Below are positions 1 to 35,650 of a stretch of 35,650 nucleotides of DNA, in pieces. Every line of letters starts with the position of its first letter. The first letter of the stretch is position 1. The translations under genes and the position numbers were made by a program. The stretch spans positions 1 to 35,650 of the forward strand of contig MWCQ01000006.1 in assembly GCA_002070105.1 (NCBI GenBank). Reading direction: 5' to 3'. Source of the DNA: Firmicutes bacterium ADurb.Bin193. GTDB lineage: Bacteria > Bacillota > Clostridia > Monoglobales > Firm-18. The notes below the pieces were generated by a model. The model saw nothing but the letters and a program-made list of their open reading frames with translations. It did no database searches and was not told where the DNA came from.

Positions 1-2
1 AC

Positions 3-146
3 AAATTCTATTCGCTGGAGGATTTCAAGGCTCAGCTTGCGGTGCACAACCGCAATTACAATAACTTCCCTATGCGTCCGCTAAAATGGCAATCGCCAAA
101 AACTGTTTTGCAAAATTTTTTGACCGATGGTGTAACATATCATTGA
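3..146 (+). mobile_element. C-terminal remnant of an IS3/IS481-type transposase (DDE integrase core), cut by window edge
   Basis: Reading from base 3 gives 47 codons ending in TGA at 144-146. The peptide contains FYSLEDFKAQLAVHNRNYNN followed by a short segment, then SPKTVLQ. This is the style of the extreme C-terminus of IS3/IS481-family integrase-core transposases, where the last helix carries a YN-NRPH/P-like segment and a final SP-x-L motif. Only the tail is visible, so whether the element is complete cannot be judged. The family assignment is pattern recognition, not a search. It reads toward the convergent tRNA operon. Confidence 0.65.
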
Positions 147-194
147 CAAACCTACAGCCGCCCTAAGCAGGTTGCGGAAAGAAGGATTATTATT

Positions 195-220
195 AAAGCT
201 GTCGCAACAGCGACAGCTTT
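195..220 (+). terminator. Perfect hairpin downstream of the transposase
   Basis: An 11-base arm, AAAGCTGTCGC, at 195-205 pairs perfectly with 210-220 around an AACA loop. It lies 49 bases after the transposase stop. No long T-run follows (TTTGTGC), so it could be a weak terminator or a structure belonging to the insertion sequence end. Confidence 0.4.
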
Positions 221-369
221 GTGCTATATGGGATTAAGGGAAATATGCGTTTTATGCTTTATAGATAATGGGGGTGATTCATTCTTATTTCTTCATTATT
301 ATTTGTTATTTCAATAATCGGATTAAATAAAAAAGAAAAAAGAAGAAACAAGAAAGAAAAACACAAAAT

Positions 370-407
370 AATAATCGGCATCATTTGACAAAATGATACC
401 GATTATT
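370..407 (-). terminator. Rho-independent terminator of the tRNA operon, probably bidirectional
   Basis: AATAATCGG-ATCATTT at 370-386 pairs with AAATGAT-CCGATTATT at 391-407, with one internal mismatch and a 4-base loop. On the minus strand it starts 5 bases past the tRNA-Glu CCA end and is followed by ATTTTGTGTTTTT. On the plus strand a short GTTTT tract follows, so it may work in both directions. Confidence 0.75.
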
Positions 408-411
408 GTTT

Positions 412-486
412 TGGTGACCCATAGGGGAATCGAACCCCTGTTTCCGCCGTGAAAGGGCGGTGTCTTAACCGCTTGACCAATGGGCC
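412..486 (-). tRNA. tRNA-Glu (anticodon TTC)
   Basis: The reverse strand folds as a 75-nt cloverleaf. The acceptor stem GGCCCAT pairs with ATGGGTC, with one G-U pair. The anticodon stem CCGCC/GGCGG holds the loop CTTTCAC, giving anticodon TTC for glutamate. The T-loop GGTTCGATTCC is standard, the discriminator base is A, and CCA is encoded. It is the second gene of a two-tRNA operon with tRNA-Met. Confidence 0.97.
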
Positions 487-573
487 GTGCATGATTTTAA
501 GCAAAGGGTGGGGTTCCCGAAAAGCCGCAGGACTTTTCGGGAAAAGAAGGCGCAGTATAACCCTGCGCCGACA

Positions 574-650
574 TGGTAGCGGCAGGTGGACTTGAACCAC
601 CGACCTAACGGGTATGAACCGTTTGCTCTAGCCAGCTGAGCTATGCCGCC
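574..650 (-). tRNA. tRNA-Met, elongator type (anticodon CAT)
   Basis: The reverse strand gives a 77-nt cloverleaf with acceptor GGCGGCA paired to TGCCGCT, ending in a G-U pair. The anticodon stem AACGG/CCGTT encloses TTCATAC, so the anticodon is CAT. CCA is encoded. The sequence follows the Bacillus elongator tRNA-Met pattern as remembered, with GGCGG at the 5' end and no initiator-type mismatch at pair 1-72. A tRNA-Ile2 (lysidine-modified CAT) is the alternative, but the body fits Met better. Confidence 0.93.
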
Positions 651-682
651 GCATTGCCGCCTTTTTCAATGCGGCAAGTGAT

Positions 683-711
683 ATTCTAATATAAAACAAT
701 CTTGTTGTCAA
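683..711 (-). promoter_or_regulatory. Sigma-A promoter of the tRNA-Met/tRNA-Glu operon
   Basis: On the minus strand, TTGACA (706-711) and TAGAAT (683-688) are separated by exactly 17 bases. They lie about 33 bases upstream of the tRNA-Met 5' end. The -35 matches consensus perfectly, as expected for a stable-RNA promoter. Confidence 0.8.
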
Positions 712-744
712 GAGTTTTTTTGCAAAAATGCCCTGCCAAAAATG

Positions 745-2559
745 TTAAGCGGAAGCAAAGATTTCCTCAAACTCCTCTGCGCTTATCTTTTCCTTTTCCA
801 AAAGCGCATTCGCCACGGCATGAAGCTTTTCCATGTTCTCGCTCAAAAGCTCCGCACACCTGTTGTATGCACTGTCAATAATAAGCTTTATTTCATTGTC
901 AATCCTCGCCGCAATATTCTCGCTGTAATTACGGGTCTGGGCATAGTCCTTGCCAATAAACACCTCATCATGAGGCGAGCCGAAGGTAATAGGGCCGAGC
1001 GTTTCGCTCATGCCATACTTTACTACCATATTCCTTGCAATCGCCGTCGCACGCTCAATGTCGTTCGAGGCGCCCGTTGAGATGTCATCAAGCACAAGTT
1101 TTTCCGCAACCCGTCCGCCCAAAAGGGTTATAATGTTCTCGTTCATCTCGGTTTTTGAGACATAATACTTATCTTCCTTCGGAAGTGAAAGGGTATACCC
1201 CCCTGCCCGTCCGCGCGGAACGATTGAAACCTGATGAACAGGGTCCTGCGTCGGAAGGAGTTTTGTTATAACGGCGTGACCCGCCTCATGGTAGCCCGTA
1301 ATCTTGCGCTCCTTATCCATTATTACACGGGTCTTCTTCTCAGGCCCTGCTATAACCTTTATAATCGCATCCTCAAATTCCTTCATATTAATTACTGCCT
1401 TTTCACGGCGCGCACTTAAAAGCGCCGCCTCGTTCGAAAGGTTTTCAAGATCCGCACCTGTAAAGCCCGCCGTTGTTTTGGCAAGCACCGTCAAATCGAC
1501 ATCATCTCCGAGCGGTTTTTTGTTTGTGTGAACCTTAAGGATTTCCTCACGGCCTTTTACATCGGGAACTCCGACAACTACCTGTCTGTCAAACCTGCCC
1601 GGACGCAAAAGCGCGGGGTCTAAAATATCGGGACGGTTTGTTGCCGCGATTATAATAACACCCTGATTGTCGCCGAAGCCGTCCATCTCGACAAGAAGCT
1701 GGTTGAGCGTCTGCTCGCGCTCGTCATGCCCGCCGCCGAGGCCTGCTCCGCGGTGACGGCCGACCGCATCTATCTCATCTATGAATACGATTGAAGGTGA
1801 ATTCTTTTTCGCCTGTTCGAAAAGGTCACGCACGCGGGATGCGCCCACACCGACAAACATCTCTACAAAGTCCGATCCGCTTATGCTGAAAAACGGGACG
1901 CCCGCCTCACCCGCAACGGCTTTGGCAAGAAGGGTTTTACCCGTTCCCGGAGGCCCCACCAAAAGCACTCCCCTCGGTATTCTTGCGCCAAGCTCTATAA
2001 ACTTTTTGGGCATCTTAAGGAACTCGACGATTTCCTCAAGCTCCTCCTTTTCCTCATCTGCACCCGCAACATCCTTGAAGGTGTATTTTTTATTGCCCTC
2101 GTTTATCATTTTCGCCTTACTCTTGCCGAACTGCATAACCTTACCGCCTCCGCCGCCCTGCGACTGCTGGAGGAAGAACACCCAGAAGATAACGAACACT
2201 ACGACAAGAATAAGCGTCGGCAGAATTGTAACCCACCACGGTGCGGTTACCGGAGGCTGAATATCAAATTTCAGGCTCCCCGCTTCAACTTGTTTTCTTA
2301 TATCCTCCCCGAGGTCTTCATAAAATACCATAATCGGCGGAACGGTAACCTCTATGTTGTTGTTGCTGTCCTTTAGTGTAGCCGTCGCCATCTGTTCGAC
2401 TATGACAAGCTTTGAAACATTCCCGTTTTTTATTTCCCTGTAAAGGTCGGAATATAATTTCGGAGGGGTCAGCGGCCTTACCGCGTATAACCCGAATATT
2501 AAAAGTATCACCGCGAAAAGCAGGATGTAAAAGCTTATACTTTTAACATGTTTGTTCAT
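745..2559 (-). CDS. ftsH: ATP-dependent zinc metalloprotease FtsH
   Basis: This is the membrane-bound AAA+ protease that degrades misfolded and regulatory membrane or soluble proteins. The 604-residue protein has two N-terminal membrane helices (about 8-27 and 108-130) flanking a short extracytoplasmic domain. A Gly-rich linker follows, then the AAA domain with Walker A GPPGTGKT (about 202-209), Walker B IVFIDEID (about 257-264) and the second region of homology ending in RPGRFDR. The zinc-binding HEAGH motif is at about 424-428. The length is normal. The ATG is preceded by GAGGTG at good spacing. It is the last gene of the tilS-hpt-ftsH block, as in Bacillus, but has its own candidate promoter in the 151-base gap after hpt. 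No clear terminator was seen after it. Confidence 0.98.
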
Positions 2560-2602
2560 AAATTCACCTCGCTAACCATATTATCCCCACTATGTTGCCA
2601 CA

Positions 2603-2631
2603 ATAATATACTAATTAAAATAATTTTCCAA
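2603..2631 (-). promoter_or_regulatory. Candidate sigma-A promoter of ftsH
   Basis: On the minus strand, TTGGAA (2626-2631) and TATTAT (2603-2608) are spaced by 17 bases, about 44 bases upstream of the ftsH ATG. It would allow ftsH to be expressed apart from the long upstream operon. Confidence 0.5.
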
Positions 2632-2710
2632 TTTGTATTTATGTGCCGCAGGAGCTGTTTTTCTATGATTTTCGGTGCGCCCGGTGGTCGCACCCTACAT
2701 AATACAGGGG

Positions 2711-3250
2711 TTATTTTTCATAAACGCTTCTTTTAAGGGCGGCAATGTACGGAAGATTCCTGTATCTGTCGGCATAGTCAAGCCCATAGCCTACCACAAA
2801 AGCATCTGGAACCTCAAACCCCGTAAAGTCCGCCTCAAATTCAACCAGTCTGCGTGACGGCTTTGAAAGCATTGTAACGACCTTTACGGTCTTTGCTCCC
2901 CTGCTTTGAAAAAGCTTTTTCAGCGTAGTAAGGGTAATACCGGTATCTATAATGTCCTCTATGATAAGCACATTTTTACCCGCAACATCGGTATCAATAT
3001 CCTTTTTTATTGAAAGCTTTCCCGATGAAACGGACTCAAGCCCGTAGCTTGAAACGCTCATAAACTCCATTGTAACATCCATTTCAAGCCATCGTATAAG
3101 ATCCGACGCAAAAAACGCGCTTCCCTTAAGCACAAACACGGCAACAATAGGACTGTTGCCGAAGAAATCGTTAATTTCCTGCGCAAGCTCCTTTACACGC
3201 TTGTAAATCTGTTCCTCCGTATAAAGAATACGGTCAATATCATTTGTCAC
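2711..3250 (-). CDS. hpt: Hypoxanthine phosphoribosyltransferase
   Basis: This cytoplasmic purine-salvage enzyme transfers phosphoribose from PRPP to hypoxanthine and/or guanine. The PRPP-binding loop reads VLIIEDIIDTGITL, the classic type I phosphoribosyltransferase motif. An early VLKGSAFFASDL segment and the late DFTGFEVPDAFVVGYGLDY segment are also typical of HPRT. A GTG start at 3250 is preferred because GAGGTG sits 7 bases upstream. The in-frame ATG at 3265 has no ribosome site and would put that Shine-Dalgarno inside the gene. The resulting length of 179 residues is normal. It follows tilS by 33 bases, an arrangement widely conserved in Firmicutes. Confidence 0.96.
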   Translation of the reverse strand: MTNDIDRILYTEEQIYKRVKELAQEINDFFGNSPIVAVFVLKGSAFFASDLIRWLEMDVTMEFMSVSSYGLESVSSGKLSIKKDIDTDVAGKNVLIIEDIIDTGITLTTLKKLFQSRGAKTVKVVTMLSKPSRRLVEFEADFTGFEVPDAFVVGYGLDYADRYRNLPYIAALKRSVYEK

Positions 3251-3283
3251 TTGTTCGCACCTCATTTATCAGCATAAAAACAA

Positions 3284-4255
3284 TCATACGCACGATATTT
3301 TTATTATAAGCTTCCCCTTCTCAAGCCGTGCCGTAATGCCCCCCGGTAAAACGGTATATTTACCGCCGTAATTATTCCTTGCAAGTGAAAGCACGCTTTC
3401 CGTATGGAAAAGGCTTATGTCCCTGCCCCGCTCCCCCAGAGCATACCTTATCAGCCTTCGGCCTATTGCGGTGGGTAAACTACTCACAACCTTGGCGTCT
3501 ATTACAATATCGCCGCCATTTTCGGTGATGTATTGCTTTGCAAGGTTTGCGGCATAATCCGAGAGAAATTCATCCTCCTCCGCCAGTATACCCGCGGTCC
3601 TTGCTATTGCCTCAACCCCGCCGCGGCTTATAATCGGAGGCATTACATTGTGGCGGATGTCGTTTCGGGTATAAGAGTCGTCAAAGTTCGTATAATCAAC
3701 CCTCGGCGTAATGCCTTTATCCTTGCAGTATTGCTCAATCTCCTGCCTCGTACGCTCAATAAGCGGGCGTATTATTCTTCCCCTTTTAGCCTTTATTCCC
3801 GTAAGCGAGCTGCACCCTCCGCCCCTTAAAAGGTGCATCATAAAGCTTTCGGCGCTGTCGTTTGCATTATGCGCCGTGGCGGTTACGCTGTTCGGGATTT
3901 TATCCATAATCTCATCGAAAAATTCATACCTTGCCGCCCTGCCCGCCGCTTCCACCGAAATATTTTTTGCGGCGGCCAAAGCGGAAATGTCCGCTTTTTT
4001 AGTGTATGACGCAATTTCAAGCTTTTTGCATAATTCCGTTACAAATACTTCGTCCCCGTCCGCGTCCTCCCGTAGTAAATGATTAAGATGCGCAACGCAC
4101 AGGGAGAATTTTCGCAAGGCGCGAAGCTCCGACAGTACATACAGCATACAAAGTGAATCATACCCACCCGAAACCGCGGCAACAACCGTAGTCCCTTCGG
4201 GTATCATACCGAATTTGTCAATGGTTTTCAATACATCATTGGTAAACTTATTCAT
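3284..4255 (-). CDS. tilS: tRNA(Ile)-lysidine synthase, short form
   Basis: TilS modifies C34 of the CAU tRNA-Ile to lysidine so that it reads AUA. The N-terminal PP-loop ATPase motif SGGYDS is present, followed by AHLNHLLRED and the TATAHNANDSAESFMMHLLRGGG and RPLIERTRQEIEQYC-type segments usual in TilS. The start is taken at ATG 4255 (MNKFTNDVL), where it overlaps the dnaB stop by 8 bases (ATGAATAA). The longer frame back to 4390 is only dnaB read in another frame. At 323 residues it is much shorter than Bacillus TilS and ends just after a PGG-x-ARLEKGKL segment, so the distal C-terminal domain is absent, as in the compact Aquifex-type enzymes. Confidence 0.95.
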   Translation of the reverse strand: MNKFTNDVLKTIDKFGMIPEGTTVVAAVSGGYDSLCMLYVLSELRALRKFSLCVAHLNHLLREDADGDEVFVTELCKKLEIASYTKKADISALAAAKNISVEAAGRAARYEFFDEIMDKIPNSVTATAHNANDSAESFMMHLLRGGGCSSLTGIKAKRGRIIRPLIERTRQEIEQYCKDKGITPRVDYTNFDDSYTRNDIRHNVMPPIISRGGVEAIARTAGILAEEDEFLSDYAANLAKQYITENGGDIVIDAKVVSSLPTAIGRRLIRYALGERGRDISLFHTESVLSLARNNYGGKYTVLPGGITARLEKGKLIIKISCV

Positions 4256-5597
4256 ATTCTTGGTGCACCCTGTCGATTGAGGTGAACTTTGTAAATTCCT
4301 TTTGGAAATAGAGGTGGACAACACCTGTTTCGCCGTTGCGGTTTTTGGCGATGATAATCTCTGCCTCACCGGGGTGTTCACTGTCCTCATTATAATAATC
4401 GTCGCGGTGTATCATAAGGACGACATCGGCATCCTGCTCAATCGCACCCGATTCGCGAAGGTCGGTGAGTACAGGTCTTTTGCTTTTGTCGGGTCTTGTT
4501 GCGCTTACACGGCTAAGCTGAGAGAGCGCTATTACGGGAACCTCAAGATCCTTCGCAAGCATTTTAAGAGAACGGGATATTTCGGTAATCTCCTGCTGTC
4601 GGTTTTCCGTTCTTCTCGAAGCCTCCATAAGCTGTATATGGTCTATTATAATAAGGTCAAGCCCGTGCTCCGCCGCAAGGCGCCTGCACTTTGACCGAAT
4701 CTCCATTGCGGTTATAACCGAGGTATCGTCAATGAAAATCTTTGCCCCCGCCAAAACGGTTATTGCGGTTACAAGGCGTGACCAATCCTCTGCCTTCATA
4801 TCTCCCGTGCGGATTTTTTTGCTTTCCACAAGAGCCTCGGAAAACCATACTCTGTTGGCTATTTCCTCTCTGCTCATTTCAAGACTGAATATGGCAACCC
4901 TGGCACCCGCCTTTAACGCGGCGTTTTGCGCAATGTTAAGGGCTAGGCTTGTCTTACCCATTGCGGGGCGGGCGGCAATAATCGTAAGGTTTGACTTGTT
5001 GAAGCCGCCGAGTTTGTCGTCAAGCGCTCCAAAGCCCGACGGAATCCCTGTAAGGTTGGTCTTTTGCCTTGCACGCTCGGAGATTATCGAGTGGCTTATG
5101 CTTATAACATCACGAAGGACGGTAAAGCCCTTATAATCGTGGTTTTGTGCTATGTCAAAAATCTTCTGCTCGGCTATGTCAAGGATTTTTTCGGTTGGCT
5201 CCTCACCCTCATAGGCAAGGGATGATATGTCGCCGGAAATCTGTATAAGCCGCCTTCTTGTTGAATAATCCGCAACAATCTTTGAGTAGTGGCGGACATT
5301 CGCAGTAGTCGGTACGGCATTCGCAACCTCTGCAAGATAAAGCTCTCCCCCTGATTTTTCAAAGGTTCCCCTTGCTTTAAGCCTCTCCGCAAGCGTAATG
5401 ATGTCAAGAGGGCTGTCCATATTAAAAAGATCCAACATTGCATCGAAAATTTCTCTGTTACGCGGGTCGTAAAAATCATCCGGACGCACAATCTGCATAA
5501 CAAGACCGACACAGTCGGCGTCCAAAAGCATTGCGCCGAGGACTGACTGTTCCGCGGTTAAGTTGTAGGGAATAATTCTGACATTCGAGGTATCCAT
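4248..5597 (-). CDS. dnaB: Replicative DNA helicase (DnaB family; DnaC in Bacillus nomenclature)
   Basis: This is the hexameric helicase that unwinds DNA at the replication fork. The 449-residue protein has the N-terminal DnaB domain (YNLTAEQSVLGAMLLD) and a RecA-like C-terminal domain with Walker A ARPAMGKTSLALNIA (about 208-222), Walker B LDLIIIDHIQLM, and the later LSQLSR and LRESGAIEQDADVV motifs. Length and motifs are standard. The ATG overlaps the rplI stop by one base (TAATG) and is preceded by GGAGG 7 bases away. Downstream it overlaps tilS. The rplI-dnaB adjacency is the classic Firmicute order. Confidence 0.98.
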   Translation of the reverse strand: MDTSNVRIIPYNLTAEQSVLGAMLLDADCVGLVMQIVRPDDFYDPRNREIFDAMLDLFNMDSPLDIITLAERLKARGTFEKSGGELYLAEVANAVPTTANVRHYSKIVADYSTRRRLIQISGDISSLAYEGEEPTEKILDIAEQKIFDIAQNHDYKGFTVLRDVISISHSIISERARQKTNLTGIPSGFGALDDKLGGFNKSNLTIIAARPAMGKTSLALNIAQNAALKAGARVAIFSLEMSREEIANRVWFSEALVESKKIRTGDMKAEDWSRLVTAITVLAGAKIFIDDTSVITAMEIRSKCRRLAAEHGLDLIIIDHIQLMEASRRTENRQQEITEISRSLKMLAKDLEVPVIALSQLSRVSATRPDKSKRPVLTDLRESGAIEQDADVVLMIHRDDYYNEDSEHPGEAEIIIAKNRNGETGVVHLYFQKEFTKFTSIDRVHQEYE

Positions 5598-6043
5598 TAC
5601 TTCGCCTCCACAGTTACCTTTAATAAGCTACTGACCTGGGGATGAAGCCAGACGGAAACTTCACTTGTTCCGACGGTTTTTATGCCTTCGCGAAGATCAA
5701 TCCATCTTTTGTCTATCTCTATTCTATGATTCTTCAAAAGCGCCTCCGATATATCCTTTGCCGTTACGGAGCCGAAAAGCTTACCGTTTGCGCCAGCCTT
5801 CGCGGATATTATTATTTCAATTTCCGAAAGGCGTTTAGCAATTTTCTGCGCCGCCTCCAATGCCATTTCCTTACGGTGGATAAGCGCCTCGGTTTTAGCC
5901 TTCAAAGAATTAAGCGCTGTCGGTGTTGCTTCTATTGCCACTCCCTTGGGTATAAGAAAATTCCTGGCATAGCCGTCCGTCACATTCACTATCTGACCCT
6001 TAACGCCGGTACCTTTTACATCCTGCATCAGTATAACCTTCAT
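5597..6043 (-). CDS. rplI: 50S ribosomal protein L9
   Basis: This is a 148-residue large-subunit ribosomal protein that binds 23S rRNA. The N-terminal signature [34 protein letters not shown] is recognisable in segments ([20 protein letters not shown]). A long connecting helix with many K, E and A residues and the C-terminal domain ([16 protein letters not shown]) complete the usual L9 layout. The ribosome site AGGTGAG precedes the ATG. It lies 10 bases after gdpP and overlaps dnaB by one base. Confidence 0.98.
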
Positions 6044-6053
6044 AAAAACTCAC

Positions 6054-8039
6054 CTACTCTTCAAAAGTTTTATCGATTGCATCCTTTAGCTTTTCCATAG
6101 CCTCGTCCATCGTTATACCGGGAAGCTGGGCCCCCGCAACAGTCATATGTCCGCCGCCGCCGAGCTTTTCAAGAATCATCTGAACATTTACCCCTCCGAC
6201 CGAACGCCCGCTTATAAAGATTGTATCATTGCTTTTGCACAGAACAAAGGAGGTCGTAATACCCGCTATATTAAGAAGTTCGTCCGATGCCACGCTTGCA
6301 ATTAGGCTTGGCTGGGGTTCGTCCTCATCCCAAGAGGATATGGCGATGCCCTGTTTGTAAATCTGCGCACCCGCCACGATTTTAGACCTTTTGACATATA
6401 TGTCAAGGTCGCTTTGGAACATAAGCTTAACGGCGGTTGTGTCCACACCGAGTCTTCTTAAAAACGAAGCCGCCTCAAATGTTCTGACGCCCGTTTTTAC
6501 GGTAAAGTATTTGGTGTCGATGGAAAGTCCGGCATAAAGCGCCTGTGCCTCGACAACCGAAAGCGAGGGTTGCTCCTCCATATACTGAATTATTTCGGTA
6601 ACCATTTCACAGGTGGATGAAGCATAGGGCTCATGGTATGACAACACGGTATCGCCGATAAAATGCTCTCCCCTTCTGTGATGGTCGATCAAAACCTTGT
6701 CGCCGACCGCACCGAGAAGCTTTTGCGACTCGACTATTTCGGGATTGTGGGTATCTACCACAATAAGAAGTGAGTTTCCGTCGACAAGCGAAAGCGCCTC
6801 TGCCTCGGAAATAAACATTTTGCTGTATGCCTCGTCCTTTTGAAGAACATCGAAAAACTCACTGTAATTCCCGCATACCTGTCCCATAATGATATAGACA
6901 TTTCTGCCTCTGTTTCTGACCATTCTGGACAATCCCACCGCCGCGCCGACAGAGTCGGGGTCGGGCATTTTATGACCCATTATAAATACTGTGTCCGCGC
7001 TGTCAATAAGCTCTCTTAAAGCGTAGGCGACAACCCTCGGCTTTACCTTTGTCACCTTTTCAAAGCCCTCGTAATGACCGCCGAAGAACAAAAACCTGTC
7101 ATTGTCCTTTACAACAACCTGGTCGCCGCCCCTTCCGAGAGCCATATCCATCGCCGCTTTTGCGAAAGCATCGCTTTCCCGCACATTTTCTCCCTTACCT
7201 ATTCCGAGGCTTAATGTGACGGGGATTTTGTTGCCCTCATGTATTTCGCGCACATCGTCCAAAATATCAAACTTCGAGTCAATCATGCCCTTAAGGCTTT
7301 TGTTTTCGAATATTATATAATATTTATCCTTTTCATACTTGCGTGAAATCCCGCCGATTTTGTTCATCCAGCCCGATATCTTCTGTTCTATCGTAGCAGT
7401 AAGCTTCGCCCTTGACTCCTCCGGCGTGTTTTTCATAAGGTCGTCAAGGTTGTCAATCATAAGCTCACAGGATACAAACCTTCCGTCGTCGTAAAGCTTT
7501 GCATTTATATGCTCGGCGGTGCGGTCAATAAAATAGAGAACAACTGAATAGTTTTTGCTGTCCTTCTCGGAATAGTCCGCTATGTTGCCGACTATCTGAT
7601 AGTGCTTTCCGCCATGCTCCAATTCTATTGAGATGTTGTTTTTCTGTTCCAAAATCTGAAGCAGTGCAAGGTCGGGAAACACGGATTGTATTTGCTTTTC
7701 GATAATCTCCTCGCCCGTTATCTCAACAAACCTTCTGTTGTGCCATATAACATTGCCCGATAACGACATCATAAGCATCGGCAGAGGGAAATGAAGCATT
7801 GTGTCCCTTGTGGCGTTGTCAAGGTGAAAGGTAAGCTCTTCTATATAATGCGTTATCTGGCGCTGCTTTTCTTTTTTATTGTGAAGATAGTGGATACCGA
7901 GAACCGCAAGAATAGAAAGCTCGATTGCCCCGACATAGTAATCCTGCCTTAAAAATGTCAATACGGTGAAAGCGGCTATAATGATAAAGTATACCCTGAC
8001 GCCGACGGTAGCTCTTTTAATAAAATTCTTATTATCCAT
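6054..8039 (-). CDS. gdpP: Cyclic-di-AMP phosphodiesterase GdpP (YybT type)
   Basis: GdpP hydrolyses c-di-AMP and so sets osmotic, potassium and cell-wall homeostasis. The 661-residue protein has two N-terminal membrane helices (to about residue 52), a PAS-like domain (about 80-175) and a degenerate GGDEF domain (about 190-325) without the GGDEF signature. The DHH domain contains GHKMPDPDSVGAA, VVDTHNPE and IDHHRRGEHF. A C-terminal DHHA1 domain carries SGRSVGGVNVQMILEKLGGGGH. The domain order matches Bacillus YybT. ATG 8039 is chosen because GGAGG lies upstream and it overlaps the preceding stop by 8 bases (ATGGATAA). The frame extends to 8093 only through the upstream gene. Confidence 0.96.
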   Translation of the reverse strand: MDNKNFIKRATVGVRVYFIIIAAFTVLTFLRQDYYVGAIELSILAVLGIHYLHNKKEKQRQITHYIEELTFHLDNATRDTMLHFPLPMLMMSLSGNVIWHNRRFVEITGEEIIEKQIQSVFPDLALLQILEQKNNISIELEHGGKHYQIVGNIADYSEKDSKNYSVVLYFIDRTAEHINAKLYDDGRFVSCELMIDNLDDLMKNTPEESRAKLTATIEQKISGWMNKIGGISRKYEKDKYYIIFENKSLKGMIDSKFDILDDVREIHEGNKIPVTLSLGIGKGENVRESDAFAKAAMDMALGRGGDQVVVKDNDRFLFFGGHYEGFEKVTKVKPRVVAYALRELIDSADTVFIMGHKMPDPDSVGAAVGLSRMVRNRGRNVYIIMGQVCGNYSEFFDVLQKDEAYSKMFISEAEALSLVDGNSLLIVVDTHNPEIVESQKLLGAVGDKVLIDHHRRGEHFIGDTVLSYHEPYASSTCEMVTEIIQYMEEQPSLSVVEAQALYAGLSIDTKYFTVKTGVRTFEAASFLRRLGVDTTAVKLMFQSDLDIYVKRSKIVAGAQIYKQGIAISSWDEDEPQPSLIASVASDELLNIAGITTSFVLCKSNDTIFISGRSVGGVNVQMILEKLGGGGHMTVAGAQLPGITMDEAMEKLKDAIDKTFEE

Positions 8040-8799
8040 CGCTTTTTGCCTCCTGCAAGCCAAGCCTCCTGAAATTAAAGAATGAGTCCGCAATCGCTAT
8101 AAATATAAGCGTGAATGTTATTGTCTGAAATATCGGCAAGGTCAAAAAAAGCACAGCGGCATAGAGAAAAAACCTAAGCCATGAGCTTCTGACCCGTTTT
8201 CTAATCGATGAATCCAAAATCGACAAGCCGCAGACCGCGGCAACTCCGCCTATGATTATTCCTATGTTTAAAAAGGCGGCGGTTACAATCCCCTCAATCC
8301 TGTAAAAGGAAACCGCCCCTACAACGACAAGCGCAAGCGAAGCAGAGCGTGAAAGCTTAAGCTCGGAAAACAGGGGGTGTGCGGATATATCAACCTTAAA
8401 AAGTGACACAATACGCTTTATTATCATATATCCGATGTAGCTTATAAGAAGCATATATAATATTAAAAATGCGGGGAAGGTCATTGAGTATAAGTCTTTT
8501 ACCAAAGCTAAATCCTCGGCAGAAATGCTTGCGAATAACTGCTTTACCTCGTCATTGCCGATTAACTCCGCCCTTTCGAAAAAAAGGTCAAAGCCCTCGT
8601 CAAGCATTTTATTTATTATGTTTGTACCGGTTGTTATGTTTTCGTGCCAAATGCTTACAATAAACGAAAGAACCAAAGCACCCGCCGATGCCGTTACCCC
8701 GTGGAGAAATTTAATCCTGCGGCGAAAAACCGCCACAGCTATTCCGGCTGCAACGAACATTAAAGCTATGGATACTATGTATAAAAAGTTTATTAACAT
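8032..8799 (-). CDS. DUF2232/YybS-like multi-pass membrane protein
   Basis: This is a 255-residue membrane protein with about seven to eight hydrophobic segments, beginning MLINFLYIVSIALMFVAAG. The second half (RIVSLFKVDISAHPLFSELKLSR onward) has the look of DUF2232 proteins. Position directly upstream of gdpP-rplI-dnaB, with translational overlap, matches Bacillus yybS. Its biochemical function is not established. The start is ATG 8799, with GAGGTG ten bases upstream. A TTG at 8817 lies within that Shine-Dalgarno region and is rejected. It is the first gene of the operon. Confidence 0.8.
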   Translation of the reverse strand: MLINFLYIVSIALMFVAAGIAVAVFRRRIKFLHGVTASAGALVLSFIVSIWHENITTGTNIINKMLDEGFDLFFERAELIGNDEVKQLFASISAEDLALVKDLYSMTFPAFLILYMLLISYIGYMIIKRIVSLFKVDISAHPLFSELKLSRSASLALVVVGAVSFYRIEGIVTAAFLNIGIIIGGVAAVCGLSILDSSIRKRVRSSWLRFFLYAAVLFLTLPIFQTITFTLIFIAIADSFFNFRRLGLQEAKSDG

Positions 8800-8925
8800 A
8801 TTATATCTGCACCTCAAACCAGAAGCATCGGTTCTGACTGTTTCGCATTTTTTATCCTTTTAAACCCGTGAAAAGCCATATAACGCTTGCACTTTGCGCC
8901 CAAAGCATGAAATGGGATAATTTAT

Positions 8926-8954
8926 ATTATAACACTATATTTGTATAAAAGCAA
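8926..8954 (-). promoter_or_regulatory. Sigma-A promoter of the DUF2232-gdpP-rplI-dnaB-tilS-hpt operon
   Basis: On the minus strand, TTGCTT (8949-8954) and TATAAT (8926-8931) are separated by 17 bases. They leave a leader of about 120 bases before the ATG at 8799. The leader contains only a weak five-base hairpin near the ribosome site. The promoter is back to back with that of spoIIE. Confidence 0.7.
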
Positions 8955-8986
8955 ATTATTTTAAATTTTTTTGATAATTCCAAAAT

Positions 8987-9019
8987 ATGACAATTATTTT
9001 GATTTAATTGTAATATAAT
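8987..9019 (+). promoter_or_regulatory. Candidate Spo0A-type promoter of spoIIE with a 21-base spacer
   Basis: ATGACA (8987-8992) and a perfect TATAAT (9014-9019) are separated by 21 bases, not 17. The Spo0A-activated sigma-A promoters of B. subtilis spoIIE and spoIIG have similarly long spacers. The complementary strand over the -35 reads TTGTCATA, a 5-of-7 match to the 0A box TGTCGAA. Calling it Spo0A-dependent is inference. Confidence 0.4.
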
Positions 9020-9035
9020 TACGGTATTAGGTGTA

Positions 9036-9073
9036 AAAGCGGATGGGGCGCGCAGCCCTTTCCCGACCGCTTT
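9036..9073 (+). promoter_or_regulatory. GC-rich nested stem-loop in the spoIIE leader
   Basis: AAAGCGG (9036-9042) pairs with CCGCTTT (9067-9073). It encloses GGGC (9046-9049) paired with GCCC (9055-9058). It sits in a GC-rich block between the AT-rich promoter and the ribosome site. I do not recognise a known riboswitch class. Confidence 0.4.
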
Positions 9074-9131
9074 CGCCGCCGCGCGGGCAAAAGAATAAGG
9101 CATACTCTTTTCTCGTAATTCACCATAAATA

Positions 9132-9161
9132 GACCTCTTGCGAAAATAATCGCGAGAGGTC
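9132..9161 (+). promoter_or_regulatory. 12-base-pair hairpin just upstream of the spoIIE ribosome site
   Basis: GACCTCTTGCGA (9132-9143) pairs with TCGCGAGAGGTC (9150-9161) around an AAATAA loop, with one T-G wobble. The Shine-Dalgarno begins 14 bases later. There is no T-run after it, so it is not a terminator. It could shape translation, stabilise the mRNA 5' region, or act as a DNA operator. Confidence 0.5.
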
Positions 9162-9192
9162 GGATATATACAAATGAGGAGGTCAGTTAAAT

Positions 9193-11535
9193 TTGGAGAA
9201 GATACATATTTTTTCACGGTATAGCGTAAAAAGCGAAAAAAAGAGCCTTGTGTCGCTTAGGGGGCTTATGCTTTTTGTAATAGCCTTTCTTGTGGGGCGC
9301 ATTGTCACCTTTGACATTGCCGCACCCTTCGGTGTTGCATATTTTGCGGCTTATATATCCGAAAACAAAACAGTAACATGGCGGCACATCGCCGTTGCGC
9401 TTCTTGCGTTTTTAGGCACAGCTACGGCGGGGGCAGGTATCTCTCTTATAAAATATATGCTTGTCTATGTCCTGTTCGGGCTTATATATCTTTCCGTCAC
9501 AACTCTTTCTGACAGCAGAAAAGATTATACCGTGTCGGGCATGGCGGGGGCGTCGATGCTTATTTCGGGGATTATCTTTTCGGCGCAAAGCGGTTTTGTC
9601 GCATACGATATACTTATGCTTGCCCTCGAAAGCGCGGTTTGCGTGTTTTCGGTCAGGCTTATGCAAATCGCTCTTCCTCTTATACTGTCGCCGTCCGAGG
9701 CGCACAGAAGAAGCGCCGAGGAAACGGCGGGGCTTAGCTTTATCGCTATGCTTTGCATCGCGGGGCTTTCGGGAACGGTCATCGGCGGAGTGGATATAGG
9801 AAGCTCTGCCGCCGCCGCCATTATAATGCTTCTGGCGTTTGCGGGCGGCTGGACGGGCGGAGCCGCGGGCGGTGTGGCGGTCGGCGTTATCTATGGGATT
9901 TCAAGGTTTCCTCTTACGGGTATAGTAGGAGTTTACAGCTTTTGCGGGCTTGCGGCGGGCGCGATGAAGCGCTTTAACAAGGCCGGCGTTATTCTCGGCT
10001 TTTTCGTCGCAAACTGTGTTTTGTCCGTGTATCTCGGCGGCTTTGAGGGCGGTGCATTCAAGGTTTTGGAGCTTGTCCTCGGTATCATCCTTTTCGCCCT
10101 TCTCCCCAAAACGGCTGTTTTTGAAACGGAGGAGGCAATAAAGGGTGTGGGTCAGAATAACAAAAGCAGCTCCGTTATGTTCATCTCCCAAAAGCTGAAC
10201 AAGATTTCGTGCGCATTTACCGGGCTTGCAAAAACCTTTTCAGAGCTTATAAACACCGAGGCGACTGACAACTTTGCCGACATTACCGTTTTTTTTGATA
10301 AAGTTGCGGACAAGGTATGCCGCAGATGCGGACTTAAATTTATCTGCTGGGAAAAGCAGTTCAGCTTTACATATGACTCGATGATGAAGCTTGCACCCAT
10401 TATGAAGACGAAGGATACAATACAGACATTTGACCTTCCCCAGCCGTTTCGGAGCAGGTGTATAAAAAGCGAGGAATTTGTGGGAGAGCTCAGCCGTGTT
10501 TACAGCAAGCACAAGCTTGATTTGCAATGGCAGAGAAAGGTTGCGGAAAGCCAGACCCTTGCCGCACAGCAGCTTAGCGGTGTTTCGAAAATAATGGACG
10601 GTATCGTTTCGGAGCTGGACGGTGAGATGGAGTTTGACGCGCGCCTCGAAAAAAAAATAGAGGCGGCGCTTGAAGCAAGGGGTATGAAAAAATGTTCGGT
10701 TAATGCTGTAAAAAACAGCGAAGGAAGATATACTGTTTCAATAAGGCAGAAAAGGTGTGCCGCAGGCGGAGGCTGCGGCATCGAGGCGGCAAAAGTCGTA
10801 TCCGAAATTTTGGAGCGTGATATGGATGTTTGCGCAGTAAACTGCGGCGATAATGAAATCGGAGCAAGGTGTGAAATTCGCCTTGCCGAAAGGGAGCGGT
10901 TTTTAATAGATTGCCAAGCCGCAAGCCTTGCCAAGGATAACCAGTCCGAGAGCGGTGACAGCTTTACATATATGCCCGTGTCGGACGGGAAATATATAAT
11001 TATTTTAAGCGACGGTATGGGAAGCGGAAAACAAGCCGCGAAGCAGTCGGGCATAACCGTCTCCATGCTGAATCAGCTTCTCGAGGCGGGCTTCGACAAG
11101 CAGAGCGCGCTTAAAATAATAAATTCCGCCCTGCTTATTAAATCCAAGGAGGAATGTTTCTCCACGATAGACATCACAATCGTCGATTTGTTCGGCGGCA
11201 GGGCGGAGTTTATGAAAATCGGGGCAAACTCAACTTTTATAAAACACGGGAAAAAGGTCGAGCAGATACGGGCTTCGACCCTTCCCGCAGGTATTTTAAG
11301 CGAGGTTGATGTGGAGTCGTCAAGCAGAGAGCTTAAAAGCGGCGACTATATTATAATGATCAGCGATGGCATACATACAGCCACGGACAACTGGATTTCC
11401 GACTATATATCAAAGCTCGGTGATTTGTCGCCTCATGATATGGCGCAAAGAATTTTGGAGGAGTCTAAAAGCAGGAAAAAGGGTTCGGTTGACGATGATA
11501 TGACGGTTATTATCTCAAAAATTTTGGAAAGATAA
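9193..11535 (+). CDS. spoIIE: Stage II sporulation protein E (membrane PP2C-type phosphatase)
   Basis: SpoIIE dephosphorylates SpoIIAA to free sigma-F in the forespore and also acts at the polar septum. The 780-residue protein has about ten membrane helices in the first 310 residues. A central regulatory region contains a cysteine-rich stretch around CRRCGLKFICW, and a C-terminal PP2C/SpoIIE phosphatase domain spans roughly 555-780. Visible metal-site motifs are ILSDGMGSGKQA, MISDGIHTATDNW and the terminal VDDDMTVII. The length is close to the Bacillus protein. The start is TTG 9193, with AGGAGG about ten bases upstream. It is divergent from the housekeeping operon. In Bacillus spoIIE is also a near neighbour of tilS-hprT-ftsH. 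Confidence 0.97.
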   Translation: MEKIHIFSRYSVKSEKKSLVSLRGLMLFVIAFLVGRIVTFDIAAPFGVAYFAAYISENKTVTWRHIAVALLAFLGTATAGAGISLIKYMLVYVLFGLIYLSVTTLSDSRKDYTVSGMAGASMLISGIIFSAQSGFVAYDILMLALESAVCVFSVRLMQIALPLILSPSEAHRRSAEETAGLSFIAMLCIAGLSGTVIGGVDIGSSAAAAIIMLLAFAGGWTGGAAGGVAVGVIYGISRFPLTGIVGVYSFCGLAAGAMKRFNKAGVILGFFVANCVLSVYLGGFEGGAFKVLELVLGIILFALLPKTAVFETEEAIKGVGQNNKSSSVMFISQKLNKISCAFTGLAKTFSELINTEATDNFADITVFFDKVADKVCRRCGLKFICWEKQFSFTYDSMMKLAPIMKTKDTIQTFDLPQPFRSRCIKSEEFVGELSRVYSKHKLDLQWQRKVAESQTLAAQQLSGVSKIMDGIVSELDGEMEFDARLEKKIEAALEARGMKKCSVNAVKNSEGRYTVSIRQKRCAAGGGCGIEAAKVVSEILERDMDVCAVNCGDNEIGARCEIRLAERERFLIDCQAASLAKDNQSESGDSFTYMPVSDGKYIIILSDGMGSGKQAAKQSGITVSMLNQLLEAGFDKQSALKIINSALLIKSKEECFSTIDITIVDLFGGRAEFMKIGANSTFIKHGKKVEQIRASTLPAGILSEVDVESSSRELKSGDYIIMISDGIHTATDNWISDYISKLGDLSPHDMAQRILEESKSRKKGSVDDDMTVIISKILER

Positions 11536-11584
11536 GTATATATAGAATATTTTTGGAAACACTTATACATGGGAGGAGATGAAA

Positions 11585-11803
11585 ATGACAAATAAAAGCG
11601 CAAAAAGAGTTGTAATTATAAACGACATAAAAAGCAAAAACATTGAGCAGGCTATTTTCATACTGCGCGACGACATTACGGAAGACTGTAAAAGCACCAT
11701 AGTAAAAGAAGCGAATGAAATAGTCCAAAATTACATCAGGCAGGTTAATGTCGGGCAGTACAGAAATGTAAAGGCGAAGCATAAGTGGTTTAAGTGGCGA
11801 TAA
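11585..11803 (+). CDS. Small uncharacterised protein downstream of spoIIE
   Basis: This is a 72-residue, mostly helical and basic protein, without a signal peptide or membrane segment. The middle part, RVVIINDIKSKNIEQAIFILRD, then KEANEIVQNYI, looks like a conserved cytosolic domain, but I cannot assign a family. It ends in a Lys/Trp-rich tail (KHKWFKWR). The ATG at 11585 is preferred over 11579, because GGGAGG is 8 bases from the former and abuts the latter. It follows spoIIE by 49 bases without an intervening terminator and is itself followed by a terminator, so it is probably co-transcribed with spoIIE. Confidence 0.75.
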   Translation: MTNKSAKRVVIINDIKSKNIEQAIFILRDDITEDCKSTIVKEANEIVQNYIRQVNVGQYRNVKAKHKWFKWR

Positions 11804-11825
11804 ATACCGAATCATAGCTTCAGTT

Positions 11826-11868
11826 AAAAACCGTATCCCTGTGACTTTAAGGGTGCGGTTTTTTGTTT
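11826..11868 (+). terminator. Rho-independent terminator after the spoIIE unit
   Basis: AAAACCG-CCCT pairs with AGGG-CGGTTTT, with small internal mismatches. It is followed by TTTTGTTTTTTG. It closes the spoIIE/small-ORF unit. Confidence 0.75.
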
Positions 11869-11878
11869 TTTGTTCATG

Positions 11879-11900
11879 TTTGTATAAATTTTGTATAAAT
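11879..11900 (+). repeat. Two exact tandem 11-base repeats upstream of a promoter
   Basis: TTTGTATAAAT occurs twice without a gap (11879-11889 and 11890-11900), ending 12 bases before the -35 element of the next gene. An 11-base period is one helical turn and is typical of sites bound in tandem by OmpR/PhoB-type regulators. The regulator is unknown. Confidence 0.6.
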
Positions 11901-11912
11901 GTAAAATTTTAA

Positions 11913-11941
11913 TTGAAATATCACAGTATCTGTGATACAAT
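11913..11941 (+). promoter_or_regulatory. Sigma-A promoter with an embedded perfect inverted repeat
   Basis: TTGAAA (11913-11918) and TACAAT (11936-11941) are 17 bases apart. The spacer contains a perfect 8-base inverted repeat, TATCACAG-tat-CTGTGATA (11919-11937), running into the -10. This placement is that of a repressor operator. The TTG start of the secreted protein lies 37 bases downstream. Confidence 0.65.
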
Positions 11942-11977
11942 TTTAATGACGATTTTTTAAGAATAGAGGTAATTGAC

Positions 11978-13987
11978 TTGAGGAAAACAACACTGTTTAT
12001 CGTGATTATCGCACTTATAACCAATCTATTTGCTTCGGTATCAGCTTTTGCTGCTCCCGTAGTTCCCGAAAGCGGCGGGGGGAACAAGTCTGATTTGTAT
12101 GGATCAGGCAACGAACTTGTCATTTCGCGTGAGAACATTTATGAGATGTCTGTTGATTTTGATGACATACTGACCATCCGATATTTTGAAACCGAAGAGG
12201 CTCAGTTTACAACCAGCATAAGAATCAGAAACGATGCCGATGTATACATTAATGGATATAGGAATTACGATGCATCGGTTAAGGCCTTGATTGCAGCAAC
12301 ATATGGCACTATCAGGTTTGTGCTGGAAGATTCCTCTGATGACGAAGTTGATTATGACAAAGTATTTATCACAACCTATAAACACATGGTAGTTGACAGT
12401 GTTAATCTTGCAACAGGCAGAGCAAGCGCAAAAGAAGGTAATGTTTCAACAATAGTCTTTGACGAAAATAATCCCGACTTTATAACAACGCTTTTTGACA
12501 GGGAGGGCAACCCGCTTGAGTGGTCTTCCGTTAAAGAGAATGATGTTATTGCCGTTCAGCAGACAATCGGTGACAGAATAGTAAGTGTCTGCACTCTTGT
12601 TAATGATGTTGTAACAGGCAAAATAACCGAGGTAAGAGTAGACGAAGGAACCCCTGTTAATCCGGCAACAACCATATACACCATTGGCGGAAAAGAGTAT
12701 AAGGTTAATCCTTTTTACATCAATTCAAAGATTAAGCTTGGGGCAGAGGGTACTTTTTATCTTGATATTATGGGCAGAATCATTTACTTTGATGCACCAA
12801 AGGTTATACCAAAGTACGGCTATATTATTGCTGCATGCGAGACAGGAACCCTTGATAAGTTTACTCAGGTTAAAATGCTCACCTTTAACGGCGAGGTTAA
12901 GATATTTGATACGGCTTCAATAGTTTATGTGTCATATACAGACGGAGATACTTATAGGGAATACGAGTCGATTATTAGTGGAGATCTTCTTGAGCTTGGT
13001 AGGGGTTACTCGTTGTTGGAAAATGCAACCACAACCAAGAAGCAGCTTGTTGTCTTTGGTCTTAATTCCTCGGGTAAAATTAACAATCTGGTATTCCCGA
13101 ATACACTTGAAACCGGCAAAGCTGATTCCGATTACTTTGCAATGTACAGGACGGATACAGTAGCGACCTATGACCTTGATAAAAAGAAATTCATCATAAA
13201 CGGAACAAGCGTATACTTTGACGATTCGACGATTATTATGCAGGCTCCCGCAACTTATGATGAAGATGATTACAGGCTTATTCCGATAAGCGCGCTTGTT
13301 GAAGATGCCGTCGCTTGGTATAATGTATCGGCTTATGATGTTAATGCCGACAAGATTGCCTCGTTAATACTTGTCGAGTCTGTGGTTGACCTTACAAGCG
13401 GTGCTGCAGGCATAGCAATGGTAATCAGCAAGTCTACTGTTAAGAATGCAGAAGGCGACATTGTTCAGAAGCTTACCGCTATTCAGAATAACATGACGGT
13501 TGAGCTGCTTGGAGATTCCAACTCAACATTCAATTCCATTAACACAGGCGATATAATTGTTCCGTACTTCAACAGCAGAAACGAGGTTCGTGGGTTTGAT
13601 GTAATAACCGCTATTGAATCGGATTGGAATGGCATGGTTACAGGCGACATTGATTTGGGACCAGGATTTGAAGATGATGTTTACATTGTAGGCGACAATA
13701 GGTATACATTTAGTAAGGTTACAGGTAAATCAGGTAGCAGGATAGAGCTCGAAAACGGTGAAGACTTTATAATTCGGGGCGATGTAAGCATCTACGCATA
13801 TATCGAATCAGGTGTAGGAGCAACTAACAAAGCAGTTATTCCTACCTTAGGTTATGATGTATTCGATATAGACGGTGATGTATACTACAATGCATACTTC
13901 GATGAAATCAACCCCGTTTATGCCCTCGTCCGTGAGTATGATGAAGATATAAAAGAAGTCGTATTCTTCCTGTTTAACTTGAGATAA
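11978..13987 (+). CDS. Secreted 669-residue surface-type protein of unknown function
   Basis: The protein opens with a signal peptide (MRKTTLFIVIIALITNLFASVSAFAAP) likely cleaved after AFA. The rest is Asp-, Val- and Tyr-rich, predicted to be beta-strand-rich, and has no SLH domain, LPXTG or catalytic motif that I recognise. Segments such as YGYIIAACETGTLDKFTQV, LLTFNGEVKIFD-like strands and the ending EVVFFLFN resemble the non-SLH portions of clostridial S-layer-associated proteins, including the SLH protein at 29851-32055. The start is TTG 11978, with AGAGGT 7 bases upstream. Its codons favour GTT, GCT and GAT more than those of its neighbours, which suggests high expression or a different origin. 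It has its own elaborate promoter. Function is unassigned. Confidence 0.8.
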   Translation: MRKTTLFIVIIALITNLFASVSAFAAPVVPESGGGNKSDLYGSGNELVISRENIYEMSVDFDDILTIRYFETEEAQFTTSIRIRNDADVYINGYRNYDASVKALIAATYGTIRFVLEDSSDDEVDYDKVFITTYKHMVVDSVNLATGRASAKEGNVSTIVFDENNPDFITTLFDREGNPLEWSSVKENDVIAVQQTIGDRIVSVCTLVNDVVTGKITEVRVDEGTPVNPATTIYTIGGKEYKVNPFYINSKIKLGAEGTFYLDIMGRIIYFDAPKVIPKYGYIIAACETGTLDKFTQVKMLTFNGEVKIFDTASIVYVSYTDGDTYREYESIISGDLLELGRGYSLLENATTTKKQLVVFGLNSSGKINNLVFPNTLETGKADSDYFAMYRTDTVATYDLDKKKFIINGTSVYFDDSTIIMQAPATYDEDDYRLIPISALVEDAVAWYNVSAYDVNADKIASLILVESVVDLTSGAAGIAMVISKSTVKNAEGDIVQKLTAIQNNMTVELLGDSNSTFNSINTGDIIVPYFNSRNEVRGFDVITAIESDWNGMVTGDIDLGPGFEDDVYIVGDNRYTFSKVTGKSGSRIELENGEDFIIRGDVSIYAYIESGVGATNKAVIPTLGYDVFDIDGDVYYNAYFDEINPVYALVREYDEDIKEVVFFLFNLR

Positions 13988-14043
13988 TAAAATAGCGTGA
14001 TAAATCTGACAAAAGCTTCATAAATTTAATAGTAAATAACATA

Positions 14044-14078
14044 TTAACCGCTGATTATGGTATGTATTCAGCGGTTAA
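14044..14078 (+). terminator. Hairpin between the secreted protein and the M23 peptidase
   Basis: TTAACCGCTGA (14044-14054) pairs perfectly with TCAGCGGTTAA (14068-14078). Only a short TTT follows, so it is a weak terminator or an attenuating hairpin. It ends six bases before the ribosome site of the peptidase gene. Confidence 0.5.
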
Positions 14079-14095
14079 TTTATGGAGCTGAGAGA

Positions 14096-15148
14096 ATGTT
14101 TTTCACAATCAGGCTTAAAAAGGCGATATTACTGAGTATTGCGGTTATTTTTCTGGTATGTACGACTTCAATATTTTCGTATCTTGCGCTTAGCGACAGG
14201 TATTATAAAACCGTCAAGGTAAATTCCGACAGCGCCGTCCAGGAGAAAAAGTATATAAAGTGGGTTGACCTGACCGTTCCTTATGGTGTTATGGAAAAGA
14301 CATTAAATCTTGACATAAAATCACAGGGGACGGAGCATCCTCTTGATTGGGTTGAACTTATGGCATATCTTGCTGCGAAATATGGCGGGAACTTTAAGAA
14401 TTATAAGTCAAAGGATTTGGACAGCTTTGTCGCAAGGCTTTCAAGCGGTGAAAAACTGGAGGATATAACAAAGGATATGAAATATTTTTCGTATTATCTT
14501 GAGGCGTACACCGCTATTTTCGGGGAGTTTGTGGGGCATTTTAAGGTTCAGGTTGACGAGGGCGGGAAAAAGGTCTGGCAGGACAGATACGGGCTTAAGG
14601 TGTTTTCGCCTATTGCCGCGGGGTACGGTTATTTCCACTGCGACGATTTCGGAAACGGAAGAACCTTCGGGTACAGGCGAAAGCACCTTGGGAATGACCT
14701 TATGGGGTCGATCGGAACACCCATAATCGCCGTTGAATCGGGGACCGTCGAGGCTTTGGGCTGGAACATATACGGGGGCTGGAGAATCGGAATCAGAAGC
14801 TTTGATAAAAAGAGGTATTATTACTATGCCCATTTAAGAAAGGGTCACCCTTATCACAAGGAGCTTTCGGAGGGGCAGATTGTCAAAGCGGGGGATGTAA
14901 TAGGGTATCTCGGAATGACCGGGTATAGCCGCCGTGAGGATGTAAACAACATACAGACGCCTCACCTTCACTTCGGGCTTCAGCTTATATTCGACGAGGT
15001 TCAAAAAGACGGCATAAATCAAATTTGGGTTGATGTTTATAATATTGTAAAGCTTTTGAAAAAGCATAGGTCTGGAGTTTTCAGAAACCAAGAAACAAAG
15101 GATTTTTACAGAGTTTTTGATATTCATGACCCATCTGTTCCTGATTAA
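14096..15148 (+). CDS. Membrane-anchored M23 (LytM-type) peptidase
   Basis: This is a 350-residue protein with a single N-terminal membrane helix (about residues 11-32) and an extracytoplasmic M23 domain. Zinc-ligand motifs are visible: HLGNDLMG (H-x3-D) and TPHLHFGLQ (H-x-H), with an intervening YYYYAHLRKG segment carrying the catalytic-type His. An active enzyme would cut peptidoglycan cross-bridges. A SpoIIQ-like structural role is an alternative, but the metal ligands look intact. The start is ATG 14096, with GGAG 8 bases upstream. The frame extends upstream to 14057 without a ribosome site. It ends at a strong terminator. Confidence 0.9.
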   Translation: MFFTIRLKKAILLSIAVIFLVCTTSIFSYLALSDRYYKTVKVNSDSAVQEKKYIKWVDLTVPYGVMEKTLNLDIKSQGTEHPLDWVELMAYLAAKYGGNFKNYKSKDLDSFVARLSSGEKLEDITKDMKYFSYYLEAYTAIFGEFVGHFKVQVDEGGKKVWQDRYGLKVFSPIAAGYGYFHCDDFGNGRTFGYRRKHLGNDLMGSIGTPIIAVESGTVEALGWNIYGGWRIGIRSFDKKRYYYYAHLRKGHPYHKELSEGQIVKAGDVIGYLGMTGYSRREDVNNIQTPHLHFGLQLIFDEVQKDGINQIWVDVYNIVKLLKKHRSGVFRNQETKDFYRVFDIHDPSVPD

Positions 15149-15158
15149 CAACTATATT

Positions 15159-15189
15159 GCCCTTCGTTTCTATGACGAAGGGCTTTTTT
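15159..15189 (+). terminator. Strong rho-independent terminator after the M23 peptidase
   Basis: GCCCTTCGT (15159-15167) pairs perfectly with ACGAAGGGC (15175-15183) and is followed by six T residues. Confidence 0.92.
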
Positions 15190-15207
15190 GAATTTTGGCT
15201 TTATGAC

Positions 15208-15236
15208 TTGAAAAATCAGTTAATCAATGTTATAGT
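15208..15236 (+). promoter_or_regulatory. Sigma-A promoter of the flavoprotein-crp unit
   Basis: TTGAAA (15208-15213) and TATAGT (15231-15236) are separated by 17 bases. The leader to the ATG at 15327 is about 85 bases. Confidence 0.6.
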
Positions 15237-15326
15237 AAAAATGTGATTAGATTACGGAATAAGGTGGAATATTATAATAGAATAAAAATATGAATTGTTA
15301 TGTTTTTGGAAAAGAGGGTTTTGGAT

Positions 15327-16214
15327 ATGTCAGCGGTTGATGTTATAATAATCGGAAGCGGTCCTGCGGGCGTTTCGGCCGCTCTCTACACAAGGAGAGC
15401 AGGGCTTAATACGCTTATTATCGGGCGCGACAGCGGCTCTCTTGCCAAGGCGGACAAGATTGAGAATTATTACGGCTTTTCCGAGCCCGTGTCGGGAATC
15501 CAGCTTATAAACAGCGGAATTGCCGCCGCAAAGCGAATAGGCGTCAATATAATCTCCGACGAGGTTGTAAGCATACAGTATAACGGCTATTTTACCGTTA
15601 AAACCAAGATGCTTGAGGTTTTGGCGACATGCGTGGTTATTGCGACGGGCTCTTCCAGAAAGGCGCCGAAAATTGAGGGACTTGAACGGTTTGAAGGCAG
15701 AGGTGTAAGCTATTGCGCCGTATGTGACGGGTTTTTCTATCGGGGTAAGGATGTATGCGTTATCGGAGAGGGAAGCTTTGCACTCCACGAGGCGGAGGAG
15801 CTTAAGGCGGTAGCGCGCTCCGTCACGCTGCTGACCAACGGAGCGGTAACCACATCAAACATTCCCGAGGGGATAAGCGTCAGAACCGACAGAATTCACT
15901 CCATAAGCGGTGACGAAACGGTTGAGGAAGTTATTTTTATGGACGGAACGACCGTTAAAACGAACGGAGTTTTTATTGCCTTAGGCGTTGCGGGGAGCAC
16001 CGACCTTGCAAGGCAGGTAGGTGCGGCGACGGAGGCGGGTAAAATTATCGTGGACGAAAACATGGCGACGAATGTTCCCGGACTTTATGCGGCAGGCGAC
16101 TGCACCGCAGGTATGCTTCAGGTAGCCAAGGCGGTGTATGAGGGTGCAAAGGCGGGTACAGAGGTTATAAAATTTGTAAGAAATAATGCCGCCGGCAAGA
16201 GCGAAAGGGCTTAA
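15327..16214 (+). CDS. Thioredoxin-reductase-like FAD flavoprotein lacking the HRRxxxR motif
   Basis: This is a 295-residue pyridine-nucleotide-disulfide-type flavoprotein of normal TrxR length. The FAD-binding GSGPAGVSAALYTRRAG is at about residues 9-25, the redox pair is CAVCDGFFY near residue 130, and the second FAD motif is YAAGDCTAGMLQVAKAVYEG. The nucleotide-binding loop reads VIGEGSFALHEAEEL, and the HRRxxxR segment that normally follows VTLI is replaced by LLTNGAVTTSN. NADPH is therefore doubtful as electron donor. Ferredoxin-linked (FFTR-type) reductases of clostridia are a possible relative. The start is ATG 15327, with GAGGG upstream; the ATG at 15300 has no ribosome site. It is followed after 18 bases by a Crp/Fnr regulator. 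Confidence 0.88.
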   Translation: MSAVDVIIIGSGPAGVSAALYTRRAGLNTLIIGRDSGSLAKADKIENYYGFSEPVSGIQLINSGIAAAKRIGVNIISDEVVSIQYNGYFTVKTKMLEVLATCVVIATGSSRKAPKIEGLERFEGRGVSYCAVCDGFFYRGKDVCVIGEGSFALHEAEELKAVARSVTLLTNGAVTTSNIPEGISVRTDRIHSISGDETVEEVIFMDGTTVKTNGVFIALGVAGSTDLARQVGAATEAGKIIVDENMATNVPGLYAAGDCTAGMLQVAKAVYEGAKAGTEVIKFVRNNAAGKSERA

Positions 16215-16232
16215 ATACGGGGGAGGTTGGTT

Positions 16233-16910
16233 ATGCTAAACGCTTCGGAGGAGCTTTTTGCGGAGGAAAATCTTGAGTTTTGGAAAAGAATGAGTAAGCC
16301 GCAAAGGGAAATGGTTTTAAATAGTGCAACCTGTGTAAAATATAAAAAGGGTGAAAGCCTGCACGACGGCGTCAACAACTGTTTGGGGCTTGTACTCGTT
16401 ATGGAGGGCAGACTGCGAATCTTTATTCTTTCGGAGGAGGGCAAGGAGGTTACGCTTTTTCGCCTAAATCCGAGCGAGGCGTGTGTTCTTTCGGCATCGT
16501 GTATTCTGAAAAACATTACATTCGATGTACATATCGAGGCGGAAAAGGACAGCAGCGTTATAATCATTAACCCCAAGGCGTTTGAAAATCTTTGCTTGGA
16601 AAATGTTTATGCCGAAAATTTTTCGTATAAGGTGATAACCGCCCACTTTTCCGAGGTTATGTGGGCGATGGAGCAGATTTTGTTTATGAGTTTTGAAAAG
16701 AGGCTTGCAATTTTTTTAATCGACCAATCCTCGCTTGACAACTCGGAGTATATCTCTATGACCCATGAGGAGATTGCAAATCATATGGGGAGCGCGAGAG
16801 AGGTTGTATCGAGGATGCTTAAATATTTCCAGAATGAAGGGATTGTTGAACTTTCACGCGGGGATATTAAAATAATCGATAAGAAAAAGTTAAGGGCCCT
16901 TGCGTTGTAG
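16233..16910 (+). CDS. Crp/Fnr-family transcriptional regulator
   Basis: This is a 225-residue regulator with an N-terminal cyclic-nucleotide-binding-like beta-roll (VMEGRLRIFILSEEGKEVTLFRLNPSEACVLSASCIL) and a C-terminal winged helix. The recognition region reads THEEIANHMGSAREVVSRMLKYF. The paired cysteines in ACVLSASC are characteristic of a subfamily common in anaerobes and suggest redox, haem or gas sensing, but the ligand cannot be told. ATG 16233 is chosen, with GGGGGAGG 6 bases upstream; a TTG at 16227 overlaps that site. Tight coupling to the flavoprotein suggests that it regulates this unit. Confidence 0.93.
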   Translation: MLNASEELFAEENLEFWKRMSKPQREMVLNSATCVKYKKGESLHDGVNNCLGLVLVMEGRLRIFILSEEGKEVTLFRLNPSEACVLSASCILKNITFDVHIEAEKDSSVIIINPKAFENLCLENVYAENFSYKVITAHFSEVMWAMEQILFMSFEKRLAIFLIDQSSLDNSEYISMTHEEIANHMGSAREVVSRMLKYFQNEGIVELSRGDIKIIDKKKLRALAL

Positions 16911-16927
16911 GCAAAGGCTCTTTGCTT
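16911..16927. terminator. Weak hairpin between convergent crp and histidine kinase genes
   Basis: GCAAAG (16911-16916) pairs with CTTTGC (16920-16925) around a three-base loop, directly after the crp stop codon. The T-runs on both sides are poor. Confidence 0.3.
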
Positions 16928-16966
16928 CTAATAACTCTTGCTTTAACACAGTTTAGCGCAAATATT

Positions 16967-18427
16967 TTAAGCTGATGTCATTTTTATGCCGCCCAAGGGT
17001 AGTGTTATTTGTATTTCGCTTCCCACATTTAATTCGCTTTGGATAGTAACCTCTCCGCCCAGCAAATTCACTATATTTTTTGCGATTGCAAGCCCCAAGC
17101 CCGTTGAGTCGCTGTCGGCGCGCATCTTATCGGATTTGAAAAATCTGTCCCAGACATAGGGAAGATCCTCCTTTGAAATACCGAATCCGTTGTCTTTAAT
17201 CCGAATGGTCAGGAAATCCGTCACATCCGCTTTAATGCTTATCTTTTTATTGCTGTCGGAATACTTTATCGAGTTACTTAAAAATATTATAAGAACCTGC
17301 CTTAGCCTGTAATAATCACTGTAAATCGGCGGTATTGCCTGAGTTATGCCCGTCGTGTCTATGGTTATATTCTTTTGCATCGCAAGCGGCGAGATGCTTC
17401 GGACAACATCGGATATGACCGATTTGACATCAACCTTTTCAATGTTAAGCTCCAGCCTTCCCGACTCTATACGGCTTAAATCAAGCAGGTCGCTTACAAG
17501 CTTTTCAAGAGCGTTTACCTCTTTTTGTATATTGCTATAAAACGCCTGTTTGTCGTCAATTTCCGTATCGGCAAGTGTTTCTATATTCCCCTTTATGACG
17601 GTAAGCGGCGTTCTGAATTCGTGCGATACATTCGCAACGAAATCCTGCCTTAACTGTTCAAGCCTTTCCGTTTCGCTTTTTGCCTCGGCAAGCCTTTTCG
17701 CAAGCACATCCATTGAATTTGCCAGATCGCCTATTTCATCGTTTTTTGTTATATTTGTCTTTACGGAATAGTCGCCGCCCGTCATTTTGCCCGCAACCTC
17801 TTTCATTATTTTAAGCGGACGCGTAAACGATATTGCGAAAAACGACCCCATAATAATTATTACTACCGTTGAAAATAAAATCGCCATAATCAAATACAAG
17901 GTTGTCTGGCGGATAGGCTCTCTTAATGACTTAATCGATGTATGCAAAAGCACCGCCCCGATAATTTCACCGTTACTGTAAACGGGCACGCCGACCGATA
18001 GCATGGGAAGGTCATAAAAGGCTGTGTTGGCGTATGAGACCATATCATTCCCCGATAAAACGCCCTGCATAAACTCAATATCGTTTTGAGGCAACAGGCA
18101 ATTCCCCATTTGTGCATGGTCGTACAAATCTCCGCTCGAACGCACCGTTATATCCATATTTCTATCCACAATCCATATCCTTGCGTCCGCGGAGTAATCC
18201 AAAAACTCAATAAGCCTGTTTTCCGACAATAATTTTTTGCTGTCATTGTTTGTTACTTCGTTCATAACGGAAATTTGTTTTGCGGCTTTCATAAGAGATT
18301 CTGTTCTGTATCTGATATGATTGCTCGCAAATATGTTGATAAACAAAACACCCAAAAACAATACGCAAAGAATTACAAATCCTGCAAAGGCGGTTATAAG
18401 CTTTGTTGCGATTTTATTCTTAAACAT
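16967..18427 (-). CDS. Sensor histidine kinase of an OmpR-type two-component system
   Basis: This is a 486-residue membrane sensor kinase. A first membrane helix (about 10-33), an extracytoplasmic sensor of about 140 residues, and a second helix (about 177-199) are followed by a HAMP domain. The HisKA dimerisation domain carries FVANVSHEFRTPLTVIKG, with the phospho-accepting His near 269. The HATPase domain has IKDNGFGISKEDLPYVWDRFF and STGLGLAIAKNIV. The sensor resembles the PAS/CACHE-like folds of VicK/PhoR-type kinases, but the signal cannot be predicted. It lies 4 bases after its response regulator. Confidence 0.95.
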   Translation of the reverse strand: MFKNKIATKLITAFAGFVILCVLFLGVLFINIFASNHIRYRTESLMKAAKQISVMNEVTNNDSKKLLSENRLIEFLDYSADARIWIVDRNMDITVRSSGDLYDHAQMGNCLLPQNDIEFMQGVLSGNDMVSYANTAFYDLPMLSVGVPVYSNGEIIGAVLLHTSIKSLREPIRQTTLYLIMAILFSTVVIIIMGSFFAISFTRPLKIMKEVAGKMTGGDYSVKTNITKNDEIGDLANSMDVLAKRLAEAKSETERLEQLRQDFVANVSHEFRTPLTVIKGNIETLADTEIDDKQAFYSNIQKEVNALEKLVSDLLDLSRIESGRLELNIEKVDVKSVISDVVRSISPLAMQKNITIDTTGITQAIPPIYSDYYRLRQVLIIFLSNSIKYSDSNKKISIKADVTDFLTIRIKDNGFGISKEDLPYVWDRFFKSDKMRADSDSTGLGLAIAKNIVNLLGGEVTIQSELNVGSEIQITLPLGGIKMTSA

Positions 18428-18431
18428 TACT

Positions 18432-19118
18432 TCACTTCACCTCAAACTTATAGCCGACGCCCCATATTGTTTCAAGGCTCCACTTATAATCCGACTTGAT
18501 ATTAAGCTTTGCCCGAAGCCGCTTTATATGGGTATCGACCGTCCGCATATCGCCGAAATAATCTATGCCCCAGATTTTGTCCAGAAGGCTGTCGCGAGAA
18601 AATGTTCTGTTGGGATTGGAAGCCAAAAACCAAAGTATATCTATTTCCTTCTTCGAAAGATTGATTGGCGTGTTATTTACTTCAACCTTGTATTCTTCCA
18701 AATCTATTTTCAGATTGTCGACAACAATGACATTTTCACTTCTTACATTGCTCGGCTGAATCCGCCTTAATACCGCATTTATTCGGGCGACAACCTCTTT
18801 CGGACTGAAAGGCTTTACAATATAGTCGTCCGCACCGTAATCAAGCCCCATTATCCTGTCCGCTTCTTCGGTTTTTGCGGTTATCATTATAATGGGGACA
18901 TTCAAGGTCCGGCGAATTTCTTTCAAAACCTCATAGCCGTCCTTTTTCGGCATCATAATATCCAAAAGAATAATATCGGGATTATACCTGTTAAACTTTT
19001 CAAGCCCGTCATTGCCGTCCGTTGCAACAACGGGACTGAATGATGCCTGCAACAGGTATGTCGTTAATATGTCAACAATGCTTTTGTTGTCCTCTACTAT
19101 CAGAACAGTCCGGCTCAT
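18432..19118 (-). CDS. OmpR/PhoB-family response regulator
   Basis: This is a 228-residue regulator. The receiver domain has the acidic pocket VEDNK, the phospho-acceptor in IILLDIMMP, the Thr/Ala switch in MITAKT and the conserved Lys in DDYIVKPF. The C-terminal winged-helix domain includes PINLSKKEIDILWFLASNPNRTFSRD and RTVDTHIKRLRAKL. The start is ATG 19118, preceded by GGGGTGAG; the frame extends to an ATG at 19136 that lacks a site. It pairs with the histidine kinase downstream. Direct repeats in its own promoter suggest autoregulation. Confidence 0.96.
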   Translation of the reverse strand: MSRTVLIVEDNKSIVDILTTYLLQASFSPVVATDGNDGLEKFNRYNPDIILLDIMMPKKDGYEVLKEIRRTLNVPIIMITAKTEEADRIMGLDYGADDYIVKPFSPKEVVARINAVLRRIQPSNVRSENVIVVDNLKIDLEEYKVEVNNTPINLSKKEIDILWFLASNPNRTFSRDSLLDKIWGIDYFGDMRTVDTHIKRLRAKLNIKSDYKWSLETIWGVGYKFEVK

Positions 19119-19147
19119 ATTCTCACCCCGCAACATCTTATGAATGT

Positions 19148-19181
19148 ATTATAGTTTTTAAATGTGGCAAAAGTATGGCAA
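19148..19181 (-). promoter_or_regulatory. Response-regulator promoter with 11-base-phased direct repeats
   Basis: On the minus strand, TTGCCA occurs twice, 11 bases apart (19176-19181 and 19165-19170), upstream of a TATAAT -10 (19148-19153). The position 17 bases from the -10 holds only ATACTT, a weak -35 between and overlapping the repeats. This is the layout of PhoB/PhoP-activated promoters. Confidence 0.5.
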
Positions 19182-19228
19182 GTAAAAATCTTTCACACAC
19201 TCAATTATAAAGCATTATTCCAAAGAAA

Positions 19229-19279
19229 GCAAAGAAAATACTGATTTCTTTTGCATTTGCTTTTATTTTGTGATAGTAT
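19229..19279 (+). promoter_or_regulatory. Promoter of the glycosidase-traX unit with overlapping inverted repeat
   Basis: TTGCAT (19251-19256) and TAGTAT (19274-19279) are spaced by 17 bases, with an extended TGn before the -10. An imperfect inverted repeat, GCAAAGAAAA (19229-19238) with TTTCTTTTGC (19245-19254), overlaps the -35. Confidence 0.6.
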
Positions 19280-19306
19280 GATACATAATACGGGGAGAAT
19301 CTGAAA

Positions 19307-20593
19307 ATGCAGAAATTAGTAGTTAGCAATAATAAAAGATATCTTCAAAAGCAGGACGGTACACCGTTTTTTTGGCTTGCGGATACCGCATGGGAGCTTT
19401 TTCATGCTTTGTCGAATGAAAAGGCGGACCATTACCTTAAAACGAGGGCAGACCAAGGCTTTAACTGTGTTCAGGCAGTCGTTTTGGCAGAGCTTTCCGG
19501 CTTAACTACCCCTAACCATTACGAAAGATTCCCCCTCAAAAGGAATGAAGCAGGTCTATTCGACCCTACCATGCCCGACACTGACGGGGAATACAGTTAT
19601 TTTGACCATGTGGATTATATTGTGAATGTAGCGGAAAGCTATGGACTGTATATTGCAATGCTTCCCACATGGGGAGATAAGTTTTTCGCAAGGCACGGGG
19701 TAGGTCCCGAGATATTTACGCCACAAAACGCCTTTTCCTACGGAGAATTTATCGGGGCAAGATATAAAAATAAAGATAATATTGTATGGGTTATGGGCGG
19801 AGACCGCTCGGTTGAAAACCCCTTGCATCTTGAAATTGTCGGAAGTATGGCACTTGGTATTAAAAAAAGCGGGGCAAATCAGCTTATCACATTTCACCCC
19901 TGCGACAGATCCTCATCATCCGAGCTGTTGCACCATGAGGACTGGCTTGATTTTAACATGATTCAGTCGGGCCACACCGCACCGTCAAAAACCGTAGAGC
20001 TTATTACAAGAGATTATAATCTTACACCCCCAAAGCCCACGATTGATGCGGAATGTCATTATGAAGACCACCCTATTTCTTTTAGACCGGAAAACGGATA
20101 TTTTGATTCTACCGATGTGAGAAGGGTGTCTTATTGGGCGGTTTTTTCGGGAAGCGCAGGGATTACATACGGGCATCACAGCATTTGGTCAATGCAAACC
20201 GAGGAATATAACTTTCCCTACTATATAAAGTCATGGGAACAGGCGCTGACAAGCCCCGGAGCATTTCAGATGAGGCATTTGAGGGAGTTATGTGAATCGA
20301 AAGACTTTCAGAACGGAACGCCAAAAAATGATATTTTGGCAAAAAACTTTGAAGGAGTCAATTATCAGGCAGCTTTCGGAAGTGACAAAACAATTCTTGT
20401 GTATTCCCCGAGCGGATTGCCTGTATTCATATTAAAGGACAGGCTCGAAAACCGCTTTACTCCTTCCTGGTTTGACCCCCGAAGCGGCGAATATCAACGG
20501 GCGGCATACACCGAAAGGGATGATTGCTGTATGTTTTTGCCGCCGAACAGCGGAAGGAACTTTGACTTTGTTCTTGTAATAGACGAGGGTTGA
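19307..20593 (+). CDS. GH140/DUF4038-type glycoside hydrolase (apiosidase-like)
   Basis: This is a 428-residue protein without a signal peptide, so it is probably cytoplasmic. Characteristic DUF4038 segments are FFWLADTAWELFHAL near the start, FNCVQAVVLAEL, NIVWVMGGDRS (about 163-173) and IDAECHYEDHP (about 244-254). The family is a TIM barrel. GH140 includes apiosidases acting on rhamnogalacturonan II side chains, and the acidic residues in GGDR and AECHYE are the likely catalytic pair. GGAGA precedes the ATG. It is followed by traX after 6 bases. A substrate other than apiose is quite possible; the family call is by motif only. Confidence 0.85.
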   Translation: MQKLVVSNNKRYLQKQDGTPFFWLADTAWELFHALSNEKADHYLKTRADQGFNCVQAVVLAELSGLTTPNHYERFPLKRNEAGLFDPTMPDTDGEYSYFDHVDYIVNVAESYGLYIAMLPTWGDKFFARHGVGPEIFTPQNAFSYGEFIGARYKNKDNIVWVMGGDRSVENPLHLEIVGSMALGIKKSGANQLITFHPCDRSSSSELLHHEDWLDFNMIQSGHTAPSKTVELITRDYNLTPPKPTIDAECHYEDHPISFRPENGYFDSTDVRRVSYWAVFSGSAGITYGHHSIWSMQTEEYNFPYYIKSWEQALTSPGAFQMRHLRELCESKDFQNGTPKNDILAKNFEGVNYQAAFGSDKTILVYSPSGLPVFILKDRLENRFTPSWFDPRSGEYQRAAYTERDDCCMFLPPNSGRNFDFVLVIDEG

Positions 20594-20599
20594 TGGTAT

Positions 20600-21265
20600 A
20601 TGTCCGTAGAGCAGAGCAACTATATAAAACTTATTGCTATGATAACCATGCTGATAGACCATATCGGTCTTGTTCTGTTCCCCGACCAGATCATACTGAG
20701 AATAATCGGAAGAATTTCACTGCCTTTGTTCGCATATCAGCTTGGCATCGGATATATCCACACGAAGAATCTTAAAAAATATATGCTTCGGCTTTTGTTA
20801 TTCGGAGTAGGCGTCCAGCTACTTTACTCAGTCGGAATTTATTATCTCAGAGTTGACAGAAGTCCCGGTGATTTTAATATTTTTTTCACTTTAGCCTTGG
20901 GGCTTGCGGCCGTTTACTCATACGACAAAGGAAAGTATATATACTTGCTGTTGACTATTATGGCACCTATAATGCTTAGCTATATCGGCATAAATCCGGA
21001 CTATGGCTTATATGGAATTATGCTTATCTTAATTATGTATATTGAGCAGAAAAACCTTATTCGTATGGCAGTATTTATAACAGCAATAAATCTGATTTAC
21101 TGCTTTTACTCTCCGGAACAAAGCTATATACAAGCCTTTTCGGTTATGGCAATATTATTTTTGATTAAGCCGCTTTACCTTAGGTTTAATATGCCTAATT
21201 GGGCTTTCTATTTGTTTTATCCCTTGCATCTAGCGATACTTTACCTAATCAGTATTGCTTTGTGA
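20600..21265 (+). CDS. TraX-family membrane protein
   Basis: This is a 221-residue integral membrane protein with about seven to eight helices. The opening YIKLIAMITMLIDHIGLVLFPD, then RIIGRISLPLFAYQLGIGY, is the hallmark of the TraX family. The ending YLFYPLHLAILYLI is also typical. F-plasmid TraX N-acetylates pilin, but chromosomal Firmicute members are of unknown function and probably modify a surface molecule. It lies 6 bases downstream of the glycosidase, so the two are probably one operon. No conjugation gene is nearby. Confidence 0.88.
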   Translation: MSVEQSNYIKLIAMITMLIDHIGLVLFPDQIILRIIGRISLPLFAYQLGIGYIHTKNLKKYMLRLLLFGVGVQLLYSVGIYYLRVDRSPGDFNIFFTLALGLAAVYSYDKGKYIYLLLTIMAPIMLSYIGINPDYGLYGIMLILIMYIEQKNLIRMAVFITAINLIYCFYSPEQSYIQAFSVMAILFLIKPLYLRFNMPNWAFYLFYPLHLAILYLISIAL

Positions 21266-21270
21266 TTCTA

Positions 21271-21303
21271 AAAAGAGATGCCAAACTATATTCGGCCTCT
21301 CTT
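21271..21303. terminator. Bidirectional terminator between traX and upp
   Basis: AAGAGA-GCC pairs with GGC-TCTCTT, with one mismatch. On the minus strand it is followed by TTTTTAGAATC, serving upp. On the plus strand a weaker TTAGTATT tail serves traX. Confidence 0.65.
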
Positions 21304-21307
21304 AGTA

Positions 21308-21937
21308 TTACAGTGTTCCGAAAAGCCTGTCGCCGGCATCGCCGAGGCCGGGGAGTATGTAGCCGTGCTCGTTTAGCCTTTCATCGACAATTCCGACATA
21401 TATCGTAACATCGGGATGATTTTTGTGAACGAAATTTATACCCTGCTCCGTTCCGACAATGGACATAAGCTTTATGTTGGTTGCGCCCGCCTTTTTTACA
21501 AGGTCGATTGCCGCCGAAACAGACCCGCCCGTAGCAAGCATCGGGTCGAGAACTATAACAAGCCTTTCGTTAACATCATTCGGCAGCTTGTTGTAGTACT
21601 CAACAGGCTCAAGAGTATCGTGGTCACGGTAAAGCCCTATATGTCCCACCTTTGCGTTGGGGATAAGTAATCTTATTCCGTCAACCATACCGAGCCCCGC
21701 CCTTAAAACAGGCACGATACAAAGCTTTTTACCCGAAATGACCTCTTGAACCGTTTTTGTGAGCGGGGTTTCGATTTCAACCTTTTCAAGCGGAAGGTCA
21801 CGGGTTGCCTCGTATGCCATAAGCATCGATATCTCTTCGACAAGCTCACAAAACTCTTTGTGCTTTGTTTCAATCTTTCTTAAAATAGTAATCTTATGCC
21901 GGATAAGAGGGTGATCCATTATAACGAGATTTTTCAT
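21308..21937 (-). CDS. upp: Uracil phosphoribosyltransferase
   Basis: This enzyme converts uracil and PRPP to UMP in pyrimidine salvage. The 209-residue protein is of normal length. It starts [20 protein letters not shown], has [16 protein letters not shown], the PRPP loop [18 protein letters not shown], and the uracil-binding C-terminus [19 protein letters not shown] 21937 is chosen, with AAAGGAG ten bases upstream. The open frame to 22060 runs through the promoter and the upstream terminator and is not used. It is a single-gene transcription unit. Confidence 0.98.
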
Positions 21938-22010
21938 TGCGTGAGGACTCCTTTGTAATATTTTTAAAGCTACTAAACCGATTTCCTTCAAAATTATATA
22001 ATATATTACA

Positions 22011-22033
22011 TAAAAAGTCCATAGAATAGTCAA
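22011..22033 (-). promoter_or_regulatory. Promoter of upp beginning at the upstream terminator T-run
   Basis: On the minus strand, TTGACT (22028-22033) is followed after 17 bases by TGTAAT. A second reading, TGGACT-17-TATAAT, lies slightly downstream. The TT of the first -35 is the end of the preceding gene's terminator T-run. Confidence 0.45.
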
Positions 22034-22060
22034 AAAAAAGTGGGTATCAGCGATACCCAC
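22032..22060 (-). terminator. Strong terminator after the HD-domain phosphodiesterase gene
   Basis: On the minus strand, GTGGGTATC pairs perfectly with GATACCCAC around a three-base loop and is followed by eight T residues. Confidence 0.93.
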
Positions 22061-22131
22061 GAAAATAGTTATCTTTTATTGTTATTTTATACAAAACAAA
22101 TCTTCGTATATTTAATATAAGGTAACAGATT

Positions 22132-23385
22132 TTATTCGCTCAAAAAACTCTCATACAGTTTTTGTGCTTTCTTCTGTTCATTCTTGCGCAGGGAGTTAAT
22201 GGCGTCAAAATTGTCGCATAAAATATCAACGACCCTTTTATCGAGAGCACCGCTGTCAACCATGCTGTGAAGCACCTCTTTGGCTTGTTCCACACTCATG
22301 CCCTTACGGTATGGTCTGTCTTCGGTTATCGCCGTAAATACATCGGCTACCGCCATAACCCGTGCACCGAGGGAAAGATTGTTGTCCTTAATGTGGAAGG
22401 GGTAACCGTTACCGCTAATCTTTTCGTGATGGTAGGATGCCCATGTTTTGATTGTATCAAACTGGGGTATGCTGTCAAGAAGCTGATATGTATAATAGGT
22501 GTGAGAGCGGATTTCATTAAATTCATCTTCGTCAAGCTTTGACGGTTTTTCCAGCACATCGTTTCTTATCGCTAATTTACCCAAATCATGCAAATAACCT
22601 GCGACAAGCATCATTTTACATTCATATTTGGAAAACCCGACAAGCTCCGCTAACCTCTGCGCCGTTTTTGCAACCCCCGCAGAGTGGCGAGAGGTGTATC
22701 TGCTTCTGAAATCGATGATTTTCGAGAACATAGAGGAGATATCTACAATGTCGTCAATATCCAAAGCAAGAACCTCATAAATCCCTTTCGGTAATTTCTT
22801 GACCGGTGACTGAGATATTAAATCAAGCCAGATATACTCCGTTTTGCTAAGAGCAATAAGCGCGTCTACCACCTTCGGTACAAACAAAGTACCTCTGCCC
22901 TTGTCAATTTCCGAGAGAATAAAAGGAATCTGCGATATTATATTCTTATGTATGTCGATCTTCGTGCAAACACGGTCTGCCAAATGAATAATATGGCTTT
23001 CCAAGGGAACATCATTGCCCATATACATGCTTCCCTTACCATCATTCCACGGCAGATGATGATATCTGATAAAATTTGATAACTGGCGAAGAGGCCTAAA
23101 ATCCTCAACAATTCTTGCACCTATAAAAGCGTGATTGTTGACACCGATCGGCTCGGTTTCTATAAGCTCTAATCTTTCGTCTGTGGAAAATGACCCGATA
23201 TCATGAATCTGGGCAGCGATAAATATATTTTTTTGTTGTTTATTTGAAAGTTTAAGCTGCTCCGCAAGCCGGAAGGCAAGATAACCAACCTGTTCATGAT
23301 GATTTCTTAATAAAGGAGAAACTAAATCCTGTGCGTTGGACAGACACAGCAAAAGCTCATTTAGATTAATTATTATCTTATCCAT
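22132..23385 (-). CDS. Tandem HD/HD-GYP domain phosphodiesterase (probable c-di-GMP hydrolase)
   Basis: This is a 417-residue cytosolic protein with two HD-type halves. The N-terminal half has QIHDIGSF, NNHAFIGARIVEDF and RYHHLPWNDG but no GYP. The C-terminal half has a full HD-GYP set: SRHSAGVA, GYLHDLGKLAIRNDVLEKP, SHTYYTYQLL and ASYHHEKISGNGYPF, then ARVMAVADVFTAI. HD-GYP enzymes degrade c-di-GMP. No receiver or sensor domain is attached. The start is ATG 23385, with GGAGG 12 bases upstream; the upstream TTG at 23421 lies before that site. It is transcribed alone, between its own promoter and a strong terminator. Confidence 0.92.
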   Translation of the reverse strand: MDKIIINLNELLLCLSNAQDLVSPLLRNHHEQVGYLAFRLAEQLKLSNKQQKNIFIAAQIHDIGSFSTDERLELIETEPIGVNNHAFIGARIVEDFRPLRQLSNFIRYHHLPWNDGKGSMYMGNDVPLESHIIHLADRVCTKIDIHKNIISQIPFILSEIDKGRGTLFVPKVVDALIALSKTEYIWLDLISQSPVKKLPKGIYEVLALDIDDIVDISSMFSKIIDFRSRYTSRHSAGVAKTAQRLAELVGFSKYECKMMLVAGYLHDLGKLAIRNDVLEKPSKLDEDEFNEIRSHTYYTYQLLDSIPQFDTIKTWASYHHEKISGNGYPFHIKDNNLSLGARVMAVADVFTAITEDRPYRKGMSVEQAKEVLHSMVDSGALDKRVVDILCDNFDAINSLRKNEQKKAQKLYESFLSE

Positions 23386-23467
23386 TGTTTTACTATTCCT
23401 CCAAAGTAAATTTGAAAGCAAAAATCAACAATTATCCGTATAAGTTTAAGCCTATTCCACAAATATA

Positions 23468-23496
23468 ATTATAACAGGAAGCAAGCTTCATAGCAA
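23468..23496 (-). promoter_or_regulatory. Sigma-A promoter of the HD-GYP gene
   Basis: On the minus strand, TTGCTA (23491-23496) and TATAAT (23468-23473) are separated by 17 bases, about 83 bases upstream of the ATG. Confidence 0.65.
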
Positions 23497-23517
23497 TATT
23501 AAATATTGTTAAACACC

Positions 23518-24642
23518 CTACTTTGCTTGCTTATAGGTTTCACCCTTTATTATATCCGACGGCATTGGAGCCGGTCTTGCGCAGACAGTTTGCATCTTGT
23601 AGTATTCTTTTTTTGTATCACTGCTGTTTATTGCACACATTATTTCCAAAACATGGTTTATCAAATCTTTGCCGGCCCTTAACACGCCGCCCTCGACAAT
23701 ACACTGCGCCATGTCCGCAACACCGATTCCGCGACTGTTTTCGGCGTAGATATGAGTATGCGGTATTTCTTCAAACCCGCTTCCGTTTGGCTTAAAAAGA
23801 GAAACCTTACCGCCAAAGGTATTTGGGTCAGGTACAACCAGTGTACCGTCTGTTCCATAGATTTCTATTTTTGGCAGGTTTGTTTTATGGACATCAAAGC
23901 TTGTAATAATTGTTCCTATTGCACCGGTTTCAAACCTCAGAAGCCCGGCAATGTGCGTATTGACTTCAACATCAATTATTTCGCCGTTCTTTGGCTCACT
24001 TGTTATTGTCCTTTGAGGGAACGAAATATTACCCATACCGCACACTTCGCTTACCCCGCCCATTAAATTTACAAGTGCGGTCAGATAGTAGGGGCCCATA
24101 TCATACATAGGGCCGCCACCCTTTTTATAGTAAAACTCAGGGTTGGGATGCCACCTTTCGTGACCCGGAACCATCATAAAAGCGGTCGCTCCGATGGGTC
24201 TTCCGATAATGCCGTCATCAATAAGCTTGCGACAGGTTTGAATTCCTGCGCCCATAAAGGTATCAGGTGCGCCTCCTAAAAGCACATTCTTTTCTTCCGC
24301 TAATTTAACAAGCTCACACCCCTCGTTAAAGGTCAGACTGAGCGGTTTTTCGACATAGACATGCTTGCCCGCCAAAATAGATCTTTTGCATATGTCATAA
24401 TGCCCCTGAGGAGTTGTAAGGTTAAGAATTATCTCAATTTCGTCGCACAAAAGCATATCTTCAAAGGTCATCACATTTGCAATGCCCCACTTTTGAGCAG
24501 CATTTTCAGCACGATCTGCAATCAAATCAGCGCATGCATATACATTTGTGTTGGAAAAAGTTTTAGTCAGGTTTCTAAAATAAATATCGCTAATATTTCC
24601 GCAGCCGACAACACCGATGTTGATTTTTCTGATATCAAACAC
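23518..24642 (-). CDS. Gfo/Idh/MocA-family oxidoreductase
   Basis: This is an NAD(P)-dependent sugar or inositol dehydrogenase-like protein of 374 residues. The Rossmann motif INIGVVGCGNISDIYF is near the N-terminus and the EKPLSL motif (KHVYVEKPLSLTFNEG) is about 90 residues later. GGGPMYDMGPYYLTAL marks the C-terminal substrate domain. GTG 24642 is taken as start, because it immediately precedes the Rossmann strand and follows the thuA stop. The GAAGG upstream is unusually close, however, so the start is uncertain. Pairing with ThuA is common in sugar-catabolic operons. Confidence 0.92.
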   Translation of the reverse strand: MFDIRKINIGVVGCGNISDIYFRNLTKTFSNTNVYACADLIADRAENAAQKWGIANVMTFEDMLLCDEIEIILNLTTPQGHYDICKRSILAGKHVYVEKPLSLTFNEGCELVKLAEEKNVLLGGAPDTFMGAGIQTCRKLIDDGIIGRPIGATAFMMVPGHERWHPNPEFYYKKGGGPMYDMGPYYLTALVNLMGGVSEVCGMGNISFPQRTITSEPKNGEIIDVEVNTHIAGLLRFETGAIGTIITSFDVHKTNLPKIEIYGTDGTLVVPDPNTFGGKVSLFKPNGSGFEEIPHTHIYAENSRGIGVADMAQCIVEGGVLRAGKDLINHVLEIMCAINSSDTKKEYYKMQTVCARPAPMPSDIIKGETYKQAK

Positions 24643-24649
24643 ATCCTTC

Positions 24650-25306
24650 TTACTTTGCCGCCCAAATAAACCCACGACGCATAAGCTCTTTAGCCTCGGG
24701 ACAGTCAAAAACACTTGCGACATGACCTAAGCTGTTGTAAAACACCTTCCCATCGCCCCATCTTTTTGTGTAAACGACAGGGACATCAACCGATCCGTTT
24801 GCCGAATGAGGTCCATCTATGACAGGAAACCTTGTTGTCGCTAAAACATTTACGGCAGGGTCAACATGTATGTAATAGTGCTCGGTTTTTACCGTAAAAT
24901 CATTCATTCCTTTTATAATCGCCGAATCGGAGGACTTATTTATATTTACCACATATTCCACGCCGTCTCCGCCCGGGTGTGCAACCCACTGGGAGCCTGT
25001 AATAAACTGCCACAACGGATTTTTCCTGAACGAATCGCACATTCCTCCGTGACAACCCGCCAAACCGACACCGCTTTGAATCGCTGCAGATACATTTTTT
25101 ATATAATCACCGTTTATCTCGCCCATAGTCCAGACAGGAACAATAAGATTAAGCCCCAAAAGCATATCCGTATCATCGAAAATATCCAAAGTATCCGACA
25201 TTTCGACAGTAAAACCTTCATTTAAGAGTAATTGCTTAAAAATTTCTGCTACTTGTTTTGGCTCATGACCGTCCCAGCCACCGTATACAATGAGTGCTTT
25301 TTTCAC
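24650..25306 (-). CDS. ThuA-like (trehalose-utilisation type) domain protein
   Basis: This is a 218-residue cytosolic protein with a class I glutamine-amidotransferase-like fold. Recognisable ThuA segments are ALIVYGGWDGHEPKQVAEIF at the start, GVGLAGCHGGMCDSF around residue 90, and YTKRWGDGKVFYNSLGHV near the end. ThuA takes part in disaccharide oxidation in Sinorhizobium, with an imprecisely defined activity. A GTG start at 25306 follows AAAGGG 8 bases upstream. It is co-transcribed with the downstream Gfo/Idh/MocA gene and divergent from the AraC regulator. Confidence 0.9.
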   Translation of the reverse strand: MKKALIVYGGWDGHEPKQVAEIFKQLLLNEGFTVEMSDTLDIFDDTDMLLGLNLIVPVWTMGEINGDYIKNVSAAIQSGVGLAGCHGGMCDSFRKNPLWQFITGSQWVAHPGGDGVEYVVNINKSSDSAIIKGMNDFTVKTEHYYIHVDPAVNVLATTRFPVIDGPHSANGSVDVPVVYTKRWGDGKVFYNSLGHVASVFDCPEAKELMRRGFIWAAK

Positions 25307-25334
25307 GGATTCATCCCTTTACAAGTTCAGTAAT

Positions 25335-25350
25335 TTTACACTTATGTAAA
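25335..25350. promoter_or_regulatory. Inverted repeat in the thuA leader
   Basis: TTTACA-CTTA-TGTAAA is a perfect six-base inverted repeat just downstream of the thuA -10. It is a possible operator. Confidence 0.35.
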
Positions 25351-25351
25351 A

Positions 25352-25380
25352 AATATATATGTAAGCAGTTGCATAAGCAA
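25352..25380 (-). promoter_or_regulatory. Promoter of thuA-gfo
   Basis: On the minus strand, TTGCTT (25375-25380) and TATATT (25352-25357) are separated by 17 bases. Its -35 directly abuts that of the divergent araC promoter. Confidence 0.55.
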
Positions 25381-25397
25381 GTCATTTGTGATATAAT
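25369..25397 (+). promoter_or_regulatory. Promoter of the AraC-type regulator gene
   Basis: TTGCAT (25369-25374) and TATAAT (25392-25397) are spaced by 17 bases, with an extended TGA before the -10. The two back-to-back -35 boxes form the inverted repeat TTGC-ATAA-GCAA. Confidence 0.7.
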
Positions 25398-25429
25398 TAT
25401 AGACAAAATTCGTGTTTTAGGGTGATAAT

Positions 25430-26194
25430 ATGATAAAATATGAGAAAAATCGTTTCGGAATGGAAAAACCGTTTTCCATACATCGCAATAAAAAAAATAT
25501 ACAATTCGAAGCTCATCTGCACCGATGCTTTGAATTTACATATGTTGAGGATGGGGAGTTAACGGTTGAAATTGAGGGAAAAAGCGAAACAATATCCAAA
25601 GGCTTCGGAGCTTTGATACTACCGAACCAATTGCACTCTTACAAAACGAACTCTTATTCTTTAATAAGCGTTACAATTTTTTCACCGGAAATGGTCGGAC
25701 AATTTACAAAATATCTGGAAAACAACAAGCCGCTCGGCAATATATTTGAAGCGCAGGATCTTGAGATTATTTCCGAGAACGACATAAACAATACTTTTAT
25801 TATTAAATCTTATCTTTATAAAATTTGCGGTCTTTTTACGGAAAAAGTACCTTTTATCGACAGCAGAGAAAAAAAGCATATCAAAAATCTGATGCATGAT
25901 ATGCTTACTTTTATAGATGAAAATTATAAAGACGATTGTTCCCTTAAAACACTTGCAAAAAAAATCGGCTATGATTATGCGTATTTATCAAAGTTTTTTA
26001 TTAAAAGCATAGGAATTAATTTTTCCGAATATGTTAACCAGTACAGAATAGATTACGCCTGTTATCTTTTGAAAAACACAAACGACACGATAACGGAAAT
26101 ATCCCATTCCTGCGGTTTCGGTACGATACGAAGCTTTAACAGGAACTTTATACGGATTTGCGGAATAACCCCGAAGCTTTACAGAAAAGGCTAA
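25430..26194 (+). CDS. AraC-family regulator with cupin sensor domain
   Basis: This is a 254-residue regulator. The N-terminal cupin (about 20-90) holds HLHRCFEFTYVEDGELTVEI and LPNQLHSYKT, the usual sugar-binding barrel. The C-terminal AraC domain has two helix-turn-helix units: CSLKTLAKKIGYDYAYLSKFF, and ITEISHSCGFGTIRSFNRNF ending ITPKLYRKG. It is divergent from thuA-gfo, so it most likely controls them. AGGGTG precedes the ATG. The effector is unknown, presumably a sugar. Confidence 0.95.
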   Translation: MIKYEKNRFGMEKPFSIHRNKKNIQFEAHLHRCFEFTYVEDGELTVEIEGKSETISKGFGALILPNQLHSYKTNSYSLISVTIFSPEMVGQFTKYLENNKPLGNIFEAQDLEIISENDINNTFIIKSYLYKICGLFTEKVPFIDSREKKHIKNLMHDMLTFIDENYKDDCSLKTLAKKIGYDYAYLSKFFIKSIGINFSEYVNQYRIDYACYLLKNTNDTITEISHSCGFGTIRSFNRNFIRICGITPKLYRKG

Positions 26195-26209
26195 AACACA
26201 ATTAATTAT

Positions 26210-27235
26210 TCAATCTGCACTCTTGTTTTTCTTCGGTCCTTTTTCTTTAGGTAGAAGGTTCGACTTTTGTCCCGCAAAATTTTTATTCTCATTCTCTTTA
26301 TTTGATTTATTTACATCTTTAGCTTTTTCTTCGGTCTTTTCTTCTTTTATTTCTTTAACTTTTTCGGTATTTTGCCCGTTTTCGGGGGGACTGCTTTGTT
26401 CCTGTGTCAAAGCGTTTTTTTGCTTGCTTTTATCAGCGCTGTTCTCTTTTGAACTTTCGCCTTTGTTATCCAGTTTGGTGTCGTCTTTATTTTTTTGTAC
26501 ACCGTTGCTGTTTGACGGTTGGTCTTTTTTCGGAGAATTGTCCGGCTTGTTTTTTTCTTTTATTTCTCTTTTTATTTGTCCGTTTGAAATCCCCTCAAGC
26601 TTATCGGCGTTTTCTTCTATACTTCCGCCGTTTGTTTCGGAATACTCTCTTAATGCCTTAAGTCTGCCCACAGAGATCCCAAGCTCCTTTGCTTGTAGGG
26701 CATCTTCGTTGTTTGCCTGTTCGACATAAACCTCTATTTGTTGCTTTGCAAACGGCTTAACACTTTTTTCAACAAGGCTTGTTATTTTTTCGTCCTCGGA
26801 AGCAACATTAATTTCAACGCTGTTTTCTCCCGGAACAAGAAAGCCCATAGCCTCGGCGTTTTCGATAATCGAGCTGATACACTTTTCGATATTTTGGGAT
26901 TTGATATTCCCTGTCGCAAGAAGCGCCTTTGCATCATCATTAAGCGGCCTTATTTTGATTACCATGTCAAATCTGTTAATATCAAGCTGAAAGCTGGGAT
27001 TTATATCGATGCTCAGATAGCTGACGGGAGTACTGTAAGCGCTTATACCCGAAAAGCCGAGCAGCAGACATAAAACGAAAGATGCAACCATTGCGCCGTA
27101 TTTTATAAATGTCGTCTTCGCACAGCTTACCGTTTGACCAATCGAATAATTTTTATTGCGGAGTTTAACAAATTCTCCGTCCCGGGTTATCATCACAGCG
27201 TTTCTGCCTTTAATATCAGCAATGATTCCTTTCAT
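26210..27235 (-). CDS. rsgI: RsgI-type membrane anti-sigma factor
   Basis: RsgI binds and inhibits SigI until an outside signal arrives. The 341-residue protein starts with the RsgI_N domain (MKGIIADIKGRNAVMITRDG, about 1-50) and has one membrane helix (about 52-72). An extracytoplasmic domain opens SYLSIDINPSFQLDINRFD, as in other RsgI proteins. The last 130 residues are low-complexity and rich in Lys, Glu, Asn and Ser. No carbohydrate-binding module or hydrolase domain follows, unlike many cellulosomal RsgI proteins. GGAGG precedes the ATG, and the gene lies 3 bases after sigI. Confidence 0.93.
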   Translation of the reverse strand: MKGIIADIKGRNAVMITRDGEFVKLRNKNYSIGQTVSCAKTTFIKYGAMVASFVLCLLLGFSGISAYSTPVSYLSIDINPSFQLDINRFDMVIKIRPLNDDAKALLATGNIKSQNIEKCISSIIENAEAMGFLVPGENSVEINVASEDEKITSLVEKSVKPFAKQQIEVYVEQANNEDALQAKELGISVGRLKALREYSETNGGSIEENADKLEGISNGQIKREIKEKNKPDNSPKKDQPSNSNGVQKNKDDTKLDNKGESSKENSADKSKQKNALTQEQSSPPENGQNTEKVKEIKEEKTEEKAKDVNKSNKENENKNFAGQKSNLLPKEKGPKKNKSAD

Positions 27236-27238
27236 ATT

Positions 27239-27925
27239 CTACGCCTCCCTTACGGCTCTGAAATACTCTGCGATTATCGAATAATCGCCGCTTAAAACCA
27301 CAACAGCAACAATAATATATTTTCTGTGCCGCTCTAAAAGCTTTTTATTTACACCAAGATTTCTGATGATTTCCGATACGGGTACAACCCCCTTTTCTTT
27401 TATATCGGTCAGCGCCTGCTCGTTTTTCAAAATATATCGAATAACGCTGTAACAGGCTTCTTTTGTTTTTTTGGTCTTTGGCGTATCCTTCGGCAAATCC
27501 ATATAGGATATGCCGAATTTTGCAATCTCCCGCTTAATTGCTTCGAGTTCAAAGGCGGTATCGGATATGGGTTCTTTTACAACTCCTATATCAAAATCCG
27601 TTTCGTTCCCGTCGTCATCTGTTGTCGAAAGACTGCTAAAAGGCACCGTGTTTTTGTCCCTGTACAGTTTTCTCAAATGGTCAATCAGCCTGCTTTTTAT
27701 CATCATCGAAGCAAAATCCAAAAAGTGTCCTCTTTCTTCTTCATATTTTGTAATTGCTTCGTTAAAGGCAATAAGGGCGATTGACGCCTCATCATCCGAG
27801 GGTGAAATGTATCGACCGACCGTCTTTTTTGCGCACGATAAAACAAAGCCCGTGTACTCTTCAATCAGAGTATCCCGCTGTGCATTATCATTCTTCGCGC
27901 AAAAAACCCGCTCCTCCAGCCTCAT
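27239..27925 (-). CDS. sigI: RNA polymerase sigma factor SigI
   Basis: This is an alternative sigma factor of about 228 residues. Region 2 reads DEASIALIAFNEAITKYEEERGHFLDFASMMIKSRLIDHLRK, as in SigI proteins. The C-terminal part, PVSEIIRNLGVNKKLLERHRKYIIA, is the SigI-type DNA-binding region and not a sigma-70 region 4. The start is ATG 27925 or 27931; AGGTG favours 27925. SigI responds to heat or polysaccharide depending on species. Its gene is coupled to rsgI and has a sigma-A-type promoter, so initial expression need not be autogenous. Confidence 0.94.
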   Translation of the reverse strand: MRLEERVFCAKNDNAQRDTLIEEYTGFVLSCAKKTVGRYISPSDDEASIALIAFNEAITKYEEERGHFLDFASMMIKSRLIDHLRKLYRDKNTVPFSSLSTTDDDGNETDFDIGVVKEPISDTAFELEAIKREIAKFGISYMDLPKDTPKTKKTKEACYSVIRYILKNEQALTDIKEKGVVPVSEIIRNLGVNKKLLERHRKYIIVAVVVLSGDYSIIAEYFRAVREA

Positions 27926-27959
27926 ATCCATCACCTGTTTTCCACAGTTCTTAATGTCA

Positions 27960-27988
27960 ATTATACCAAACCGGATACCACCGGTCAA
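27960..27988 (-). promoter_or_regulatory. Sigma-A promoter of sigI-rsgI
   Basis: On the minus strand, TTGACC (27983-27988) and TATAAT (27960-27965) are separated by exactly 17 bases. The spacer region contains the inverted repeat ACCGG/CCGGT, which may be an operator. Confidence 0.75.
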
Positions 27989-28031
27989 CAAAGCCCTTAC
28001 CGCCGTACCGTTTATAATTGCGGCGTTTAAA

Positions 28032-28065
28032 TAAAAAGCGGCAGACTTTTTTAATTATCTGCCGC
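28032..28065 (-). terminator. Terminator of the Pro/Glu-repeat protein gene
   Basis: On the minus strand, GCGGCAGA pairs perfectly with TCTGCCGC around a 12-base loop and is followed by TTTTTATTT. Confidence 0.85.
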
Positions 28066-28085
28066 AAAGTGAGGAATTATGAGTG

Positions 28086-28973
28086 TTACTCAATTATTAT
28101 AGTCTGGCTTTCTTCGTCCCACTCCACTCCCATATTAAACGCCTCGAATATAAATCTGACGGGGACAAGCGTACGGTTCTTTACAATGGCAGGGGGAGTG
28201 TCAAGCTCGTATTTCTTTCCGTTCACCGTTGCAATTTTGTTGTCAATCTGCATTACAATTATATTATCTTCTTTTGTGATTGTTACCGTCTTTGTTTCTT
28301 CATCCCATGCGACATCTGCACCGAAGGTTTCGACAATCGCCCGAATCGGGGCAAGCGTTCTGCCGTTTTCAATGATTGGCTTTACACCGTCATATTTGTC
28401 AAAATCTACCGCAATGCCTCTTACAAAAACACCAATCGAATAATCCTTAAGCTCCTTTTTGACTTCGGCAATTTGCTTTAATATTTCTTTTTTGTCTTCG
28501 ACATCCGCGTCCTTAAAAAGCGATTTTAAGTCCTTTATATACTCTTTTGCTTCTGTTCTGACTTCCTTACGCTCCTCTATTTTTGCCTTAAGCAGTTCCT
28601 TGTTTACTTTGCTTTTACCGTTGTTAGACTTGTCACCTTGGTCAGGCGATTCGGAAGGCTCAGGCGATTCGGAAGGCTCGGGTGTTTCGGTAGGCTCGGG
28701 TGATTCCGTTGGCTCGGGTGATTCCGTTGGCTCGGGTGATTCCGTAGGTTCGGGCGTTTCCGTAGGCTCCGGTGTTTCCGTAGGTTCGGGCGTCTCCGTA
28801 GGCTCCGGTGATTCCGTAGGTTCCGGTGTTTCCGTTGGCTCCGGTGTTTCAACACTTGTGATAGTATTATTCTTATGTATCGGCGTATTCTTTTCGGTAT
28901 CTCTCTTTGCGAAAACACTCATTGTAGATATGCAAAATGTCATAATGATAAGGATGGTAACAGCTCTTTTCAT
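28086..28973 (-). CDS. Secreted protein with Pro/Glu repeats and a copper-amine-oxidase-N-like (stalk) domain
   Basis: This is a 295-residue exported protein with a signal peptide (VTILIIMTFCISTMSVFA). Twelve copies of a six-residue unit (TETPEP or TESPEP, two ending units SESPEP and SESPDQ; residues 41-112) follow. A charged helical segment comes next, then a C-terminal copper_amine_oxidase_N-type domain (PF07833-like) with NGRTLAPIRAIVETFGADVAWDEE and NRTLVPVRFIFEAFNMGVEW. Such domains are common on clostridial surface proteins and do not imply oxidase activity. The repeat probably acts as a spacer through the wall. It lies just upstream of sigI in the same direction, ends in a terminator, and has a candidate SigI-type promoter. 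Confidence 0.9.
   Translation of the reverse strand: MKRAVTILIIMTFCISTMSVFAKRDTEKNTPIHKNNTITSVETPEPTETPEPTESPEPTETPEPTETPEPTETPEPTESPEPTESPEPTESPEPTETPEPSESPEPSESPDQGDKSNNGKSKVNKELLKAKIEERKEVRTEAKEYIKDLKSLFKDADVEDKKEILKQIAEVKKELKDYSIGVFVRGIAVDFDKYDGVKPIIENGRTLAPIRAIVETFGADVAWDEETKTVTITKEDNIIVMQIDNKIATVNGKKYELDTPPAIVKNRTLVPVRFIFEAFNMGVEWDEESQTIIIE
28638..28853 (-). repeat. Twelve tandem 18-base repeats encoding the Pro/Glu spacer
   Basis: An 18-base unit encodes TE(T/S)PEP. The units differ mainly at third codon positions and at the ACC/TCC-type Thr/Ser choice, so the array is old enough to have diverged but can still slip or recombine. Confidence 0.92.
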
Positions 28974-29016
28974 TTTAATTCATCTCCATTCGATAATATA
29001 TGAATCTAATATATAA

Positions 29017-29045
29017 TTCGCAGACTACACCGCTGAAATGGGGGT
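29017..29045 (-). promoter_or_regulatory. Candidate SigI-type promoter of the Pro/Glu-repeat protein
   Basis: On the minus strand, ACCCCC (29040-29045) and CGAA (29017-29020) are separated by 19 bases and lie 44 bases upstream of the ATG. ACCCCC and CGAA are the -35 and -10 elements I remember for Bacillus SigI promoters. No good sigma-A pair was seen here. Confidence 0.4.
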
Positions 29046-29135
29046 GAATTAAAAATTATGCTTAAAAACAGGGTGCTAAATCGCATGACGGAAAAAAGAC
29101 AAGTATTATCTTCGGTTTTTGTTCTGGGATTGGTA

Positions 29136-29339
29136 TCACTCCTCCGAGAATGAGAAAAGCTCATCAATCGTTGTGCCCAGCGCCCTTGCAATATCATACG
29201 CAAGTTTAAGCGAGGGATTGTACCTTCCGTTTTCAAGATGGACGATTGTTTCGCGCCTTACTCCCACAATTTTCGCAAGAGAATCCTGTGTAATGTCTCT
29301 TTTCGCCCTGTACTCTTTGATTTTTGTTGTCATTTTCAT
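29136..29339 (-). CDS. Small XRE-family transcriptional regulator
   Basis: This is a 67-residue protein consisting almost only of a Cro/CI-type helix-turn-helix: [44 protein letters not shown], ending [10 protein letters not shown]. This short type is common beside small membrane proteins in Firmicutes. Its start overlaps the stop of the upstream gene (AAATGA), so translation is coupled. ATG 29333 is an alternative start. A palindrome over the operon's -10 is its likely operator. Confidence 0.93.
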
Positions 29340-29677
29340 TTATATATCACGCTACCCTTTTTTTCATAAATTGCAAGGGATATGGAAAATATTAAAAGCT
29401 GTATGGCAAAGTTTGCGGCAAAGCCGAATGCAAACATCTCCGGAATAGAGGTAAACGCCCCCGCAACAATAATTACGGGATAGATAAACAGCCCTGCGAA
29501 AAATGCGTTTTTCGCGGCTTTGTTAACATTCTGAACAAACATCTCGTCAGGGATAATTCTAAAAAAACTGATGAAGCCGAAAAACCCGTAAAAGCCATAA
29601 AATCCGGGATTGTCTGTAACCAATCCCAAAAGTCCCAAAAAACCCAAGAGTCATAAAAAACCAAGTTTGTTTTTCAC
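29336..29677 (-). pseudogene. Small DUF3796-like membrane protein gene interrupted by an in-frame TGA
   Basis: GTG at 29677 has GGAGG 8 bases upstream and reads VKNKLGFL, then TGA at 29651-29653. The same frame then continues LLGFLGLLGLVTDNPGFYGF to the stop at 29336, giving a normal two-to-three-helix membrane protein. The repeated LGFLG pattern predicts Gly at the stop, so one base change (GGA to TGA) would explain it. Reinitiation at TTG 29647 is possible but lacks a ribosome site. The family (DUF3796-type, usually paired with an XRE regulator) is from memory. Whether the protein is made is uncertain. Confidence 0.75.
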
Positions 29678-29715
29678 AATAACAACCTCCGATTAGTTAT
29701 ATATTTTTAACTTTA

Positions 29716-29751
29716 TGTTATAATTATATAACATTGCAGGCTTGATGTCAA
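29716..29751 (-). promoter_or_regulatory. Perfect-consensus sigma-A promoter with operator palindrome for the membrane protein/XRE operon
   Basis: On the minus strand, TTGACA (29746-29751) and TATAAT (29723-29728) are separated by 17 bases, matching consensus in all twelve positions. A perfect seven-base inverted repeat, TGTTATA-TAAT-TATAACA (29716-29733), covers the -10. This is a natural site for autorepression by the small XRE protein. Confidence 0.75.
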
Positions 29752-29768
29752 TATAAATCTGTAAAAAA

Positions 29769-29820
29769 ATACTGCTGATTTTTTGGGGTTTTTAAATAAA
29801 AGCCCAAAAATCAGCAGTAT
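29769..29820 (-). terminator. Terminator of the permease-HlyD-SLH operon
   Basis: ATACTGCTGATTTTT-GGG pairs with CCC-AAAAATCAGCAGTAT over about 18 bases, with a large AT-rich loop. On the minus strand it is followed by a run of seven T residues. Confidence 0.88.
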
Positions 29821-29850
29821 CAGCTTTTGTGACTTTATTAGATCTTCGTA

Positions 29851-32055
29851 TTAGTTCGTAACAACCAGAACCCTTATTCTTCCTCCGCTCTGCATTGTTT
29901 TGTCGCAGTACGCCGTAACCGTATAGTTATTTGACATAACCTCGCTAAGAGGAATTACCTCGTAATCAAGACTTGCATCGGTTGTTTTTTTGTAAACGAC
30001 GACCTTGTCGCTTAAGGGAAATTTTGAATTCACCGTATACACAAAATTATTGTCAATGTTTTTTACGCTGTCGGGAAGCGCCGTGAGCGGTTTAATTCCC
30101 TTAAGCTCCTGCCCCTCAAAGTCAAAAAGGGCGGGCTGGCCGCCATATACCTGATAAATTACCGAAACGGTATTGATATGCCTTTTTTCTCCCCCGACCA
30201 AAAGGTCATACTCACCCATAAGCATCATTCCGCCCGACTGGTTAACCGCCTTGGTAACCAGACCGAAACTAAACATATCGTTTGTAACATTATTAAGAAT
30301 CAAAACGGAAATTTTGCCCTTTTCATTGTTCTCGGCATATAAGATTTTATCCCGACTAATTTCAACGCCATCAAGTCTTTGCGGAAAAATTCTTACATAT
30401 TTCCCGATTCGGTATTGTTCATAGCGCGCGGTATCCAGAATTTTAATGTCGGAGGCAAGCATGGCTTTGCCAAGCGTCTTATTCCCCCAGTCAAACCTTC
30501 CAGCTAATGTGTTCGACGGGTTTTTTACGGTTAGCACCGCCTTTCCGCCCGAAAACGAAAAGTAAACGAGTTTTCCTTTGTATGTGCCGTAATCCTTGTC
30601 CGTGCCGTATTCGATTTCACTTCCGTCGGGCATAGCAAGCGTTGCGATGTATCTGTAAACCTTTTCGCCTTTTTCGTTGGTATTTTCTTTAAGTCCCGTG
30701 TTTATAAGATAAGCCACCTGATTGTCTGTTGCAACCGTGGTCAGCACATCCGCAATTTTATCGTCCTTGCCGAATAAAACAGTAACGGGATCCCCGAATT
30801 TTATCCCGCCGTCCGACGAAAGCTTGTTAAACGCCGCAATAGAGCCTATTTCATAGGATTCGCCCGACAGTATAATTTTTGTGGGATTGTCCTTGTTCGG
30901 GAGGGCGTTTTCATAAATCCCCGTCTTCTTTTTGGTATAAGCCAGCACGGTATTGCTCTGCTTAATGTAATAACAGATGTCATAATCCCGTATTGCAGAA
31001 GCATCGGAGGGTATTCCGTCCCGAATTATCTTTGTATTTGCGTCTATTCCGAATGCACTCATAAAGCTTGAGCCATAGTTTGTCACGGGCCCCTCGATTA
31101 CATCCTTTTCAATGCTTATATACTCCGTTTTGCTGTTTATGTCTTTATACAGGGTAATTCTGTCGCCTGTTTTTATATCGCTTTTAACAGCCTGATAACT
31201 GCTTTGTACTTCACCCGAAAACACCTTTACATCGTCCTCTATTTCAATTTGCATATCATTGTCAAAGGTTGCAATCCCTCCCGGAAGAACCGCTTTGACC
31301 ACATAGCTCTGTAAAATCTGCTCCTTCGGCAAAAACGCCGCGATATTGTCATATTCGTCAACAATTAAGTCGCCGCATTTTAAAATATCGCTCTCGCTAA
31401 ATCTGTCACCCTTACCGAAGATCCCTGCCGAGGTTAAAACCTTATCACGGGATGTTGTTTTGTCAGTCATTATAACGGCGTTTTGAAAATAGCGGTAATT
31501 CAGCGTTTCGATATAGTATCTGCTGTCGTTTTTCGGCTTAATAAGCAATGAGTTTTGTACCATAATCGCGGCATCGCCTCTTAAAAGGCTTGCGCCCGCA
31601 GTCGCAGTAACATTGTTTAATATCCCCGCATTTTTTGCGGCATTTATTTGTGCCGTAGCCCAGTCGCCGCCCGGACTTGTTTCATACTTTAACAAATTCA
31701 GTAAAACCTTGCATGCTTCCTCGTAGGTTACCTCCTTTTCAGGCTTGAAGGTTCCGTCGGGATAACCTGACAAAAGCCCGATTTCCGTCGCGTATGCGAT
31801 ATATGAGGCCGCCCAGTGAGTATGCGGGACATCGCCGTAGGGCGATACGCTTTTGTAGGGCGTAAACTCTCTGTCTACCATTGTAACAACAATTTTCGCA
31901 AACTGGGAACGCGTAAGGCTGTCGCCCTCGCCGAAGTTTCCGTCATCATAGCCCGTCATAATACCAAGCGATTTTACCAGATCATAATCTTTTGCAAAAA
32001 CGCCCGCAGGCATAATCAGAAGGCATATTATTACCAAGCTAATTAGTTTTTTCAT
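29851..32055 (-). CDS. SLH-domain cell-surface protein
   Basis: This is a 734-residue exported protein with a signal peptide (MKKLISLVIICLLIMPAGVFA). Three N-terminal SLH repeats follow: residues about 22-62 (LGIMTGYDDGNFGEGDSLTR), 65-125 (DVPHTHWAASYIAYA, LLSGYPDGTFKPEKEVT) and 126-173 (a divergent copy). They bind pyruvylated wall polymer. The remaining 550 residues are beta-rich and unassigned, ending YTVTAYCDKTMQSGGRIRVLVV. They resemble in style the 669-residue protein at 11978-13987. It starts 2 bases after the HlyD stop, so it is co-expressed with the exporter and may be its cargo or its wall-anchored outer part. Confidence 0.92.
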   Translation of the reverse strand: MKKLISLVIICLLIMPAGVFAKDYDLVKSLGIMTGYDDGNFGEGDSLTRSQFAKIVVTMVDREFTPYKSVSPYGDVPHTHWAASYIAYATEIGLLSGYPDGTFKPEKEVTYEEACKVLLNLLKYETSPGGDWATAQINAAKNAGILNNVTATAGASLLRGDAAIMVQNSLLIKPKNDSRYYIETLNYRYFQNAVIMTDKTTSRDKVLTSAGIFGKGDRFSESDILKCGDLIVDEYDNIAAFLPKEQILQSYVVKAVLPGGIATFDNDMQIEIEDDVKVFSGEVQSSYQAVKSDIKTGDRITLYKDINSKTEYISIEKDVIEGPVTNYGSSFMSAFGIDANTKIIRDGIPSDASAIRDYDICYYIKQSNTVLAYTKKKTGIYENALPNKDNPTKIILSGESYEIGSIAAFNKLSSDGGIKFGDPVTVLFGKDDKIADVLTTVATDNQVAYLINTGLKENTNEKGEKVYRYIATLAMPDGSEIEYGTDKDYGTYKGKLVYFSFSGGKAVLTVKNPSNTLAGRFDWGNKTLGKAMLASDIKILDTARYEQYRIGKYVRIFPQRLDGVEISRDKILYAENNEKGKISVLILNNVTNDMFSFGLVTKAVNQSGGMMLMGEYDLLVGGEKRHINTVSVIYQVYGGQPALFDFEGQELKGIKPLTALPDSVKNIDNNFVYTVNSKFPLSDKVVVYKKTTDASLDYEVIPLSEVMSNNYTVTAYCDKTMQSGGRIRVLVVTN

Positions 32056-32057
32056 AG

Positions 32058-33527
32058 TTAATTACCCCTTTTGGACGATACCATGTCGCCGATTTTAAGA
32101 CCGCTTACAACCTCGACATAATCGTTATCCCTTATACCCGTTTGGACCTTAACCTCACGGAGTTTGCCGTCCTCATACAGCATTACGCTGTCACCCGTCA
32201 GGGCGTCCTTCGGTATGAGCATTACACTATCCTTTGTCATAACTACAATCCCGACAGACAGATTCATTCCCACCTTAAGCTCCGGAGATTGCTCTATCTT
32301 TACCCTTACGGGATAATATGTAACTCCGTTCTTTGCCACACCCACATTGTCAATCCTTACAACCTCGCCCGTAAATACTCTGTCGGGAAGCGCCTCTGCG
32401 GTTATCTCCGCCGTTTGACCCTTTACAACCTTTGCAATAAAGATTTCGTCAACCTCGACATCTACATAAAGATTATCCAAATCCGAAACAGTCATCAAAA
32501 CGGTTTGAGGCGTAACATTGTCGCCTTTTTTGATGTTTTTCGATACAACTGTTCCGTCTGCGGGTGATTTTATTTTATAATCCTCAAGTCCGGCAATTAA
32601 ATTTTCCAGATTGTTTCGCGCATCTCTCAACGCGATTTCGCTGCTCTTTTTTGCGTTTGTAACCTGGTCGTTCTTAAGGATTAATACTGTTTTTCCTTCA
32701 TTTATGTAATCGCCTTCCCGGATATTAAGCTCGGTAATCTGACCGCTTCCGCCCGAAACTATTGTTTTTTCGACTGAATTTATAAATTCTCCGGCACTGT
32801 TACAGCCTATGCCGTTCACCTCGGCATACGCTTTTTCGCCTTTTGTGACGGCGCCGGGGTTGTTGACCGTTATTTCTATGTAGGTAACCATCCTGTACCC
32901 GCTGAGGCTTTCGGAATAGTCATAAATCCTCGATACGACGCCCTGCATTGTCAGTGAATCCGAAGCAAGAGTTATGCTTGCGGTATCGCCCTTTTTTATA
33001 CGCCCAACATCGGTAGTGTTAAAGGGGATTTTCAAAATAAGATAGCTGTTGTCGACAACATCGGCTATTTTCGTTCCGGCAGCAACAAAATCTCCCTTTG
33101 AAACATACAGCCTTTGAATTTTACCGCTGTACCCCGAAACTGTTGTTAAATCGTCGTATGCGGCAAGGCTTTGCCTGTAGTTTTCCTCACACCTGTCGAG
33201 GTTTATCCGTGCCGACCTTATCTGATTTTCTATTTCGCGGGAATCGATTGTGCAAAGCACATCACCCTTACGGACGGTATCACCTTCCTCAAACCCTGAT
33301 GAGGTAACCATACCTGCCTGTAACGAGGTAATATCGTATGTCACACCGGCTATTACAACACCCGTGCCCTTAACCTTATCCACAATGCTTCCGCTTACTA
33401 CCTCTGCCAGATTGCTTTTGATTTTCGCGGTGTTTTTAACTGCGCCGTTGATGCTTGAAGCAACAGTTACAATAATGACTATTGCCGCCGCCGCTATTGC
33501 TATAATGATTTTTTTATGTTTGAACAT
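32058..33527 (-). CDS. HlyD/MacA-type efflux adaptor (membrane fusion protein)
   Basis: This is a 489-residue protein with one N-terminal membrane helix (KKIIIAIAAAAIVIIVTVASS). The outside part has lipoyl-like halves (GMVTSSGFEEGDTVRKGDVLCTIDSREI, and later SPADGTVVSKNIKKGDNVTPQTVLMTV) around a helical hairpin, then a beta-barrel domain (VGVAKNGVTYYPVRVKIEQSPELKVGMNLSVGIV). This is the family of adaptors partnered with MacB-type ABC transporters. In a Gram-positive cell it has no outer-membrane channel and may guide substrate across the wall. AGGAGAGG precedes the ATG, and it lies 11 bases after the permease. Confidence 0.93.
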   Translation of the reverse strand: MFKHKKIIIAIAAAAIVIIVTVASSINGAVKNTAKIKSNLAEVVSGSIVDKVKGTGVVIAGVTYDITSLQAGMVTSSGFEEGDTVRKGDVLCTIDSREIENQIRSARINLDRCEENYRQSLAAYDDLTTVSGYSGKIQRLYVSKGDFVAAGTKIADVVDNSYLILKIPFNTTDVGRIKKGDTASITLASDSLTMQGVVSRIYDYSESLSGYRMVTYIEITVNNPGAVTKGEKAYAEVNGIGCNSAGEFINSVEKTIVSGGSGQITELNIREGDYINEGKTVLILKNDQVTNAKKSSEIALRDARNNLENLIAGLEDYKIKSPADGTVVSKNIKKGDNVTPQTVLMTVSDLDNLYVDVEVDEIFIAKVVKGQTAEITAEALPDRVFTGEVVRIDNVGVAKNGVTYYPVRVKIEQSPELKVGMNLSVGIVVMTKDSVMLIPKDALTGDSVMLYEDGKLREVKVQTGIRDNDYVEVVSGLKIGDMVSSKRGN

Positions 33528-33538
33528 ACGCGCCTCTC

Positions 33539-35650
33539 CTATTCTACACTTTTTAGTGCGCCAATCATATCAATTTCCTTAAACTTTTTGCCGAGCGATA
33601 AATTGACAAGCAGCGAAAACCCGAAGGTTATGCACGACGCAATGAAAAACGATAAACAGCTTATGTATGAATCAACCTCAAATCCCGCCGTCTCACTGTT
33701 TGCGACAAGATATGCCTGAAACCGGATGCCGAGAGGTATTCCCAAAACAATACCCAAAATCGTGAAAATTGTATTCTCGCGAAGTACAAGCGTTTTTATC
33801 TCATTATCGTAAAACCCAAGCACCATAAGGGTTGCAAGCTCTCTTATCCTCTCAAAATAGTTCATAATCCCAAGGTTGTATAAAACCACACAGCCCAAAA
33901 CGCCGCCGAACAAAATCAGAATAGTCATAACAACCTTCATTGTTTTAAGCTGTTCTTCTATTGATTCCACAATCTCGCTTTTTTGCTTGGCGGACAGGAT
34001 AAACTCATATTCTTCAATCTTATTTTTTACAAAGCCCGAATCGGAAGAACGAAGGTATATTGTTGAGGGATTGTACTCCTGCCCCATACTCCGCCATACC
34101 GTGCGTCCGACATATATTCCGTTGATGTTTTTAAGTATTTGCGCCACCTTAAAGGTAACTGTCCTGTTTTTACCCGTAATGTTAGCCTCAAGTATATCTC
34201 CTTCACGAAGATTCAGCTTTTTTGCCAGTACCGACGAGACAACCGCGCCGTCCCGAGGCAGTTTCATTGAGGTGTCGGAATTTATGTCAAGCAACATTAA
34301 GGATATTTCGTCCTCAACCACCGCTATAACCGAGCCTTCTTTTTTCCCCTTAAAAGAAAATGTTGAGGGGACATCCATCTGATACTCGCATTTGGTAATG
34401 CCCTGCGTGCTTTGTATCCTTCTGTACTGGGCTTCGGTGGTGTCTGCCTTAAGAAAAACCTGAAGGTCGTAACGGTGAATCTTTTCAAACAGCATATCGA
34501 AAAACTTATAGTTTGAATCATTCATTCCGAATGCCATTGTAACAACGGTCATACAGCCCGCTACACCCGCTACGCACATTACAAGGCGCATTTTGTTCCT
34601 GAATATATTTCGTATAATTGTTTTTTCGGTAAAGGTAAGCCTCTTCCATATAACCGACATTCTCTCGATTATATTTTTGTTGCCCGTTTTGGGTATCTTG
34701 GGTCTGATACATTCGGCGGGCATATCCCTAAGCCCTTTAATACATATATAAACCGATGTCCCCGTGCAAAATATGTTTGTTATTATAAGTACCTGTATGA
34801 TTGCGGCCGCGCTGAATTGCGCCGTAAAATCCGGCATGCTGAAGGTTGCTTTATAAATTGAAATAAGTAAATTTGTAATAATCCCCGAAGGCAGAACGCC
34901 CAACAAAACGCCCAGTATTACTACCACCTGAGCATAGGATATGTAGTAAATGAATATCGAGAAATCGCTGTAACCCAATGCTTTTAATATGCCTATCTGC
35001 ATTCTTGCTTCCTCTATAATCCTCGACATTGTTGTAAACATAATGAGCGCGGATATAAGGAAAAACAATATCGGCAGGCTTGTGGTCGTTGTTTTCATTT
35101 CCTTAATGCCGCCGCGAAGCATATATGCCCTTGTGTTATCCTTAAACGACAGAATAGAAGCGGCTTTTTCACCCAGTGCCTCGTCAACATCCCTTTTGAA
35201 TTTTTCCTGTGCTTCATCGGTATTATTATAAAGTTTAACGCAAATCTGATTAAAGATGTTTTTGCCCATCAGATCCTGAAGGCTTTCCGCCTTCATATAC
35301 GCAAAGCCAAGCTTATAGCTGTTGGGTATCATGTCAATGCCGCTGACATTATAAATAATCTCAGGGCTTCTTATATAGCCGCAAACCGTAAGAGTGATTT
35401 TTTGCGGGGTGTCTTTAATTTTAAGCTCGTATGTATCACCGATACTTAAATTATGCGCTTTGGCAAATTCGTCAAACAGTGCAAATTCTCGCTCCGTTTC
35501 GGGAAGCCTCCCCGCCACGATATAGGGTTTGTTTATTATATAATCCCCCGAAACGGCATAAAGATTAACCGTTACATCCTTATCCCGCACAGGCTGTGCC
35601 TCAACAACAACCCTTGCCTGAGCCGTCGCAACGCCCTCAAGGCGTGAAAC
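33539..35650 (-). CDS. FtsX/MacB-type ABC transporter permease, 5' end outside the window
   Basis: The frame is open to the window edge, so the 703 visible residues lack the N-terminus (a GTG at 35590 is not needed as a start). There is an extracytoplasmic domain (about 1-200), then four membrane helices in the first FtsX block (ILFFLISALIMFTTMSRII onward), and a second extracytoplasmic domain (about 370-570). A final FtsX block contains MTILILFGGVLGCVVLYNLG and TILGIVLGIPLGIRF. This is the two-block FtsX layout of LolC/YknZ-like permeases. The missing helix and the ATPase are expected beyond base 35650. Downstream are HlyD and the SLH protein. Confidence 0.93.
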   Translation of the reverse strand, partial: VSRLEGVATAQARVVVEAQPVRDKDVTVNLYAVSGDYIINKPYIVAGRLPETEREFALFDEFAKAHNLSIGDTYELKIKDTPQKITLTVCGYIRSPEIIYNVSGIDMIPNSYKLGFAYMKAESLQDLMGKNIFNQICVKLYNNTDEAQEKFKRDVDEALGEKAASILSFKDNTRAYMLRGGIKEMKTTTTSLPILFFLISALIMFTTMSRIIEEARMQIGILKALGYSDFSIFIYYISYAQVVVILGVLLGVLPSGIITNLLISIYKATFSMPDFTAQFSAAAIIQVLIITNIFCTGTSVYICIKGLRDMPAECIRPKIPKTGNKNIIERMSVIWKRLTFTEKTIIRNIFRNKMRLVMCVAGVAGCMTVVTMAFGMNDSNYKFFDMLFEKIHRYDLQVFLKADTTEAQYRRIQSTQGITKCEYQMDVPSTFSFKGKKEGSVIAVVEDEISLMLLDINSDTSMKLPRDGAVVSSVLAKKLNLREGDILEANITGKNRTVTFKVAQILKNINGIYVGRTVWRSMGQEYNPSTIYLRSSDSGFVKNKIEEYEFILSAKQKSEIVESIEEQLKTMKVVMTILILFGGVLGCVVLYNLGIMNYFERIRELATLMVLGFYDNEIKTLVLRENTIFTILGIVLGIPLGIRFQAYLVANSETAGFEVDSYISCLSFFIASCITFGFSLLVNLSLGKKFKEIDMIGALKSVE

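Follow-up and report, generated by a model that had tools for sequence, protein, structure and literature searches.

Gram-positive bacteria possess MacAB-like ABC pumps, among them YknWXYZ of Bacillus and Spr0693-0694-0695 of S. pneumoniae, which combine an adaptor with an ATPase and a MacB permease. According to the available text of two papers, such pumps protect against peptides (PMC5985334, PMC5768738), and the accessible sections of one of them, a review on the MacB family from 2018, place MacB, FtsX and LolC in one transporter class and ask what an adaptor does in Gram-positive cells, which have no outer membrane (PMC5985334). No published description of an operon joining pump, adaptor and SLH protein was found in a literature search outside which most subscription journals and all preprints lay.

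Such an operon lies at the end of the window, as we call the whole analysed stretch of 35,650 nucleotides of contig MWCQ01000006.1 of Firmicutes bacterium ADurb.Bin193. ORFs and Pfam matches (two FtsX domains in the permease, HlyD_D23/HlyD_3 in the adaptor, SLH in the third gene) bear out the initial annotation, which had placed the three genes in one operon; all three lie on the minus strand. Its description of a three-part unit with a MacB-like permease needs correction on both points. There are four genes, the first of which encodes an ATPase of the LolD/MacB class and lies beyond the window end, and gaps of 1, 11 and 2 bases separate ATPase, permease, adaptor and SLH genes. The permease gene also runs past the window end (C6:33539-35863) and encodes 774 aa with two FtsX stretches, that is, the long ABC3 type as opposed to the MacB half permease of about 390 aa with one FtsX unit; its best NCBIfam rows were weak and far under the cut-off. 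The half permease does occur in relatives and in a sister operon of the same genome (L010), where the order is adaptor-ATPase-MacB-SLH, the MacB is genuine (392 aa) and the SLH protein matches that of the window over its full length. The one-operon set of Gram-positive MacAB-like pumps is present in L010 and most relatives, while the window operon carries a different permease.

Features of the operon and of its adaptor and SLH protein. Coordinates are window positions unless preceded by C6.
Feature	Coordinates	Strand	Basis
ABC ATPase, 237 aa, outside window	C6:35865-36578		1 base upstream of permease
ABC3-type permease, two FtsX domains, gene cut by window end	33539..35650	minus	ORF, Pfam
HlyD/MacA-type adaptor, 489 aa	32058..33527	minus	ORF, Pfam, model
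Adaptor hairpin helix 1, residues 97-125	33153..33239	minus	DSSP of model; MacA superposition
Adaptor tip head, residues 127-285, predicted second lipoyl and inserted beta-barrel	32673..33149	minus	BCCP/lipoyl matches
Adaptor hairpin helix 2, residues 287-317	32577..32669	minus	Model; MacA superposition
SLH protein, 734 aa, last operon gene	29851..32055	minus	ORF, SLH Pfam, family/neighbourhood survey
SLH trimer, residues 19-182, putative wall anchor	31510..32001	minus	VIA-align to SpaA-SLH 6cwh_C
SLH protein stalk module, residues 186-318	31102..31500	minus	Architecture scan; all-beta in model
SLH protein conserved core, residues 319-441	30733..31101	minus	Sole C-terminal part in short versions
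SLH protein tail modules, residues 442-734, OB-like beta modules	29854..30732	minus	Model; missing from some homologues

In a genome survey the SLH gene proved to be conserved beside the transporter, as the initial reading presupposed, and the gene order recurs in different families and beyond the class, with only a few bases between genes. Genome G488 carries the operon in the order HlyD-MacB-ATPase-SLH (L270). The family defined by the C-terminal part of the SLH protein is present in 38 of 60 relatives and in 80 of 293 class genomes, in most cases following a transporter of this type. At loci with at least 5.5 kb of upstream DNA, adaptor, ATPase and MacB genes stood directly upstream of the SLH gene in 56/58, 31/32, 27/36 and 9/9 cases in four overlapping sets (A to D) that share species; set C was non-random, its first 20 regions being mainly the weakest matches and its next 20 mid-ranking ones, and set D represents 9 of the 18 matched genomes, the other nine being two that were already covered, six that were not included and one whose locus was left out for a long masked run. 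Conversely, 70 of the 92 double-headed adaptor genes in the 293 class genomes (matches of at least 305 bits) have an SLH protein gene no more than 9 kb away in the same orientation, as do 28 of the 30 adaptors scoring at least 600 bits. Among the 22 adaptors lacking this partner, three loci (G017:C51, G148:C10, G245:C93) are contig breaks or fragments, and in three of the 22 a short SLH protein immediately precedes the adaptor; this protein matches the core in G190 and G282 and only the SLH part above threshold in G251. Divergent SLH homologues without upstream adaptor and MacB were seen in set C (L189, L193, L197, L199, L200, L205, L206) and at L155. The genomic link of the SLH protein to the transporter is far beyond chance. 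Moreover, adaptor and SLH protein form a pair that stays together, since the window has it beside a different type of permease, and genome G230 has it without MacB (none at E<=1e-20), between mutL-miaA and hemW-tyrS (L125/L222). The gene set as a whole is widespread in many single-membrane gut and soil bacteria.

The place of the SLH gene behind MacB can be taken by other genes. In f24 relatives (L247-L250) it is occupied by a TolC-family protein, and in two relatives that lack the SLH protein by a PG_binding/YkuD protein (L251) and an M15 carboxypeptidase (L242). No PF02321 (TolC/OEP) match was obtained in the window's own genome at E<=0.001, a search positive in 7 of 14 control genomes, and no Omp85 was found there or in the f24 genomes tested. 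The SLH protein itself does not qualify as a TolC/OMF duct, its Pfam matches being SLH only and its model almost entirely beta after residue 186.

The modelled adaptor has the MacA fold (309 of 340 residues of 5nik_D, Z 19.5, rmsd 4.1) and superposes on Spr0693 (219 of 231 residues, 2.5 A); the tip insert remains unmatched. An N-terminal helix (residues 4-26) is likely its membrane anchor. Some 158 residues are inserted between the two hairpin helices, so that no free TolC-docking tip is left in the model; a sequence-only alignment to MacA recovered the same two halves and skipped the tip stretch. BCCP/lipoyl structures matched about 70 residues of the tip, spanning model residues 124-285, at an rmsd of 1.2-1.4 A. 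Thus the model shows a double-headed adaptor, with a predicted extra lipoyl and beta-barrel head where TolC would dock. The insert was found in 151 of 155 adaptors (duplicates kept) and, because it also occurs in adaptors whose operons have no SLH protein, the tip head is not specific to an SLH partner. An adaptor without a hairpin was ruled out, as the superposition gives one hairpin with the tip head inserted into it. Short helix spans as a peculiarity of SLH operons were likewise rejected, most spans being 36 residues beside TolC-like and other proteins too; a few rows of the SLH set gave 13 to 134 residues and were taken for misaligned.

The SLH protein begins with an apparent Sec signal, judged by eye, without a lipobox cysteine. 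Its SLH trimer has the three-repeat SpaA/Sap fold (Z 19.9, rmsd 2.4 A over 152 residues against 6cwh_C of SpaA-SLH by VIA-align; Z 17.8 against 3pyw), and the genome encodes a CsaB pyruvyl transferase (TIGR03609, 280.7 bits, cut-off 213.1) as well as many further SLH matches without this C-terminal part. In an architecture scan of 167 proteins (duplicates kept), the core was nearly constant and the stalk was present in 0, 1, 2, 3 or 5 copies. For the C-terminal part, Pfam, NCBIfam and PADLOC returned only SLH-type rows or none; profile A1 against the sequences of solved structures gave two rows with E values of 0.086 and 0.4, regarded as chance matches; and a profile comparison of eight sub-segments showed weak internal similarity (best 64%). 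Fold matches of this part, all with Z below 8 (single-strand DNA-binding proteins, LEF-3, HIN domains, Mpa interdomain, DUF2500), weakly suggest small OB-like barrels and are read only as such.

We consider it reasonably probable that the four gene products make up a wall-docked ABC pump of single-membrane Clostridia, with the SLH protein as the wall-side partner of the double-headed adaptor. ATPase and permease would be the motor and the adaptor a MacA-type tube, presumably a hexamer as in MacA and Spr0693, whose hairpins would end in the second lipoyl and beta-barrel head and have no free TolC-binding tip. The SLH protein, exported by Sec, would then attach to pyruvylated wall polymer by means of its SLH trimer, and its stalk, which varies in length, may hold the conserved beta core towards the tip head of the adaptor. 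The tube would thereby be held under the wall or S-layer, and a substrate released on the far side; we infer the hexamer, the adaptor-SLH contact, the substrate and the direction of transport. The initial annotation had seen the SLH protein as either docking partner or exported cargo. Of its reading, the association with the transporter stands, and docking is favoured over cargo because of the Sec signal, the pairing without MacB, the other permease in the window and the tip head in place of a TolC-docking tip.

Co-divergence within 74 operons is consistent with this arrangement, with the caveat that distances inside one operon correlate anyway. The C-terminal part of the SLH protein showed a partial r of 0.32 with the adaptor tip vs 0.19 with the base, and MacB 0.44 with the base vs 0.15 with the tip. 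The combined contrast was positive in 400 of 400 resamplings; that of the SLH protein by itself was marginal (zero or below in 4%), and a strong co-divergence claim was therefore dropped. The SLH trimer co-varies with the C-terminal part (0.55) and, with the C-terminal part controlled for, still follows the tip (0.22); the tip signal therefore extends beyond a single part of the SLH protein. For the core, the partial correlation with the tip was only 0.04 once the remainder of the C-terminal part was accounted for; this argues against a contact through the core and led us to reject the core as the sole contact.

Other roles for the SLH protein seem less probable than wall docking. Its wall-anchored beta modules might capture or sense a substrate (peptide antibiotic, lipid or glycan) and pass it to the pump, giving YknWXYZ-like protection with no duct, and the peptide protection reported for Gram-positive MacAB-like pumps in the available text (PMC5985334, PMC5768738) and the weak resemblance to OB-like barrels (Z 5-8) would agree with this; alone, however, capture is rather unlikely, as it leaves the tip head, the variable stalk and the adaptor-SLH pairs without MacB unaccounted for. 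Capture and docking are compatible. That the SLH protein is the cargo, released or moved to the wall as LolCDE releases lipoproteins, would suit a surface protein encoded last in the operon, and one dedicated substrate per transporter would also hold the genes together. Nevertheless we regard it as unlikely, since the apparent Sec-type signal without a lipobox cysteine makes MacB unnecessary for crossing the membrane, the protein stands beside the adaptor in a genome where MacB was not found, and the many other SLH matches of the genome do without this C-terminal part. It is improbable that the ABC unit works by FtsEX-like mechanotransmission, with SLH protein and adaptor organising growth of the wall or S-layer instead of export. 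MacB, FtsX and LolC do share a class in the accessible part of the review (PMC5985334). The wall enzymes encoded behind MacB in L251 and L242, where the SLH protein is absent, would also fit, but the SLH protein itself has no enzyme domain in Pfam or NCBIfam. In addition, FtsEX is not known to have a MacA-type tube, which counts against remodelling. Mere co-regulated neighbourhood without a physical link, to which the divergent SLH homologues standing alone might point, is highly improbable given the conservation of this closely spaced gene order between families and beyond the class, the second, diverged operon in the same genome and the adaptor-SLH pair kept alone.

A wall-docked pump might represent a new class of trans-envelope machine, present in common gut bacteria. 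A dedicated wall-anchored partner whose core is nearly constant and whose stalk has 0 to 5 repeats, together with an adaptor bearing an extra head at the TolC-docking position, would offer a concrete, testable answer to the question of the Gram-positive adaptor. More tentatively, it is possible that monoderm Clostridia have trans-wall pumps in which the double-headed adaptor connects the membrane transporter to a stalked, SLH-anchored protein that plays the part at the wall that TolC plays at the outer membrane, adaptor and wall protein forming a module that fits different motors. MacAB-TolC of E. coli (5nik) shares with this locus the adaptor fold and hairpin and the LolD/MacB-class ATPase, as well as MacB in the sister operon and relatives; it differs in that the genome studied here has neither TolC nor Omp85 matches, the adaptor bears the extra tip head, an SLH protein is the fourth component and the window permease is of the long ABC3 type. 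TolC-family outer-membrane factors can hold the same slot after MacB, but their helical fold is unrelated to the SLH protein. The surface-layer proteins SpaA and Sap have the same SLH trimer for pyruvylated wall polymer, whereas the SLH protein of the window carries a stalk-core-tail C-terminus without a Pfam or NCBIfam model and is tied to one type of transporter. YknWXYZ and Spr0693-0694-0695 have the adaptor, ATPase and MacB of the sister operon L010 and most relatives; the available parts of their descriptions mention no gene for a wall-anchored protein, YknW is a membrane protein, and Spr0693 shows no counterpart of the tip head in our superposition.

The initial annotation had described genes for a permease, an adaptor and an SLH protein in this order with gaps of 11 and 2 bases, and the open reading frames on the minus strand confirmed this arrangement. 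A promoter-like site (11/12 match) is located directly ahead of the ATPase gene that opens the operon on the continued contig, the frequency of such sites being not above that in shuffled sequences.

Features of the operon and its surroundings, in coordinates of the window
Feature	Coordinates	Strand	Remarks
ABC ATPase, 237 aa	beyond window, one base ahead of permease gene		found on continued contig
Permease, two FtsX stretches (Pfam)	33539-35650, truncated at window end	minus	774 aa at full length on contig
HlyD-type adaptor, HlyD_D23/HlyD_3 (Pfam)	32058-33527	minus	
SLH protein, single SLH row in Pfam	29851-32055	minus	
Sigma-70-like promoter site, perfect 12/12	29723-29751	minus	directly past SLH gene; precedes 103-aa ORF
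ORF, 103 aa	29336-29647		
295-aa protein	28086-28973		long PTE/PSE-rich repeat and copper amine oxidase N-terminal domain
RsgI-like anti-sigma factor (RsgI_N, RsgI_M) adjoining sigma-70 region 2 protein	26210-27991		SigI/RsgI type

The C-terminal part of the SLH protein (residues 180-734) was present in 38/60 relatives, in 80/293 genomes of the class (48/181 genera) and in 18/398 genomes of the phylum; the named scan yielded 80 loci, among them those of Monoglobus, Acetivibrio, Flavonifractor and Bacilliculturomica. Wherever at least 5.5 kb of sequence was available upstream of an SLH-protein locus, the same-strand genes in that stretch of 5.5 kb were counted, in overlapping sets A (80 loci), B (41), C (40, picked for distant and middling ones) and D. 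The SLH gene, proposed earlier as a partner of the transporter, was indeed conserved beside it, with adaptor, ATPase and MacB upstream in 56/58 (A), 31/32 (B), 27/36 (C) and 9/9 loci (D). The exception in set B is the window itself, owing to its other permease; among the remaining exceptions, L125/L222 had the adaptor alone upstream, two loci lacked an upstream ATPase (L152, L214) and seven an upstream adaptor and MacB (L189, L193, L197, L199, L200, L205, L206), while at L199 and L203 adaptor/MacB-type genes lie downstream of the SLH protein instead. At L157 and L214 adaptor and MacB precede the SLH protein with no intervening ATPase gene. Conversely, 70 of the 92 genes for double-headed adaptors, which carry a second head at the hairpin tip (at least 305 bits; 293 class genomes), had the SLH gene on their own strand no more than 9 kb away, as did 28/30 scoring at least 600 bits and 11/11 scoring at least 700.

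Twenty of the 22 adaptor genes without a nearby SLH protein were inspected, plus two weaker adaptors. In three genomes a short SLH protein (354-375 aa) is encoded immediately ahead of the adaptor; its C-terminal part matches the core module in G190 and G282, and in G251 the SLH part alone exceeded the threshold. In four f24 genomes (G200, G142, G097, G248; loci L247, L248, L249, L250), a TolC-family protein (PF02321 above the Pfam cut-off) directly follows MacB, and by position G216 is of the same type. Omp85 was absent from all six f24 genomes examined; an OEP match above cut-off occurred in 88/293 class genomes. The slot was otherwise occupied by a peptidoglycan-binding L,D-transpeptidase, an M15 peptidase or seemingly unrelated genes, thus a fourth partner is not universal for such transporters.

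The adaptor model (57 alignment rows; mean pLDDT 89.2, pTM 0.64) contains single helices at residues 97-125 and 287-317. It superposed on MacA (5nik_D; 309/340 residues, Z 19.5, rmsd 4.1), Spr0693 (219/231 residues, 2.5 A) and AcrA (2f1m; 211/229 residues, 2.3 A), from which, by aligned ranges and secondary structure, the two helices would together form one MacA hairpin. Within residues 124-285 the model places a beta-barrel nested in a lipoyl/biotinyl domain, of which about 70 residues fit several carrier domains at 1.2-1.4 A. Sequence searches likewise assigned residues 42-133 to the first part of MacA and matched its second part with stretches beginning at 288-306 and ending at 483-484; about 158 residues are therefore inserted at the hairpin tip. 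The insert was found in 151/155 adaptors examined, including those adjoining TolC-like proteins, and is therefore a trait of the adaptor family, not of the SLH partner alone.

In the SLH protein model (from 70 aligned rows, drawn from the window and the loci of the survey; mean pLDDT 89, pTM 0.62), residues 19-182 form an SLH trimer matching SpaA-SLH (Z 19.9, rmsd 2.4, 152 residues), a structure solved with pyruvylated wall-polymer sugars bound; CsaB is encoded in the genome of the window. The remainder is almost entirely beta, with weak OB-like fold matches. Among 167 SLH proteins, not de-duplicated, the SLH part is followed by 0, 1, 2, 3 or 5 stalk modules, a core, where many invariant positions of the C-terminal part are found, and usually a tail. 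One stalk with both tail parts occurred in 103/167, no stalk in 25 and two stalks in 22; three proteins (L209, L189, L190) alternate stalks with two or three cores. Five stalks are present in L270, L271 and L272 (1055-1075 aa), the first two ending with the core that follows the stalk. The core call was missing in L241 and L272, and the SLH call in L080. The genome of the window gave 35 matches to the SLH protein, almost all confined to the SLH repeats; the sole other full-span match (residues 14-732, E 1.4e-63) is the last gene (764 aa) of a sister operon, after adaptor (704 aa), ATPase (227) and MacB (392).

Adaptor and SLH protein stand alone in G230 (L125/L222), flanked by mutL-miaA and hemW-tyrS genes; this genome (99% complete) had no MacB at E<=1e-20 and is outside the 127/293 genomes with a window-type permease (E<=1e-25). 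In the window, an ABC3 permease precedes the two genes. The window adaptor is akin to double-headed adaptors end to end (E 3e-91 to L081) and distant (E 2e-9) from that of G124, where a permease related to the window's precedes an adaptor with a long middle, helical by sequence, and no full tip head. Adaptor and SLH protein thus seem to travel together from one motor to another. Partial rank correlations over 74 operons, on rough and non-independent distances, were 0.32 for the SLH C-terminal part with the adaptor tip versus 0.19 with the base, and 0.44 for MacB with the base versus 0.15 with the tip; the combined contrast was above zero in 400/400 resamplings and that for the SLH protein alone in about 96%. 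Taken by itself, the core added no correlation with the tip (0.04); a signal of 0.24 came from the remainder of the C-terminal part. These distances, rough as they are, agree with the pair as a unit.

Our analysis suggests that the adaptor tube of this pump ends in a second head, the putative meeting point with a stalked, wall-anchored SLH protein. The SLH protein may also serve in capture or sensing, which would agree with this meeting of head and wall protein. The earlier alternative that it is the substrate of the transporter is less likely; wall remodelling by this machinery is conceivable, with a low probability. Known Gram-positive MacAB-like pumps consist of adaptor and transporter and may extend to the peptidoglycan, according to the consulted portions of their descriptions (PMC5985334, PMC5768738); a wall-anchored gene product is absent from those portions.
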